Assembly (NCBI GenBank): GCA_016871535.1
Contig: VHCZ01000007.1
Span: 1 to 61,551, forward strand
DNA length: 61,551 bases
Source: Verrucomicrobiota bacterium
GTDB lineage: Bacteria; Verrucomicrobiota; Verrucomicrobiia; Limisphaerales; SIBE01
Direction: 5' to 3'
Position numbers and translations under genes: made by a program. The first letter of the stretch is position 1, and every line of letters starts with the position of its first letter. This document shows, one piece after another, positions 1 to 61,551 of the stretch. The notes beneath the pieces were generated by a model. That model was not told the DNA's origin and ran no database searches. It saw nothing but the letters and a program-made list of their open reading frames with translations.

Positions 1-131
1 TTCTTTTTCGCCAGACTTCGTTGCTTGCTCCTTACAGATCCACTTCGGGATATGCTCGTCGCTCGCGCCTCGTCTGGCCGAAAAATCCCTTGCCGCGAAC
101 GTGAGCGTATTTATGAAATGGACCACTAAGC
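1..131 (-). repeat. Structured terminal element, left copy (family H)
   Basis: Read on the minus strand this begins with a 33-base block (about 94-127, ending in the conserved ACGCTCACGTTCG) and continues into a hairpin-rich core. The core has an outer stem GCCAGAC/GTCTGGC, an inner stem ATCC/GGAT, and conserved internal strands AGGCGCGA...GAGCAT and CTGT...GCAACG. The same element occurs in opposite orientation at 61397-61536 with different but still paired stems. No reading frame is convincing. The window starts inside or just past it. Confidence 0.75.
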
Positions 132-159
132 CCTCTTTATGGCGCTATCGGAGAGAAAG

Positions 160-180
160 GGGCAGGCAGGATGCCTGCCC
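160..180. terminator. Hairpin directly after hisA
   Basis: GGGCAGGCA and TGCCTGCCC form a 9-bp stem with a 3-base loop immediately downstream of the hisA stop codon (minus strand). There is no clear U-tract, so a terminator role is inferred from position only; it also resembles the short hairpins scattered elsewhere in the window. Confidence 0.35.
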
Positions 181-941
181 TACTTTTGCCGATGATTGAA
201 GGCGACGGCGTCGGCGTATCGGATGCCCGTGCCGCCGAAGATATCGAGCGCGGAACCGATCGTGAGATCGATCCGGTCCCGGCCAAGGCGAGTCACTTGC
301 TCCAGATCCGCCAGCGACCGCGCGCCGCCCGCGTAGGTCGTGGGAATCGGCGACCATTGGCCGAGCCGCTCCACCAAGGACGCGTCGATGCCCTGGCACA
401 GGCCTTCGACATCGACCGCGTGAATCAGGAATTCGGCGCAGGCGCCAGCCAGGCGCTCCAGGGTTTGTTTCGAGATCGTCAGTTCGGTGAATTTCTGCCA
501 GCGGTCGGTGACGACGAAGTAGTCTTCGCCCCGGCGCCGGCAGCTCAGGTCCAGGACGAGGCGGCTTTTCCCAACGGCAGCAACGAGAGCGTTCAGGCGT
601 TCTTGATCGAGTTTTCCTCCGCGAAACACCCAGGAGGTGACGATGGCGTGGGACGCGCCGGCGTCGAGGTACTGCCGGGCGTTGTCGATCGTGATGCCAC
701 CGCCGATTTGAAGTCCGCCGGGGTACGCGGCGAGCGCTTCGCGTGCGGCCGCGTCGTTGCCCGGGCCGAGCATGATGACGTGGCCGCCTTGGAGTCCGTC
801 TTTTTTGTAGAGCTGGGCGAACCACGCGCTGGGGCGGTCGGCGACGAAGTTCGTGCGCAGGTTCGACGGGTCGCCGCCCAGCGTGCCGCCGACAATCTGC
901 TTCACTTTGCCTTCGTGAAGGTCAATGCAGGGACGAAACAT
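180..941 (-). CDS. hisA: Phosphoribosylformimino-AICAR ribotide isomerase, eukaryotic-type HisA
   Basis: Fourth step of histidine biosynthesis: isomerises ProFAR to PRFAR in the cytoplasm. The 253-residue TIM barrel opens with CIDLHEGKVKQIVGG (residues 5-19) and has the strand-3 IGGGITIDNA and late AGGARSLADLE / IDLTIGSALDIFGG phosphate-binding segments. The N-terminal wording and the extended middle are those of the HIS6-like (eukaryotic/plant and some bacterial) subfamily rather than the usual bacterial HisA. It starts 18 bases after the stop of the anti-sigma-like gene, so it is probably the last gene of that minus-strand operon. No other his gene is in the window. Confidence 0.88.
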   Translation of the reverse strand: MFRPCIDLHEGKVKQIVGGTLGGDPSNLRTNFVADRPSAWFAQLYKKDGLQGGHVIMLGPGNDAAAREALAAYPGGLQIGGGITIDNARQYLDAGASHAIVTSWVFRGGKLDQERLNALVAAVGKSRLVLDLSCRRRGEDYFVVTDRWQKFTELTISKQTLERLAGACAEFLIHAVDVEGLCQGIDASLVERLGQWSPIPTTYAGGARSLADLEQVTRLGRDRIDLTIGSALDIFGGTGIRYADAVAFNHRQK

Positions 942-959
942 GATTCACGCTCTGCATCA

Positions 960-2438
960 TCACGGCTGGGGCGCTACCCGGAGCGCCTCGATGGGAAACT
1001 CGGTTTTGCCGATCATGGCTTTGCCTTCGATGCGCTCATTCTGGAGAAGCCGAAGCTGCTGGTTCGTGTTGTTGAAATTCAGATACTGGCCGGTGAACAC
1101 GACCTTCCGATTCAGACTGCGATTGGTCCCTGTGGCCGAGAACGAAAAGTTTGCTCCCTCGGGAATCCCAACCGCGTTGGGGGTTGGCGCAGTTTGCTTC
1201 TGAAATAAGTCCGCATTGTTCTGAAATCTGCTTTGAACTGGCACCCCTCGCGCCGGCGCTTCTCGCGACGCCACCGCCGAAGTCGCTGCCACTCCCTGCA
1301 TCCAGACTTGAACGGTCCCTTCGTAAACCGAGCCATCGGCGTCGAAGACCAGAATGTTGCTGCCTTGCCGCTGGACTTGAAACGAGTTCAGGACATTCGT
1401 GATTGGCGGCGGCGAATTGCGATTGGAACGCAGCCGGGCGCGCGTATCGATTTGGCTGAATTGCAGACGGGGCCAGCCGGCTTCCTGCTCGGTCAACCCG
1501 CGCGCCGGATCAGTCTGAAAATAAGACGGCTGCGCGGCGTTCGAAACGATTGCTGCCGGGGCTTCAGGCGCCCTGGCCACGAGGACTGCTTCCGAGCGAG
1601 ACGGCTCAGCGGTCGCGCCTTTCGCAGCGCGATCGGCGGCGGTCTTGTTGTCGGCGAGCAGCGCGGAGCGTTCTTCCACCTTGCGGCCCGGAATGGCTTT
1701 GTCTCCGGCGCCGTCCAACGACTGCGCGGCACCCGCGGTGGCCGCGAGCGGTAAAGTCGGCGCCGGGGACGGTGTGGCGTCCGCAATCTGGCTGGCAGCG
1801 GCTTTCAAGGCTGGGGCGCCTTTTCTGGCGAGTCCCTCGGCGGCTTGTAGATTTTCTCCTGTAAATCCGCCAGGCTGCCGAGCTCGCGATAAAGACAGGG
1901 AATCCGCCGGAGGCGCCGGTTTCAAAGTCAGCGGCGCGGTGTTTTCGCTGAGTCGGGCCAGGCTCTCCTGCGCGACGGCGGGTTCTTGCATCAATTCGCG
2001 CTCAATCGTTTGGGAAGGCGCCGCGGGCGGCGTGGCGACGGAGTTTTGCGAAAGCACCGGCATTGGCTCGCTCGCCTGTGGAGGCGCCGCGGGCGCAGTT
2101 TGTGGGGGCGCGGTCAACGGTTCTTGCCCCGCGTTCTTCGCCAGTTCGAAGCTGGGCGGCAATTTCTCTTGCCCGGTCCTGGGCGTGACCAGCGCGAGGA
2201 CGACGACAAGGACGGCCAGCCCCGACGCGAAAGCGAGCCGCGGCCAGAATCCGGCGAACCACCGCAGCCACGCGGGCGGTTTGGCGGCGGCTGATTTTGG
2301 AAACGTTCGCGTCACTTCCGCTTGCAACACGCGGCGGGTGGCCTCGGGCATTTCGAGCGGGGGACCGGCTTCCTCACGGCGTTGCCGGGCGCAAGCTTTC
2401 AGAAGCTGATCCGTGTTGTTTTCGGGCGTGTCAGCCAT
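960..2438 (-). CDS. Single-pass membrane protein, putative anti-sigma factor
   Basis: 492 residues starting at the ATG 11 bases downstream of the ECF sigma gene; an upstream in-frame extension into the sigma gene is ignored. A charged N-terminal part of about 60 residues is followed by one hydrophobic helix (about 65-82, WPRLAFASGLAVLVVVLALV), a long Ala/Pro/Gln-rich low-complexity stretch, and a conserved-looking C-terminal domain (about 350-492) with beta-rich wording. No HxxxCxxC zinc anti-sigma motif is present. Role as regulator of the adjacent sigma factor is inferred from the gene pair and the topology: short cytoplasmic N-terminus, long exported part. Confidence 0.6.
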   Translation of the reverse strand: MADTPENNTDQLLKACARQRREEAGPPLEMPEATRRVLQAEVTRTFPKSAAAKPPAWLRWFAGFWPRLAFASGLAVLVVVLALVTPRTGQEKLPPSFELAKNAGQEPLTAPPQTAPAAPPQASEPMPVLSQNSVATPPAAPSQTIERELMQEPAVAQESLARLSENTAPLTLKPAPPADSLSLSRARQPGGFTGENLQAAEGLARKGAPALKAAASQIADATPSPAPTLPLAATAGAAQSLDGAGDKAIPGRKVEERSALLADNKTAADRAAKGATAEPSRSEAVLVARAPEAPAAIVSNAAQPSYFQTDPARGLTEQEAGWPRLQFSQIDTRARLRSNRNSPPPITNVLNSFQVQRQGSNILVFDADGSVYEGTVQVWMQGVAATSAVASREAPARGVPVQSRFQNNADLFQKQTAPTPNAVGIPEGANFSFSATGTNRSLNRKVVFTGQYLNFNNTNQQLRLLQNERIEGKAMIGKTEFPIEALRVAPQP

Positions 2439-2449
2439 ACGACACCTCA

Positions 2450-3070
2450 TTAGACGGAGAACGGCGTGGATTTCTCCCGCGCGAGGATCGGCCGGGCGAG
2501 GGCCTCCAGGCGGTCCAGGCATTTGCTGAGCCGGGAACTGACCGTCTTCGGGTTCAACTGCAACGTGGCCGCGATCTCGTCATAGCTCAGGTCGGCGAAG
2601 TAGCGGAGTTCGATAATCTCGCGGCACGGCTCTCCGAGTTGGTCGAGGGCGTGGCGGACCCCGGCCATGCGTTCCGCGTTCATCAACTGCGCATCGGGAC
2701 CCGGCGCGCTGCTGGGCGGGTCCAGCGTGAGGCCGTTTTCCGGATCTTCCGCTTGCAGCGAAAGCGGCGCCTGGCCGCCTCCGCGCTTGGCGGCGCGCTG
2801 GCGTTCGCAAAAATCGCGCGCTTTGTTGGCGGCGATCCGAAAGAGCCAGGTCTGGAACTGGCTCGCGCCCTGAAAGGACGCGAGGTTCCGAATCACGGAA
2901 AGGAACGCTTCCTGGCAAATCTCTTCGACGTCCTCGCGGGAGAAGTCGGCCCCAAGCTGAAACACAAACCGCGCCGTGGCGGAGTAATGGGCGTCGAACA
3001 GTTCGTTCCAGGCGTCCGGCTCGCCCTGGCGGCAGCGCGCGAGCAACCTGGCTTCAGCGTCGGAACTCAT
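2450..3070 (-). CDS. ECF RNA polymerase sigma factor
   Basis: 206 residues from the ATG at 3070 (MSSDAEARLLARCRQGEPDA). Region 2 is residues about 20-90 (DAWNELFDAHY, VEEICQEAFLSVIRNL, FQTWLFRIAANKARDF) and region 4 is about 140-200 (ALDQLGEPCREIIELRYF, SYDEIAATLQLNPKTVSSRL), which forms the -35-binding helix-turn-helix. It is the first gene of a minus-strand unit with the one-helix protein and hisA, and is divergent from the haem protein at 3161; the 90 bases between may hold both promoters, but I cannot place -35/-10 boxes. Confidence 0.9.
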   Translation of the reverse strand: MSSDAEARLLARCRQGEPDAWNELFDAHYSATARFVFQLGADFSREDVEEICQEAFLSVIRNLASFQGASQFQTWLFRIAANKARDFCERQRAAKRGGGQAPLSLQAEDPENGLTLDPPSSAPGPDAQLMNAERMAGVRHALDQLGEPCREIIELRYFADLSYDEIAATLQLNPKTVSSRLSKCLDRLEALARPILAREKSTPFSV

Positions 3071-3160
3071 TTCAACGCAGTTATACTCTAGCCGGGAAAG
3101 ATTTTCCACCTTGCAGAACTGCGACTCGCAATTTTGCCGCGACCTTTTAGGATGCGCGCC

Positions 3161-6100
3161 ATGACTTTCAAACGTCTGCACGCGCTCGCCGGGTTCGCGA
3201 TGCTCCTGGCTGCGGTCCATGGCGCTCTGGCCGCGGAACCTTCTGTCGATTCCAAAGACCTCCCGCGCATTCCGCCAACCGAGCCGGCCCGGGCGCTGGG
3301 CACCTTTCAGGTCAAACCGGGATTCAAGATGGAACTGGTCGCGGCGGAACCGCTCGTCGTGGACCCCATTGCGATGTCGTTCGACGAGAACGGCCGATTG
3401 TTCGTCGTCGAGATGATCGATTACTCCGAGCGAAGAGACGAGCACCTCGGCCGAGTCCGGCTGCTGGAGGACACCGACGGCGATGGCCGTTTCGACCAAT
3501 CGACCGTTTACGCGAAAGACCTTCCCTGGCCCACCGCCGTCATCTGCTATGACGGCGGAGTCTTTGTCGGCGCCAGCCCCGACGTGCTTTTCTTGAAGGA
3601 CACCAACGGCGACGGCGTGGCCGACACGCGGGAAGTGATTTTCACGGGTTTTGCCGCGGGCGTCGAGCGATTGAATGTGCAGGCGCTTTTGAACAGCTTC
3701 ACCTGGGGGCTGGACAACCGCATTCACGGGGCCACGAGCGGCAACGGCGGACGCGTGGCTTCGCCAAAGAACCCGCAAATGCAGCTCGTCGAATTGCGCG
3801 GGCGCGATTTTTCGTTTGATCCGCGCACGCTGGATTTGCGCGCGGAGAGCGGAGGCGGGCAGCACGGCCTGAGTTTCGATGACGCGGGGCGGAAGTTCGT
3901 TTGCAGCAACAGCGCCCACCTTCAGATGCTGATGTACGACGACGCAGACGTGAAGGCCAACCCGCGGTTCTCAATGCCGAACCCGCTCGTGAACATCGCC
4001 GAAGACGGTCCGGCCGCCGCGGTCTATCGCATCAGCCCGGACGAACCCTGGCGCGTCATCCGGACGCGCTGGCGCGTGGCCGGGTTGGTGCCGGGACCCA
4101 TCGAAGGCGGCGGCCATCCGTCCGGGTATTTTACCGCCGCCACCGGCGTGACGATTTATCGCGGCAACGCGTGGCCCAAGGAATATCGCGGCAACGTCAT
4201 CGTCGCGGATTGCGGGAGCAACTTGATCCATCGCAAGCAACTCTTCCCGGAAGGAGCAAGCCTGGTCGGGCGGCGGCCGGCGGACGAATTGAAAACCGAA
4301 TTCATCGCGTCGAAGGACAACTGGTTTCGCCCGGTGCAATTTGCCAACGCGCCGGACGGGACGCTCTATGTCGCGGACATGTATCGCGAAATCATCGAAC
4401 ATCCGTGGTCGCTGCCCCCCAACATCAAGCAACACCTCGACCTGAATCGCGGCAATGATCGCGGCCGGATTTACCGCATCGTGCCCGACGGATTCAAGCA
4501 ACCGGCGTTGCCCAAGCTGGGCCGCGCTTCGACGGCGGAACTGGTCCAAACGCTCGGGCACGAGAACGGCTGGCATCGCGACACGGCGGCGCGTTTGCTT
4601 TATCAGCGGCAGGACACGTCAGCGATTCCGATGCTGGAGAAGATGCTGGATGGGACCGGCACGGCCTCGGGCCGAGTCCCCGCGCTGTATGCCCTGAGCG
4701 GACTGGGCGCCGTGAACGAGAAGCATTTGCTCGACAGATTGTCGGACCCCGACGCGGTCGTGCGCGAGCACGCAGTCAGGCTTTCCAGAAATCTGCTCGC
4801 CAAACAGAAGCCGTTTCCCCAAGGCCTGTGGCTGAAGCTGGTGTCGCGTTCGTCCGACCCGGATGCTCGCGTGCGGTATCAACTGGCCTTCCTGCTCGGC
4901 GCGGTGGATCGTCCCGAACGCACCCAGGCTTCGTCCGCCATTGCGGCACGAGATTGCGCCGACGCCTGGATTGGCGCGGCGGTGTTGAATTCGTTGGGGG
5001 ACGCAGCGGATGCTTCGTTCTTTTTCTCCCTGGTTGCGGGAACGAATGCGCGAACTGAATTCCTGGCCAAGAGAGATTCGCTCGCGGGCCGCCAGTTTTT
5101 CAACCAGCTTCTCCGTCTGATTGCGGCGCGGAAAAACCTGAAAGACATTGCGGCGATTGTCGCGCACCTCCGAAGCCTGCCAAGCCGCAACGACACCTAC
5201 ACGCTGGCCAGGCCGTTGTTGGATGGGCTCCGATCCGCCGGCCTGGAGTTGCGCGATCTGGATTCGGAGACGCAAAAGCGGCTCAAGGCCATGCAGCAGG
5301 ATGCTACCGAAGCCGCTCGTGATGGCCACGAGCCCGAAGCCCAACGCATCCCGGCCATTCAATTGCTCGGGGCTCTAAATTGGACCGACGCGGGCGCGAC
5401 GCTTTCTTCAATCTTGTCGTCGAATCCAGCCGGACCGGTCCAGGCGTCGGCGATCAGCGCGCTGGCGCGTTTCCGTGAAGCGGAAGCCGGGCACGCGATG
5501 GTGCGAAGCTGGCCGCAGCTTACGCCCCGCTCCCGCAGCGAAGTTTTGAACGCGCTGACCTCGCGGCCCCAGCAGATCGGCGCTTTGCTGGACGGCCTCG
5601 AATCCAACATGATTCAACGCGCCGACCTTTCCGCGACTCAGACGGCCTTCTTGCGCGGGCATGCCGACGCGAAGATTCGCCAGCGCGCGGCGCAGCTTCT
5701 GCCGGCGACGCACTCCAAGGATCGCGAGAAAACGATCGAACAATTCCGGTCGTCGCTGGATCTGGCGGGCCATTCGGCTCGCGGCCGGAAGGTTTACCAG
5801 GAACGTTGTTTATCCTGCCATCGCGCGGGCAAGGAAGGCTACGCAGTGGGACCGGATTTGGCGAGCGTCCGCTCCAACGGGAAGGAGAAATTGCTCGTGA
5901 GTATTCTCGATCCGAACCGCGAAGTGGCGCCGAGTTACTTGAACTACCTGGTCGAGACCAAGGATGGCGAAAGTTACCTGGGCCTGATCGCGACCGAAAA
6001 CGCCACGAGCGTCACGTTGCGCCAAGCCTTCGGCGTGGAGACCAGCGTGCTTCGATCTAACATCCGCCGCATCCAGAGCCAGAACCAATCGATCATGCCG

Positions 6101-6181
6101 GAAGGGCTGGAAGCGTCCTTGGCGCCACAGAACCTGGCGGACCTGCTGGAGTTTATGGTCGCGGATGAGGGGGCGCAGTGA
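3161..6181 (+). CDS. PVC-type membrane-bound dehydrogenase with HEAT repeats and C-terminal cytochrome c domain
   Basis: 1006 residues; the ATG at 3161 is chosen over the one at 3152 because AGG lies nine bases before it. A signal peptide (MTFKRLHALAGFAMLLAAVHGALA) precedes a six-bladed propeller-like dehydrogenase domain (about 40-430: GFKMELVAAEPLVVDP, DTDGDGRFD, PDGTLYVADMYREIIEHP), then HEAT-like repeats (about 430-850), then a PVC-type haem domain with one CLSCH site near residue 883 and a C-terminal LADLLEFM segment. This architecture is typical of Planctomycetota and Verrucomicrobiota, where it is thought to oxidise sugars or alcohols in the periplasm; the substrate here is unknown. 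Divergent from the sigma operon. Confidence 0.85.
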   Translation: MTFKRLHALAGFAMLLAAVHGALAAEPSVDSKDLPRIPPTEPARALGTFQVKPGFKMELVAAEPLVVDPIAMSFDENGRLFVVEMIDYSERRDEHLGRVRLLEDTDGDGRFDQSTVYAKDLPWPTAVICYDGGVFVGASPDVLFLKDTNGDGVADTREVIFTGFAAGVERLNVQALLNSFTWGLDNRIHGATSGNGGRVASPKNPQMQLVELRGRDFSFDPRTLDLRAESGGGQHGLSFDDAGRKFVCSNSAHLQMLMYDDADVKANPRFSMPNPLVNIAEDGPAAAVYRISPDEPWRVIRTRWRVAGLVPGPIEGGGHPSGYFTAATGVTIYRGNAWPKEYRGNVIVADCGSNLIHRKQLFPEGASLVGRRPADELKTEFIASKDNWFRPVQFANAPDGTLYVADMYREIIEHPWSLPPNIKQHLDLNRGNDRGRIYRIVPDGFKQPALPKLGRASTAELVQTLGHENGWHRDTAARLLYQRQDTSAIPMLEKMLDGTGTASGRVPALYALSGLGAVNEKHLLDRLSDPDAVVREHAVRLSRNLLAKQKPFPQGLWLKLVSRSSDPDARVRYQLAFLLGAVDRPERTQASSAIAARDCADAWIGAAVLNSLGDAADASFFFSLVAGTNARTEFLAKRDSLAGRQFFNQLLRLIAARKNLKDIAAIVAHLRSLPSRNDTYTLARPLLDGLRSAGLELRDLDSETQKRLKAMQQDATEAARDGHEPEAQRIPAIQLLGALNWTDAGATLSSILSSNPAGPVQASAISALARFREAEAGHAMVRSWPQLTPRSRSEVLNALTSRPQQIGALLDGLESNMIQRADLSATQTAFLRGHADAKIRQRAAQLLPATHSKDREKTIEQFRSSLDLAGHSARGRKVYQERCLSCHRAGKEGYAVGPDLASVRSNGKEKLLVSILDPNREVAPSYLNYLVETKDGESYLGLIATENATSVTLRQAFGVETSVLRSNIRRIQSQNQSIMPEGLEASLAPQNLADLLEFMVADEGAQ

Positions 6182-6242
6182 CGGGCGGCGCCCAGTTCTT
6201 TGGAGCGCGCTGCCGGCGTGCAGTCGTTCCATGAAGGCCCTG

Positions 6243-6378
6243 GGCGGGCTACCAGCCCGCCTCGCGCGGCAACCTGCCGCGTGAAAGGTGGCGGGTAATT
6301 CCTTGCGATCCGTCCGGGACTGATCCGCGACCGTGCCGTCCGGCTGGTAGCCGGACGGCACAGGCAAGTTGCCTGTGC
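6243..6378. repeat. Cluster of four short perfect hairpins
   Basis: Four consecutive inverted repeats sit in the 300-base gap before the toxin-antitoxin pair: GCGGGCT/AGCCCGC (6243-6261), CGCGGCA/TGCCGCG (6263-6281), a 12-bp stem TGCCGTCCGGCT/AGCCGGACGGCA (6334-6360) and CACAGGCAA/TTGCCTGTG (6359-6378). Their stem-loop-stem style matches the small hairpins at 160, 8984, 34871 and 36930. They could terminate the dehydrogenase transcript but have no U-tracts. The rest of 6182-6487 shows nothing recognisable. Confidence 0.6.
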
Positions 6379-6487
6379 CACTGATAAACTTGGGAATGCA
6401 ACGGGTGCGATGTCCATTGCGACTTTGCACTTCACCTCCGCGTCAAGCCTTGCTATCAATGCTATCAAAAACGAAGACAACATTGTT

Positions 6488-6724
6488 ATGCCGCAACTTC
6501 TGGTTAGAAATGTCGAAGACAAAATCGTAAAGAAACTTAAGGAACAAGCCGGTAAGCATGGCGTGTCTGTGGAAGAAGAACATCGTCGTGTCCTTCGTGC
6601 GGCGCTGCTTGGGGCCTCTAAGGAACGACCGTCGTTCAAGGAATTCTTGCTCTCAATGCCAGACGTTGGCAATGACCGGGACTTCGAACGCGGTCTCCAA
6701 GTTGGGCGTCCTGTCAAACTGTGA
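6488..6724 (+). CDS. FitA-like ribbon-helix-helix antitoxin
   Basis: 78 residues from the ATG at 6488 (MPQLLVRNVEDKIVKKLKEQ). The N-terminal strand QLLVRNVED followed by two helices (KIVKKLKEQAGKHG, SVEEEHRRVLRAAL) is the FitA/RHH DNA-binding fold, and the C-terminal tail (FKEFLLSMPDVGND) is the usual toxin-wrapping segment. Its stop overlaps the GTG start of the PIN toxin (GTGA), the standard arrangement for autoregulated type II modules. Confidence 0.85.
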   Translation: MPQLLVRNVEDKIVKKLKEQAGKHGVSVEEEHRRVLRAALLGASKERPSFKEFLLSMPDVGNDRDFERGLQVGRPVKL

Positions 6725-7146
6725 GTGGCTTCCTGCTCGACACGAACATCGTAAGCGAGCTTCGCAAGGGAACTCGCGGTGATGCCGGCGTGCGCGCCTG
6801 GGTTGGCGGAGTCGAGCCGGAAGAACTTTTCGTCAGCGTGTTGGTGTTGGGAGAAATCCGACAAGGGCTTGAACGCATTCGGCTCCGCGATCAGGTTCAG
6901 GCTCGGAACTTGGAAAGGTGGCTACAGGGACTCACGCGCGATTTCGCTGACCGCATCCTGCCGGTTGACGAACGCGTGGCTGACAAATGGGGACGGTTGG
7001 GGTTGCAACAGCCCGCACCGGTCCTCGACTCATTGCTGGCGGCAACAGCGCTTGTTCACGATCTTACCGTCGTGAGCCGCGACGAGGACGGATACAAGAA
7101 CACGGGCGTGCCGGTCATCAATCCATTCTCGAAAAATGAGGAGTGA
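6721..7146 (+). CDS. VapC/FitB-type PIN-domain ribonuclease toxin
   Basis: 141 residues from a GTG overlapping the antitoxin stop. PIN acidic residues are visible: D in FLLDTNIVSELRKG (first), E in VLVLGEIRQG (second), D in APVLDSLLAATA and D in TVVSRDEDGYKNTGV (fourth). Expected to be an RNA-cleaving toxin held inactive by the upstream RHH protein. Length is normal and all key acids are present, so the module looks intact, unlike other toxin-antitoxin traces in this window. Confidence 0.9.
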   Translation: MSGFLLDTNIVSELRKGTRGDAGVRAWVGGVEPEELFVSVLVLGEIRQGLERIRLRDQVQARNLERWLQGLTRDFADRILPVDERVADKWGRLGLQQPAPVLDSLLAATALVHDLTVVSRDEDGYKNTGVPVINPFSKNEE

Positions 7147-7201
7147 AATTCGGCACGCCAGAGTGTGGTTCCTCGCTAATTCCTGCCCAACTGGACTGCT
7201 G

Positions 7202-7768
7202 ATGACACGGCCCAAACTTGACTGGTTCCTGTTCGCCTGCGCGGGCGAGGCATCGCTCGGACTGCTCGCGGTCGCGCTCGGTTACGCGCTGCACCAGCCG
7301 CCCACGGCGCGGCTGCACTGGCGTTTCGCGGACGCTGCTCTCGGACTGGCGGCAAGCGTCCCCCCGCTGCTGTGGTTTGTCAGCCTGTGGAAATTCGAGC
7401 CCGTTCTGCTGCGGGACATTCGGCTGGTTTTGGAGCAAACCGTGCAGCCGCTCTTCGCGACGTGGTCGATTTTTCAGTTGGCGGTGATTTCCGCATTGGC
7501 GGGTGTCGGCGAAGAGTTGCTGTTCCGGGGATTGATTCAGGAAAGGTTGAGCGCGGTGCTCGGCCCGTTTTCGGCTTTGGTGGTATCCAGCCTTCTGTTC
7601 GGGTGCGTGCATCCCATCACGTGGAATTACGCGTGGGTGACGGCACTGATCGGCGTTTATCTGGGCGGCTTGATGATGGCGACGGGCAACCTCCTGTGTC
7701 CGATTGTGACCCACGCGGCGTATGATTTCCTGGCGCTGGTCTATTTCTTGAGAATTCGCCGACAGTGA
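7202..7768 (+). CDS. CPBP-family intramembrane metalloprotease
   Basis: 188 residues from the ATG at 7202. Several hydrophobic helices surround the CPBP (CAAX protease/bacteriocin-processing) motifs: EELLFRGLIQ (motif 1, Glu-Glu and Arg), FGCVHPITW (motif 2 His) and PIVTHAAYDFLAL (motif 3 His). Members cleave within the membrane; the substrate is unknown. It lies 55 bases after the toxin gene and converges on the HExxH gene with only ten bases between stop codons. Confidence 0.85.
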   Translation: MTRPKLDWFLFACAGEASLGLLAVALGYALHQPPTARLHWRFADAALGLAASVPPLLWFVSLWKFEPVLLRDIRLVLEQTVQPLFATWSIFQLAVISALAGVGEELLFRGLIQERLSAVLGPFSALVVSSLLFGCVHPITWNYAWVTALIGVYLGGLMMATGNLLCPIVTHAAYDFLALVYFLRIRRQ

Positions 7769-7778
7769 GGAGGCTCTG

Positions 7779-8759
7779 CTATTCGACCGGTCGCACGGTC
7801 GTGAGGATGCGCCGCATCTCTTCCAGGATTCGAGGCGTTTTGACGTCCCGGGCGTTCTGAACGAGTAGCACGAAATTGTCCGCGAGAATTTCCTCCGGGT
7901 GGATGACGTACTCCGTGTTCCGGCCAATTTGCTCGCGAAAGCCTTCGGCCTCGTCCGCATCGAGAAGTCGCGGGCCGGACTCCTGATAGGCGGGAAACCA
8001 TGCTTCGCCACGCTGCTCGACCACCAGAAGGTTGAACGTCAGATAAGCGAAGAACTCGCCGCCTTTCCTCAAATCGTAATTGTCTTCTTTCGAGAACAAA
8101 ATCGGCACGACCGGCGTTGGCTTTCCCTGCGCGGTTACGGTGATGAAATGCTCGATGACCGGCGCGTCCGGGTTCGTGAGCTTTCGCGCCGCCAGCTCCT
8201 TCGGGTACGCCACTTCGCCGCAGAATCTGAAGCCGACGATGCTGTAAAGCGAGTCGCGCAGTTTGCGGTTGTTCCGGCTCAAGATGTGAAAGAGTTCGTG
8301 CGTCAGGAGCCGCTCCAACACCGGATCGGGAGCGGCGGCGTGCTTCGCCGAGATGAGGATATTGTTGCCGCGACAGTAGGCCGCGCCGCCTTCCTCCTTG
8401 CCGGTCGTTTTCAGGAGCCGAATGACCGAGGGCAACGGGAGCTGGAGACGTTCGATCTTGTTGCTGATACGGCCGAGAACTCGCGTGAGGCGGCCGATTT
8501 CCGGGCCTTGCCATCCGAGCGCCTGTTGCGAGACGAACTGAAGAAACTCCTCTTGCGAAACGGGCTGATCCGTCTTCTTCCGGGCAGCGCGGTCGAATGG
8601 GCTGAGCGAGTCCACGAAAGCGTCTTTCCGGCCGAGTTCCATCGCCGCTTCGCCGGCATCGGCAAATTTGACGAGGGTTGAAGGCGTAAGCGGGGCGTCG
8701 GCGGCCAGACCGACCGGTGCCTGTGCGGTCAGTCCGAGAAACGCGTTGAGAATAAGCAT
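7779..8759 (-). CDS. Secreted HExxH-motif protein of unknown function
   Basis: 326 residues if translation starts at the ATG at 8759, which gives a signal peptide (MLILNAFLGLTAQAPVGLAA). A zincin-like motif LLTHELFHILSRNN is at about residues 175-188, followed by a region rich in aromatic and acidic residues ending in EILADNFVLLVQ. The Glu of EILADN could be the third zinc ligand, as in gluzincins. No family name is assigned. A longer in-frame reading upstream runs through repeat family D and is rejected as a start. Confidence 0.65.
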   Translation of the reverse strand: MLILNAFLGLTAQAPVGLAADAPLTPSTLVKFADAGEAAMELGRKDAFVDSLSPFDRAARKKTDQPVSQEEFLQFVSQQALGWQGPEIGRLTRVLGRISNKIERLQLPLPSVIRLLKTTGKEEGGAAYCRGNNILISAKHAAAPDPVLERLLTHELFHILSRNNRKLRDSLYSIVGFRFCGEVAYPKELAARKLTNPDAPVIEHFITVTAQGKPTPVVPILFSKEDNYDLRKGGEFFAYLTFNLLVVEQRGEAWFPAYQESGPRLLDADEAEGFREQIGRNTEYVIHPEEILADNFVLLVQNARDVKTPRILEEMRRILTTVRPVE

Positions 8760-9199
8760 GGCAGGTCGTGTCCCAATGAGGCCGGTGATGGAGCGGAGAC
8801 GCGGAGTGAAGGCCGAGGCGAACATGCCGAAGTGTAGCCCGAAAATGTCGCAGGTCGCGACAATTTTGGACTGCATGGCAGAGCCCAGTGGAGACACTGC
8901 TTTGGGGAGACGGTCGGCGCGGCCAAAGCGGTGTCGCGCTTCGCTTGCCGCAGTCCAAAAGGCCACCGACATGATTCTGTCCTCGTAGCGCAGAGTTGCA
9001 CTCTTCCGTATCGCCGATTTGCAATCGGCGGCGCGTCGGCCACTCTCAACGCGCCCAGTCAGCCAGACGTCCCGCAGGGATGCAATCATGGGAGTGAGGC
9101 GAGCGATCAGTTCGCTTCCCCAATCAAGGCCACCCCACGCCTGGTTTAGGCGCTTTGACGGCGAGCACCTGGCCGGTTCCGAGACCATCCATCATTTTC
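8760..9199. other. Gene-free gap containing repeat D1
   Basis: No credible gene on either strand. It holds the short hairpin repeat at 8984-9033 and sequence that remains open in the frame of the HExxH gene only because it is GC rich. Confidence 0.5.
8984..9033 (+). repeat. Repeat family D, short copy
   Basis: TAGCGCAGAGTTGCACTCTTCC followed by GCCGATTTGCAATCGGC: two small inverted repeats with stems of five to seven bases around TTGCA. The same pair, in inverted order and longer, occurs at 34871-34998. Confidence 0.7.
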
Positions 9200-9631
9200 T
9201 CAAAGCCATGCCATTCCGCCGCCGTTGACGTAAACACAGCCACGCCCGTCCACCGCGATCATTCTCTTCAATACGAGCTTCGCATCGAGAAGGCTGCGAA
9301 AGAGCTCTCCGCCTCCAGAGAGCCAGATGTCCTTCCCGGCCGTCGCCTTCAGCCCGGCGATGGTAGCGACCGCATCATTGGTTACTGTGACATTCGGATG
9401 ATCAGACGCGCGCAATGTTTTCGAACAGATAATCGTGCGCATCTCCGGCGTGCTTCCGCCTCCGGCGACCTCAAACGTGCGCCGGCCCATAACCAGCGTG
9501 TCGAATTCCTTGAAGAAGCCATCGAAGTCGATCGAGGGATCCATGATTATCCAATCGTATTCGCCGTTCGGTCCCGCGATGAATCCGTCCACACTCACCG
9601 CCACGCTGTATCGCAGTCGTCTCATGGTCAT
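9200..9631 (-). pseudogene. Dihydrofolate reductase/RibD-C-like protein, C-terminus lost
   Basis: 143 residues. The first about 117 residues match the DHFR-like RibD C-terminal family: YSVAVSVDGFIAGPNGEYDW, LVMGRRTFE, TIICSKTLR, DIWLSGGGELFRSLLDA. Family members continue for another 50-60 residues through a VLLGGGIPLF-type strand, but here the reading frame changes into unrelated sequence after LLDAKLV and stops. It is therefore truncated, probably by a deletion or rearrangement near 9290. Function, if any, would be an NADPH-dependent reductase of unknown substrate. Confidence 0.6.
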
Positions 9632-9960
9632 TCGTAGTAATCCACACTCGCCTTATTAAGGTCGCCAACGCGAAGGATCGGCTGAACTCCCTCAAACATG
9701 ACTCGGGTCTCTTGCGCTTTGGTCGTATTCATCGTCGATCCTGGGAAGCTTCGTTGGTCTGATTACCATGCTCCCGGCCCATGAACCTGACGGTAGGGCG
9801 AGTCCGTCCCGGCGAGCTGCTCGACGTTCTTGGAACACGTCCGTCTCGGCTCGCTGGGGACAGGCTCGCCCTACCGTCAGGTTCATCGGAAGAGTGATTA
9901 CACGAGTTAGACAACCAAACTGAACTAAACTCTTTGAGCCTTAAACTTTGAACTCGGAAC
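9632..9960. other. Intergenic stretch with repeat A1
   Basis: Apart from the palindromic repeat at 9781-9886 I see no gene or RNA here. Confidence 0.5.
9781..9886. repeat. Palindromic repeat family A, copy 1 (complete)
   Basis: The ends form a perfect 22-base inverted repeat (ATGAACCTGACGGTAGGGCG at 9781 and its complement ending at 9886). Inside are the family signatures GTCCC.GCGAGC and GCTCGCTGGGGACAGGCTCG and a short variable centre with ACGTTCTTGGAACACGT. Other copies are at 25446, 30194, 36770, 39437 (half) and 47873. Confidence 0.9.
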
Positions 9961-11208
9961 TTAATCAGCCAGCCACCACTGGAAGAATCGATAGATTTGC
10001 TCGTTGGCTTCCGGGGTCGGATTGTGCGTGTCACGATTGGTCATGGCGACACGATTCTCGAAGCCGAGCAGCTTGTTGACCGCGATGGAGTGGTTCAGCG
10101 CCGGCCAGCGTTCGGGCAGGTCGGCCGTGCCGCCTGAAACCAAGAACGGGCGCGGAGCCATGAGGGCGTGGAGTTCCACCAAATCGTGTCCGCCTTCGAC
10201 CAACGCTTTGTAAGCGCCGGTCCTGGCCTGGCCTTCGCTTGGCAGCTTGCGGAAAGGGCCGGCGTTTTTCGGATCAGCCACGCCGCCGAGTTCGAAGCCG
10301 AGATACCAGACGTCGAAATAATTCACGCTGCCGCCCGGATTCTGTTTGCGGCGGTCGCGCTCGTCAAAAACGATCCCGGGGTCGGACCAGACCGCGCAGG
10401 CGAACTTGTCGTAAAGGCACGCAACGAACATCGCCCATTTGCCACCGAAGGAATGGCCCACGATCCCGATGCGGTCCGGTCGAACGTCGAGCCGCTGCGC
10501 CAGGACGGTGTGGGCATTGGCCGCGGCATAAGCCAGCGCTGAGATCGCTTGCACGCGCACGGGTTGGCCGACCGGCCCCAGGTACGCTTCGGATCGCGGG
10601 CGATTGGTGGTTGTGTTCGCGAGCTCGACACGCGCGTTCGGCTTTCCCACCGAGAGCGCGACGAAGCCGCGTTTGGCCAATTGCCAGCCGTAGTCGCGCA
10701 AAGGCGCGCCAAGGCCTACACCCGTCTCCGCATCGTAATAGACCACGACGACCGCGGGGAACGGTCCCTTCCCTTCCGGGATCAGGAGCAGCGCATCCAC
10801 CCTTTCGCCGCCCAGCGCGATTTCCAGCCGGAGTTGCTGCTGGGTGATCGTCTCGCGGCGAGTGGTCTGCACGATCTCGACGTGTGGCTTTTCGATGAGC
10901 GGCGGCCAGGGCCCCATGATCTTGTGCCACGCGGAGAGGATTTCTGCGCGGCGGCGCGGCCAATCAGCCGGCGTGTTGACCCGCGTTCCATCGGCAAAGA
11001 TCAGCGGCGACCGGAAGCTGCCGAAGTCGGAGCGGTAGGCGCCCGGAGGAGTGAAAAACGGTGCGAGTTCAGTAGGTGGTGTGCGGTGTGGACTGTGTCC
11101 TTCAACGGGAGCGGCTCCATTTGCTCCCGGAAGCGCCGGCGCTGTGACTGTCGCTGCGACGATCAACTTGAAGGTCGTTGGGAGCACAAACGAAATCTGA
11201 ACATTCAT
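9961..11208 (-). CDS. Secreted alpha/beta hydrolase (esterase-like)
   Basis: 415 residues with an N-terminal hydrophobic segment (signal peptide, about residues 8-32). The nucleophile elbow is IGIVGHSFGGKWAMFVA (about 245-260), the likely acid lies in LVSGGTADLPERW, and the likely catalytic His is in NRDTHNPTPEANEQIYRFFQWW at the C-terminus. The wording, with GHS.GGK and the long N-terminal lead (FRSPLIFADGTRV), resembles the acetyl-xylan/glucuronoyl esterase and dienelactone hydrolase groups; substrate not determinable. Isolated on the minus strand. Confidence 0.8.
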   Translation of the reverse strand: MNVQISFVLPTTFKLIVAATVTAPALPGANGAAPVEGHSPHRTPPTELAPFFTPPGAYRSDFGSFRSPLIFADGTRVNTPADWPRRRAEILSAWHKIMGPWPPLIEKPHVEIVQTTRRETITQQQLRLEIALGGERVDALLLIPEGKGPFPAVVVVYYDAETGVGLGAPLRDYGWQLAKRGFVALSVGKPNARVELANTTTNRPRSEAYLGPVGQPVRVQAISALAYAAANAHTVLAQRLDVRPDRIGIVGHSFGGKWAMFVACLYDKFACAVWSDPGIVFDERDRRKQNPGGSVNYFDVWYLGFELGGVADPKNAGPFRKLPSEGQARTGAYKALVEGGHDLVELHALMAPRPFLVSGGTADLPERWPALNHSIAVNKLLGFENRVAMTNRDTHNPTPEANEQIYRFFQWWLAD

Positions 11209-11760
11209 AGCACAATTAGGGCAACAAAGGGGAGCATTGTTCCGCCGTTGGTCAACTCAGCCGTGTCATCAAACTCGCCAAATCACGCCAAGCCACAGCC
11301 ACAAACCGCCCGGATTCATCGAGAGCAAATGTATCCGGACCTGGGTAAATCTCAAAAACTCGCTTCACCTTGAGATCATCGGCGGCCACGCGCATTGATT
11401 TCGTAATCTGCGGAACATCGTTGTGTTCTAACGCTGACTTCTTTTGCACCCGAAGTCTCGGCAGGAACCCTCGCCCTCAGATCAACTTTCAACGGTCAAG
11501 CTGGCTGAAAAGCGCGCTTATCCGCAGCATTACTTCGGCAGATAAAATGTCCTGCGGCGCGAACGGACTTGCACTCCGGCCCAAGAGTGCGCTAAAAGCC
11601 TCCCCCTGTCGCCGAGATTTAGGGCAAACGGCCCTGTTTTCGAGCCTGCAGCTCCACCATAGAGTGATCAGGCGTTTTTACAGTTGAACAACAGTCCGTA
11701 ATTCTCTAATAGATACCGGCACCGGCGTAAGAGACTGAGCGGCCAGTAACCAAACCATCG
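11209..11760. other. 552-base region upstream of the respiratory operon
   Basis: Apart from the ATPase remnant I see no gene. The last 300 bases presumably carry the promoter of the actA operon, but I cannot identify boxes or operators. Confidence 0.4.
11252..11449 (-). pseudogene. Remnant of a DUF4143/AAA-family ATPase C-terminus
   Basis: A 65-codon frame whose second half (VKRVFEIYPGPDTFAL...VAVAWRDL) resembles the last strands of archaeal/bacterial DUF4143 ATPases, where a similar F.VYPG...FPL...W.L segment closes the protein. No upstream ATPase or Walker motifs remain. Called a remnant from pattern resemblance only. Confidence 0.35.
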
Positions 11761-12429
11761 ATGTCCGATATTTTTCCAAAGTGGACAAATCAACTGCCGG
11801 CCAAGGTTTTATTCGGCGGGGCGCTGATCGGAGCCGCTACTATTGTCGGGGTCTGGTACTATTTCACTCCAAAATACACTCGCGTGGGCTATCAGCCCAT
11901 CCAGCCTGTGACCTTCTCCCACGCGGTTCATGTTGATCAATTGAAACTGGACTGCCGGTACTGCCACCATGCCGTGGAAAAATCGTGGTATTCGAATGTT
12001 CCCAGCTCCTCAACGTGCATGAACTGCCACAACCAGGTGCTGGCCAATGATCCCCGGCTGGCCATGGTCCGGGAAAGCGCTCAGACCGGGAAGTCGATCC
12101 CCTGGGTGCAGGTTCATAAGGTGCCGGATTACGTGTATTTCAATCATTCCGTTCACGTCCGGCGCGGGGTCAGTTGCGTGGAATGTCACGGCCAGATCAA
12201 CAAAATGGATGAGGTGTACCACGCCAAGCCGCTCAGCATGGCTTTTTGCCTGGAATGTCATCGCAACCCCGCCGAAAAATTGCGTCCTCTGGATAAGATC
12301 ACGGACCTGGATTGGAAGTGGAGTGACGACCCGAAAACCGCCGCGCAGATGCAGAAAACCAAAGGCGATCAATTCATGCACGATTGGGCCATCCAAACTT
12401 CGCAGAGTTGTTCCGCGTGCCACCGATGA
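11761..12429 (+). CDS. actA: Alternative complex III subunit ActA, pentahaem cytochrome c
   Basis: 222 residues. An N-terminal membrane anchor (about 17-35) is followed by five CxxCH haem sites: CRYCH, CMNCH, CVECH, CLECH and CSACH, the last at the C-terminus. This is the expected haem count for ActA. It passes electrons from the iron-sulfur/quinol-oxidising part of the complex towards cytochrome c on the periplasmic side. First gene of a ten-gene operon; its stop overlaps the actB start (ATGA). Confidence 0.95.
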   Translation: MSDIFPKWTNQLPAKVLFGGALIGAATIVGVWYYFTPKYTRVGYQPIQPVTFSHAVHVDQLKLDCRYCHHAVEKSWYSNVPSSSTCMNCHNQVLANDPRLAMVRESAQTGKSIPWVQVHKVPDYVYFNHSVHVRRGVSCVECHGQINKMDEVYHAKPLSMAFCLECHRNPAEKLRPLDKITDLDWKWSDDPKTAAQMQKTKGDQFMHDWAIQTSQSCSACHR

Positions 12430-15400
12430 AAACGATCCCTCCACCTTGTCCCGAGCCGGACGTGGGCCCAAAATACTGGCGCAGCCTGGACCAGTTGGCG
12501 GACACGCCCGAATTCCGGCAGTGGCTGGAACGGGAGTTTCCCGCCGGAGCCAGCGAATTCACGGACCCCGTTTCCCGCCGTTATTTCGTCAAGATCATGT
12601 CCGCGTCGTTCTTGTTCGGCGGACTCGGTTTGACGGGCTGCCGACGACCCGTGGAGAACATCGTGCCCTTCTCCAAAATGCCGGAGGGTTACATTCACGG
12701 CGTGGCTCAGTACTATGCAACCGCGTTCCCAACCCGATCCAGCGCGGTCCCGCTGCTGGTCAAATCCCACGAAGGCCGCCCCACGAAGATCGAAGGAAAC
12801 CCGGATCATCCCGACAGCAACGGCGGCACGGATCAATTCGCTCAGGCTTCGATTCTGAATCTTTACGACCCGGACCGCGCCACGCGCTTTACCCGCGATG
12901 GAAACGCCGAAACGCGCGAGAAAGCGTTGGAGGAATTAGGGCGAATTGCGGATCAGGCCAGGGCCAATGGGGGCCAGGGTCTGGCGTTTCTTCTGGAACG
13001 AAGCAGCTCGCCGTCACGCGCGCGGCTCCAGCAATTGATTTCCGCAAAGTATCCGAACGCCCGCTGGCACACTTACGAACCGGTCGATTTCGACGTCCAC
13101 CGCCAGGCGGCCTCACTGGCGTTTGGAAAGCCCGTGGCGCCTTACTTCAAACTGGACGAAGCGAACGTGATTGTCTCGCTGGACTGCGATTTCCTGGGCG
13201 CGGAGGAAGACACCTATGTGAACGTCCGGCGCTTCGCCAGCCGCCGAAACCCGGAAAAATCGGCCAAGCCAATGAACCGGCTATACGCGGTCGAAGGCCT
13301 GTTCACGCTCACCGGGGCCAATGCGGACCATCGGCTCCGCGTTCCGACGAGTGCCGTGCAAAGTTTCGCAGCGCGCCTGGCGCTGGAGATCTTCAAGCAA
13401 AAGGGAGGCGCCTCTAACGAATTGCAGGCCGGTCTGACGAAGCTTGCCGCCGGTTTTGCGGGGAATGACTCATGGATCGTTGAGTGCGCCAAAGATTTGC
13501 TGGCCGCTGGAAACGCCGGCCATACGGTCGTGCTGGCAGGGCATCGCCAGCCGCTGGCAACCCATCTGATCGCTCATGCCATCAACTCGGCTTTGGGGAA
13601 CGTCGGCACGACGGTTCTTCTGCACGATGCGCCCCCGCCGGTGGGCGGATCCATCTCCGATTTGGCTCAAGCGCTTAATGCCAGCCAAGTTACCACGCTC
13701 GTGATCCTCGGTGGCAATCCGGCCTACAACGCGCCAGTCGATTTGAATTGGGCGCAAGCACAGGCCAAAGCGGGCACGATTGTCCGGCTGGGCTATTACG
13801 AGGATGAAAGCTTTCCGACCAAAGGCTGGCACTTTCCAATGGCCCATTTCCTGGAGTCATGGGGTGACGCCCGCACCGCAGACGGAGCGCTGGTTCCAAT
13901 TCAGCCGTTGATCGAGCCGCTGTTTGGCGGCATAGGCGAACTCGAAGTTCTGGCGCGAATCGGCCGTCTGGAGAAGACCAACCCTTACGAAATCGTTCGC
14001 GAAACCTTCCGAGGGACCGCAGGTGAAGGCGAAAACGTTTGGCGGAAGTTCTTGCACGACGGATATCTGGCGGGGAGCGCTGCGAAACCGGTGAGCGGTC
14101 AACTCGATTCATCGGCCGTGACGCGCACTTTGCAGGCTGTTTCAGTTCCGGCCGCGCCGGGCCGGGACAGACTGGAGGTTGTGTTCCATCGCAGCTACAG
14201 CCTGGACGACGGTCGATTCAACAACAACGGCTGGCTCCAGGAGACCCCGGACCCCATTACGAAACTCACCTGGGACAATGCCATCCTGGTGAGCCCCAAA
14301 ACGGCCAGCGAACTGGGCGTCGGCGAGTTCGATGAAAAGTCTCGCGGGCCCGTGGTTCGCAAAGGTCTCTTCAAGAACCAGCTTGTCGAAGTCGATCTGA
14401 GCGGGAGAAAAATCCGAGGCCCGATCTGGATTCTCCCCGGACTCGCGGATTACACCGTGGGGTTGACGCTCGGTTATGGCCGGGAAAAGACCGGCCGCAT
14501 TGGACGACTTCATTCAGGCCAGCCCGCGGGCTACAACGCTTACAGATTGCGCCCGGCTGCCGGCGAGCATTTCGCGGCGGGCGGCAAGATTACGGCGACG
14601 CCGGAGATTTACGACTTGGCCGGCACGCAGGAGCACGGCGCGATGGAAGGCCGCCCGCTCATTCGCGAGGCAACGAAAAAGCAATTCGACGAGCATCCGA
14701 AGTTCGCCAAGAACATGGATCTCGAAGCGCCGGAGCACATGCAGCATATCGCCAAGGATCCCAAGACCGGCGAGCCGCTCATGATCTATAAACACCCTTA
14801 CCGGGTGTACGAGGAAGAAAAGCAAAAGGCCGGGGGCCGCCTCCGTGGACCGGCCGTGAAAAGCGACACGCATCAATGGGGCATGTCGATCGACCTGAGC
14901 AAGTGCGTCGGCTGCACCGCTTGCGCTGTGGCCTGCCAGAGCGAAAACAACATCCCCATTGTGGGCAAAGACCAGGTCATCAAAGGCCGCGAAATGGCGT
15001 GGCTGAGATTGGACCGGTATTTCGCGGGGAACATCGACGATCCGCAGATCGCTTATCAGCCGATTCTTTGCCAGCATTGCGAGAACGCGCCGTGCGAGAG
15101 CGTTTGCCCGGTCAACGCCACCGTTCACGACGAAGAAGGCCTGAACGTGATGGTCTATAACCGTTGCGTGGGCACGCGGTTTTGCTCGAACAACTGCCCG
15201 TACAAAGTTCGCCGCTTCAATTATTTTGACTACAACCGCCGGCCTCTCGACAAACTTTACCGAGACCCTTTCACCAGCTTCAATGAGGGCGAGTGGGAAC
15301 TAAAGCGCTGGTTCAAGGATCCTTCCCGGGGCAGCGTTCCGGACGATCAATGGGACTTGATGAAACTCGCCAAGAATCCGGAAGTCTCAGTGCGGATGCG

Positions 15401-15848
15401 CGGCGTCATGGAGAAATGCACCTTCTGCGTCCAGCGTATCGAACACGCCAAGGTCGAACAAAAGGTCAAGGCAGGAGATTCCGGAAACGTGCAGGTGCCG
15501 GACCGAACCATCAAAACGGCCTGCGAACAAGCGTGTCCGGCCGAAGCAATCGTTTTTGGCAATCTGGCCGACCCGAACAGCCGGGTCTCCCAGCTCAAAA
15601 AGCAGGATCGCGATTATGCAGTGCTCGGCTTCCTGGATACGCGCCCGCGCACGACGTACCTGGCGCGGATTCGCAATCCGAACCCGAACATGCCCGATCC
15701 TCACAAATACAGCGAGGCGCCCGGCATTCTGAAAGAGTACATGGACCGCAGCGGTTCGAACCCCATGGAAGCCCACGGCAAAGCTCATGGCGCCGGTGAA
15801 GGCACGCATACGCCCGCCGCGGCTTCGCACGAAAAAGGAGCGCACTAA
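12426..15848 (+). CDS. actB: Alternative complex III subunit ActB, molybdopterin-like plus iron-sulfur protein
   Basis: 1140 residues from the ATG at 12426. The N-terminus has a Tat-like motif with lipobox ([17 protein letters not shown] then LTGC, about 58-80). Residues about 80-800 are the molybdopterin-oxidoreductase-like half, which in ActB carries no metal. The C-terminal half is ferredoxin-like with four cluster motifs: [12 protein letters not shown] (near 827), [28 protein letters not shown] and [12 protein letters not shown]...CEQACP. These would hold three 4Fe-4S and one 3Fe-4S centres. Overlaps actC by one base (TAATG). Confidence 0.95.
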
Positions 15849-17278
15849 TGGCTGACGGCGCGATTCCCACTTCAATCAAAGTTCACGCTCCGCCGCCAGA
15901 ACTGGAGCGTCCGCCGCTGGTTCTCAATCAGCGAAACCTGGGGTGGATTTCCGACAAAGTCGCTTCGGTCGCGGAGGGAAAAACACCCCTCTGGTGGTGG
16001 ATCGCTTTCGTTCCGAGCAGTCTGATGCTCCTGATCGGAGTGATCTGCGTGACTTACCAGATTTCCACAGGTGTGGGCGTCTGGGGCTTGCACCATCCGG
16101 TCATGTGGGCGTGGGATATCACCAATTTCGTGTTCTGGATCGGCATCGGCCACGCCGGGACGCTCATTTCGGCGATCCTTTTCCTGCTCCGGCAACGCTG
16201 GCGGACTTCGATCAACCGCGCGGCGGAAGCCATGACGATTTTCGCGGTCATGTGCGCGGGCCTGTTTCCGTTGATTCACGTCGGGCGCGCCTGGCTTGAC
16301 TGGTGGATGCTGCCGTTCCCGAACTCCAACGGCCCGATCTGGCCGCAGTTCCGTTCGCCGTTGACATGGGATGTATTCGCGGTTTCCACCTATTTCACGG
16401 TTTCAGCGCTCTTCTGGTACATGGGGCTGATCCCAGACCTGGCCATTATGCGGGATCGAGCCCGGAGCAAAGTCCGGAAGTTTCTCTACGGTCTGTTCGC
16501 GCTGGGCTGGACCGGATCGAATCGCCACTGGAGCAATTACGAGAAGGCGTACCTGCTGCTCGCCGGTCTTTCCACCCCGCTGGTTTTGTCCGTCCACAGC
16601 ATTGTGTCCTTTGACTTCGCAGTCGCGCAGTTGCCCGGATGGCACACGACGATCTTCCCGCCTTACTTCGTGGCCGGGGCTGTCTTTTCTGGATTCGGGA
16701 TGGTGCTCACGCTGATGATTCCTTTGCGTTCGCTGTGTCATCTGGAGGAAGTGATCACGGTTCGGCACATTGATCTGATGTGCAAAGTCACGCTGGCGAC
16801 CGGTTCAATTGTTGGCTATGCCTATTCGACGGAGTTTTTCATCGCGTACTACGGAGGCAATCCTTACGAACTGGCGGCTTTCATTAATCGCGCGACCGGG
16901 CCGTATTGGTGGGCCTACTGGATCATGGTCACCTGCAATGTCGTTTTGCCTCAGCTTTTCTGGTTCAAGAAGATCCGGACCAACGTGATTGCCGTGTTCA
17001 TCCTTTCCATCACGGTGAACATCGGAATGTGGTTCGAGCGTTTCGTGATCATTGCCACGACCCTCGCGCGCGAGTTTATGCCTTCCAACTGGGGTTACTT
17101 CATTCCAACGTGGGTGGACATTTTCACGTTCGTCGGGACTTTCGGCCTGTTTCTGACTTTCTTCTTGCTGTTCGTGCGTTTCTTGCCGGTGCTGGCGATT
17201 TCCGAAGTCAAGGGCGTCACCCCGCAAGCAGACCCGCACCATCCGATGGGCGGCGCAAGAATTGGAGGGCACCACTGA
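15848..17278 (+). CDS. actC: Alternative complex III subunit ActC, NrfD-like quinol-binding membrane protein
   Basis: 476 residues with about ten membrane helices after a soluble N-terminal 50 residues. NrfD/PsrC-like wording is clear ([55 protein letters not shown]-type segment near 220-245). It is expected to contain the quinol-oxidising site next to the ActB clusters. Start and stop overlap both neighbours (TAATG and TGATG), consistent with translational coupling. Confidence 0.95.
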
Positions 17279-17817
17279 TGAGCAGCCCAGCCAGAGCCTA
17301 CGGCATCATCGCCGAGTTCGACACGCCGGCCGCGGCGATGCACGCGGCGGAAAAAGTGCGCGACCACGGATTCACCCGCTGGGACGTCTTCACGCCTTAT
17401 CCGGTGCATGGCATGGACAAGGCGATGGGGTTGCGCAATTCGCGAGTCGGCTGGTTCACCTTCATTGGGGGAGTGACCGGTTACATTACGGGCATGTTGA
17501 TGATCTGGTACATGAACGCTCACGACTACAACATCACGGTCGGCGGCAAGCCCATGTTCAGCCCGATTTATTCCTTCCCGCCCGCTTACGAACTGACGAT
17601 CCTGTTCGGCGCGTTTGGCTCGCTTTTCGGGATGCTGTTCCTCAATCGGCTGCCGAAGCTGTACCATCCGCTCCTGAAGACCCGGCGCTTTGTCTTCGTC
17701 ACGCACGACAAATTCTTCGTTGTGATCGAGTGCGACGACCCGAAGTACTCCGACACTGAAACCCGCAAGTTGCTGGAATCGGCCGGCAGCAAGCACCTCG
17801 AGGTCGCGGAGGAATAG
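17278..17817 (+). CDS. actD: Alternative complex III subunit ActD (DUF3341)
   Basis: 179 residues from the ATG overlapping the actC stop. A soluble N-terminus (AYGIIAEFDTPAAAMHAAEK, WDVFTPYPVHGMDKAMG) is followed by two membrane helices (about 60-82 and 100-122) and a soluble tail containing FFVVIECDDP. This is the DUF3341 architecture of ActD, a cofactor-free structural subunit. Confidence 0.93.
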   Translation: MSSPARAYGIIAEFDTPAAAMHAAEKVRDHGFTRWDVFTPYPVHGMDKAMGLRNSRVGWFTFIGGVTGYITGMLMIWYMNAHDYNITVGGKPMFSPIYSFPPAYELTILFGAFGSLFGMLFLNRLPKLYHPLLKTRRFVFVTHDKFFVVIECDDPKYSDTETRKLLESAGSKHLEVAEE

Positions 17818-18486
17818 ATGCGTTACTTTCTGCTCATGTTCGTGCTCGCAGGCGTGCTCGTGGTCGGAGTCGCCGGTTTTCGCGGCAGCACCTCGCGAAA
17901 ACCTCCGATCGAGGTGTTCCCGGACATGGACCGCCAGCCCAAGCTTCGTCCACAGGACCGCAACAGCTTTTTTGCTGACGGCCGAAGCTCCCGCTTGCCG
18001 GTCCAGGGGACGATTGCCCGCGCCGCGCCCTTTCAAGGCTTGATCAACGCCGACGCCAACAATCCCGTTTACCCGTTCCACGAGGATGCGCCGGTGAATT
18101 CCGGACTGATCGCGGGCACGACCAATTTTGTCGAGTCCATCCCCTTCCAAATCACGGAACGGCTCTTGGATCGTGGCCGTGACCTCTACCAGATCTACTG
18201 CTCGCCATGCCACGGGGCGACCGGCGACGGCAACGGCGTGATCAAGAAGATCGCCATGCCGACCGTGGCGAACCTTCATGACGCACGGATCATCCAGATG
18301 CCGGACGGCCAGATTTATTACGCGATCAAGAATGGAAGTCCGAGCCAGTTGATGGGACCTTACGCCGCGCAGGTCTCCGTCGAGGAACGATGGGCGATTG
18401 TGGCTTACGCGCGGGCGCTGCAAAGGAGCCGATTAGGCAGCCTCGAAGACGTGCCCGAATCGCTCCGGTCAACCTTAGCCAAATAG
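17818..18486 (+). CDS. actE: Alternative complex III subunit ActE, monohaem cytochrome c
   Basis: 222 residues starting directly after the actD stop. An N-terminal hydrophobic segment (MRYFLLMFVLAGVLVVGVAG) serves as anchor or lipoprotein-like signal, then one haem site in IYCSPCHGATGDGNG near residue 127 and a later Met-containing loop (ATPIMPTVAN-like region reads IAMPTVANLH). Class I cytochrome c fold; probably the exit or entry haem for soluble cytochrome c. Confidence 0.93.
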   Translation: MRYFLLMFVLAGVLVVGVAGFRGSTSRKPPIEVFPDMDRQPKLRPQDRNSFFADGRSSRLPVQGTIARAAPFQGLINADANNPVYPFHEDAPVNSGLIAGTTNFVESIPFQITERLLDRGRDLYQIYCSPCHGATGDGNGVIKKIAMPTVANLHDARIIQMPDGQIYYAIKNGSPSQLMGPYAAQVSVEERWAIVAYARALQRSRLGSLEDVPESLRSTLAK

Positions 18487-18556
18487 CGAATGAACGTTTT
18501 CCGTTTTCCGTTTTGCGCCTTGCGACTTGGCGGCGGTCAACTTTAAGCAAAGCTCT

Positions 18557-19774
18557 ATGAGTTCGCACACTGAGTCTGCCGCTCCCGGTTCGCTGGATTT
18601 GTCCCGATGGCGAAAACTGCCGACAATCCTGATGGCGGCCGGGGGCGGGCTGGCCCTGATTGGCCTGGCGATCGACCCGAAACAACTGGGCTATTCCTGG
18701 CTGCTGGCGTTCATGTTTTTCCTCAGCATCTGTCTGGGGTCGCTGTTCCTGGTGATCTTGCATCACCTGTTCGATGCCATGTGGACGGTGCCGTTAAGGC
18801 GTTTCGTCGAACACCTCGCCTGTCTCGCGCCCTGGATGCTCGCCCTCTTCATCCCCGTGTTGATTCTGGCGCCAAGAATCTATCCCTGGATGGACCCGGC
18901 CAATGCAGATCACGCGCTTCACGCCAAGCACGCTTATCTCAACGTGCCGATGTGGTATGCCCGTGTGGCAGTCTTGTTCGGCATCTGGATCTTCCTGACC
19001 CGCGGTTTGCGCAAATGGTCGTTGAAGCAGGATGAAACCGGCGCGGCCGAGTGCACCTTCCGGATGCGGCGCTACGCGGCGGCCGGAATCTTCCTCTTCG
19101 CGGTCACTCTAACGCTGGCGGCGATCGATTGGATGAAATCCTTGCAGCACCAATGGTTCTCCACGATGTACGGCGTGTATTACTTCGCGGCCAGTGTCTG
19201 GACGACGCTGGCGACCGTGTACGTCCTCCTGGTGGTGTTGAAACGAGCCGGGCCGTTGCGTCATGTCGTGCGCGAACGCCAGTTTCACGACACAGGCGTG
19301 CTTTGGTTTGCGTTCACCGTCTTCTATGCTTACGTCACTTTTTCCCAGTATTTTCTGATTTGGAACGCGGCTCTTCCGGAAGAGACCTTCTGGTACATTC
19401 AGCGCGAGCAAGGATCGTGGTGGGACATTGGTATGGTCATCATCTTCGGCCATTTTCTTCTGCCGTTTCTGACGCTCCTGCGCATCGACGCGAAACTGAA
19501 CCTGGCCGTGATGCTCCCGCTTTGCGTGTGGGCCTGGCTGATGCACTACTGTGATCTGTCCTACAACATCATGCCGGTGATACACCCCGGTGGCTTCCCG
19601 GGACAATGGATCTGGCTCGATGCCGCGTGTTTCGCGTTCATCGGCGGCGCCCTGGCCAAGTTGTTCATCCGGAGTTTCAACGCGCATCCGCCCTATCCGC
19701 AGCGTGATCCGCGCTTCGCCGAGACCATGGAAGTTTATGTGCCTCCGGCGGCCCAAAGCCGCGGCGCAAGGTAA
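18557..19774 (+). CDS. actF: Alternative complex III subunit ActF, NrfD-like membrane protein
   Basis: 405 residues from the ATG at 18557 with about ten hydrophobic helices (for example SWLLAFMFFLSICLGSLFLV and WMLALFIPVLILAPRIY). It is the second NrfD-family subunit normally paired with ActC and lacking cofactors. The 70-base gap after actE contains no other feature. Ends 41 bases before the small one-helix gene. Confidence 0.92.
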   Translation: MSSHTESAAPGSLDLSRWRKLPTILMAAGGGLALIGLAIDPKQLGYSWLLAFMFFLSICLGSLFLVILHHLFDAMWTVPLRRFVEHLACLAPWMLALFIPVLILAPRIYPWMDPANADHALHAKHAYLNVPMWYARVAVLFGIWIFLTRGLRKWSLKQDETGAAECTFRMRRYAAAGIFLFAVTLTLAAIDWMKSLQHQWFSTMYGVYYFAASVWTTLATVYVLLVVLKRAGPLRHVVRERQFHDTGVLWFAFTVFYAYVTFSQYFLIWNAALPEETFWYIQREQGSWWDIGMVIIFGHFLLPFLTLLRIDAKLNLAVMLPLCVWAWLMHYCDLSYNIMPVIHPGGFPGQWIWLDAACFAFIGGALAKLFIRSFNAHPPYPQRDPRFAETMEVYVPPAAQSRGAR

Positions 19775-19815
19775 TCTCAAATTTCAAATCTGAAGTCTCA
19801 CAGAGTGGAATTCTA

Positions 19816-20211
19816 ATGAATAGCGAATCGTGTTGCGGGGATAAGGCCAGAATCGGCGCGTATTGCGTCGGCATCCTCGGCTCGTTCCTGGTCATGGCGG
19901 GCATTGTCTGGCTAATGCGCCAGTACACGCAACCGCCGCCCGTGGATGGCAAGCGCATCGAAGAACGGCGCAAGGCCGCGGCTGAGGCAAATCTGGCTGT
20001 GAAAGAGCTTGAAACCTACGGCTACATCGACGCGACCAAGGGACAAGTGCGTTTGCCGGTTGTGGAAAATGATGGCCAGAAGCTCAAGTTGGGGCGGGCT
20101 GCGCAATTGACCCTCCAGGAGTGGAAAGACCCGGCCGCCGGGCGGTCCAACCTGATTGCGCGCTGGAACAAGTTCAATCCGCCTCCGAAACCGCCGCCAA
20201 GCTTCGAGTAA
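19816..20211 (+). CDS. Small one-helix protein of the complex III cluster
   Basis: 131 residues: a Cys-containing N-terminus (MNSESCCGDKAR), one membrane helix (about 13-33, IGAYCVGILGSFLVMAGIVW), and a periplasmic part with helical KRIEERRKAAAEANLAVKEL and then LETYGYIDATKGQVRLPV. The last segment resembles the YGW.D...G..RIP motif of small proteins encoded between actF and oxidase genes in other bacteria. It may be an assembly factor or a one-helix subunit comparable in position and topology to ActG; this is inference from position. Confidence 0.65.
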   Translation: MNSESCCGDKARIGAYCVGILGSFLVMAGIVWLMRQYTQPPPVDGKRIEERRKAAAEANLAVKELETYGYIDATKGQVRLPVVENDGQKLKLGRAAQLTLQEWKDPAAGRSNLIARWNKFNPPPKPPPSFE

Positions 20212-20221
20212 TCCAAAGTCA

Positions 20222-21763
20222 ATGATGAGCGTTCAAGCGCCAGCCACGGAGAGCGTTTCCAGGACTCAGGCTGCCGTCCCGCCGATGGAGATTAACCGAT
20301 CGAGTTGCCTCCCGGTCACGATGCTCCTGGCGTCCAGCGTCGGCTGGCTGGTTGTCGCCAGCGTCCTCGGACTCGTCAGCGCCATCAAACTGCACGCGCC
20401 GGGTTTCCCGGGTTTTCTTTCCGGCGCATCCTGGCTGACCTACGGCCGCGTCTATCCAGCTTATTCATTCGTGCTGATTTATGGATTTGCCGCGCTGGCG
20501 GGCCTGGGCCTTGGACTCTGGATACTCGCCCGACTGAGCCGCGCTGCGGTTTTCGGCCCGGTCGCAACCACGATCGCTGGTCTGTTCTGGAATCTTGGCG
20601 TTCTTGTCGGCACCCTGGGAATCCTCGCGGGCGCGGGAAGCGGCTATGAAGGCCTGGAAGTGCCGGGGTTCGCGTCGCCGATTCTCCTGGCTGCGTATCT
20701 GGCGATCGCACTCTGCGCGACGCTCACGTTTCATTTCCGCTCGGAGCGCGAGATGTATGTTTCGCAGTGGTATTTGCTGATGGCGTTGTTCTGGTTTCCG
20801 TGGATTTTTTCAACGGCGGAGATGCTGCTGGTTTACTTTCCGTCTCGGGGCGTGGCGCAGGCTGTGATCGCGGGCTGGTTCACGCACAACCTGTATTGGA
20901 TTTGGCTGGCCTCATTCGGGCTGGCCGCGATCTTCTACTTTTTGCCCAAGCTGGCGGGCCGGCCCTTGCACAGCCGCGGTCTGGCGATGTTCGGATTTTG
21001 GTCGCTGGCATGTTTCGGCGGTTGGGGCGGAGTTCAGGGAGGCACACCCGTGCCAAGCTGGCTGGCCAGTGTGAGCGGCGCGGCGGGTATCATGATGCTC
21101 GTGCCCCTTTTAGCCGTTGCCACAAACTGGCACCTGACGATGAAGGGAACGGATCAAAAGCTGGGGCCAAATCCAATTCTGCCTTTCTTCAAGTTCGGCG
21201 CCTTTTGTTTCATCGTCGCCAGCCTGCTGCAGATCATCAGCCTGCTTCGCGCGCCGTCCAGCGTGTCCGCCCACCACCAGGACCTCTCCGAAACGATTCA
21301 ATCGACCTTCGCTGTCGTATTCGGCTTGCTGGGACAGATCGCGGAAGTTGCCCGATTCACGCATTACGGAAATGGCGTGAGCTCACTGTTCCTGTTCGGC
21401 TTTTTCGTGATGGTTGCGGTGGGCGGCATTTATTACGTCGTTCCCAGGCTTACCCAATGCGAATGGCCGGCTCCGGCGCTTATGAAATTTCATTTTCGTT
21501 GCGGCGCCGCCGGGGCGGCGTTTCTGGGCGCTTCGTTGATCATTGGCGGCATCCGGCAAGGCGCGGCCATGAATAATCCAAACCTTGCGTTCCTGGATAC
21601 AGTGCGCGGCACCGTGCCGTTCCTCGGCATGGGCACTCTGGGAATGCTCCTGCTCCTGGTGGGGAACTGCGCCCTGGCAATCAACTTCGCGCGGCTCCTC
21701 ATGAACTGCCGGTGTTCCGAGTGCTGCCCGTCCCCAATCACGAGTCCCGGAGGGCGCGCATGA
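20222..21763 (+). CDS. CcoN-like (cbb3 oxidase subunit I) homologue lacking most metal ligands
   Basis: 513 residues, about twelve membrane helices. The backbone matches CcoN: YGRVYPAYSF in helix 2, GWFTHNLYWIWLASFG, AIFYFLPKLAGRPLHS, GGIYYVVPRL. By my alignment the low-spin haem b His of helix 2 (normally RPLHT) is Tyr, the paired CuB histidines after helix 7 (GPHH) read GGVQGG, and the HVH pair for haems b3 and b has no His. Only the His of FTHN, one CuB ligand, remains. It is therefore unlikely to reduce oxygen. It is flanked by intact act and cytochrome genes and overlaps the ccoO-like start, so it is probably expressed as a structural or quinone-binding subunit. Confidence 0.8.
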   Translation: MMSVQAPATESVSRTQAAVPPMEINRSSCLPVTMLLASSVGWLVVASVLGLVSAIKLHAPGFPGFLSGASWLTYGRVYPAYSFVLIYGFAALAGLGLGLWILARLSRAAVFGPVATTIAGLFWNLGVLVGTLGILAGAGSGYEGLEVPGFASPILLAAYLAIALCATLTFHFRSEREMYVSQWYLLMALFWFPWIFSTAEMLLVYFPSRGVAQAVIAGWFTHNLYWIWLASFGLAAIFYFLPKLAGRPLHSRGLAMFGFWSLACFGGWGGVQGGTPVPSWLASVSGAAGIMMLVPLLAVATNWHLTMKGTDQKLGPNPILPFFKFGAFCFIVASLLQIISLLRAPSSVSAHHQDLSETIQSTFAVVFGLLGQIAEVARFTHYGNGVSSLFLFGFFVMVAVGGIYYVVPRLTQCEWPAPALMKFHFRCGAAGAAFLGASLIIGGIRQGAAMNNPNLAFLDTVRGTVPFLGMGTLGMLLLLVGNCALAINFARLLMNCRCSECCPSPITSPGGRA

Positions 21764-22473
21764 ATCAAGGCCCGATCATTTTTCTCGGCGTTTATCTGGC
21801 GATGGCGCTGTCCTGGCTGGGAATGGTGTTTGTCCCGGAAATGCAGCTTGGGCGCATGCAGGAGACGACCGTTCCTCCCGCGGGTGCGCGCTATCCTGCG
21901 CCGCGAAACGGCCTGGCTCAGGAAGGCCGTGACGTCTATCGCGCAAACGGGTGCTACTATTGCCACACACAACAAGTCCGCGCGCGGGGCTTCGGCGCGG
22001 ATTTTGAGCGCGGCTGGGGCGCGCGCCACAGCGTGGCGCCGGACTACTTGTATGATCGCCCTGTGATGCTAGGGAACCTGCGCGTGGGGCCGGACCTGGC
22101 CAACATCGGCGTCCGCCAGCCGGATGCCGCAACGCATTTGCTGCACCTTTACAACCCGCAGATCACGGCCAAAGGTTCGACGATGCCGCCCTACAAATTC
22201 CTGTTCGAGAAACGGAAAATCAGCGGCTCGCCGTCACCAGAAGCCTTGAAACTCTCCGGCGAATTTGCCCCGGAGCCTGGATTCGAAGTCGTGCCGAAAC
22301 CCGAAGCCCTCGCGCTCGTAGCTTACCTGCAAAGCCTGCGCGCCGACGTTCCACTTTTTGAAGCTCCTTTGCCGTTGCCTGGGAAGAAGCCTGGCGCTTC
22401 CAGCACGAACCAGCCTCCAGCGGGAGCCACGAACGCAAATCCAGCTCCGGCGGGCCAGCCTCAAGCGAAATGA
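21760..22473 (+). CDS. CcoO-like membrane-anchored monohaem cytochrome c
   Basis: 237 residues. An N-terminal helix (IIFLGVYLAMALSWLGMVFV) leads into the CcoO signature EGRDVYRANGCYYCHTQQVR, later YDRPVMLGNLRVGPDLANIG, HLYNP and the haem-iron Met in KGSTMPPYKFL. C-terminus is a Pro/Ala/Asn-rich tail of about 40 residues. Overlaps both neighbours by four bases (ATGA). In a real cbb3 oxidase CcoO feeds CcoN; here the partner has lost its ligands, so the protein may instead relay electrons from complex III to another acceptor. Confidence 0.85.
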   Translation: MNQGPIIFLGVYLAMALSWLGMVFVPEMQLGRMQETTVPPAGARYPAPRNGLAQEGRDVYRANGCYYCHTQQVRARGFGADFERGWGARHSVAPDYLYDRPVMLGNLRVGPDLANIGVRQPDAATHLLHLYNPQITAKGSTMPPYKFLFEKRKISGSPSPEALKLSGEFAPEPGFEVVPKPEALALVAYLQSLRADVPLFEAPLPLPGKKPGASSTNQPPAGATNANPAPAGQPQAK

Positions 22474-23147
22474 ATTCAGATCGGAAACACAGTTCGCCGA
22501 ATGCCCCATCGAAGGGCGGAGCTTCATCCGGCAGCGGCTTGAACCAGCCGCTGGTCGAAACCGAACCAACCGCTGGGCACGCGGAGTCTCCCGTCTGGCT
22601 GGTGGTGCTGCTGGGCGTTTTGCTTTTCTGGGCGCAGTTGTACATCGAAAACTATGCTGGCGGATTCAATCCTCAGGTGTACGAGCCTTACCGAACTTAC
22701 GCTCAGGTCGAGCAGGCGAATCCCAAGGATGAGGCAGGAGAACTGATTGCCAAGGGAGAAGTTCTCTATACCCAACTCTGTGTCGCTTGCCATCAAGGGA
22801 ACGGGATGGGGAGTCCCGGTCAATTCCCTCCTTTGGCGGGGTCTGAGTGGGTCATCGGGAGCCCGGACCGGCTTATCCGAATCGTGCTTCATGGACCGAC
22901 CGGCCCTTTCAAAGTGAAAGGCGTGGATTGGAATCCTGCAACAGCCATGGTGCCTTTTGGCTCCGCGTTCCCTCCGGACCAAGTCGATGCCAACATCGCC
23001 GCCATTCTAACCTTCATCCGCCAGTCCTGGGGGAATAAGGCGCCGCCCATCAAACTGGAAGATGTGAAACGCGTCCGCGAGGAAACCAAAGATCGCGCCG
23101 CGCCGTGGACCATGGACGAACTGCTGAAGATTCCGGAGACGCAGTAG
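22470..23147 (+). CDS. Membrane-anchored monohaem cytochrome c (CcoP-like position)
   Basis: 225 residues. A polar 45-residue N-terminus, one helix (about 46-65, VWLVVLLGVLLFWAQLYIE), then one class I haem domain with YTQLCVACHQGNGMGSPGQF near residues 100-120, MVPFG as the likely Met ligand and a C-terminal helix IAAILTFIRQSWGNKA. CcoP normally has two haems; this has one. Last gene of the respiratory operon; convergent with the glycosyltransferase. Confidence 0.85.
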   Translation: MNSDRKHSSPNAPSKGGASSGSGLNQPLVETEPTAGHAESPVWLVVLLGVLLFWAQLYIENYAGGFNPQVYEPYRTYAQVEQANPKDEAGELIAKGEVLYTQLCVACHQGNGMGSPGQFPPLAGSEWVIGSPDRLIRIVLHGPTGPFKVKGVDWNPATAMVPFGSAFPPDQVDANIAAILTFIRQSWGNKAPPIKLEDVKRVREETKDRAAPWTMDELLKIPETQ

Positions 23148-23241
23148 CCTCAGACGAAGGAATCGGAGTAGTGGAGGAGTGGGGCGTTGGAGTTCTGGGG
23201 CATTCGATCTCGAATGCGAGGTTTCGATCCACGAGAGAAGA

Positions 23242-24339
23242 TCAGTCCCCGGCAACCTTCGGCGGACCATGACGGAGCACGCGCCGCAGTTCCTCCCAGC
23301 GATTCAAACGCCAGCGCAGAAAGCGCAGCATCCAGAAATCGCCGCGGCGGCGGAACTGGCCAATGCGGCGGCGCTCGGAAAGCACGTGCGGCCTCAAGCG
23401 CCAGCATTCGGCCAAAGCGTCCACGTAAGCCCTCCGAACGAATGACCCGCGCCGGATCAGCAGCAAACTCGCGAAGGCCTCCGCAATCCACAGCGCGAGT
23501 TGCAGCGGGACGAGAAGGAGCAGCACATTCCGGCAGTTCTTGAGCAGCACGAGCAGCACGTTGCGATTCGTGTAGAAACGCTTGGTGGCGCTGGTTCGCA
23601 CTTCGCTCATGCGCCCGCCTTCCGGATTCACGTTCGCCGCCAGATGATGGTGCAAGCGCGCGCGCGCAACCGCGATGGCGCGCCCCCCGGCGATCCAAAG
23701 CCGCCAGGACAAATCCAACTCGTCCGCATACATGAACAAAGCCTTGTCGAATCCACCGATGCGCTCAAACCATTCCCGCTCGACGAGGAAACAGCATCCG
23801 GGCGGCATGAAGAGATCGCGGCTTTGGTCGTAGCGCGTGGCAAAGCTGGGCAATCCAAAAACGTCGAACCCGGCGCCCCAGATCGGCTGGACCGTGTTGT
23901 CATCGTAATTCAGCACGAGTGGCGTGGCGGCGTTCGCGCGCTGACTTCGCACTTCCGCCAGCAAGGTAGCCAGACAATCGGGCTCCAGCCAGGCGTCGTT
24001 GTTCAGGAAGAACAGATACTGGCCACGCGCCGCCTGCGCCGCGCGATTGTTCCCTTCGCAATAGCCCAGGTTCTTCCCGTGCTGCATGACACGCGCGTTC
24101 GGCCAGGATTGAGTCAGTTTCTCCGCGAGTTTGTCCGATCCGTCCGTCGAGGCATTGTCCGCCACGATGATTTCAGCCGCAGCAAAAAGCGTCTGCCGCC
24201 GCAGGGAATCGAGGCAACGCTCGATCCATGGCGCGCCTTGATAGTTCAGAATGATGACGCTGACCTGGTATTGAGGCAAATTATCCGTGGTTTGAGGCAG
24301 GAATTCTCCGAAGGAGCTTCGTGCATTGAACCTCTGCAC
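23242..24339 (-). CDS. GT2-family glycosyltransferase
   Basis: About 365 residues. Nucleotide-sugar motifs are clear: VSVIILNYQGAPWIERCLDS, IIVADNASTDGSD, GYCEGNNRAAQAA, LFFLNNDAWLEPD (DxD-like), and MYADELDLSWRLW. A C-terminal hydrophobic segment (NVLLLLVPLQLALWIAEAFASLLL) suggests membrane association, as in rhamnosyl- or WcaA-like transferases. The start is uncertain: GTG at 24339 and TTG at 24279 are possible, while all upstream in-frame sequence lies in intergenic repeats. Confidence 0.8.
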   Translation of the reverse strand: MQRFNARSSFGEFLPQTTDNLPQYQVSVIILNYQGAPWIERCLDSLRRQTLFAAAEIIVADNASTDGSDKLAEKLTQSWPNARVMQHGKNLGYCEGNNRAAQAARGQYLFFLNNDAWLEPDCLATLLAEVRSQRANAATPLVLNYDDNTVQPIWGAGFDVFGLPSFATRYDQSRDLFMPPGCCFLVEREWFERIGGFDKALFMYADELDLSWRLWIAGGRAIAVARARLHHHLAANVNPEGGRMSEVRTSATKRFYTNRNVLLVLLKNCRNVLLLLVPLQLALWIAEAFASLLLIRRGSFVRRAYVDALAECWRLRPHVLSERRRIGQFRRRGDFWMLRFLRWRLNRWEELRRVLRHGPPKVAGD

Positions 24340-24472
24340 CGCCCCCGGCTCCTGCTCCCTCCCAGGAGGCGGGGCTTCGTTCGACGTCGCAGCGTTCAGT
24401 TCCCCTCCTGGGAAGGAGGTGTGGGTTGGTTCATGGGAAGTTTCCACGGCCAAGAAGCCGTGCCAATAGCCC

Positions 24473-24578
24473 ATGAACCGAAAACTGCACGGACCGCAGC
24501 CTTTAGGCTGCTTCCGGTCCCACTCTGGAATTTGGCGTTGAAGCGGCCTAAAGGCCACGGTCCGAACAGACGGTTCAT
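24473..24578. repeat. Palindromic repeat family F with inner hairpins
   Basis: ATGAACCG at 24473 pairs with CGGTTCAT ending at 24578; inside, GGACCGCAGCCTTTAGGCTGC and GCGGCCTAAAGGCCACGGTCC pair with each other and each also folds on itself (GCAGCC/GGCTGC, GGCCT/AGGCC). Immediately left, about 24370-24480, is another self-complementary stretch around CCATGGGAAGT...CCATGAAC. Only one copy is in this window. Confidence 0.65.
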
Positions 24579-24631
24579 AAGAAGAGGACGGGCGGCGGCG
24601 GCTCCGCAGCACCGCCGCTCGCTCCTATTGA

Positions 24632-25330
24632 TCAAGAAAGCTTTTTCTTCGCTTCCTCGGGCACGTTGACTTTTGTGGCGCCGACGTCCTTGATCTCAAC
24701 TGTGGTCGTTCGGTCCACATCGCGGTCATTGCCGCCAAAGCTGACGGTGCCGCTGACTTTGAATTCATATTTCACGAGCGCTCCGTCCTTCAGCCAGAAC
24801 TTCACGGAACCTTTGGCGTTGCTGGTCGTGGCATCGCCGCCCCTGCGGAAGCGCAGCAATTCCTTCGCGCCCTCTTCGGTCAAAGCGCTGGAATAGGCGT
24901 CGCCGTCTTTCTTGAGATCTTTGGCGGCGGCGGCGAGTTCCGCGGCCTGGACGGCTGGTGTCTTGAGATTGCGGGCCATGAGGGCGCGGAAGCGTCCGAA
25001 GCCTTCTTCCTGTTCCACCTCGGCCAGGCCCTGCCACGCGCCGTCTTGATTCGTCACCGCGCCTTTGCCTCCTTTGACCACGGTTTGCATGGTGTTATCT
25101 CCAAAGCTCGAAGAGACCAGGGTAAAGCCGTCCTTTTCCGTTTTGCCGTCCGACGGGCCCGGGCGGAACTGAGAGCCTTCCGGAACGGCAACCGTTTGCT
25201 TCCAACTGTAATTGGCAGCTTCGCCGAGCTTCTTGGCCGCGGCGATGACGGCGTCTTTGGGGCTGGAGTCCGCGGCATTGAGAGAAACAGCCAGCACGGT
25301 CAATGCGCCGATGAGCATGTTTCTTTTCAT
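24632..25330 (-). CDS. Secreted protein of unknown function
   Basis: 232 residues from the ATG at 25330 with a short signal peptide (MKRNMLIGALTVLAVSLNAA). The mature part has alternating strands and Lys/Ala-rich helices (AVIAAAKKLGEAANYSWKQT, FKVSGTVSFGGNDRDVDRTT, VPEEAKKKLS), suggesting a lipid-binding-like beta fold of the LolA/LppX kind, but no motif is decisive. Isolated between two repeat-bearing gaps. Confidence 0.65.
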   Translation of the reverse strand: MKRNMLIGALTVLAVSLNAADSSPKDAVIAAAKKLGEAANYSWKQTVAVPEGSQFRPGPSDGKTEKDGFTLVSSSFGDNTMQTVVKGGKGAVTNQDGAWQGLAEVEQEEGFGRFRALMARNLKTPAVQAAELAAAAKDLKKDGDAYSSALTEEGAKELLRFRRGGDATTSNAKGSVKFWLKDGALVKYEFKVSGTVSFGGNDRDVDRTTTVEIKDVGATKVNVPEEAKKKLS

Positions 25331-25445
25331 AGAGTTCCTTAATTGGTTTGATGGATTTGAATAAGTTTCAGTGCGCCTGAGAGCCTTCGGCAGAATTTGA
25401 GCCTGCCAAGACACCTCGCACAAGCCAGAAGACGCACCCGCCCGA

Positions 25446-25547
25446 TCCCCGGTTACCCGGTAGGGCGAGCTTGTCCCCAGCGAGCCGCCACCAACGTGTT
25501 CCCAATACGTCCGCCACGGCTCGCCGGGACGGGCTCGCCCTTACCGG
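25446..25547. repeat. Palindromic repeat family A, copy 2
   Basis: CCCGGTAGGGCGAGC and GCTCGCCCTTACCGGG form the outer stem; GTCCCCAGCGAGCC and GGCTCGCCGGGACGG the inner one; the centre contains ACGTGTTCCCAATACGT. It lies just downstream of the ABC ATPase stop. Confidence 0.85.
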
Positions 25548-25561
25548 GGAAACGTTCGTCA

Positions 25562-26741
25562 TCATGGAAGCAGACCATAATGGCTGGGGTCGAGGACCTC
25601 TTCAGTGTTCGCGTCGAATAGGTGAGCCTTCTCCGGGGCAAAAGAAACCGCGACAGTCTGGCCGGGCCGGCACGGAAAATCCGGCGCCACGCGCGCGGTC
25701 AATGTTTGAGCGCCGGCCGAGAGGAAAAGATACGTCTCCGGTCCGCGCGGCTCAACCACCTCAACCGCCGCCTGGATTGCCGCGACGCCATCCGAACGAC
25801 CCGCTGTGGCACTCGTCACCGGTTGCAGGCCGATATCTTCGGGTCGAACTCCGAGCACAACCGCCCGTCTCTCGACCTGTCCCAGGGCAGTCTTGAAACG
25901 CGGCGGCAATTGAATCAGCAACGCATCCAGGCCAGCGGCAAAGTTGTCCGTGCGGGTTGCGAAAACACAACCGCCGCTCTTGGTCAACAGTTCACCCCGG
26001 ATGAAGTTCATCGGCGGCGAGCCGATGAAGCCCGCCACAAACAAATTGCCCGGACGGCGATACAACTCCAACGGTTCGGCGACTTGCTGAATCCTTCCTT
26101 CGTTTAGGACTGCGATCCGGTGGCCGAGGGTCATCGCCTCGACCTGATCGTGCGTGACGTAAATCATGGTGACTCCCAGGCGAGTGTGGAGGCGCGCCAA
26201 CTCCACGCGCATTTGGGCGCGCAACGCGGCGTCCAGATTGGATAGCGGCTCGTCGAGAAGAAAGACCTTCGGTTTATGCACTATCGCCCGGCCCAGAGCG
26301 ACGCGCTGGCGTTCGCCGCCCGACAACGCGCCGGGCCGTCGATCCAGGCAACGCTGCAAACCCAACAGCGCGGCCGTTTCTGCCACCCGCGCCTCAATCT
26401 CGGGCTTCGCATACTTCCGCAACTTGAGACCGAACGCCATGTTCTCGAAGACCGTCATGTGCGGATACAATGCGTAGTTCTGGAAGACCATTGCGACGTC
26501 CCGGTCTTTCGCGGGGACGCGGTTGATCATTTGGCCGTCGATAGAGATGCCGCCTCGGGTCGGCTCCTCCAGGCCCGCGATCGTGCGGAGCAAAGTGGTC
26601 TTGCCACACCCCGACGGTCCCACCAGCACCAGGAGTTCCTTGTCCTCGACGTAGAGGCTCAGATCCTTGAGCGCCGGAATTTCCTCCTTTTTCGGGCCGA
26701 GGAAGGTCTTGTCCAGATGTTCGATAACGACCCGCGCCATG
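25562..26741 (-). CDS. MalK/UgpC-type ABC transporter ATP-binding protein
   Basis: 392 residues from the ATG at 26741. Walker A GPSGCGKTT, Q-loop MVFQNYALYPHMTVFENMAFG, signature LSGGERQR, Walker B VFLLDEPLSNLDA and switch YVTHDQVEAM are intact. The C-terminal third is the OB/MOP regulatory domain (VLGVRPEDIGL, GPETYLFL, GQTVAVSF). Such ATPases energise sugar or glycerol-phosphate importers and often serve several of them. No permease or binding protein is nearby, so the substrate is open. It starts nine bases after the PHP-like gene stop and may be co-transcribed with it. Confidence 0.9.
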
Positions 26742-26750
26742 GAACACCTG

Positions 26751-28745
26751 CTACTGCAACCACAGAGGTTGCGTGAAGGCGCCGTTGACGGCGACATCCC
26801 AGGCTTCGAGACGCACCCACTTGGGAGAGCTTTCCAGCGGCCACTCGAATTTGCGGCGCCCAAACTCACGGGCATCCGGCACCTGAATCGTCTGCCGCTT
26901 TACTTCGTGGCCGTCCCAGGACGCGATGAGGACTTGCGAAAGCGGGAAGGTCCATTCGAGTTCGGCGGTCACTTTCGCGTTCCTCGCGTCGAAGGAATGA
27001 ATGAGCACTTCGCCCGTGGTCGTGAAAAAATCGCCGCGCCGCAACGCGCCCAGCACCGGCGACCAATCGTCGAAGGTTGGCTTCTTCTCGAGCTTGAGAT
27101 AATTGATGTTCATGTGGCCGTAGAGTTCGTGCGTGGCGTCCAGCTCGAACGTGTCCACCTCGCCGGGCACTTGTTTGCGCTGGCCCCAGGTATTCATGTC
27201 GTCCAGCAAGTCGAGCACGCGCACACCCAGGCGCGGCTCGGAAAGGTCCGCTGGCATTGCTTTCCAGGCGCCGCCGAGCCAGAGATCGTCCTGGTACCAA
27301 TCCTTCTCTTTGTAAGCGTCGGGACAGGCGAAGGAGGCTTTGATGCGCGGATGCGCCGTCCAGGCCAGCGCCTTCTCACGCCGCAGAATCTCCACCATGT
27401 CCGCCTCGCTGCCCGCGTGATAGACCTTGCCGTAAGGTGGGATGTCTTCGACGAACGGCACGCCATTGCTGCGAACGAGGGTCAGATAGACCGGCCTGGG
27501 AAACAGGTAGAGCCAATGGCCCGGATGCGTGCCCTTGGGCGCAGGAATATTGAGCTGGGCGTTGGCTTCTTCGCCTGGGATGAAAAGAATCCGCTCGTCC
27601 GAATACTTCCGGCAGACATCGAACATCGCTTTGAGTTGAGGCAACCGTTTGGGGCCGGGGTCGGCGGGATTGCCGTCGCCGTGGAATTCAGCCAGGTGAA
27701 CGAGATTCACGTTCATCGCTTTGAACACCTTGGCGACTTCAGGGCCGGCGGGGTTTCCGTTGAGTTCGTTCATTGCGAGGCGCACGTGCCAGTGGCTGGT
27801 GAACGTGAACCGGCCTTCCATGGTTTTGAACACATCGCCGTTCGTGTAGCGTTTCACGCGTTCGAGCGCGGCTTCGGGTTTTTCCGGGGAGGCGAGCACG
27901 AATGCGCTCATGCGCTGGATCTTGCCCGCGGGCGCGTCGAACCAGGGAATGAACGCGCCCTGATGGCCGGGACCGCCCGCAGGATCTTGCCGCAGCCCGA
28001 GTCGGTTCTTCCCAATCTGCGCGAACTTGAAATTCACCGTGTGATCCCGTGGAAAGAAAAACGCGTGGGGCGGCGGGAAGACCGCCACGGAGCCGGTTTG
28101 CGTCTCGCCAAAGATGGCGCGGTTTCGAACGCTGACGGGTTTCGGTTCGCCTTCCAGCGAAGCGCGGACCCATTGATCGGTCTCGTTGCTTTTCCACGCG
28201 ACGCGTTTCCACGCTCCTTCAAGTTGGAAGTCGTAGATGTAAGCGAGAAGTTTGCCGTCGTTCTTCAGTGCGGCCTCGACGTGGACAAAGGGGCTTCCCG
28301 AATAGAGCCGCACCACTAGCTCGCCCGTGAACGGTCCGGCGGTGAGATTGGAGAAGTGCATCGCGGCGCGGGTGCCTGCGCTTTCGACGCGCACCGTCTT
28401 GAGATCGAAGTTGGCCTCGTGGGTTTGGGTCGGGCGAGAAGCGGGCTTGTCGAAAAAGATGTAACGTTCGTTCGCGCGTTCCGTGCGCGAGCCCGTGGTG
28501 ATAGTGAGCACCGGGCGGACGTCTCGCATCACGGCGACTCCTGCGACTTCAAAGGACCCGAAGAGAGGCTTCGTTGGATCGAGTGAGAAGACAGCCGCGT
28601 GGCGTTTCTCCCCGTCCGCAGCCCATTCCGCACGGAGAGATGATCCCTGGCGTTCGATGCGGATGCCGGAAGCAGGATCGAAACGCGAAAGGTCAACCGG
28701 AGCATCCAGCGCCAGGACCAGCAGCAAAGCGAAGGTCGGTGTCAT
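26751..28745 (-). CDS. PHP/CehA-McbA-like metallohydrolase domain protein
   Basis: 664 residues with a short hydrophobic N-terminus. Residues about 1-330 are a beta-rich galactose-mutarotase-like or concanavalin-like region (FSLDPTKPLFGSFEV, LVVRLYSGSPFVHVEAAL). From about 335 there are motifs of a PHP fold: FTFTSHWHVRLAMN, HLAEFHGDG, FIPGEEAN, AWTAHPRIK, and RRGDFFTTTGEVLIHSF. The His/Glu pattern could bind two or three metals, as in carbaryl hydrolase CehA. The real substrate is unknown. Directly upstream of the ABC ATPase. Confidence 0.6.
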   Translation of the reverse strand: MTPTFALLLVLALDAPVDLSRFDPASGIRIERQGSSLRAEWAADGEKRHAAVFSLDPTKPLFGSFEVAGVAVMRDVRPVLTITTGSRTERANERYIFFDKPASRPTQTHEANFDLKTVRVESAGTRAAMHFSNLTAGPFTGELVVRLYSGSPFVHVEAALKNDGKLLAYIYDFQLEGAWKRVAWKSNETDQWVRASLEGEPKPVSVRNRAIFGETQTGSVAVFPPPHAFFFPRDHTVNFKFAQIGKNRLGLRQDPAGGPGHQGAFIPWFDAPAGKIQRMSAFVLASPEKPEAALERVKRYTNGDVFKTMEGRFTFTSHWHVRLAMNELNGNPAGPEVAKVFKAMNVNLVHLAEFHGDGNPADPGPKRLPQLKAMFDVCRKYSDERILFIPGEEANAQLNIPAPKGTHPGHWLYLFPRPVYLTLVRSNGVPFVEDIPPYGKVYHAGSEADMVEILRREKALAWTAHPRIKASFACPDAYKEKDWYQDDLWLGGAWKAMPADLSEPRLGVRVLDLLDDMNTWGQRKQVPGEVDTFELDATHELYGHMNINYLKLEKKPTFDDWSPVLGALRRGDFFTTTGEVLIHSFDARNAKVTAELEWTFPLSQVLIASWDGHEVKRQTIQVPDAREFGRRKFEWPLESSPKWVRLEAWDVAVNGAFTQPLWLQ

Positions 28746-28849
28746 GTTTATTCCAAGTTCAAAGTTCGATGTTCAAAGTTCAAAGTTGGACGTTCGAAGT
28801 TCGCCCCTGTCCTCTTGCTGGCGTTCCGGCCCGCCCGTCTCGATTGTGC

Positions 28850-30124
28850 TCACTTCGCCGCGATGCAGAACAAGTGCTTCTCGCCCCGGATCAGCAACCG
28901 GTTTGCGACCGGCACGGGCGAGGCGATCACGCGTTCACCCATGTTGTTTTCAGAAAGGATCTCGAATTTCCCGTCCACGCTCGCGACAAACACGACGCCG
29001 TCCTCGCGCGTGGCGTAGAGTTTTCCGTCCGCGACCGACGGCGAGGCGTAATAACTGGACCGATGTTTCGGCAGCTCGCCCTTCCAGAGAGATTTTCCGA
29101 TGGCCGGATCGAGACATTCGACCTCCCCGCGATCCCGCACGAAATAGACCCGTCCTTTATACGCTGCCGGCGTCGGCACGAACGCTCCGGTGTCTTCGCG
29201 CTTCCAGACGCGGTGGGAGTGGGTCACGTCACCGCTCCCACCCAGCTTAATGCCGTGGACCGTGGAATCCTTGTCCCGCCCATAAGGAACCACAGCGATC
29301 TCGCCCGCCACGAGCGCCGACGCCACGACCGGCAGATAACTCCGCGCCTTCGGATTGAACTCCCCGCACGACCAAATCACTTTTCCGTCGGTGGCGTCGT
29401 GCGCGGTCAGATGTTCTCCGCCCAAAACCAGCACCGCTTCCTTCTCCTGATGGCGAATCACCGTCGGCGAAGCGTAACTGTGATCGCCTTCCACCGGGGT
29501 CTCATAATTCCGGGCCACCTTCCAATGAATCTGGCCCGTGCGCTTGTCGAATGCCGCCAGCCACGAATCTCCATGGTGCATTCGGGCCACGACGACGTCT
29601 CGCTCGGTCAACACGGGCGACGTGCCGTGATCCCAGAAGAGCGTGTCTTTGCCGAAGCGCTCGACCAGATTGGTTTTCCAGCGGACTTTGCCGTCGAATT
29701 CGATCGCTGCGAGATTGCCGCTCTTGAAATAGACAAAAATCCCCTGGCCATCCGTGACGGGCGAAGGATTGCTTCCTGAACCGTTTTGATGTTTGCCCGG
29801 ATTCTCAGGTCCCAGGGACGTTTGCCAGAGAAGTTTCCCCGACCAATCGAACGCCAGCACGGCATCCTGGCCGTTGGCCGGCGCCGTGAGCACGATGCGT
29901 TGGTCCCAGACAATAGGCGTCGAGCAACCCTTGCCGGGCAGCGGCGTTTTCCAGAGAAGGTTCGAGCTGGCATCCCATTTGGCAGGATAACTTCCGTGTT
30001 CAGTACTGCCGTTGTCGTGCGGCCCTCTCCAGCGCGGCCAGTTGGATGCGCCTTCAGCAGCGGGCAAATTCGTGGCGGCAAAGGTCAAGAGGGACAGAAG
30101 CAGGCTGGTCAATGATGCGCGCAT
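28850..30124 (-). CDS. Secreted PQQ-like beta-propeller protein
   Basis: 424 residues, signal peptide about 1-24. The opening WPRWRGPHDNGS after the signal and repeated blades with W-docking wording (VLAFDWSGKLLWQTSL, IEFDGKVRWKTNL, AFDKRTGQIHWKVA, LDPAIGKSLWKGEL) identify the PQQ-repeat propeller typical of Planctomycetota and Verrucomicrobiota. It lacks visible quinoprotein catalytic residues and is probably a binding or scaffold protein. Gap to the PHP-like gene carries short degenerate GTTCAAAGTTC repeats (about 28755-28800). Confidence 0.82.
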   Translation of the reverse strand: MRASLTSLLLSLLTFAATNLPAAEGASNWPRWRGPHDNGSTEHGSYPAKWDASSNLLWKTPLPGKGCSTPIVWDQRIVLTAPANGQDAVLAFDWSGKLLWQTSLGPENPGKHQNGSGSNPSPVTDGQGIFVYFKSGNLAAIEFDGKVRWKTNLVERFGKDTLFWDHGTSPVLTERDVVVARMHHGDSWLAAFDKRTGQIHWKVARNYETPVEGDHSYASPTVIRHQEKEAVLVLGGEHLTAHDATDGKVIWSCGEFNPKARSYLPVVASALVAGEIAVVPYGRDKDSTVHGIKLGGSGDVTHSHRVWKREDTGAFVPTPAAYKGRVYFVRDRGEVECLDPAIGKSLWKGELPKHRSSYYASPSVADGKLYATREDGVVFVASVDGKFEILSENNMGERVIASPVPVANRLLIRGEKHLFCIAAK

Positions 30125-30193
30125 GATCGGGAATGTTTTGCGGCAAGATTACTCGTCAACTCGGAGGGAAAGACAAGCAGAAGATTCGTTCGC

Positions 30194-30280
30194 GGGTAGG
30201 GCGAGTCCGTCCCGGCGAGCCGGGCGACGTGCTTGGAATACGTCCAGATCGGCTCGCTGGGGACAGGCTCGCCCTACCTT
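30194..30280. repeat. Palindromic repeat family A, copy 3
   Basis: GGTAGGGCGAG and CTCGCCCTACC ends, with GTCCCGGCGAGCC and GGCTCGCTGGGGACAG inside and ACGTGCTTGGAATACGT in the centre. It sits 70 bases downstream of a second palindromic family (B1). Confidence 0.88.
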
Positions 30281-30347
30281 TGAGGCGCATACCAAGCTTC
30301 GACGATTCGGGCAAACGAGAATTGCAGGCCCGAGAAGCGGTATGCCA

Positions 30348-30429
30348 TCAGTTGAGGGTGGGGCGAGGCTCCAATGCCATCGAAGAAAGGCCCCGCAGCA
30401 GCGTCGCCCCACCGTCGATAACTGAGGGG
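30348..30429. repeat. Palindromic repeat family B, copy 1
   Basis: TCAGTTGAGGGTGGGGCGA at 30348 and TCGCCCCACCGTCGATAACTGA at the right end pair imperfectly; the centre has CAATGCCATCGAAGAA. A nearly identical copy is at 52027-52118. Confidence 0.85.
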
Positions 30430-30478
30430 ACGGGGCAATCGCATTGCATTGGTGCAGTGCTTGTCATACGATGATTGC

Positions 30479-30718
30479 ATGAAAACACTCACCGTGCGCC
30501 TGCCAGAGAAGCTTGTGGCCGAGATCGAAGCCGAATCACAATTGCGCCGCGTCTCGAAGTCCGGCGTGATTCGAGATCGCCTGCAAAACGGGCCAACGGG
30601 GGTCAATCGCAAGACGTCGAGTACGTTGGACCTTATTTCGGACCTGATCGGCTCGGTCGAAGGGCTCCCGCCGGACTTGAGCGCGCGAAAGAAGAAATAT
30701 TTGAAAGTTTCAGGTTAA
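30479..30718 (+). CDS. CopG-like ribbon-helix-helix protein, orphan antitoxin
   Basis: 79 residues from the ATG at 30479. KTLTVRLPEKLVAEIEAESQ followed by RRVSKSGVIRDRLQN is a clear ribbon-helix-helix DNA-binding domain; the tail (TLDLISDLIGSVEGLPPDLSARK) is the usual toxin-interaction segment of CopG-type antitoxins paired with PIN toxins. The expected toxin gene is missing: the next gene is a CotH kinase 64 bases downstream. Confidence 0.75.
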   Translation: MKTLTVRLPEKLVAEIEAESQLRRVSKSGVIRDRLQNGPTGVNRKTSSTLDLISDLIGSVEGLPPDLSARKKKYLKVSG

Positions 30719-30782
30719 TTTCCGCATCTATCGGCGTCACAGCCGCCAGGTCATCCCGTGCCTGCTGCCCTGAAACTGACAA

Positions 30783-32402
30783 ATGAAAAGCCGCTATTCC
30801 AAACTGGCCATCCTCAGCCTGCTCGCGGGACTTGCCGGATTCTTGCTCGCGCTGGCGCCTGCGCCCTTTCCCAAGTTGATTTCGGTTCCGCTCGGTTTCA
30901 TGGCGGCCTTGATGGCCGGATTGGCGAGTTGGTCGATTCGGCGGGCGGCTGGATTGAGGCGCGGCCGGCGTCTGGCAGGTCTGGGCGCAACGTTCGGCGT
31001 TCTCGCCGCGATGCTCGGCATCCTCGGAATCCTGGCGTTCATTCGAAAGGAATTCCATCGAGCCCAACGCCAGCAACAGGCCTGGAACCAGCCCGCGCCG
31101 ACCGTCGAAATACCGGCCCCGGCCCCCGCTTTGGCAGCGAAGCCCGCGGCGAATTTCACCTCCAATCTGCCCATCGTCGTCCTGCAGGCCTTCGGCCAAT
31201 CCATTTCGCGTCATGCGGAAACGCTGGTGCGGGCGCGATGCTTCGACACGGGAAACGGGCGCGCTTCCCTCGACGCCCCGCCGGATTACGATGGGCTGGG
31301 AACGATCAATTTGCGCGGGAACACTTCGCTGCACTTGCCGAAGCGATCGTTCACCTTCCACATGGTGAACAGCCAGACCAACCAGATCAAAGTGCCGCTG
31401 CTCGGTCTGCCCAAAGAAGAAGATTGGGTGCTCTACGCGCCTTACGAAGACAAGACGTTGATGCGCGATGTGCTCGCGTTTGAGCTCGTCCGCAAGATGG
31501 GGCGTTACGCGCCGCGCACTCGTTTCATTGAACTGTTCCTGACCTCCTCGGACGGCCCGGTCTCCATGAGCCATTACGCCGGCATTTATGTGCTGGTGGA
31601 AAAAATCAAACGCGGCAAGGACCGGGTGGACATCGCGAAGCTGGAGCCGGAACATCTGTCGGAACCCGAGATCACGGGCGGCTACATCCTCAAGCGCGAC
31701 CACGGTGATCGCGACGGGAGAAGATTCAATACCGCGCACGGCGGCCCCTACTTCTACGTCTATCCGAAAGCGGAAGACATCACCGCCGAACAGAGATCGT
31801 GGTTGACGCGTTACTTCAATGCGTTCGAAGAAGCGCTCTACGGCGAAAATCTCCAGGACCCGCGAACGGGCTACGCCGCGTATCTCGATGTGGCGTCGTT
31901 CATCGACATGCACTGGCTAATCGAAGCGACGAAGAACGTGGACGGCTTCCGTTACAGCGCTTTTCTGACCAAAGATCGAGGCGGCAAACTCAGACCGGAG
32001 CCGCCCTGGGATTGGAATCGTTCCTTCGGCAATGCGAATTATTACGGCGGGGACGAAACGCACGGCTGGTATTCGTCCAACCTCCGCCCCACTGAAATCT
32101 CATGGTACCACCGATTGCGCGAAGATCCCGCATTTGCCCAACGCTGCGCCGCGCGCTGGGTTTACCTCCGCAAAGACATTTTCGATCCCAAGAAAGTCCA
32201 GGCGCGCATCGACGAAATCGCGGCTCTGCTGGATGAAGCGCAGGAACGGAATTTCAAACGTTGGCCCGTGCTCGGCCAGCACGTCACCTGCAATCACTAC
32301 GTCGGCGACTCCTACGAGGACGAAGTGCGCTGGATGAAGAAGTGGATCGAGCGCCGCATCGCGTGGATCGACAGTCAGGTCGCCGGCGCCAGGAGTTTGT
32401 AG
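30783..32402 (+). CDS. CotH-type secretory kinase family protein
   Basis: 539 residues. Two or three N-terminal hydrophobic helices (about 8-27, 36-52, 70-88) anchor it, then the CotH domain begins near 125 (LPIVVLQAFGQSI). Kinase-like motifs include RGNTSLHLPKRSF, DWVLYAPYEDKTLMRD, YAGIYVLVEKIK, GGYILKRDHGD and the metal-binding PPWDWNRSFGNANYYGG. CotH proteins phosphorylate secreted proteins in Bacillus; in Verrucomicrobiota most are large secreted proteins with Ig-like modules, and a detached Ig-like fragment follows this gene. Confidence 0.85.
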   Translation: MKSRYSKLAILSLLAGLAGFLLALAPAPFPKLISVPLGFMAALMAGLASWSIRRAAGLRRGRRLAGLGATFGVLAAMLGILGILAFIRKEFHRAQRQQQAWNQPAPTVEIPAPAPALAAKPAANFTSNLPIVVLQAFGQSISRHAETLVRARCFDTGNGRASLDAPPDYDGLGTINLRGNTSLHLPKRSFTFHMVNSQTNQIKVPLLGLPKEEDWVLYAPYEDKTLMRDVLAFELVRKMGRYAPRTRFIELFLTSSDGPVSMSHYAGIYVLVEKIKRGKDRVDIAKLEPEHLSEPEITGGYILKRDHGDRDGRRFNTAHGGPYFYVYPKAEDITAEQRSWLTRYFNAFEEALYGENLQDPRTGYAAYLDVASFIDMHWLIEATKNVDGFRYSAFLTKDRGGKLRPEPPWDWNRSFGNANYYGGDETHGWYSSNLRPTEISWYHRLREDPAFAQRCAARWVYLRKDIFDPKKVQARIDEIAALLDEAQERNFKRWPVLGQHVTCNHYVGDSYEDEVRWMKKWIERRIAWIDSQVAGARSL

Positions 32403-32451
32403 TCGGGAACGCCGTCGATACATCGGATTGAACAGTCCTCCGTTTCTCTGA

Positions 32452-32850
32452 ATTCTGCAGCCGGGGCCGGGCACAGCGTTCGCGGCGCTGGCGCCTGTGT
32501 TGATCGAGGCCACGGCGACGGATCGCGACGGGAGCGTCAGCCAGGTCGAGTTTTTCGAGGGCAGCCGGCTCTTAGGCCGTGTGGACACCGCGCCCTATCG
32601 GTGGACCTGGACCAATGCGCCTGCGGGGAACTATCGCCTCTACGCGCGCGCCACTGATAATTTGGGGGGAGTCACAACCTCCTTGCCGCTGAACGTCGCG
32701 ATACGTCCGCGCGGACCCGAAGGCCGAACGGAATTCCGGTCTGAAGCCGGATTTGAATTATCGCTCAGCGTTTCGGCGGACGGCATCTATCGCATCGAGA
32801 CTTCGACCGATCTCGCAAACTGGACTTCGCTAGGCACTAACCGCCAGCTC
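32452..32850 (+). pseudogene. Detached Ig-like domain fragment of a secreted protein
   Basis: In frame from just after a TGA at 32449, the sequence reads AALAPVLIEATATDRDGSV...VEFFEGSRLLG...APYRWTWTNAPAGNY...LYARATDNLGG, a Big/Ig_17-type domain, then FELSLSVSADGIYRIETSTDLANW, a C-terminal module common in large verrucomicrobial surface proteins. No start codon or signal peptide precedes it, and the frame drifts into unrelated sequence before the permease gene. Likely the 3' remnant of a large protein, perhaps once related to the CotH gene. Confidence 0.55.
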
Positions 32851-32907
32851 ATCCTTTGGTGTCTTTTCGTGTGTTTCGTGGGCTCAAACCGCCGTTTCCA
32901 GGTTCAA

Positions 32908-33924
32908 CTACTCGTGCCGGAGGGCTTCCACCGGGTCCATGCTGGCCGCACGGAAGGCAGGGTATAATCCGAAGACCACTCCAACCAACGCCGAGATAGA
33001 AAAGGCGATCATCGGCGCCCACAAAGTCACGATGGTCACCATTTGCGAGAACCAGGTCACGATGTAAGGAATGCTGACGCCGAGAATGACTCCCATCACG
33101 CCGCCCGCGCCGGAGAGCATGACCGTTTCGACGAGGAACTGAATGATGATGTCGCGCCGCTTGGCGCCCAGCGGAATGTACATGCGGTGCAGGGCGCTGG
33201 GCGTGGCCGCGGCGCTGAGGTTGGCGTCTCCATTCTTGGCGCTCTTCGCCGCCGGCTCCATCACGCCGATCACGCGGTAGTACCTTTCCCCGACGCGCAC
33301 GGTTTCACCGAGCGGAGAAGAAAGCGGGAACAAGCGGTCGGCCATTTCCGCGCCCAGAACGCAGACGCTGGCCTTCTCTTCCATGTCGTAGTCGGAAAAG
33401 AAGCGTCCCTGAGCAACGCGGTGGTTGCGCATGGTCGGATACCAGGGGACCGTGCCCAGAATTTCGCAATCCACGCGCCGGGCAATGTTCCAAACGTAAT
33501 CCCGAATGACCCGCCCCGGAACGATGACGGTCACGCCGGGGATGGTCGATTGAATGGCTTTCAGGTCCAGATAATTCAGCCCGTATTCCAAAGTGAAACT
33601 TTGGTTGGCTTGCGAGACTTTCTGTTCTTCTGGAGGCTTGATGCTGCGGAGAATGATGTTCTGGCTGCCGAGATTCTTGATTTGTTCCTGCGCTTCGAAG
33701 CTGGCGCCTTCCCCAATGGCAAGCATCGCGATCACGGAACAGACGCCAAACACGATGCCCAGCACGGTGAGCAGCGAGCGCAGCTTGTGGAGCCACAAGC
33801 TTTTCAGCCCCAGCCGAACGGTGCGCTTCAAGCGAGCCCAGGAGAAGGCTTGTCCCGTCAGGCGCGCCTTCAGGGCAAACTTGCTCACGTCCTCGGAGCG
33901 ATCGGTGAAATCGAACTTAGCCAT
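32908..33924 (-). pseudogene. MacB-family ABC permease with a large internal deletion
   Basis: 338 codons. The N-terminal helix (HKLRSLLTVLGIVFGVCSVI) and first part of the periplasmic domain are normal. At residues 250-254 the sequence jumps from HRMYIP directly into LGAKRRDIIIQFLVE, which in the family belongs to the cytoplasmic loop after the second helix. About 130-160 residues, including the end of the periplasmic domain and helix 2, are missing, apparently by an in-frame deletion at an LGA-type junction (around 33160-33175). Helices 3 and 4 (GAGGVMGVILGV, AFSISALVGVVFGLYPA) follow. A stable transporter with this topology is improbable. Confidence 0.75.
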
Positions 33925-33933
33925 GTGACAGAA

Positions 33934-34098
33934 GTTCGAATGAGGAGCACACGCGCCCTCGCGTGTCCCGGCCGGCGCCTCGCCGGTCGGATCGTCTTTG
34001 AAACAGTATCATCCAGCAATGGCAGTTCTGGACGGAAGCGTGTGGCCGGCGTGGGCGCCGACCACCGCACGCGAGGGCGCGTGCGCTCCCCATTCGCA
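33934..34098. repeat. Inverted-repeat element family E (MITE-like)
   Basis: Arms of about 30 bases: GGAGCACACGCGCCCTCGCG on the left and its near-complement CGCGAGGGCGCGTGCGCTCC on the right, extended by TTCGAATG/CATTCG. Inner hairpins (GGCCGGCGCCTCGCCGGTC, GTGTGGCCGGCGTGGGCGCC) lie between. It fills the gap between the permease and its ATPase. No transposase is encoded. Confidence 0.8.
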
Positions 34099-34119
34099 AG
34101 CTGTCGTTCAAGGCCCGCA

Positions 34120-34845
34120 TTACTGTTCCACATCGCTTTCCACCAGGCCGTCGCGTAGGCGGATCGCCCGCCGCGCCCGCCGCGCCACCGATTCGTCGTG
34201 CGTCACCATGATCAAGGTTTTGCCCTGCTCGTTGAGTTCGTCGAGGAGGTTCAGGATTTCCGCGCCGGATTTGGAGTCGAGATTGCCCGTGGCTTCATCC
34301 GCGAGAATAAGGAGTGGATCGTTGACGAGCGCGCGCGCAATGGCCACGCGCTGCTGCTGGCCGCCGGACAACTCGAAAGGCCGATGGTCGAGCCGATTTC
34401 CGAGCCCGACGCGATTCGCCAGTTCGACGGTCCGCGCCCGGCTTTCGCCCTCCGACCAGCCCTGGTAGTAAAGCGGTATCTCGATGTTCTCCTCGACCGT
34501 CAGTTTGGGAATCAGATTGTAGGATTGAAAAACAAAACCCAGGCGCGCGCCGCGGATCTCGGAGAGCGCGTCGTCGTCCATCTGCGAAACGTCCTCATTG
34601 CCGAGCCAATAACACCCGGTGGACGGGCGGTCCAGGCATCCGAGTAAATTCATCAAGGTGGACTTGCCGCAGCCGGACGGTCCCATGATGCTGATGTAAT
34701 CGCCGGCCTGGATCATGAGCGACACCCCGCGGAGTGCCTCCACTGTGACCAGGCCCATCTGGTAGGTCTTTCGAACTTCTTCCAGGCGGACGAGCGGACT
34801 CCGATCCAGCACCCGAGGTTCTTGGGTTTTGAGGCAGGCCACCAT
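34120..34845 (-). CDS. MacB/LolD-type ABC transporter ATP-binding protein
   Basis: 241 residues, intact: Walker A MGPSGCGKSTLMNLLGCLD, Q-loop FVFQSYNLIPKLTVEENI, signature ELSGGQQQRVAIARAL, Walker B LLILADEATGNLDS and MVTHDESVA. It belongs with the damaged permease downstream and the damaged adaptor upstream, and is the only undamaged gene of this efflux locus. Its start is three bases from the end of the adaptor frame. Confidence 0.9.
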   Translation of the reverse strand: MVACLKTQEPRVLDRSPLVRLEEVRKTYQMGLVTVEALRGVSLMIQAGDYISIMGPSGCGKSTLMNLLGCLDRPSTGCYWLGNEDVSQMDDDALSEIRGARLGFVFQSYNLIPKLTVEENIEIPLYYQGWSEGESRARTVELANRVGLGNRLDHRPFELSGGQQQRVAIARALVNDPLLILADEATGNLDSKSGAEILNLLDELNEQGKTLIMVTHDESVARRARRAIRLRDGLVESDVEQ

Positions 34846-34848
34846 CGC

Positions 34849-36760
34849 TCACGTTTGGCGGGAAGCCCCGGTAGCGCAGATTTTCAATCTGCCGTTTCGC
34901 AGGATTTCATTCTGCGGCGCTTCGGCCAAATCGAGCGAATTGATCGACGCCTTGCCGATTGCAAATCGGCGATACGGCAGAGTGCAACTCTGCGCTACGC
35001 GCCAAGGCTCACTCCGCAGTGCTGTCGGGATGGTGCCGGAGGTCAGCTTGGCCGGCGGTTTGCCGACAGGAGGCGCGGGGTTGCGTGGGCTCTCTTTCGG
35101 AGGCTTCGTTCCGGATGGCTTCTGGTCTTTCCGGTCTCGCTTCAAGATGGGTTCATCCGGCGGGGGCGTTTCCGAGTTATTCCCATTCGTCTCTCCCTCG
35201 GGTTCGGTTCCTTCCGGTGCGCGCAACATCACGCGCTCGCCTTCCTTCAGGCCCTTCTTGATCTCGATAAACTCGTCGTTGAATTGTCCGATCTCCACCT
35301 CGCGCACTTCCGGATCACCCCGGTCCACAACGTAACAAACGTGTTTGCCCCCGCTGGGGATGACCGCCTGGATCGGGACATAAACCACGGCCTCCAGTTG
35401 ATCCACGAGAATTTCGACTTTGGCGCTCATGCCCGGCTTAAGCCAGTCGTGCGCACCGTCGATCTCAATCGTGGTGAGATAAACCTTCATGTCCGGGTTC
35501 ATCCAGCGGTCCTGGGAATCGGGGAGCACCGCGACTTTGGAAACCTCACCGGTCAGGTGCTTGTCCGCGAACGCGTCGATCTGGATGCGCGCCGGCATGG
35601 TCTTCTGGATTTTCTTAATCTGCGCCTCGTGAATCTTCACGCGCACGGCCATCTGGGTGATGTCTGGAATGGTGATGATGGGCTGCCGCTCGCGCACGGT
35701 CGCGCCTTCGCGGATTTGCTCTTCACCGTAGTAAAAGCGCCGGTCGCCGCCGCCGCCATAGACGACCAGCCCCGATTTCTGCGCGCGGATGACACACTTG
35801 CCCAATTGATCGTAAAGCTCCTTCTGGCGCGCTTCCTCGATCCGATACCGCCCCTCGGCGCTGCGCAGACGGGCGTGGGCCTGAGCGAGTTTGGAAACCG
35901 CCTCCTTTCACGCGCGTTCCAAGGCCTGCAACGCTTCGTCGTACTTCGACAGGAATTCTTAGGCCGACTTGGTGAATTCGTACTTGATGAACAAATCCAA
36001 CGCCGTTTTGGCGGTCTTGCCCTTGAGCGTGGCTTTTTCGACGGTGAGCTTGTCGTTTTCGTACTCCGTCTTGGTGAGAAAATCTTTGGCGCGGAGCCGC
36101 TCGCTGCCCGCCAGTTTGGTCTCGGCCATCTTGAGCTCGCTTTGCGCGACCAACAGGTCGTCTTCGAGTTTGCGGAGGTTCTGCCGCGCCGATCCGTCGC
36201 CGAGCAACTCGGCTTTGGCGTACTTGCTGAAATCAACCGCGACCGTGGATTGAAACTGGGTGTCGTGCGTGACGATGCGCTCTTTGATTTCCGACGAATC
36301 CACGGCCAGGACGCGCGTCTGGTAGGTTTCGCTGGCGCCCGCCGAGAAGATCGGCGTGAACCGGTGGCGCGCCAGCGTGAGGTTCAAGGCTTCGAGAAAA
36401 ACCTGTTCCTTCTGGCTCTGGTAGGTGCGGCTGTGTTTGACGCCGAGGCTTAGGGCGTCGTCCAGCGTCAGGATAGATGCGCCAACTTCCACGGCTTTGT
36501 CTGCGCCGAACGCGGCTTCTTCGTTCGTGGACGTTGGATAACCTTCGAGCAAAATCTTCTTGTCCTGCTCGATGGTGAAGGCGGGATCCATGTTGGGGAC
36601 CGCGGGAGTTTTCTCCGCGATCACCTTGGCCGCTTCGCGGTCGGCGGACTTTCGGTAATGGGCGGTTGAGCAACCGGAGAGCGTGAGGACAGCGAGGAGA
36701 AGCAGCGTGAGCGAGAAGCCTGGGGGCGTGGGAGTGTTGGAGCGTTCGCGCGTTCGCGCG
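34849..36760 (-). pseudogene. TolC N-terminus fused to MacA-like adaptor, two in-frame stops
   Basis: Read as one frame. From the 5' side: a lipoprotein-like hydrophobic segment ending LTLSGC (Cys near 36671), TolC-family sequence (LTLDDALSLGVKHSRTYQSQKE, LARHRFTPIFSAGAS), then at about 36180 a switch to periplasmic-adaptor coiled coil (NLRKLEDDLLVAQSELKMAE). The adaptor continues through a TAA at 35959 and a TGA at 35908, 16 codons apart and in the same frame, into the lipoyl and barrel domains (CVIRAQKSGLVVYGG, DAFADKHLTGEVSKV, YVPIQAVIPSGGK). The last about 50 codons run into repeat D2. No start codon exists between the lipobox segment and repeat A4. Confidence 0.8.
34871..34998. repeat. 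Repeat family D, long inverted copy
   Basis: GTAGCGCAGATTTTCAATCTG at the left and CAGAGTGCAACTCTGCGCTAC at the right form an imperfect outer palindrome; each half is also a small hairpin, as is GCCGATTGCAAATCGGC inside. It provides the C-terminal codons of the adaptor frame. Confidence 0.8.
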
Positions 36761-36769
36761 TGTCGTCGA

Positions 36770-36853
36770 GGTAGGGCGAGCCTGTCCCCAGCGAGCCGAT
36801 CAGGACAAGTTCGAATCGCGTCGAGCGGTTCGCCGGGACGGACTCGTTCTACC
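36770..36853. repeat. Palindromic repeat family A, copy 4
   Basis: GGTAGGGCGAG and CTCGTTCTACC ends, GTCCCCAGCGAGCC and GGTTCGCCGGGACG inside. It lies directly against the 5' end of the TolC-like frame and appears to have replaced its start region. Confidence 0.85.
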
Positions 36854-37157
36854 AGGTTCAAGACGGACGGCCTGTTTGTACAAGGACGCGTTTTTCCGCC
36901 GTCGTTCGCGCGGCAAGATGCCGCTCGAACTGGCAGGCTGGAAGTCTGCCCTACATTCTGGGATGCGCTCTTGCGTAACAAAACCGGATTCATCGTCCTC
37001 AGATTGCCGAACAACTCATCTTCGACGGTTCCGGGCGGGAAAACTTCACCAAAATTGCTGTGTTCAGGCCCTATTTTGACAACGCTTTACACAGCAACGC
37101 CCACGCGATAGCCTCGCGACTGTCGAGAGGATCGAGCTGAAAGGAAGTCGAGAGTCC
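36854..37157. other. Gap upstream of the pseudopilin gene
   Basis: Only a short hairpin (GGCAGGCTGGAAGTCTGCC, about 36931-36949) is visible. The promoter and AAGGAAG ribosome-binding site (37141-37147) of the pseudopilin gene lie at its end. Confidence 0.4.
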
Positions 37158-37963
37158 TTGAAACGAATGCCGAGTCAGAGAAACAACGGAGGATTCACGC
37201 TGATCGAATTGCTGGTCGTCATCGCGGTCATTGCGATCCTAGCCGGTCTGCTTCTTCCCGTGCTGAGTCAGGCCAAAAGGCGCGACCATGGCGTCAAGTG
37301 CCTGAACAATCTCAGGCAACTGAACATGGACTGTACCGCACATCTTTTTGCTGACGATGGCAGGCGGTCAGTGGGAGCAGAGTTCAGCGACTGGTATCTG
37401 GAGCATTGGGGATTGACCAATGAAGCTTCGGTTTGTCCGTCTGCTCCGCGACCCTCAGCGAACCTGGCGCTGAACTCTGGCAACCCGCCTGCGATCATTC
37501 GCGGTTCGCTCAATTCGGCCTGGGCATTACGCGGTGCGGGGAACCCTCCCCTTCCGCAGCGGTGGTTCGTGAGTAGTTACGCGCGCAACCTTTGGCTCGT
37601 CGGATCGCCCAGCCCAGGCGGCCCGCCGGCGGATTTTCGGAATGAAGGGCAGATTGACCAGCCGTCACAGACTCCCGTGTTGGCAGATGCTGTCTGCGAG
37701 GGCGTTTATCCCAAAGCTACGGATCTGCCGGCAAGAGATCTTTTCTTGGGAACCACCCAAGGGATGGCAGGGATGACTATTCCACGTCATGGGTCAGGAG
37801 TGAACCCTGTCCCGAGGGATCATTCGCCGGAGAAATTGCTTCCCGGCTCGTCAACGTGAGCTTCTTCGATTTCCATGCGGAAACTGTGCCGCTGGAGCGT
37901 CTGTGGCAGCTCTATTGGCACCGCGACTATCAGCCGCCCACTAAACGACCCGGACTGAAATGA
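37158..37963 (+). pseudogene. DUF1559-like type II/IV pseudopilin, frameshifted near the 3' end
   Basis: The prepilin motif [24 protein letters not shown] sits right at the N-terminus, with G before F and E5; the mature part has [18 protein letters not shown] and PVLADAV typical of verrucomicrobial pseudopilins. The frame stops after LLPGSST at 37859, but the next frame continues with [19 protein letters not shown] and ends YQPPTKRPGLK, the normal family C-terminus. A one-base deletion near 37850 explains this. Start is TTG 37158 (ten bases after AAGGAAG) or ATG 37167. Confidence 0.75.
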
Positions 37964-38010
37964 AACTTGGAAGCGGCAATTCAACCGCAATAGACCGAAC
38001 TATCCGCCAT

Positions 38011-38808
38011 CTATCTGTCCCCATCCAGCATCCGTCCCAGGCCGCCCAAGAGTGACCCTTCTTCGCGGCCGCTTCCACCTGCGCGCGGAGCTGCCGCGTA
38101 AATGCGGTCCGCCAGACGGCTCAAGGGCAGCGATTGCAGCCAAACACGGCCCGGCCCGCGCAGCGTCGCGAAGAACAGACCTTCTCCGCCAAAAAACATC
38201 GACTTGATCCCGCGCACCATCTGGATGTCGTAATCAACCGACGGTTGAAACGCGACGATGCAGCCCGTGTCCACGCGGAGGAATTCGCCCGGCCCCAGGT
38301 CGCGTTGCAGAAGCGTGCCGCCCGCGTGGATGAACGCCCAGCCGTCGCCCTGCAATCGCTGCATGATGAATCCTTCCCCGCCAAATAAGCCCGCGCCGAT
38401 CTTTCTCTGAAACGCAATTCCGACCGTGACTCCTTTCGCCGCGCAGAGGAACGAGTCTTTCTGAGCGATCAATTCCCCGCCAATCTCGCTCAGGTGAACG
38501 GCGATGATTTTCCCTGGATAGGGCGCGCCAAAGGCAACTTTCTTTTTTCCGGCGCATCGGTTTTGAAAGATGGTCATGAACAGGGATTCGCCCGTGAGCA
38601 ACCGCTTGCCCGCGCCGACCAGCGCGCCCAGGAAACCGCTCCGTTGTTGCGAGCCATCCCCGAAGATGGTCTCCATCTCGATGCCATCTTCCATGTACAT
38701 CATTCCGCCTGCTTCCGCGACGGCGGCCTCCTGGGGATCCAGTTCCACTTCCACAAACTGCATGTCGTCGCCGTAAATCTTGTAATCCACTTCGTGCATC
38801 GAGGCCAT
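38011..38808 (-). CDS. AIM24/TIGR00266-family protein
   Basis: 265 residues forming the Gly-rich beta-helix-like AIM24 fold: [91 protein letters not shown], and [20 protein letters not shown]. The C-terminal Gly-rich tail ([12 protein letters not shown]) is usual. The family is widespread and of uncertain function; a mitochondrial relative affects inner-membrane organisation. Stands alone, divergent from the CII-like gene. Confidence 0.9.
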
Positions 38809-38936
38809 AGGTGTTCCTTTCTCGGTTATTCTCGTGACCGGATGAGATTGAAAAAAGCCGACTGAAAGTCAATCGGCAAAGCATGGCGTCCACCTTCCCC
38901 TTGCCAAGCGGAGATTTCCTTATCAATGTTCGCACC

Positions 38937-39416
38937 ATGCAATCCCACGAAATCCTGCACGAAGTGCTGCGAGATGGGAACGCCAAGGAAATCGGAGCCG
39001 CCATGGGCCTCTCGCTTTCCCTCATTTACAAATGGGCCGAACCCGCCGAAGCCGGCAGCGGCACCGCCAATCCGCTCGGCCGCATCGAAGCTCTGGTGCG
39101 CTGCACGAACGACGCCCGAATCGTGCAATGGATTTGCGAGCGCACCGGCGGGTTTTTCATCAAGAACCGGAAATCCAGCTGGCCGCATCCACATTTCCTG
39201 ATTCCCGCGACGAACCAGATCGTCCAGGAATTCGCCGATCTCCTGGCGGTGATTGCGTCCGCCGCGGCGGATAATTCGATTACGAAACAGGAATCCAAAG
39301 CGATCCGGGCGCGCTGGGAAGAACTGAAAGCGGTGACGGAAGGTTTCGTCCGCTGCTGCGAAGAAGGAAATTTCTCTCCCCTGCGCAAAGATTTAGGAAG
39401 CGGAGTGAATCCTTGA
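38937..39416 (+). CDS. Phage CII-like regulatory protein
   Basis: 159 residues from the ATG at 38937. The N-terminal helix-turn-helix (HEILHEVLRDGNAKEIGAAM, GLSLSLIYKWAEP) followed by NPLGRIEALVRCTND.RIVQWICE matches phage regulatory CII-type proteins as found in bacterial chromosomes. The second half is helical (QEFADLLAVIASAAADNSIT, ARWEELKAVTEGFVRCCEEG). No phage structural genes accompany it, so it is probably a domesticated regulator. Confidence 0.7.
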   Translation: MQSHEILHEVLRDGNAKEIGAAMGLSLSLIYKWAEPAEAGSGTANPLGRIEALVRCTNDARIVQWICERTGGFFIKNRKSSWPHPHFLIPATNQIVQEFADLLAVIASAAADNSITKQESKAIRARWEELKAVTEGFVRCCEEGNFSPLRKDLGSGVNP

Positions 39417-39436
39417 AGTGCTTTCTCATGACGCCA

Positions 39437-39616
39437 GGTAGGGCGAGCCTGTCCCCAGCGAGCCAATCCAGACGTGTTCCAAGCACGAGGACTGGCACGC
39501 ACCGCCAGGTTTTGGAGTGCGCCAGTCCTCTCTGCTCCTTCCAGAGTCCTCTGGCGTTCTTCTTCTGCCGGAATGGTTCAATAGCGGAAGTGGGCTGCCG
39601 CACTCCAAGACGCTGG
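39437..39616. repeat. Half copy of repeat A followed by repeat G
   Basis: 39437-39487 matches the left half of family A (GGTAGGGCGAGCCTGTCCCC, ACGTGTTCCAAGCACG) and then stops. It runs into a different inverted repeat, TTTTGGAGTGCGCCAG (about 39507) with GCACTCCAAGACGCTGGCGC (about 39599). The right half of A is missing, so G may have inserted into A. Confidence 0.65.
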
Positions 39617-39619
39617 CGC

Positions 39620-42028
39620 GTGAACTGGGGCTGCGTTGGGTTCCTCCTCTGCTGCCTCGTGCTTGCGGCTTCCCCGCTCCTGGCTCAGCCCATGGCCTCA
39701 CGCGGTCCAACCGGCAAGGAATACATCGACATGGACTATGGGCCGTACCTTTCCGCGACACTCGAAGTGGCGCCCGGCAACATTGCGAACAAGGGCATCG
39801 CCATCCGTGTCGATCCAGGTTCCGGTGGAGTTTCACGCGGGCGCGAGTTCGTTCTATTCGAAACAGACACGCTGCGTTGCGCCGCGGGCTGGACGGGTCC
39901 GGATTTCATCGATTGGAAGAATATCGCCTTCAACGGCCAGCACGAGGTTCACGCCTCGATTCTGGGCCACGACGTTTTCATCAATCCCGATGCGCCCGGT
40001 TGGGCGAGCCCCGAAGGCGATTTCAATGACCGGCGTTTGATTGGACGCGACGGCAACCTCTACGGCCCTATGCCGCGAAAATGGGGACATTGGAAGGGAC
40101 TCTATGTTCACGGCAATCAGGTCGTGCTCTCCTACACGATCGGCGCTACGCCCGTCCTCGAATCGCCCGGCTCGGAGGGACCGGAGACAAACCGCACGCT
40201 GACGCGGACGTTCAATCTGGGACCGCGGCCGAAGGACCTGATTCTGCAGGTGGCGCGCGGAATCCCGGGGCAAACGAAATTTGTTGGTAACCTGGATCGA
40301 TCACCGGTTGGCAGCGAAGGAATCGCTCTCATTCGCCCGCCCGTCGGCAGATCTCAAAACAGCCAAAACGGAGATCGCTCACCCAAAGCCAGCAGAACGG
40401 CAGTCGCCGTGGTCGGAGGCCCCGGCGATTTGAAATGGCTGACGACGCCCGAGGGTGATTTGCGGCTGAGGATTGCCTCTGGCCGAGATCCCGTTCGTCT
40501 GAAATTGTTTTTTTCCCAGATGGCCGACGACACCGCCGTTCAACCCTTCGCCGACCTCGTGCGTGCCTCTGAAGCCCCGCTTGACTTGCACAGATTGACC
40601 GGAGGCGAATCGGAACTGTGGAAAGAATCCACGACGACCCGCGTGGAAGTCATCGGCGATACCGGCGGCCCTTACGTTGTCGAGAGCATCACCCTGCCGA
40701 CGACGAACCGGTACCGCTCCTGGATGCGCGTGGGTGGGTTCGATTTTTTCAAGGATGGCCGGCGCGCCGCGGTTTGCACGTGGCAGGGGGATGTGTGGAT
40801 CGTGGACGGACTGGGAGGCTCGTTCGATTCGTTCACGTGGAAACGCATCGCGAGCGGCCTCTTCCAGCCGCTCGGGTTGAAAATCGTGGAGGAACAGATC
40901 TTCGTGACTTGTCGCGACCAGATCACTGTGCTCCGTGACTTGAACGGCGACGGCGCCACGGATTTTTACGAGAATTTCAACAACGACGCGCAGGTTACCG
41001 AACACTTTCATGAGTTTGCCATGGACCTGCAGACGGACCGTGAGGGCCATTTCTATTACGCCAAAGCCGCGCGCCACGCCAAGGACGCGCTCGTGCCGCA
41101 GCACGGCACATTGATCAAAGTGAGCAAGGATGGATCGAAATCGGAAATTGTGGCCAGTGGCTTCCGCGCGCCGAACGGAGTTTGCGTGAACGACAACGGC
41201 ACCTTCGTGATGAGCGATCAGGAAGGGCACTGGACACCGCAAAACCGGATCAACTGGATCACGCCCGGCGGCTTTTACGGGAACATGATGGGCTACCACG
41301 AAGGCCGGAGGCCGGACGATTTCAAGCTGCCGGTGCTTTGGATCCACAAAACGTTCGATCGCTCGCCCGCCGAACAATTATGGGTGACGAGTGATCGCTG
41401 GGGGCCGCTCAAAGGCGCGCTGCTCAGTTTGTCCTACGGCACAGGCCGGATTTACAACATCCTTCACCAACGCGTGGGGGACCAGCTTCAAGGCGGATTG
41501 GTTGCGTTGCCCATCGCCGAGACGCCGACGGGAATCATGCGCGGGCGGTTTCATTCGGGCGATGGCCAGCTTTACGCCGGCGGTTTGTTCGGTTGGTCCA
41601 GCAACAAGACGCGACACGGCGGTTTCTACCGCATTCGATACACAGGCAAGCCGGTCTATGTGCCGGTCGCGCTGCGCGGGACGAAAGAGGGAATGGCCAT
41701 CACGTTCAGTGGGGCGTTGGATCCTCGGACCGCAGGGGATGCGGAGAACTATGCCGTAAGCCGTTGGACTTACCAGCGGACGGCCAGCTACGGCTCGCAG
41801 GATTTCAAGATCAGCCAGAAGGGAGTGGCGGGACGCGATCCTGTCGAAGTTTCGTCGGCCACACTTTCAGCGGACAGAAAGTCAGTTCTGCTCCACATCC
41901 CCGACATGCAGCCCTCCATGCAAATGCGGATCAAATACTCCATCACCGCCGCCGACGGCACAGAAATCTCTCAAGTGATCGAGAATACCATTCATGCTGA
42001 CGGCGCGGGCAGTCCCTTAGCGCGCTGA
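39620..42028 (+). CDS. Secreted DUF6797 / soluble glucose dehydrogenase-like propeller protein
   Basis: 802 residues from the GTG at 39620, chosen because it gives a proper signal peptide (NWGCVGFLLCCLVLAASPLLA) while upstream codons lie in repeats. Residues about 35-330 hold the DUF6797-type domain (MDYGPYLSATLEVAP, GIAIRVDPGSGGVSRG); then a six-bladed propeller (FFKDGRRAAVCTWQGDVWI, DLNGDGATDFYENFNND, GFRAPNGVCVNDNGTFVMSD, HKTFDRSPAEQLWVTSDRWG) and a C-terminal beta domain. No CxxCH is present, unlike related proteins with a haem domain. Probably a periplasmic or surface carbohydrate-related protein. Confidence 0.8.
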   Translation: MNWGCVGFLLCCLVLAASPLLAQPMASRGPTGKEYIDMDYGPYLSATLEVAPGNIANKGIAIRVDPGSGGVSRGREFVLFETDTLRCAAGWTGPDFIDWKNIAFNGQHEVHASILGHDVFINPDAPGWASPEGDFNDRRLIGRDGNLYGPMPRKWGHWKGLYVHGNQVVLSYTIGATPVLESPGSEGPETNRTLTRTFNLGPRPKDLILQVARGIPGQTKFVGNLDRSPVGSEGIALIRPPVGRSQNSQNGDRSPKASRTAVAVVGGPGDLKWLTTPEGDLRLRIASGRDPVRLKLFFSQMADDTAVQPFADLVRASEAPLDLHRLTGGESELWKESTTTRVEVIGDTGGPYVVESITLPTTNRYRSWMRVGGFDFFKDGRRAAVCTWQGDVWIVDGLGGSFDSFTWKRIASGLFQPLGLKIVEEQIFVTCRDQITVLRDLNGDGATDFYENFNNDAQVTEHFHEFAMDLQTDREGHFYYAKAARHAKDALVPQHGTLIKVSKDGSKSEIVASGFRAPNGVCVNDNGTFVMSDQEGHWTPQNRINWITPGGFYGNMMGYHEGRRPDDFKLPVLWIHKTFDRSPAEQLWVTSDRWGPLKGALLSLSYGTGRIYNILHQRVGDQLQGGLVALPIAETPTGIMRGRFHSGDGQLYAGGLFGWSSNKTRHGGFYRIRYTGKPVYVPVALRGTKEGMAITFSGALDPRTAGDAENYAVSRWTYQRTASYGSQDFKISQKGVAGRDPVEVSSATLSADRKSVLLHIPDMQPSMQMRIKYSITAADGTEISQVIENTIHADGAGSPLAR

Positions 42029-42046
42029 ACTCCCTCTCCTTGTTTA

Positions 42047-42209
42047 GCGTGGTAAGGACGGATTCCACTCCGTCCCTGACTAATCTTTGAGGCGTCCCTT
42101 GAACAGAGAGACGGACAGAGGAAGAACCGGTGGCCTCCGTCGGTCCATCGTCTCGACCGTCTGCCTCGAGGTTTGATTGGGGACGGAGTGGAATCCGTCC
42201 CTACCGAGA
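42047..42209. repeat. Palindromic repeat family C, copy 1
   Basis: GGTAAGGACGGATTCCACTC at the left pairs with GAGTGGAATCCGTCCCTACC at the right, and each arm is itself a hairpin (GGACGG/CCGTCC). The 100-base centre has a second inverted pair (ACGGACAG...CCTCCGTCGGTCC). Shorter copy at 53207-53290. Confidence 0.82.
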
Positions 42210-42235
42210 TCGGAAATCCAGAATCCCAAATCAGA

Positions 42236-43576
42236 TCACGCCAGCTTCCACGGCGCGCGATAGGGCCGCGTCAGCAGCTCGCTCGCTTCCGGATCGCCGA
42301 CGATCTGTTCTTTCGCGGCATCCCACTTGATCTTGCGGCCCGTCAGCATCGCGATCAGGCCGAGGTGACCCGGAATGGCGGAGTGATGCGCGGTTTCGGC
42401 CGGCGTGATGGTCGGCTTTCGCGACTTGATGCAATCCACGAAATTGCGCCAGTGATTGAGCGATTGGTAGAGCTTGATCTTCCGCAGGTCCTCCGGCACG
42501 GCTCGCCACTTGAGCCATTCCTCGTTCGAGGCCTCGAAGCCGCGACCGAACCCGCCGCGGTTCACCCAAACCCAGCCGTCGGTCCCGATCCATTTTGTCC
42601 CGCCGCGGATATCGCTGTGCCCGCCCGCGATGGTCATAGTGATCCCGTCAGGATACTTCAGTTCACAACGGTATTTCGTGGCCGTATTCCACACGGCGTG
42701 AGACGGCGGGAATTCGCCCTGGCCTTCGACTTCGGTTGGCCCGGCGTTATCGAAGCCCAGGCCCCAATGCGCGATGTCGCAGTGATGTCCGATCCAGTCC
42801 AGCAACTGGCCGCCGGCGAAGTTGTAATTCCAGCGCCAGTTCATGTGCAGGCGGCCTTCGACGTAAGGCATCCATCTCGAAGGTCCAAGCCACGTGTTGT
42901 AATCCAACTCCGGCGGGGGATCCGAAACGAACAGCTTGTCCCCGGTGCCCTTAAAATCGTTATGTCCCGCCGGCAGACCGACCTCAACGCGCGTGACTTT
43001 GCCGATCAGCCCGTTGCGCACGATTTCGGCGGCCATGTGAAAGTGGGCCTCGGAACGCTGCCACGAACCGGTCTGCCAGATGCGTTGATTCTTCTGCACG
43101 GCTTTCACGATGGCTTGCTGCTCGGCGATGGTTCGCGCCAGAGGTTTTTCGCCGAAAATGTCCTTCTTCTGATTCGCCGCCTCGGTGGAGGCGAGCGCGT
43201 GCCAATGGTCGGGAATCGCCAGCATCACGGCATCGATGTCCGTTCGCGCAAACATCTCGCGATAGTCGCGGTAGGATTTGCAGTCGTTGTTTTTGTAATG
43301 GCCGTTGATGGTATTGAGCGCCTGCTGGAGCGGACGCGTGTCCAGATCGCACGCGGCGACGACCTGACAGTCCTTTTCCGCCATCAACATTTTTGTGTTG
43401 TGGGGCCCTTGCATACCCCAGCCGACGATGCCAATAACGATGCGTTCCGATGGCGCGGGCCGGCCTTGCTGGCCCAGCGCGCTGGCAGGAATGATCATCG
43501 GCGCGGCGAGCGCGGCACCCGTCGTGGTGAGAAAATGGCGGCGTGAAATGGCTGATTTAAGAGAAGACGGTTTCAT
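42236..43576 (-). CDS. Tat-exported Gfo/Idh/MocA-family oxidoreductase
   Basis: 446 residues. Twin-arginine signal SRRHFLTTTGAALAAPMI (about 10-28). Rossmann motif VIGIVGWGMQGPHN, the conserved EKP in IFGEKPLARTIAEQQ, and C-terminal segments NYNFAGGQLLDWIGHHCDI and MTIAGGHSDIRGG match the export-type Gfo/Idh/MocA proteins that are abundant in Planctomycetota and Verrucomicrobiota. Predicted NAD(P)-dependent sugar or inositol derivative dehydrogenase; the substrate is unknown. The upstream repeat C1 lies beyond its stop codon. Confidence 0.9.
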   Translation of the reverse strand: MKPSSLKSAISRRHFLTTTGAALAAPMIIPASALGQQGRPAPSERIVIGIVGWGMQGPHNTKMLMAEKDCQVVAACDLDTRPLQQALNTINGHYKNNDCKSYRDYREMFARTDIDAVMLAIPDHWHALASTEAANQKKDIFGEKPLARTIAEQQAIVKAVQKNQRIWQTGSWQRSEAHFHMAAEIVRNGLIGKVTRVEVGLPAGHNDFKGTGDKLFVSDPPPELDYNTWLGPSRWMPYVEGRLHMNWRWNYNFAGGQLLDWIGHHCDIAHWGLGFDNAGPTEVEGQGEFPPSHAVWNTATKYRCELKYPDGITMTIAGGHSDIRGGTKWIGTDGWVWVNRGGFGRGFEASNEEWLKWRAVPEDLRKIKLYQSLNHWRNFVDCIKSRKPTITPAETAHHSAIPGHLGLIAMLTGRKIKWDAAKEQIVGDPEASELLTRPYRAPWKLA

Positions 43577-43764
43577 AGGTGCGCAACCTTGCTAGATTTC
43601 CCCGCGCCGTTCGAGCAGAAAAAAGGAAGAAAGTTTTGACCGAAAGGAATGCGGGCGGTTTGCGAGGTGCATTGCCAGGGACGAGATCCTGAATTATTCT
43701 GAGCAAGCGTTCGCCCAAGTCGTTCTTGCGGATCGATTGGGCGCGAGCGCGCGTGGATGCCGCA

Positions 43765-44100
43765 ATGAACCTTTTTCGCACACCGGTTCTCACCCCGGGC
43801 CGAGTCGGTCTGGCGTTTGTGCTGGCTCTTGCAGCGGATGCGCTGCAGGTGCTCCTTGGCCCGTTCGGCTGGACGTTCCTCGACGAATTCATCGACTTGA
43901 TCGCGCTGGTGGGGATCAGTTATCTGATCGGTTTTCATCCGATGCTGCTTCCGACGTTCCTGGTGGAGATCATCCCGATCGTGGATATGTTGCCGACCTG
44001 GACGGGGTGCGTCGCCCTGGTTGTGGCGCTGAGGCGCAAACAACAACCGGGAGCTTCGCCGCCGCCTGTCGCCAAACCCTCCGATGTGATCGACGTCTGA
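43765..44100 (+). CDS. Small integral membrane protein of unknown function
   Basis: 111 residues from the ATG at 43765. Two or three hydrophobic segments (VGLAFVLALAADALQVLL, FIDLIALVGISYLIGFHPM, LLPTFLVEIIPIVDMLPTW) and a charged C-terminus. The FLVEIIP.VDMLPTWTG.V ending occurs in small uncharacterised membrane proteins. No motif for a function. Confidence 0.6.
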   Translation: MNLFRTPVLTPGRVGLAFVLALAADALQVLLGPFGWTFLDEFIDLIALVGISYLIGFHPMLLPTFLVEIIPIVDMLPTWTGCVALVVALRRKQQPGASPPPVAKPSDVIDV

Positions 44101-44404
44101 ACGTAAATCCGCTGTTGAACCGCAGATACTGTAGAACGCGGATGAACGCAGAGGGGGGCTGTGAAAATCGTGGCCTCCACCCAGCGGGTGTGCGGCGGCT
44201 TCCGGTTCGTGGGCTTCCCAGATTCAGACCGCACTAACTGGTTAGTTGGTTGGTTGGCGTAAATTCTCTTCCGGGGTAGCGGGATTATCTGCGGCGGCGC
44301 GGCGATCATCTGCAAAGCGCCGCGGCTTGTGCCGGCTTGAGAATCGCGCCGGATCGGAGACCGGCGCTCCGAGGTTCATGGGCAGCCCAGCGTTGGGGCC
44401 GGAT
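44101..44404. other. Gap without recognisable genes
   Basis: Contains low-complexity direct repeats (GTTAGTTGGTTGGTTGG at about 44240) and short GC-rich inverted pairs, but no gene, RNA or clear signal. Confidence 0.4.
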
Positions 44405-44860
44405 TCAAGGCAGAGACAAACAGAGGAAGACCCAGTTCAGAGTCAGTAGAATGAGCCAGAAGCGGAACGAAAACGAAACCCCAAGAATCCGAGAAGTCCG
44501 AGTCGGAACACGAAAGCGCGGGACCGCGAGCCAGAACAAGAACCAAACGAAGGCTGCGCAGACAGCCAGAAAGACCAGGGGATTAAGAACGAACGCCGGG
44601 GCAAACTCCAGGCGAGCGACGGAGGCCAAACAACGAGTCGCGCCACAAAGAGGACAAGGCAATCCCGTCAAGAGGCGCATCCCGCAAGCAGGCCAGGCGA
44701 CAGCCAAGTTAGTAAGGAATGCCGCCAGGTTAATGGAGCCTAGCGCGCCCAGCAGGAGCAATGGCGGAACCAATCGCCAACCGGGTAAGGGTGTCTGGAG
44801 TCGCGGCGGTTCTATTTCAGGGGGCCGCCGGTGCGCCACGGTGGAGAGGCCGCATCTCAT
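44405..44860 (-). CDS. DUF2752 membrane protein
   Basis: 151 residues. Signature CGMRLLTGLPCPLCGATRCL followed by FAPAFVLNPLVFLAVC is the DUF2752 motif, with the paired Cys of PCPLCG. Three hydrophobic helices. Function unknown. Last gene of a four-gene minus-strand cassette, three bases after the preceding stop. Confidence 0.85.
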   Translation of the reverse strand: MRCGLSTVAHRRPPEIEPPRLQTPLPGWRLVPPLLLLGALGSINLAAFLTNLAVAWPACGMRLLTGLPCPLCGATRCLASVARLEFAPAFVLNPLVFLAVCAAFVWFLFWLAVPRFRVPTRTSRILGVSFSFRFWLILLTLNWVFLCLSLP

Positions 44861-44863
44861 GAA

Positions 44864-45205
44864 TCAGTTTTTCGCAGTCGCCCCGCGCAGGATGGCAATA
44901 CTGCTCCCCAGCGCCCAGAGCCACGCTGCGGCAAACAAGAGAACACCTGTGACGGCCTTGGCCAGATGCGGACCAGGCTCCACAGGCAGGTGCTTGAGCG
45001 CCCACCAGACTTTCACCAGCCAAAAGGCCCAGCTGAGCGTTAAACCAAACCCGGCGAGGGAGAGCGCCATTTGCACCAGGCCCACGACACGCCCCACAAT
45101 CCATGAACCCAGACCGGGCAGAACGAGCAGGTTCGCAGCGACGCAGGCCCAGGCCGTAGGACGATCAAGCGGACGTGGTGGAACCCGGGCCAAAAACATC
45201 TTCAT
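44864..45205 (-). CDS. Small polytopic membrane protein of the GYF_2 cassette
   Basis: 113 residues with three hydrophobic segments (AWACVAANLLVLPGLGSWIV, VGLVQMALSLAGFGLTLSWAF, AVTGVLLFAAAWLWALGSSI). LPGLGSW..G...G..Q is seen in small TM2-like proteins. Its start overlaps the preceding gene by about 40 bases, indicating coupling. Confidence 0.7.
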   Translation of the reverse strand: MKMFLARVPPRPLDRPTAWACVAANLLVLPGLGSWIVGRVVGLVQMALSLAGFGLTLSWAFWLVKVWWALKHLPVEPGPHLAKAVTGVLLFAAAWLWALGSSIAILRGATAKN

Positions 45206-46031
45206 AGGCGTACACTACCGCGCCGGTGGCGAGTGGCAACGTCACGAACACGCCGATCCCCAAAGCCAGCACACCTGCCAGGAGAATAACGAGTGTCAAA
45301 ACGAAAAGCGCCAGGACCGACCACCAGGACATCCATGTGCGCGAGACGACCCTCCGGCTCAGTTCCAGAGCCGGCCAGAAATCGAGCCGCCGGTCGATGA
45401 TCAGGAGGGGGCCAAACCCCAGCCACGCGACGATCAGATAGATGCCCGGCAGCACGCACAGGAATAGTCCAACCACGATCAGGACCGTGGTCACAATGCT
45501 GGCCAGCAAAAGTTGCACGAAGTTGATTTGAAAGCCGGCAAACGCGTCGGCGAAATCGGCTTCCTGGCCGCGAATTCGCTTCAAGAACAGCCAATAAAGC
45601 CCGGCCCACAGGACAAGGTTGAGGACGATGCCCGCGACCTGGCCGACCAGAGGCACGAACTCCAGCGCAACGTGAATTAGAAGCATGACCGCCGACGCGC
45701 CGGCCAGCAGCCAGAAGTTCTGCCGCAGCAGTGTCCAGCTCCGCGTGATGCAAAGACCGATGTCGAGCAACTCCGCCCGCCGCGCGTATTCGTCAGCCAG
45801 CGAAGCCGTATCCGCAGCCGATAGAGAAGTTGGCGGACTCGAGCTAGAGGGAATCTGCGCCGCCAGGGCGTCGGCAAACTCCGGGAAGCTCCCCAGCGTT
45901 TTCCACTCGTTCGCCCCATCGATTTGCGCCCGGGTATCGCGGTTGGCCCGGCCTTCCAAAATCCATTGGCGGACTTGGTCCGGGCTGACCGGACCGTACT
46001 CTTGCTGATCGCCTCCGATGATTCTGTACAT
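45165..46031 (-). CDS. GYF_2-domain polytopic membrane protein
   Basis: 288 residues. The N-terminal GYF_2 domain (MYRIIGGDQQEYGPVSPDQV, QWILEGRANRDTRAQIDG, residues 1-55) recognises Pro-rich peptides in eukaryotic homologues; in bacteria it caps membrane proteins. After a Ser-rich linker come five or six helices of a DUF975/YciC-like domain (LLIHVALEFVPLVGQVAGIV, FFLCVLPGIYLIVAWLGFGPLL-like segment near 205-225). Preceded 24 bases upstream by a second GYF_2 protein. Function unknown. Confidence 0.8.
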   Translation of the reverse strand: MYRIIGGDQQEYGPVSPDQVRQWILEGRANRDTRAQIDGANEWKTLGSFPEFADALAAQIPSSSSPPTSLSAADTASLADEYARRAELLDIGLCITRSWTLLRQNFWLLAGASAVMLLIHVALEFVPLVGQVAGIVLNLVLWAGLYWLFLKRIRGQEADFADAFAGFQINFVQLLLASIVTTVLIVVGLFLCVLPGIYLIVAWLGFGPLLIIDRRLDFWPALELSRRVVSRTWMSWWSVLALFVLTLVILLAGVLALGIGVFVTLPLATGAVVYAYEDVFGPGSTTSA

Positions 46032-46055
46032 AAACGCCGTGACGCGGACGCGGCG

Positions 46056-46586
46056 TCAGTGAGGAAGGTTTTTGAGGATTCTCTCGAAGATGTCCGTGGT
46101 CTTAATCAAGACCGCGAACAAGATGTAATCCACCAGCGCGATAATGATCCCCGCCCAGGCCAGCCCGGTCCCGGAATACTGCTGCCGGTTTCGGTTGACT
46201 TGCACCAGTCCGATGCAGGAAAAAATCAGTCCCAGGGTGGCAAAAATCGGGCCGCAGCAAACAATGCCGAGGAGGCTGCAGGTGAGTCCGGCGATGGCCA
46301 TGCCGTTGTTGCGGGGGCCTGCCCCGAAGTTCGACGAAGCCGGAGGCGGGGAAGCTGCAAGCGGAGGGGCGCTCGCGGACAACGGCGGCGGACCGGCCGG
46401 TGCTGCCGGTGCTGCCGGTCCCAGGACTTCCGCGAATTCAGGAAATGTCGAAAGGGGTTTCCAGGGTCCTTCCTCGAAGCGGGCAATCGTTTGTCCATTC
46501 GCGCGGCCCTCCTTGATCCATTGGATGATTTGTTCGGCGGTGACGGGCCCGTATTCCTTTCTGTCTGCCCCGACAATCTTGTACAT
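46056..46586 (-). CDS. GYF_2 plus DUF4190-like membrane protein
   Basis: 176 residues. GYF_2 domain 1-55 (MYKIVGADRKEYGPVTAEQI, WIKEGRANGQTIARFE) is nearly parallel to the next gene, then a Pro/Ala-rich linker (about 56-92) and two helices with NNGMAIAGLTCSLLGIVCC and SGTGLAWAGIIIALVDYILF, the DUF4190 pattern. First gene of the cassette 46586 to 44405. Confidence 0.82.
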   Translation of the reverse strand: MYKIVGADRKEYGPVTAEQIIQWIKEGRANGQTIARFEEGPWKPLSTFPEFAEVLGPAAPAAPAGPPPLSASAPPLAASPPPASSNFGAGPRNNGMAIAGLTCSLLGIVCCGPIFATLGLIFSCIGLVQVNRNRQQYSGTGLAWAGIIIALVDYILFAVLIKTTDIFERILKNLPH

Positions 46587-46811
46587 GGGCGCGAGTCTCC
46601 GGGAAAACCCCTATCTCCGTCAAGCGCGCCACAGCGATTCGGGCGCGATTAAAACTGTCGGCCAACGAGTCTTCTCCCTCGCTTCCCGAAGGGAGGAGAG
46701 GGCTGGGGAGAGGAGGTGCGTTGGCTCGCTTCTCATGTTTCCAAGAAACTCAGCGTCCTCATTCGATGCGCTCTCCACGCATCTTCACGCTCTCGATGGC
46801 AAGGCTGCCGC

Positions 46812-47855
46812 CTATGGCTTCGCGCTCGAAAGCTCTTCGAGTTTCGCCAGCGCTTGCCCGGAGTCGATCACTTCCGAGGCCAACTGGATTGCTTCGTGCA
46901 TCGATCGCGTCTTGGCGGCGACAAACAGGGCCGCGCCGGCATTGAGCAGGACGGCATCACGCTTCGGGCCCCGCTCGCGGCCCGCGAGCAGTTCCCGGAC
47001 GGTCCGTGCGTTGGCCGCACGATCGCCTCCCGCCAGGTCCGAAAGACGGGCCAGGCTTAAGGCAAACGATTCCGCCGGCAGCGCAGAAACGGAAAAGCCG
47101 CGATCCTGGTAAAACTCCGCAATCGTGTTTCCACCGAGCGTGGAGAGTTCGTCGAGAAAACCTTCGCCCGCAGCGCCGCTCACGACCATGCCTCGGCGCA
47201 CGCCAAGGGATTGCAACACGCGCGCCATCGGTTCGCAAAGCTCGGGCTGCGGAACGCCGATGAGCTGCGCGGAAGGGCGCGCGGGATTCAGCAGCGGACC
47301 CAGGAAGTTGAAGATCGTGCGCTGCCCGCGTTCCGCGCACAATTTCCGGGCGGGACCGATGTGTTTGAAAGCCGGGTGGTATTTGGGCGCGAAGAAAAAC
47401 GCGAAGTTGTGTTCGCGCAACGAAGTCGCGGCTTGCTCCGGCGTCAGGTCGATCGGAATCCCCAATTCCTCAAGCACGTCGGCGCTTCCGGATTTTGACG
47501 TGATCGCGCGGTTGCCATGTTTGGCGACGGCAACTCCGGCGGCCGACACAACCAAAGCCACGGTCGTGGAGATGTTGAACGTGTTGAGGCGATCGCCGCC
47601 CGTTCCGCAAACGTCGAGGATTTCCCGCTGCCGAGTTTCGGGATCGAGAGGTGGCTGAATGGCGCGGTCCCGGAGTTCGCGCGCAAAAGCGGCAATTTCG
47701 TTGGTAGTTTCCCCTTTGCGCGCCAGGGCCGCAAGGAATTCGGCTTTGGCTTCAGCGGGAATCTGTTCCTCGATGAGCTGCGCGATGGCCAAGCGGACTT
47801 GATCGTCCGCGAGCGCCTGGCCTTGAAGCAATTGAGTGGTCAGTTCGCCGAGCAC
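46812..47855 (-). CDS. trpD: Anthranilate phosphoribosyltransferase
   Basis: 347 residues from the GTG at 47855; codons further upstream belong to repeat A6. Second step of tryptophan synthesis, transferring phosphoribose to anthranilate. PRPP-binding DVCGTGGDRLNTFNISTTVA, KHGNRAITSKSGSADVLEEL, HPAFKHIGPARK, and GQRTIFNFLGPLLNPA are intact, and the C-terminal helices end at EELSSAKP. No other trp gene is nearby; the gene lies downstream of rho with only repeat A6 between. Confidence 0.93.
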   Translation of the reverse strand: MLGELTTQLLQGQALADDQVRLAIAQLIEEQIPAEAKAEFLAALARKGETTNEIAAFARELRDRAIQPPLDPETRQREILDVCGTGGDRLNTFNISTTVALVVSAAGVAVAKHGNRAITSKSGSADVLEELGIPIDLTPEQAATSLREHNFAFFFAPKYHPAFKHIGPARKLCAERGQRTIFNFLGPLLNPARPSAQLIGVPQPELCEPMARVLQSLGVRRGMVVSGAAGEGFLDELSTLGGNTIAEFYQDRGFSVSALPAESFALSLARLSDLAGGDRAANARTVRELLAGRERGPKRDAVLLNAGAALFVAAKTRSMHEAIQLASEVIDSGQALAKLEELSSAKP

Positions 47856-47872
47856 ACCATGCTCACGCCCCG

Positions 47873-47974
47873 TGAACCCGGTAGGCCGAGTCGGTCCCGG
47901 TGAGCCGCTCGCCGGTGCCTGGAACACGTCCGACTCGGCTCGCTGGGACAGGCTCGCCCTACCGTCAGGCTCAT
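47873..47974. repeat. Palindromic repeat family A, copy 6
   Basis: TGAACCCGGTAGGCCGAG and CTCGCCCTACCGTCAGGCTCA ends with GTCCCGGTGAGCC and GGCTCGCTGGGACAGG inside. It fills the whole space between the rho stop and the trpD start. Confidence 0.82.
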
Positions 47975-47990
47975 ATTGGTTAAGTCCAGA

Positions 47991-49517
47991 CTATGCCGCC
48001 CCGATCGAAAGCAAGAACTCGATGTTGCTGCGCGTCTTCTTGAGCTTGTTGAGCAGCAACTCCATCGCTTCCACTGGCGGCACGCCGGTCAGCGCGCGGC
48101 GCAGCACGACCACCCGCGTGTATTCGTCCGGGTGGTAGAGCAATTCTTCTTTGCGCGTGCCGGACAACTCGATGTTGATGGACGGGAAGATGCGGCGGTC
48201 CACCAGATGGCGGTCCAGGTGGACTTCCATGTTCCCCGTGCCTTTGAATTCTTCGAAGATGACTTCATCCATGCGCGACCCGGTATCGACGAGCGCCGTG
48301 GCCATGATGGTCAGCGAGCCGTCTTCCTCGATATTTCGCGCGGCTCCAAAGAAACGCTTGGGCTTGTGCAGGGCGTTTGCATCGACGCCGCCCGACAGGA
48401 TTTTGCCGGAGTGCGGCTGGATCGTGTTGTAAGCGCGGGCCAGACGCGTGATCGAGTCGAGGAGGATCACGACGTCTTTCTTGTGCTCGACCATGCGCCG
48501 GGCTTTTTCGATGACCATTTCCGCGACCTGCACGTGGCGTTCCGGCGGTTCATCGAAAGTCGAACTGATCACTTCGGCGGGCCGGCAAGTCCGTTCCATG
48601 TCCGTGACTTCCTCGGGCCGCTCGTCGATCAGCAGAATGAACAGGTAAACTTCGGGGTTGTTCTTGATGATGGCGTTGGCCACGTTTTGCAGCAGCACGG
48701 TCTTGCCGGTGCGCGGCGGAGCGACAATCAGACCGCGCGTGCCTTTGCCTATCGGGCAGACCAAATCCAGCACGCGCGTGGAGAGTTCATCCGAGCGCGT
48801 CTCCAGCAGGAAACGCTTGTTCGGGAAAAGCGGCGTGAGATTGTCGAAATGAGTTTTGTCTTTGGCTTTGTCCGGCTCTTCGTTCGCCACGGCTTCCACT
48901 TTGAGCAAAGCGAAGAATCGTTCCTTTTCTTTCGGAGGCCGGATTTGTCCTGCAACCAAATCTCCGGTCTGCAGGTCGAAACGCCGGATCTGCGACGGCG
49001 AAACATAGATGTCCTCCGGGCAAGGCAAGTAGTTGAAGCTTTGCGAGCGCAGGAACCCGAAGCCTTCCGGCAAAATCTCCAGCACGCCTTCGGCAAAGAG
49101 AATGCCGCTCCGTTCGGCGTTCTTCTGAAGAATCTGGAAGATCACTTCGTGCTTCTTCATCGTGCCGAAGTTCTCGATCCCCATTTCTTTGGCGATGTTA
49201 TTGAGGTCCACCATGGACATCGCCTGGAGCTGCGCAATGTTGATCGTCGGGCCCGTGGGTTTCTTTTCGGGCGCGGGACGTTTCTTCGGCGGCGCGGGTG
49301 TCTCTTGGGCTACGGGCGCGGCGGCGGCAGGCTCTTTGGGTTCCGACGTTATCGATTCCACCGCCGGTTCTGCGGGGTAAGGTGGCGGAGCTTCTTCCAA
49401 TTGCGGCGAAGCCAGATCGACCGCACCCTCGCCATTTCCGGGCGTCTCGGGAGCTTTGAGCTTCGATTTGGCACCGCCCCTGGGCCGGGCGGGTTTCTTC
49501 GTGGCAGTCTTTGACAT
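47991..49517 (-). CDS. rho: Transcription termination factor Rho
   Basis: 508 residues from the ATG at 49517. An N-terminal extension of about 100 residues, rich in Lys/Ala/Pro/Glu, precedes the Rho N-domain ([20 protein letters not shown]) and the RNA-binding fold ([37 protein letters not shown]). The ATPase has Walker [49 protein letters not shown] and [19 protein letters not shown]. The extension is lineage-variable. Probable own promoter in the 140-base upstream gap. Confidence 0.96.
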
Positions 49518-49662
49518 ATTACTCAATTCTGATTGGGTTCCAACAAAGGGAACTGGAATAACAACGGACGTTGGAACGATGGTTTAAGATCTCAAAGCAA
49601 GATTCTTTGATCTAGGGCAGTTATGGCCGGGGTTGCTTCCGGAGGTCGGCCGCAACGATTAA

Positions 49663-51834
49663 TCAATAGGGCAAGGGGAATCTTGCGGTCAATTCGCGGA
49701 CACGTTCGCGCACCTTGCGGGCCACGTCAAGGCTTTTGATGTCGAGGAGAACTTCACTGATCATGTCGCCGATGGCGGCCATTTCCGCTTCGCGCATGCC
49801 TCGCGTGGTGACGGCCGGAGAGCCAAGGCGAACGCCGCTGGCCTGGAACGGCGAGCGGGTCTCGAAGGGGATGGTGTTCTTGTTCACCGTGATTCCCGCC
49901 TCATCCAAAGCCATCTGGCACTCTTTGCCGGTGAGGCCCCGGGCGCCGACGTCGGCCAGCATCAGATGATTGTCCGTGCCTCCGCTCACGAGACGGAATC
50001 CGTTTCGCTGCATCGCGTCGGCCAGCGCCTGGGCGTTCTTGAGGATTTGTTCCTGATAAAGCCGGAAGCCCGGCATCAGCGCTTCCTGAAGGCACACCGC
50101 TTTAGCCGCGATCACGTGCATGAGCGGTCCGCCCTGGATGCCCGGAAAAACCTGCGAGTCGATCTCGCGGGCGTACTTCTCCTTGCAGAGAATCAAACCG
50201 CCTCGCGGGCCCCGGAGCGTCTTGTGGGTCGTCGTGGTCACGAAGTCGGCGTGCGGAACGGGACTCGGGTGCAGCCCGGCGGCGATCAGCCCGGCAATAT
50301 GCGCGATATCCGCGAGAAGATACGCGCCGATCTCGCGCGAGATTTCACCCATGCGCGCAAAATCGATCTGGCGCGGGTAAGCGCTGGCGCCCACGGTGAT
50401 CATCCGAGGCCGATGTTCGCGGGCGAGTTGAGCGAGCTGGTCGTAATCAATTCGTTCGTCGTCCTTGCGCACGCCATAATGGATGACCTCGAAGAACTTC
50501 CCGGAAAAGTTCGCCCGATTGCCGTGGGTGAGATGTCCGCCGTGGCTCAGGTCCATGGTGAGCAATTTGTCGCCCGGCTTGAGGAACGCGAAATACACCC
50601 CCATGTTCGCGCTGCTGCCCGAATGCGGCTGCACATTGGCGTGTTCGGCGCCGAAGAGCGATTTGGCGCGGTCGATGGCGAGTTGCTCGACGTCATCGAC
50701 GTACTCGCAACCGCCGTACCAGCGTTTGCGCGGGTAACCTTCGGCGTATTTGTTGGTCAAGACCGAACCCTGGGCTTCCAGAACTGCCGGGCTGGTGAAG
50801 TTTTCGCTCGCGATCAATTCGATGTTCTCCTGTTCGCGCAACTTCTCCAGGTAAATGGCCTCGGCGATTTCCGGATCGACATGCTTCAATTTCGCGCTGC
50901 GGACCTTGGAGAGCGTTTCCATCTTTTGCACGCGGCGCTCGTGCCGCCCGCCTTCGAAGTGAGCGTTGAGGAAAGCATCGAGGGTCTTCTTGGCTTCTTC
51001 CGGAGGCGTCACCTTCTGCCCCAGGCACAAGACGTTCGCATTGTTATGTTGCCGGGCCAGCGTGCCCATTTCCTCATTGAACGCCAGAGCCGCCCGGACT
51101 CCGGGCACTTTGTTCGCGGTGATGCTCATCCCCACACCTGTGGAGCAAACGAGCAAGCCGAGGTGGCTTTGCGCGTCCGCCACCCGCTGGGCGACCGCCT
51201 GGGCGTAGTCCGGGTAATCCGTCGATTCGGCGGAGTGCGTGCCGACGTCGATGACCTCGATTCCCTTCTTGAGGAGATGTTCCTTGAGCGTTTCCTTGAG
51301 CGTGAAACCCGCGTGGTCAGAACCGATGCTCAGTCTAAGCGTCGGGTTCGATTCATGGCTGGCGGGCGAAAGAGAGGTAGTTTGTTCCATGAATTTAAGC
51401 ATTGAGGCGATGCCTTGTTCGATCTGGTCCCGGCAGCTCAAATACACCTCGTAGGAGCCGCCAATGGGGTCCGAGATGTCCTTCTCGAACACGTCGAGGG
51501 TCTCGTCAAATTCCCGGAGCACGAACGTTTTTTCGGCCGCTTGCGGATAGAGCATGATCACCGCGTCCACGTGGCCGTGCGTCATGCCGAAAATGTAGTC
51601 GGCTTCCTGCACCAACTCGGCAGTCAGGGACCGGCTGCGTTGGCGGGAGATGTCAATCCCCAGTTCCCGCAAAGCCCGGACGGCGTTGGGACTCGGCGGT
51701 TGACCATCGACAGCGCCGACCCCGGCCGACACAACCCGATAGTCACCACTGCCTTTCATGGCGTGACGGAAGAGGCCTTCGGCCATCGGGCTGCGGCAAA
51801 CGTTGCCGGTACAAACGAACAGAATGGTCTTCAT
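49663..51834 (-). CDS. Three-domain fusion: LMW protein-tyrosine phosphatase, RpiB, serine hydroxymethyltransferase
   Basis: 723 residues without a stop. Residues 1-150 are a low-molecular-weight phosphatase (C8-X5-R14 in [10 protein letters not shown]; acid D122 in ISDPIGG). Residues about 165-300 are ribose-5-phosphate isomerase B ([14 protein letters not shown], active Cys230 in [28 protein letters not shown]). Residues 305-723 are a complete Gly[52 protein letters not shown] lysine K538 in [14 protein letters not shown]. An internal ATG (50920-50922) could start GlyA alone, but no Shine-Dalgarno precedes it. All active sites look intact. Confidence 0.9.
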
Positions 51835-51922
51835 GCTCCGAACGTCCCATCAAAAGTGGGGCGCACCGCCCAAATCGTCAACGGCGAAATCCGCCAGGAC
51901 CTATGCCCTGTATGCCCTCAGG

Positions 51923-52025
51923 AGCTGTGAAAAAATTGAAAAATTCTCCAGCACACAAAAAACTCGTTTTGGCTATCAAGCAGTTACATCAGTGAGTTTT
52001 GGCAATTTCCAATTTTTTCACAGCT
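51923..52025. repeat. AT-rich inverted repeat
   Basis: AGCTGTGAAAAAATTG at the left and CAATTTTTTCACAGCT at the right pair over about 20 bases (with one unpaired CC/GA step), enclosing 58 bases. Its AT content stands out from the GC-rich surroundings. It abuts repeat B2 with one base between. Confidence 0.7.
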
Positions 52026-52026
52026 T

Positions 52027-52118
52027 CTCAGTTGAGGGTGGGGCGAGACTCCCGCCGAGCCAATGCCATCGAAGAACGGCTCTGCAGGAGCGTCGCCCCA
52101 CCGTCGTTAACTGAGGGG
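52027..52118. repeat. Palindromic repeat family B, copy 2
   Basis: CTCAGTTGAGGGTGGGGCGA and TCGCCCCACCGTCGTTAACTGAGG ends, centre CAATGCCATCGAAGAACGG, matching B1 at 30348 over most of its length with a ten-base insertion (CCGCCGAGC). Confidence 0.85.
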
Positions 52119-52164
52119 ATACGCCAGGACGCCAAAGGTGCGGTGAAGAAAGTCCAGCAGGCAC

Positions 52165-53394
52165 TCAGCGACGCGGAGCCTTCGCCATCGCCAGGCCTTT
52201 CAACACGTCCAGCGCGCGCGCCAAAGCCGGATCCTGGATGATCGATGCGGGGGGCGGCTCGTTTGGGGAGGCGAGCGCATTCTCGCCTTCAGGCTCCCCT
52301 TGCCTTTCACGAATGAGGCTCGATTCGTCCCGCCTCGGCCGCGAGGCACCTCCTGTTGCCAAAGCGTTGAAGGGATTGTCCAAATATGATTTCTCCGATT
52401 CGAGACGGACTTTCACGAGAATGTCCGGCGCGATGCCCTCTTCGGAGAGGAGTTTCCCCTTTCCAGCCTCGATCCGCCCCGCCGCAATGCCGATCTTGTG
52501 ACCCTGGCTGAGGGGAAACTGTCTGAAGGCGTGGGTGTGCCCCGCCGTCGGACCGCCCACGACCAGTCCGGTCCCCGCCGACCGCAACGCCGCGACGAAC
52601 GCTTCCGCAGCGCCAGCCGTGGCCGGATTCACGAGCAGGATCAACGGCAAGGAAATCGCGTTCGTTTTGTCCGTGGAACGCAAAGCCGTGTCGCCCCACT
52701 TGAGCAGAGGCTGTTCATTGCTCATGAAGAGGTCGGCCAGCTTTGCAGATTCCGTGTAATCGTCTCCGGCGGCAAATCGAAGATCGAGAACCAGTCCGCT
52801 GAGTTTGTTGCTCGATTGCAGTTGCCCGAAGGCCTTCAAAAAAGCCTGGGCCGTTCCCTGGCGGACTCCTCCGAGACGCGCGTAGGCGTAAGCGCCATCG
52901 AAAACTGCGGTCTTGGTCAGGGAATCGTCTCCCGATGACGGACGCGCGTCGGGCGCGTTGGTCAGCAAGATGACTTGAGTTCGAAGCTGATGCACGAGGC
53001 CCAACACCGCCGCGCGATTCAGTTCGGTCTCGGTGACTCCGCTCAAATTGGAGCCGATCAGGCTGTAAACTTCCTGGAATTGAGGAAGCTCCTGGGCGCC
53101 CGCCGCCCGCTCGCCCGCATTTCCCGACTCCGCCAGGGCGAGAAGCAAACCAAGAATCAGAGTGAGAATTCCCCAATTGGAATTCGCGCCTTGCCGCCGT
53201 GAATCCGGTAAGGACGCGTTCCACCGCGTCCCTGATATTCTCCTCCACCTTGCCGAAATCAGGGACGGAGTGGAATCCGTCCCTACCGAGTTCGTGGGGA
53301 CGGACAGCAGGCGGAAGCTCCCACAACAGCCGCCATGCACTGGCCCTGGAGCCGCGGGCCGAGGCAGCACTTTCCTGCTCGTAATCCTAATCAT
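52165..53394 (-). CDS. S41-family peptidase homologue lacking the Ser-Lys dyad
   Basis: The open frame has 409 codons, but the first about 65 run through repeat C2 and are probably not native; the natural product should begin near the hydrophobic segment WGILTLILGLLLALAESGNA. The S41 core is recognisable: LSGLVLDLRFAAGDDYTESA, SLPLILLVNPATAGAAEAFVAA, GTGLVVGGPTAGHTHAFRQF, EEGIAPDILVKV. In active members the third block is TASAAE with the nucleophile Ser and the fourth has FGKG with the Lys; here they read TAGAAE and AGHT. It is therefore predicted to be catalytically dead. Follows purD by six bases. Confidence 0.65.
   Translation of the reverse strand: MIRITSRKVLPRPAAPGPVHGGCCGSFRLLSVPTNSVGTDSTPSLISARWRRISGTRWNASLPDSRRQGANSNWGILTLILGLLLALAESGNAGERAAGAQELPQFQEVYSLIGSNLSGVTETELNRAAVLGLVHQLRTQVILLTNAPDARPSSGDDSLTKTAVFDGAYAYARLGGVRQGTAQAFLKAFGQLQSSNKLSGLVLDLRFAAGDDYTESAKLADLFMSNEQPLLKWGDTALRSTDKTNAISLPLILLVNPATAGAAEAFVAALRSAGTGLVVGGPTAGHTHAFRQFPLSQGHKIGIAAGRIEAGKGKLLSEEGIAPDILVKVRLESEKSYLDNPFNALATGGASRPRRDESSLIRERQGEPEGENALASPNEPPPASIIQDPALARALDVLKGLAMAKAPRR
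53207..53290. repeat. Palindromic repeat family C, copy 2
   Basis: GGTAAGGACGCGTTCCACCG and GGAGTGGAATCCGTCCCTACC arms, each also a hairpin, with TCCTCCACCTTGCCGAAA in the centre. It lies between purD and the S41-like core and interrupts the N-terminal coding region. Confidence 0.82.
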
Positions 53395-53400
53395 AATCGT

Positions 53401-54693
53401 TCATCGCAGCGCCTTGGCCGCAATATCGCGGCGGAAATGCGCGCCGTCGAACTGTATTTTCTCCACCGCCGCGTAGGCATTCCTCTGCGCGACTTCCAAA
53501 CTCGGCCCCCAGGCCGTCACACCGAGCACGCGCCCACCGCTCGTTACGGTCGTGTCGCCTTGCCGGACTGTGCCCGCATGAAAGACTTTCGTATTCGGCA
53601 GGCTGGCCGCCTCGGCCAATCCCCGGATCGCTTTGCCTTTGGCGTAGCTGCCGGGATAACCGCCGGAAGCCATGACCACGCAGACGGCGGCGTCCGTCTT
53701 CCAGCGCAAGGTGTGCTTCGCGAGCGTGCCGTCAATGCTGGCTTCCAGCAAATCGACCAAATCGTTTTCCAATCGGGTCAGATAAACTTGCGTCTCCGGA
53801 TCGCCAAAACGCGCGTTGAATTCCAGAACCTTTGGCCCTTCTTTGGTCAGCATCACGCCCGGATAAAGAATGCCGCGGAAATCGATTCCCTCCGCCGCGC
53901 AACCCCGCAGCCACGGCTCCACGATTTTTCGCGCTGCCTCATCGCACTGAGTTGAACTCAGGAACGGCGCCGGGGAGTAAGCGCCCATCCCGCCCGTGTT
54001 CAGTCCCTGGTCGCCCTCGAGCGCGCGCTTGTGATCCTGCGAAGTGGGGAACACTCTCGCCGTGGTCCCATCGCAAAGGACGTGGAGAGAAATCTCCGTG
54101 CCTTCCAAAAACTCCTGGATGACGACTTGCGAACCGGCCGCGCCGAACGCCTTGCTCACCATGATTTCGTCGATGGCCCGTTCGGCTTCGGCAACACTTT
54201 GGCAAATGAGCACGCCTTTCCCCAGCGCCAGTCCGTCCGCTTTGACCGCGCAACGGCCGCTCAGCTTCGCCGCGAATTCCCTGGCTGTCTTCGGCTCCGC
54301 GAAGGTTCCGGCTCTGGCCGAAGGAATGCCGTGCCGTTCCATGAATTGTTGCGCGAACACCTTCGACGACTCGAACCGCGCGGCCTTTTGGTTCGGCCCC
54401 CAAATGCGCAAACCGTGGTTCTGAAACAAATCCACGATCCCCAGCGCCAGCGGATTGTCGGGCCCGACGACCGTCAGGTCCGCTTTTTTGTCCTGCGCGA
54501 GCGCCAGCAGTTTCGGCAAATCCTCCGCGCCAACGGCCACGCACTCGACCGGCGATTGATTTTTGGACAGGTGTTCGTCTGCGATGCCGGCGCTGCCCGG
54601 AGCGCACCACATCGCGGAGACGCGCGGCGACTGCGCCAGTTTCCAAACCAACGCATGCTCGCGCCCTCCGGACCCAATGACCAGGATCTTCAT
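53401..54693 (-). CDS. purD: Phosphoribosylamine-glycine ligase (GARS)
   Basis: 430 residues from the ATG at 54693 (MKILVIGSGGREHALVWKLA). ATP-grasp enzyme of purine synthesis making glycinamide ribonucleotide. GPDNPLALGIVDLF, KADGLALGKGVLIC, DHKRALEGDQGLNTGGMGAYSP and LEFNARFGDPETQ are intact, as is the C-terminal domain (GYPGSYAKGKAI, FHAGTV, GRVLGVTAWG). It may be co-transcribed with the S41-like gene. Confidence 0.95.
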   Translation of the reverse strand: MKILVIGSGGREHALVWKLAQSPRVSAMWCAPGSAGIADEHLSKNQSPVECVAVGAEDLPKLLALAQDKKADLTVVGPDNPLALGIVDLFQNHGLRIWGPNQKAARFESSKVFAQQFMERHGIPSARAGTFAEPKTAREFAAKLSGRCAVKADGLALGKGVLICQSVAEAERAIDEIMVSKAFGAAGSQVVIQEFLEGTEISLHVLCDGTTARVFPTSQDHKRALEGDQGLNTGGMGAYSPAPFLSSTQCDEAARKIVEPWLRGCAAEGIDFRGILYPGVMLTKEGPKVLEFNARFGDPETQVYLTRLENDLVDLLEASIDGTLAKHTLRWKTDAAVCVVMASGGYPGSYAKGKAIRGLAEAASLPNTKVFHAGTVRQGDTTVTSGGRVLGVTAWGPSLEVAQRNAYAAVEKIQFDGAHFRRDIAAKALR

Positions 54694-54785
54694 CTGCCGC
54701 GATTGAATCAGGAAACGGAACGTAATCAAGTGGCCGCACATCGCGCCATTATTGACCCCTGTGTGACCCATGTTACTCTTCGCCC

Positions 54786-54929
54786 ATGAAAACCATTACG
54801 ATCCGGGACTTGCGCCAGCGCTGGCCGGAGACGGAAAAGAGGTTGCAGGCGGAGAATGAACTCCTCATTGAGCGACAAGCCACTGCGGCAACCGAGGCGG
54901 GCCTCGAGGTTGTCCGTCCAGGGGCGTGA
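54786..54929 (+). pseudogene. Phd/YefM-type antitoxin remnant
   Basis: 47 codons: MKTITIRDLRQRWPETEKRL followed by QAENELLIERQ. The first 33 residues match the N-terminal DNA-binding part of Phd/YefM antitoxins, including RDLRQRWPE and ENELLI. The expected TRDGKPVAKL segment and C-terminal tail are absent; the sequence changes after LLIE and stops. No toxin gene follows. A short relic of a type II module. Confidence 0.55.
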
Positions 54930-55157
54930 TCGATTGGCCGCCGGTGATGGTTTCGCCCAAAGGGATGCAGCAGCGCCGTCGCCGTTTCACGGTTGCTTTG
55001 GCTCTGCAAGTGATGGCGCCGAGACAACTGACGCTGTGGCCCCGATATCGCATGGACAGGCGGCAGGGAGTTGCTTAGATTGGCGACGTGATCGTTGATG
55101 GTTAAATATCACTCTTTGGGACACGAGCCTCGCCCTCCGTTCGCCTGCCTTTAGTTT

Positions 55158-56072
55158 ATGCCTGATTACACTCTTGTGACGTTGACTGATACCGATGGCA
55201 GCCTGGCCGCCATCGCTCCGCAACTCGGCGGCTGGCTGCTGCGTTATGCGCGCCCCATGCCAGGACACGGCCTGGTCGAAGCACTGCATTGCTCGCAAGC
55301 CGTGATCGACCGCTATCCGCGCGAGATGTACGCGGGCAACCCGATCTTGTTTCCGCTCGTCAGTTTCAACCATGCCTCGGGCAAGGACCATCACTACGAG
55401 TGGAACGGCCAGGTGTATCCCATGCCCCAGCACGGGTTCGGACGGAGATCCAGGTGGACCGTGGTTCGCCAGGACGCGGCTGCCGTGAGCCTGGAACTGA
55501 CCGCCAATGAAACGACGCGGAAAGATTATCCCTTCGCCTTCTGTCATCGCCTCACCTACCGCCTGGCGAATGGACGGTTGCACTGGGAGCAAGTGGTCGA
55601 GAATCGGTCGCCGGACGCGATGCCGTTTGCGACCGGTTTTCATCCGTACTTCGCCGTGCCGCTCACGCCGAAAAGCGAGCGCGCGGATTGTTTCGTGGAA
55701 ATTCCCGAAGCCAAACGGATGACGATGCACGACCGCGGCGCGTCCTTTACGGCGAAGCCCTTCCTGGCGCAGAACTGGAGCGTGCAGGAAGACGTGGCGG
55801 ACACGCTTTTCCTGGCCGGATTGAAGAAATCCGAATTGGTCCTGGTGGATCCCGGCAGCGAACTGGAAGTCATTCTGAATTTCGAAGACGCGCCGCAGCA
55901 CCGCTTCGTCGCGCTCTGGGCCAAGACGCCGGAGGAACCGTTCTACTGCATCGAGCCGTGGACCTCGCTGCCGAATGTGTTCACGCGGGCCAAAGACCGC
56001 GAGCTGATTCTCCTGGAACCGCAGAAAACCTTCCGCGCCGCGATGTGGATGGAATTGCGGAAGATGGCGTGA
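55158..56072 (+). CDS. Aldose 1-epimerase (galactose mutarotase-like) protein
   Basis: 304 residues. Mutarotase motifs: GGWLLRYARPMPG, YAGNPILFPLVSF, MPQHGFGRRSRWTVV (His), FATGFHPYFAVPL (His), and FYCIEPWTSLPN with Glu, the likely catalytic base. The size and GNPILFP wording fit the LacX/YeaD-type branch. Galactokinase lies 1.1 kb away on the opposite strand, so a role in galactose use is plausible. Confidence 0.85.
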   Translation: MPDYTLVTLTDTDGSLAAIAPQLGGWLLRYARPMPGHGLVEALHCSQAVIDRYPREMYAGNPILFPLVSFNHASGKDHHYEWNGQVYPMPQHGFGRRSRWTVVRQDAAAVSLELTANETTRKDYPFAFCHRLTYRLANGRLHWEQVVENRSPDAMPFATGFHPYFAVPLTPKSERADCFVEIPEAKRMTMHDRGASFTAKPFLAQNWSVQEDVADTLFLAGLKKSELVLVDPGSELEVILNFEDAPQHRFVALWAKTPEEPFYCIEPWTSLPNVFTRAKDRELILLEPQKTFRAAMWMELRKMA

Positions 56073-56091
56073 TTAATCCGCAGGGCGACGC

Positions 56092-56904
56092 TCAAGTCGC
56101 CACTGGTGCGTAGCCTGCCTGGAAGTGTGTGGCGAGTCTCCATACGCCTCGCTGGACGTGTTCCAGAACTCCTTGGTTTCGCAAAACTTGAAGTTGTTGA
56201 CGTATCTTCTCCTTAATGTGGCTGTTCGTCGGATAAAGAGTTCTCAGTTCGCTTTCCAGTGAGTATGCCTGCTTTGTTGAGAAGCCTGTCCACTCACGCA
56301 CTTGAATAAGACGCAGCACATCAAGAGTCCATCCACGCTGAGTAGTCGACAAGGTCTGCAGTGATTTCAACCGACTGTAGCTATCTCGGACCATGGACTT
56401 CTCCAGGAACGCTCCCTCAATTATTACTGGAATCCTGGCTGCCGGAGGAATGTTCTCCAACTGGATGTTGCATCCAATCCATCCAGCCCGCCTTGCAGTC
56501 GCGGCCAACGGCTTCCGTTTCAGGATTGCCGAAACGGAGAACGCATAGTGCGGCACAAGCAATAGGTTCTTTGCAGTCCACGTTTCTGAATCTTAGTGAA
56601 GTATAAAAAGGTTCGGAACTCGGCCTGATTTAATAGAGTCGATCATAGCAGCATAGCCAGCGTCCGGAATGCTCCCTCGAATTGGCGAAGCTTTGCTCTT
56701 CAGTTGAAACAACAGAGTGCAACCTGGACAGTAAAAGTCGATCGCCTTGGTGTTTGTCGGAGTAGCCACTAGTTTGTCGGAAGGGCAGCTTGGGTAATAG
56801 AGGTTTTCCCGCGCCCATTGTTCGGAGATCACTCGTACTTTTTGGGTTGGGCTCTTGAAGGAATCTCCAACGCGCTCCAGCATCGCGATGTTATGCTGAG
56901 TCAT
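56092..56904 (-). pseudogene. DpnI-like (dam-replacing family) restriction endonuclease, interrupted by one stop codon
   Basis: A 270-codon frame with a TAA at 56593-56595 (codon 104). Before the stop: SPTQKVRVISEQWARENLYY, zinc-type Cys pairs (YPSC.. and FYCPGC), and the nuclease core IDFYCPGC...FQLKSK. After the stop, in the same frame: KRKPLAATARRAGWIGCNIQ, QRGWTLDVLRLI and HIKEKIRQQLQVLRNQGVLE, the winged-helix methyl-adenine-reading domain. Both match DpnI, which cuts G-m6A-TC. The family motif usually ends ELKSK; here QLKSK. The region is more AT rich than its neighbours, suggesting transfer. No methyltransferase gene is adjacent. Confidence 0.8.
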
Positions 56905-57080
56905 GATGCCCGCTCGTCACGGTTCGAGGTTGCGCAGGGTTCGCCGCGTCTTCAGTGCGTGCATGCACACCTGCTATCTGGAAGTGATTACTGTTGCGAG
57001 AGCCAGTGAACGCATGGCTTATGAAAAGCGACTCGCGATTTTCGGGCAAGGGTAATCCTGTTCAAGTTTCAGCGACGATT

Positions 57081-58274
57081 TCAGTTCGCGCCATCCACGC
57101 TGCGGCAGCGCAGGGGCGACAACTGGCTTCCCGTGCGCTCCTCGAACTCTTTCGCGATCTCCCGGCAGAATCTTTGCGCTTCGGATTCCTTTACAAAGTT
57201 GATGGTCGCGCCGCCGAAACCTCCGCCGGTCAGCCGTGCGCCGAGACAGCCCGGTTGAACCCGCGCGAGATCGACCAACAAATCCAATTCCGGACAACTG
57301 TTTTTGAAAAAATCGCGCGAACTGGCGTGGCTCTCGAACAACAGTTGCCCCAGTTGAGTCAGGTCGCCTTCCCGAAGGGCGCGCCCGGCACAAACGACGC
57401 GGCGGTTCTCTCCCACGATATGATAGGCGCACTGGTATTCGCGCTCCGTTAATTTGGATTTGTTGGCCTCCAGTCGGGCGGCATTGACCGCGCGAAGCGA
57501 GGCAGCGCCCAGACCGCGCGCGGCCGATTCGCATTCGCGGCGCAACGCGTTGTAAGCACCGTCGCTCAGGGCGTGTTTCACTCCCGAATCACAGACGATC
57601 ACCGCGACGCCCGGCGGCATCGGCAAGTGCTCCACGGTCAAGTGCTGGCAATCGATTTCCACCAGGTGCCCCTCCTTGCCGAACAAACAGGAAATCTGGT
57701 CGAGCGATCCGCAATTTACGCCCACGAACTCGCTCTCAGCGTTGCGGCACACGCCGGCCAGAGCCAGCATTTCCGCCTTCGCGAGCGGCGGGAGTTCTCC
57801 TCGAGAATTGCGTTTCGGCGGCACGGCCAGTCCGCTCGGATTCAGAGTAAACGGGAAGAGACGCCGAATCGACAGCGTGGTCGCGATTTCCAGCGCGGCC
57901 GAACTGCTCATGCCGGCGCCGAGCGGAATCGTGCTGTGAATCGCGGCGTTGAACCCGGTGAAATTCACCTTGCGCTTGCGCAGTTGCAGCAAGACCCCTT
58001 TGACGTAATTCGCCCACGGGGCCGAATCGCCTTTTTCCAGACCGTCACAGGCAAATCGTTCTTTCTCCGGAAACGCGGATGACACCAGCTCGATCTGGCC
58101 GTCGTTGCGCGGCGCGGAGGCCATCTGGAGGTGCTTATCGACGGCCAGCGACATCACCAATCCTTGGTTGTAATCCGTGTGATTGCCCAACAACTCCAAA
58201 CGGCCTGGCGCCTGGACGCTATGGACGGGCCAGGAGCCGAAGTGCTGCCGGAAGAGATTCTTGAGGTCGGTCAC
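57081..58274 (-). CDS. galK: Galactokinase
   Basis: 397 residues. GHMP kinase motifs: APGRLELLGNHTDYNQGLV (galactose-binding), STIPLGAGMSSSAALEIA (ATP loop), EFVGVNCGSLDQISCLFG and RLTGGGFGGATINFV. A Pro-rich insertion of about 20 residues (NPSGLAVPPKRNSRGELPP, about 145-165) lies between the ATP loop helix and the AESEFVG segment. Phosphorylates galactose to galactose-1-phosphate in the Leloir pathway. Its stop is 150 bases from the DpnI-like gene. Confidence 0.93.
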   Translation of the reverse strand: MTDLKNLFRQHFGSWPVHSVQAPGRLELLGNHTDYNQGLVMSLAVDKHLQMASAPRNDGQIELVSSAFPEKERFACDGLEKGDSAPWANYVKGVLLQLRKRKVNFTGFNAAIHSTIPLGAGMSSSAALEIATTLSIRRLFPFTLNPSGLAVPPKRNSRGELPPLAKAEMLALAGVCRNAESEFVGVNCGSLDQISCLFGKEGHLVEIDCQHLTVEHLPMPPGVAVIVCDSGVKHALSDGAYNALRRECESAARGLGAASLRAVNAARLEANKSKLTEREYQCAYHIVGENRRVVCAGRALREGDLTQLGQLLFESHASSRDFFKNSCPELDLLVDLARVQPGCLGARLTGGGFGGATINFVKESEAQRFCREIAKEFEERTGSQLSPLRCRSVDGAN

Positions 58275-58285
58275 GGAGCGTCAGG

Positions 58286-58564
58286 TCACCCAACGAGGTC
58301 AAACTTCTCCGCGAGAGTGAAGTCTTTGTCGGTCAATCCGCCCGCGTCATGCGTAGTGAGCGTCAGGGTCACTTTGCTCCAGCGAATGTTGATGTCGGGG
58401 TGATGCCAGGCTTTCTCAGCGCTTCGCGCGACGGCATTCACGAATTTGATCGCCGCGGGGAAATCTTTGAACTGGTAGGTTCGCGAGATTGTTTTTCCGC
58501 GCTTTTTCCATTGTCGGACGGTGCGGAGCGCGATCTTGATCTGAGGCGGTGTTAGCTTCGGCAT
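58286..58564 (-). CDS. phhB: Pterin-4a-carbinolamine dehydratase
   Basis: 92 residues. Motif AEKAWHHPDINIRWSKV followed by LTLTTHDAGGLTDKDF is diagnostic, with the His-His-Pro triad and the second His. The enzyme dehydrates 4a-hydroxytetrahydropterin, recycling pterin cofactors or serving as a coactivator. Located 11 bases upstream of galK, in the same direction, so possibly co-transcribed. Confidence 0.92.
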   Translation of the reverse strand: MPKLTPPQIKIALRTVRQWKKRGKTISRTYQFKDFPAAIKFVNAVARSAEKAWHHPDINIRWSKVTLTLTTHDAGGLTDKDFTLAEKFDLVG

Positions 58565-59022
58565 GGGTGAATGATAAGTGGATCGAGTGCGAAGTCGAGC
58601 GCGCGGGTCTGAATCGATCGTGGTCGGTTCATGGTCCGCGCACAGGGCTCGAAGTTCATGGAAGCCTTCCCTGTGGCTTTACCCCATGCCCACCGGAATA
58701 GCACCGCGTTGATACTCTCTCGGACCTCGACGTCCTTGATCGAGCCGGGTCAAGAAGAACTCGGTGGAGGTGCGCTGGCATTTCATGCAGGGCTGGCGAT
58801 TCCGTCCACACCGAGGCGGGGCCGGCCTCCGATTGTTTAGGGAGGACGGTTTTGGCTTTGGCAGTTGGCTGATCATCACTGAACCGCAGATGGCATGGCG
58901 CGCGCAAGAGATCGCACAGATCGTACCCGCGAAAACCCGCGAAACCTGCGAAAGCTCCGTTTGACACGCCGATACCGAACCGATAGCCTGCGGTCCAATC
59001 CGGACCCTTTCGAGACAGCGCT
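58565..59022. other. Gap with no recognisable gene
   Basis: GC-rich sequence open in several frames but without protein-like wording. Nothing identified; the promoter of the broken sigma gene may lie at its right end. Confidence 0.4.
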
Positions 59023-59490
59023 ATGGCATCCTGTTCTTCCGAACGCTCCGCGCGCCAGTCCAATGCTCACCTATTTGCCACGACTCATTGGAGCGTCGTA
59101 TTGGCGGCCGGCCAAAGTCCTTCGCCGGAAACAGCCGATGCTCTGGAAGCGCTCTGCCGCACTTATTGGTACGCCATCTACGCGTACGTCCGTCGCCGAG
59201 GCTATGACCTCCATGATGCGCAAGATCTGACGCAACAATTCTTCGCCGACCATTTGGCGCGAAATTTCCTGAGTCACGTGGATCGCTCGAAGGGAAAATT
59301 CCGCTCCTTTCTCCTCGCGACCTTGAGCCACTTTCTGTCGAACCAGCGGCATCGCGCCCAGGCGGAAAAACGGGGTGGAGGCCGGCCGGTGATTTCCTGG
59401 GACGATGAGCACGCGGAAACGCGGTTTCTCCACGAGCCGGCCACCGGCTTGACACCCGAAAAAGCTTCGAGAAGCGCTGGGCGCTGACGC
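59023..59490 (+). pseudogene. ECF sigma factor gene truncated before region 4
   Basis: Starts MASCSSERS, then FATTHWSVVLAAGQSPSPET, LEALCRTYWYAIYAYVRRRG, DAQDLTQQFFADHLARNFLS and GKFRSFLLATLSHFLSNQ, which match the large verrucomicrobial/planctomycete ECF group that opens with TTHWSVV. After TPEKA the frame shifts: the next frame gives FEKRWALTL, the expected family sequence, then changes into unrelated DNA at about 59490. Region 4 (DNA-binding) is missing. A one-base indel near 59460 plus a rearrangement explains it. Confidence 0.75.
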
Positions 59491-60210
59491 TTGTCAGCGG
59501 CGGCGTGAAAGTGGTGGAAAACCGGCGGTTTGAAATTCCGTTTTCTTCCGGGAGTCCCGGGCGGGGTGCAAGGTGTGAACCAAACGCCGCGGCGGGTTGA
59601 AGATTTCCAAAGCAAAGGATTGGGCGGTGGCGCCCCCCGCTCGCCGCGCGCTCCGCGCACTGAATCGCGGCGGCTTTGGACTCGACAAATCCCGGCGGCT
59701 GGGTTCTCCTACGACCGTTCCGAGGTCGTACCCAAAATAAGCCATCGCGCGTGCTTGTACTCTCAGCACGCTGGTCCCTCGGCAGGGAGGTGGGGTTGGT
59801 AGCCCACTTCATCCAGGATCAGGACTTGGGGCTCGGCCCGCCGAGATCGGAATCGTCCTGGTCCTCGGAGGATCGTCCGCCGTGACGGAGCCGATAGCTG
59901 CGGCCCTTGACTTGGATAATTTCGGCGTACGCGTATAGGGGTCAGAGATGACTATTGACACATTTGCCTCGCGTCTCTGCCAAGGCCAGGCGGGTCTCCC
60001 GCCAAACGGCCAAGTTATTTTTTCGCGGACCCTAACCTCTTTGCCAATGTTGCGCCTGCAATTAGCGCTCAACGCCCGAAGGTGAGCCCCCCCATCAAAC
60101 AGTCGCTGCCGTGATTCGTTAACGGATCGAACAGATCGTGACAGATCATACGCCTGGCAAAACGGGCGTTGCGTCCAGGTGGCTTCTGCCTTTTCATTGG
60201 GAGGCATCTT
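59491..60210. other. 720-base gap after the broken sigma gene
   Basis: No intact gene. A stretch on the minus strand near 59790-59835 reads VLILDEVGYQPHLPAEGP, reminiscent of the Walker B region of IstB-like ATPases, but it is too short to call. The right end carries the ribosome-binding site of the next gene. Confidence 0.4.
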
Positions 60211-61341
60211 ATGGACGTTACTCAAACAGCTTTTGGGACCTGGAGCGGCGGACGGTACATGCATTTCGGCGAACCGCTGTCCGAAGAGCGCTTCGTCAAC
60301 CTGATCCAGTATGCCTACCAGCGAGGTGTCCGCACGTTCATGACGGCGGATGTCTATGGCGCGGGCGCGGCGGATGAAATGCTCGGCCGGGCGCTGGCTG
60401 GCCTCCCGCGCGACTCGTATTGCTTGGTCGGCGCGATCGGCCATGATTTTTACAAAGGCGCACGCGCCGGCGCGAAGGGTTACCCGCGTTTCACGGCGAC
60501 CCACAAGGCTGGTGACTACTCCGACTACCTGCGGATGGCGGCGGAGAAATCTCTCGCCCGCTGCCACGCGGACCGTTTCGATCTGCTGTTGCTGCACAAC
60601 CCGGATTTCACCGGCTACACCAGTGACAAAGTGTGGGACGCCCTGAATAAGCTCAAGGACGACAGCCTGACGGACCGCCTTGGCGTCGCGCCGGGCCCGG
60701 CCAATGGATTTACGCTCGACGTTCTTCTGTGCTTCGAGCGCTTCGGTCCGTTGCTCGATTGGGCGATGATCATTCTGAATCCGCTCGAACCCTGGCCCGG
60801 CCACTTGGTGCTTCCCGCGGCCGTGAAGCACGGAGTGAACCTCATCACGCGGGTGGTCGATTACGGCGGACTATTTCACGACGACGTGAAGCCGGGACAC
60901 AAATTCGGCCAACAGGATCATCGGGCGTTCCGTCCGGCGGGCTGGGTTGAAGCTGGCTGCGAGAAGATGGATCAAATGCGTGAAGTTGCGGCGAAGCGCA
61001 AGGCCACCATGCTTCAACTCGCTTGCCTTTGGAACCTGTCGCAACCTGGCGTGAGGAGCGTCATCCCAACTCTGATTCAGGAAGCTGGTGCAAACACCAA
61101 ACCAATCGAGGCCAAAGTTGATGAATTGGCGTCGTTGCCGGAGGTCAACTTGAGCCCAGACGAATGTGAATTCATCGGCAGGATCGGCGACAACAAGGGA
61201 TGCATGGAATTGAAGGGCGCGAACCTTGCCCACGTGGGCGAGCCGCAGCCCGATCGTTGGGGTCTCACGCATGATCATGAACTCGTGGCCAAACGCTGGG
61301 GCATCGATGCCAATGCCGATCTGATTTGCACGCACAAATGA
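60211..61341 (+). CDS. Aldo/keto reductase
   Basis: 376 residues from the ATG at 60211, six bases after GGGAGG. The AKR barrel is clear: LIQYAYQRGVRTFMTADVYG (catalytic D and Y), ADRFDLLLLHNPDFTGYTSD, LTDRLGVAPGPANG, and ATMLQLACLWNLSQPGVRSV, with NADPH-site VIPTLIQEAGANTKPIEAKV. The usual catalytic His in LLLLHNPD is present. A C-terminal extension of about 50 residues (CMELKGANLAHVGEPQPDRW) is seen in related PVC reductases. Substrate unknown. No operon partner. Confidence 0.9.
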   Translation: MDVTQTAFGTWSGGRYMHFGEPLSEERFVNLIQYAYQRGVRTFMTADVYGAGAADEMLGRALAGLPRDSYCLVGAIGHDFYKGARAGAKGYPRFTATHKAGDYSDYLRMAAEKSLARCHADRFDLLLLHNPDFTGYTSDKVWDALNKLKDDSLTDRLGVAPGPANGFTLDVLLCFERFGPLLDWAMIILNPLEPWPGHLVLPAAVKHGVNLITRVVDYGGLFHDDVKPGHKFGQQDHRAFRPAGWVEAGCEKMDQMREVAAKRKATMLQLACLWNLSQPGVRSVIPTLIQEAGANTKPIEAKVDELASLPEVNLSPDECEFIGRIGDNKGCMELKGANLAHVGEPQPDRWGLTHDHELVAKRWGIDANADLICTHK

Positions 61342-61396
61342 TTTGAAACCTTTCGCCCTGATGCCGCGTATTACGCAGCAGGCCTGAGGTTTAGTT

Positions 61397-61536
61397 GCCT
61401 AAGTGGTCCGTTTCGTAAATACGCTCACGTTCGTTGCGCCCAATTTGGCCTGGGGCAAGGCGCGACGAGCGAGCATCCCCCGCCAGTGGGGCTGTGACCG
61501 AGGAGCAACGCAGCCCCAGGCAAAATTCGGCGCAAC
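61397..61536 (+). repeat. Structured terminal element, right copy (family H)
   Basis: AAGTGGTCCGTTTCGTAAAT and ACGCTCACGTTCG lead into a core with outer stem GCCTGGGGC/GCCCCAGGC and inner stem CCCC/GGGG, keeping the internal strands AGGCGCGA...GAGCAT and CTGT...GCAACG. Compared with the left copy (1-131) both stems have changed on both sides so that pairing is kept. The window ends just past it. Confidence 0.75.
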
Positions 61537-61551
61537 CCGAAGGGCGGCAGT

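Follow-up and report, generated by a model that had tools for sequence, protein, structure and literature searches.

The gene at 20222–21763 on the forward strand of the window, by which we mean the whole stretch of 61,551 nucleotides, raises the question of what a homologue of the oxidase subunit CcoN does within an alternative complex III (ACIII) operon when most of its cofactor ligands appear to be missing. The reading frame is intact and open for 513 residues. Its product scores 112.3 bits against the Pfam COX1 profile (PF00115; cut-off 34.8), which places it in the COX1 superfamily, and 112 bits against the ccoN equivalog TIGR00780, whose cut-off of 583 leaves it outside that group. The closest solved structure is the CcoN of P. 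stutzeri (3mk7, E 4e-19), so that the CcoN homology proposed in an earlier, sequence-only reading is borne out. AlphaFold2 gave low-confidence models (pLDDT 51.8 for the protein alone and 38.3 with one relative), which were too poor for comparison; a CcoN fold is predicted from the sequence homology.

The ligand positions were read by alignment and are numbered as in the 3mk7 chain, the cofactor of each histidine being what we take it to be from general knowledge of the cbb3 structure. Tyr81 (20462–20464) occupies the position of the haem b ligand H60, and Val386 and Ser388 (21377–21385) those of the haem b3/b pair, H345 and H347. The segment from Gly266 to Gln272 (21017–21037) covers the active-site Tyr251, replaced by Gly266, and the CuB ligand H257, replaced by Gln272, after which a two-residue deletion takes H258. 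Only His222 (20885–20887), equivalent to the CuB ligand H207, is kept, which leaves one of the six C-family histidines. The substitutions are those that had been read from the sequence: Tyr for the haem b histidine, loss of the CuB pair and of the HVH pair, and survival of the CuB histidine in FTHN, yet of the 81 ligand-free relatives only 16 have this last residue, which is thus not conserved. The alignment places no substitute histidine at the haem or CuB sites. It is therefore confirmed, at the level of alignment, that the protein is a full-length CcoN homologue without the ligand sets of haem b, haem b3 and CuB.

The gene lies on the same strand as, and downstream of, actABCDEF in order. 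These genes encode ActA, a multihaem cytochrome c (11761–12429), the iron–sulphur subunit ActB (12426–15848; assigned by synteny and homology among loci), ActC, an NrfD-like quinol subunit (15848–17278), ActD (17275–17817), the monohaem cytochrome c ActE (17818–18486) and ActF (18557–19774), the start codons of ActD and ActF being uncertain. Downstream, a CcoO-like monohaem cytochrome c (21760–22473; FixO 96 bits) and a further monohaem cytochrome c with a Cytochrome_CBB3 domain (22470–23147) both contain CXXCH, and the ccoN stop overlaps the ccoO start by four bases (ATGA, 21760–21763), as described before. The location between actABCDEF and the CcoO-like and cytochrome c genes also stands, except that an ORF of 131 codons (19816–20211) intervenes after actF. 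This ORF, which from its sequence appears to have one membrane helix near the N terminus, had no match in Pfam and NCBIfam searches; it is conserved in most loci, beside ccoN genes with and without ligands, and is a candidate unnamed ACIII-linked subunit.

A first search of 58 related genomes gave matches in 54, part of them ordinary fused CcoNO genes, and the DNA around the best matches was fetched for reading the gene order; one relative (L004) came from a search of genome contigs. Drawing more widely, on 241 genomes of the phylum, brought in more families of the class. In the first set, actABCDEF, the 131-residue ORF, ccoN, ccoO and the cytochrome c gene follow one another in nearly every locus uncut by a contig end, and the same order recurs in the further families, where the ORF was not detected in every locus. 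Within the window's order, about 50 genera have the gene in this slot, as do other families of the class. In the final set of 102 ACIII-linked CcoN proteins, counted on a MAFFT alignment including 3mk7, two kinds were found: 21 have all six histidines and the active-site tyrosine, and 81 have zero to three histidines and never the tyrosine (none in 35, one in 37, two in 7 and three in 2), these alignment-based calls being less sure on the very long branches (f54, L071 and L070) than in the window's family. No protein among the 102 has four or five ligand histidines, and the CuB triad is kept in none of the 81. The family therefore does not normally carry a different ligand set; it has either the canonical one or a remnant of it. 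Because 81 loci with the same gene order show it, the loss of ligands is confirmed not to be a chance event of one genome. The finding is wider than that first described, since ligand-complete versions share the identical operon slot and an aa3 oxidase follows in some families.

Ligand-complete copies occupy the slot both in the window's own order (L041 and L047) and in other families (18 copies), and three ligand-complete proteins of the window's order are 40–42% identical to the window protein. These proteins (L041, L047, L137–L140 and others) are cbb3-like, with GGP replacing TAL after the HH pair, and look little described themselves. One bin (G046) carries both kinds of ACIII-linked ccoN, on contigs C548 and C174 (L042 and L083). 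Two proteins (L142, 8673–10172, and L143, 1270–2778) keep H60 and H347, the haem b pair, without the b3 and CuB ligands, and are a possible halfway form with a low-spin haem only. Outside the ACIII operon, a divergent COX1 homologue was seen (L081, 5884–7506, and L080, 3–1034), in which ligands are present and the motifs are SMYIHD and HHYLFSP or HHYLLSP.

The ancestor was probably an ACIII-linked oxidase of cbb3 type with all its ligands; since these ligands have homologues in working oxidases, the change was one of loss and not of gain. The history was followed on a CcoN tree built with the ligand columns removed and on a tree of ActB, ActC, ActE and ActF from the same operons, all trees being quick searches. 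The Act tree has nine changes between the two kinds, eight of them forced, and the Act data for a 45-row subset (six changes) rejected placing the ligand-free rows on one side (p-AU 3e-5) as well as placing the ligand-free rows of family f55 in one clade (3e-40). Only three changes, two of them forced by well-supported branches, are needed on the CcoN tree. This difference, together with the bin that holds one copy of each kind, would fit a history of few old losses followed by swaps of ccoN between the kinds, which would account for the scatter instead of many losses in place. We regard that history as rather unlikely, since the CcoN data themselves reject a single ligand-free clade (p-AU 0.02) and are compatible with f55, both kinds included, as one clade (p-AU 0.43). 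In addition, the ligand-free branches of the CcoN tree are longer than the ligand-complete ones; they would attract each other and may distort that tree, and both trees place L148 within a clade of ligand-complete proteins. We take repeated loss in place as the simpler explanation; the ligands were probably lost several times, the number of losses resting mainly on the Act trees.

The ligand-free gene is under purifying selection. Pairwise dN/dS is about 0.03–0.29 for ligand-free ccoN, varying with pair and method, and 0.01–0.14 for ligand-complete ccoN, which is lower; both are well under 1, several of the pairs being saturated at silent sites. In the alignment, 43 CcoN columns are conserved in both kinds. 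Another 75, all six ligands among them, are fixed in ligand-complete proteins but lost from ligand-free ones, which have gained only 11 conserved columns of their own. The neighbouring CcoO contains CXXCH in every one of the 81 ligand-free loci, and many CcoO residues are conserved at 98–99%, against histidine in only 2–20% at the CcoN ligand columns. An electron relay that is kept beside an oxidase core that is lost is the pattern predicted for a scaffold, and the reading we favour, with a probability of about 0.6, is that the window protein is a catalytically dead, cofactor-free CcoN turned into a structural membrane subunit of an ACIII assembly, in a c-haem relay to aa3. Of the redox-silent subunit first proposed, the structural role beside complex III and CcoO thus agrees with the synteny, the purifying selection, the retained CcoO haem motif and the lost ligands; the part in quinone binding or proton movement found no evidence.

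Such a part, in which the ligand-free CcoN would go beyond a scaffold and bind quinone or translocate protons coupled to ACIII, could draw on the polar or charged residues among the 43 common columns (R76, R104, N124, E146, N302 and Q446). We consider it improbable: the active-site Tyr251 is absent from all 81 proteins, the 75 columns of the ligand-complete kind are lost, and a new common function would predict more than 11 newly conserved columns. More unlikely still is that a haem or metal is bound by non-canonical ligands (Met, Lys, Tyr or other His) and that the protein is still redox-active. The tyrosine at the haem b position of the window protein and its retained histidine at H207 would allow this, as would the H60 and H347 of L142 and L143, which could bind a low-spin haem. 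Against it, the residues at the ligand positions of the ligand-free set show no constraint (A, S, Q, Y, F, G, R), and no alternative histidine column is conserved in the ligand-free alignment as a replacement; the most retained ones, at residues 58 (65%) and 424 (73%) of the window protein, align off the haem sites. That the gene is decaying in the window's genome, a pseudogene in the making, is hardly credible in spite of the longer ligand-free branches, and was dropped given the dN/dS values and the survey, which by itself contradicts it with intact frames in about 80 genomes and a fixed place in the operon.

In line with the scaffold reading, nearly every genome with the ligand-free form has another oxidase. 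Among the genomes of this kind covered by a PF00115 search, all but five (G019, G021, G022, G047 and G053) have another COX1 of at least 350 bits; full-length CydA (539–557 bits) is present in G019, G022 and G047, a COX1 fragment lies at a contig edge in G021, and G053 (82% complete) has a CydA-like fragment, several of the genomes surveyed being incomplete metagenome bins in which failure to find an oxidase says little. Besides the ACIII-linked CcoN, the window's genome encodes a single haem-copper oxidase, of aa3 type, in an operon on contig 10 (SCO1, COX2 with a CuA-type motif, COX3, COX1, a UbiA-family protein (CtaB) and CtaA); it has no cytochrome bd. In the compact ligand-complete genomes G058 and G203 (98–99% complete), neither a further PF00115 protein nor cytochrome bd is present, and the ligand-complete form is therefore the only oxidase candidate seen there.

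Gene linkage was seen between ACIII and oxidase genes. In families f53, f54 and f58, aa3 COX1-COX3-COX2 lie on the same strand directly downstream of the ccoN-ccoO-cytochrome c trio, and their COX1 is 60–64% identical to the aa3 COX1 of the window's genome; this linkage is confined to one part of the tree and therefore counts as one or two events. In the window's order, the aa3 genes are not adjacent to the ACIII cluster. In four of the five loci read from other classes of the phylum, COX2-COX1-COX3 come directly after ACIII and the trio is missing; a contig end truncates the fifth. The pmoA-bearing genome G065 has COX3 and COX2 after ACIII, again with no trio. CcoN, CcoO and the cytochrome c are absent together in the other-class loci, so the trio behaves as one module.

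Under the scaffold reading, menaquinol would be oxidised by ActABCDEF and the electrons would pass from the c-haems of ActA and ActE to those of the CcoO-like protein and of the last cytochrome c. The dead CcoN, presumably without bound cofactor, would serve as a membrane base that helps to hold these two proteins. The module would thus supply a pair of c-haems where electrons leave ACIII, and would pass these electrons to aa3 or another acceptor; in the window's genome they would reach the CuA of the separate A-family (aa3) oxidase of the contig 10 operon and would not enter CcoN. Loss of the ligands would have taken place, probably on several occasions, where a lineage possessed a further oxidase.

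The ACIII genes of verrucomicrobial methanotrophs are described as adjoining a cbb3-type oxidase, and a C-type oxidase with ACIII was reported only for these methanotrophs and the Opitutaceae (PMC8498564); a cbb3-type oxidase is also counted in PMC6688271, PMC11102522 and PMC10205796. Four genomes with PmoA (G209, G111, G129 and G099), probably verrucomicrobial methanotrophs and likely identical with published strains, each have only one CcoN-like gene at E 1e-30. It is a ligand-free CcoN beside ACIII, followed by aa3 genes (L135, L136, L191 and L192), and its six ligand positions read SESHFV in L135 and L136, with the same motifs in the L191 and L192 sequences. Gene expression values for the methanotrophs were not found in PMC3404531 and PMC10205796. 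No paper noting the missing ligands was found in the openly readable literature.

Few redox proteins are as conserved as the catalytic subunit of haem-copper oxidases, and a widespread, selected version without ligands would be a respiratory pseudoenzyme, of a kind for which we found no description in the literature searched, either as an inactive CcoN or as a pseudoenzyme oxidase. Here, selection maintains an apparently cofactor-free CcoN within one and the same respiratory operon throughout much of a bacterial class, which suggests a function for this fold other than catalysis, and complete proteins, proteins with the haem b pair only and proteins with none offer a natural series for how an oxidase is taken apart. 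Annotation as ccoN alone is then an unsafe predictor of high-affinity oxygen respiration, apparently also in cultured methanotrophs. We see an even balance for the broader proposal that, in Verrucomicrobiota, an oxygen reductase of cbb3 type coupled to ACIII lost its cofactors repeatedly and independently and came to serve as a cofactor-free scaffold for the c-haem relay leading from ACIII to aa3, so that much of the annotated ACIII-adjacent cbb3 oxidase of the phylum would be unable to reduce oxygen.

Compared with the cbb3 CcoN of P. stutzeri (3mk7; TIGR00780), the window protein is homologous over about its whole length and likewise has a CcoO-like gene next to it, but it lacks five of the six ligands of haem b, haem b3 and CuB and the active-site tyrosine. 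The ACIII-adjacent cbb3-type oxidase of methanotrophs and Opitutaceae (PMC8498564, PMC6688271, PMC11102522) occupies the same operon slot and very probably belongs to the same gene family; the papers list it as an oxidase, whereas the copies in the four pmoA-bearing genomes are ligand-free. ACIII–oxidase supercomplexes with direct electron transfer are known from Rhodothermus marinus and Flavobacterium johnsoniae (PMC5928083), with caa3 or aa3 as the oxidase and, in R. marinus, with oxidase genes downstream of the ACIII cluster as in the loci described here, but no CcoN/CcoO module between ACIII and the oxidase is described there. Within ACIII itself, the NrfD-like ActC and ActF, and ActD, already provide examples of membrane subunits that carry no redox cofactor, although they belong to other protein families and are not derived from an oxidase (general knowledge; PMC8076601, PMC8552683).
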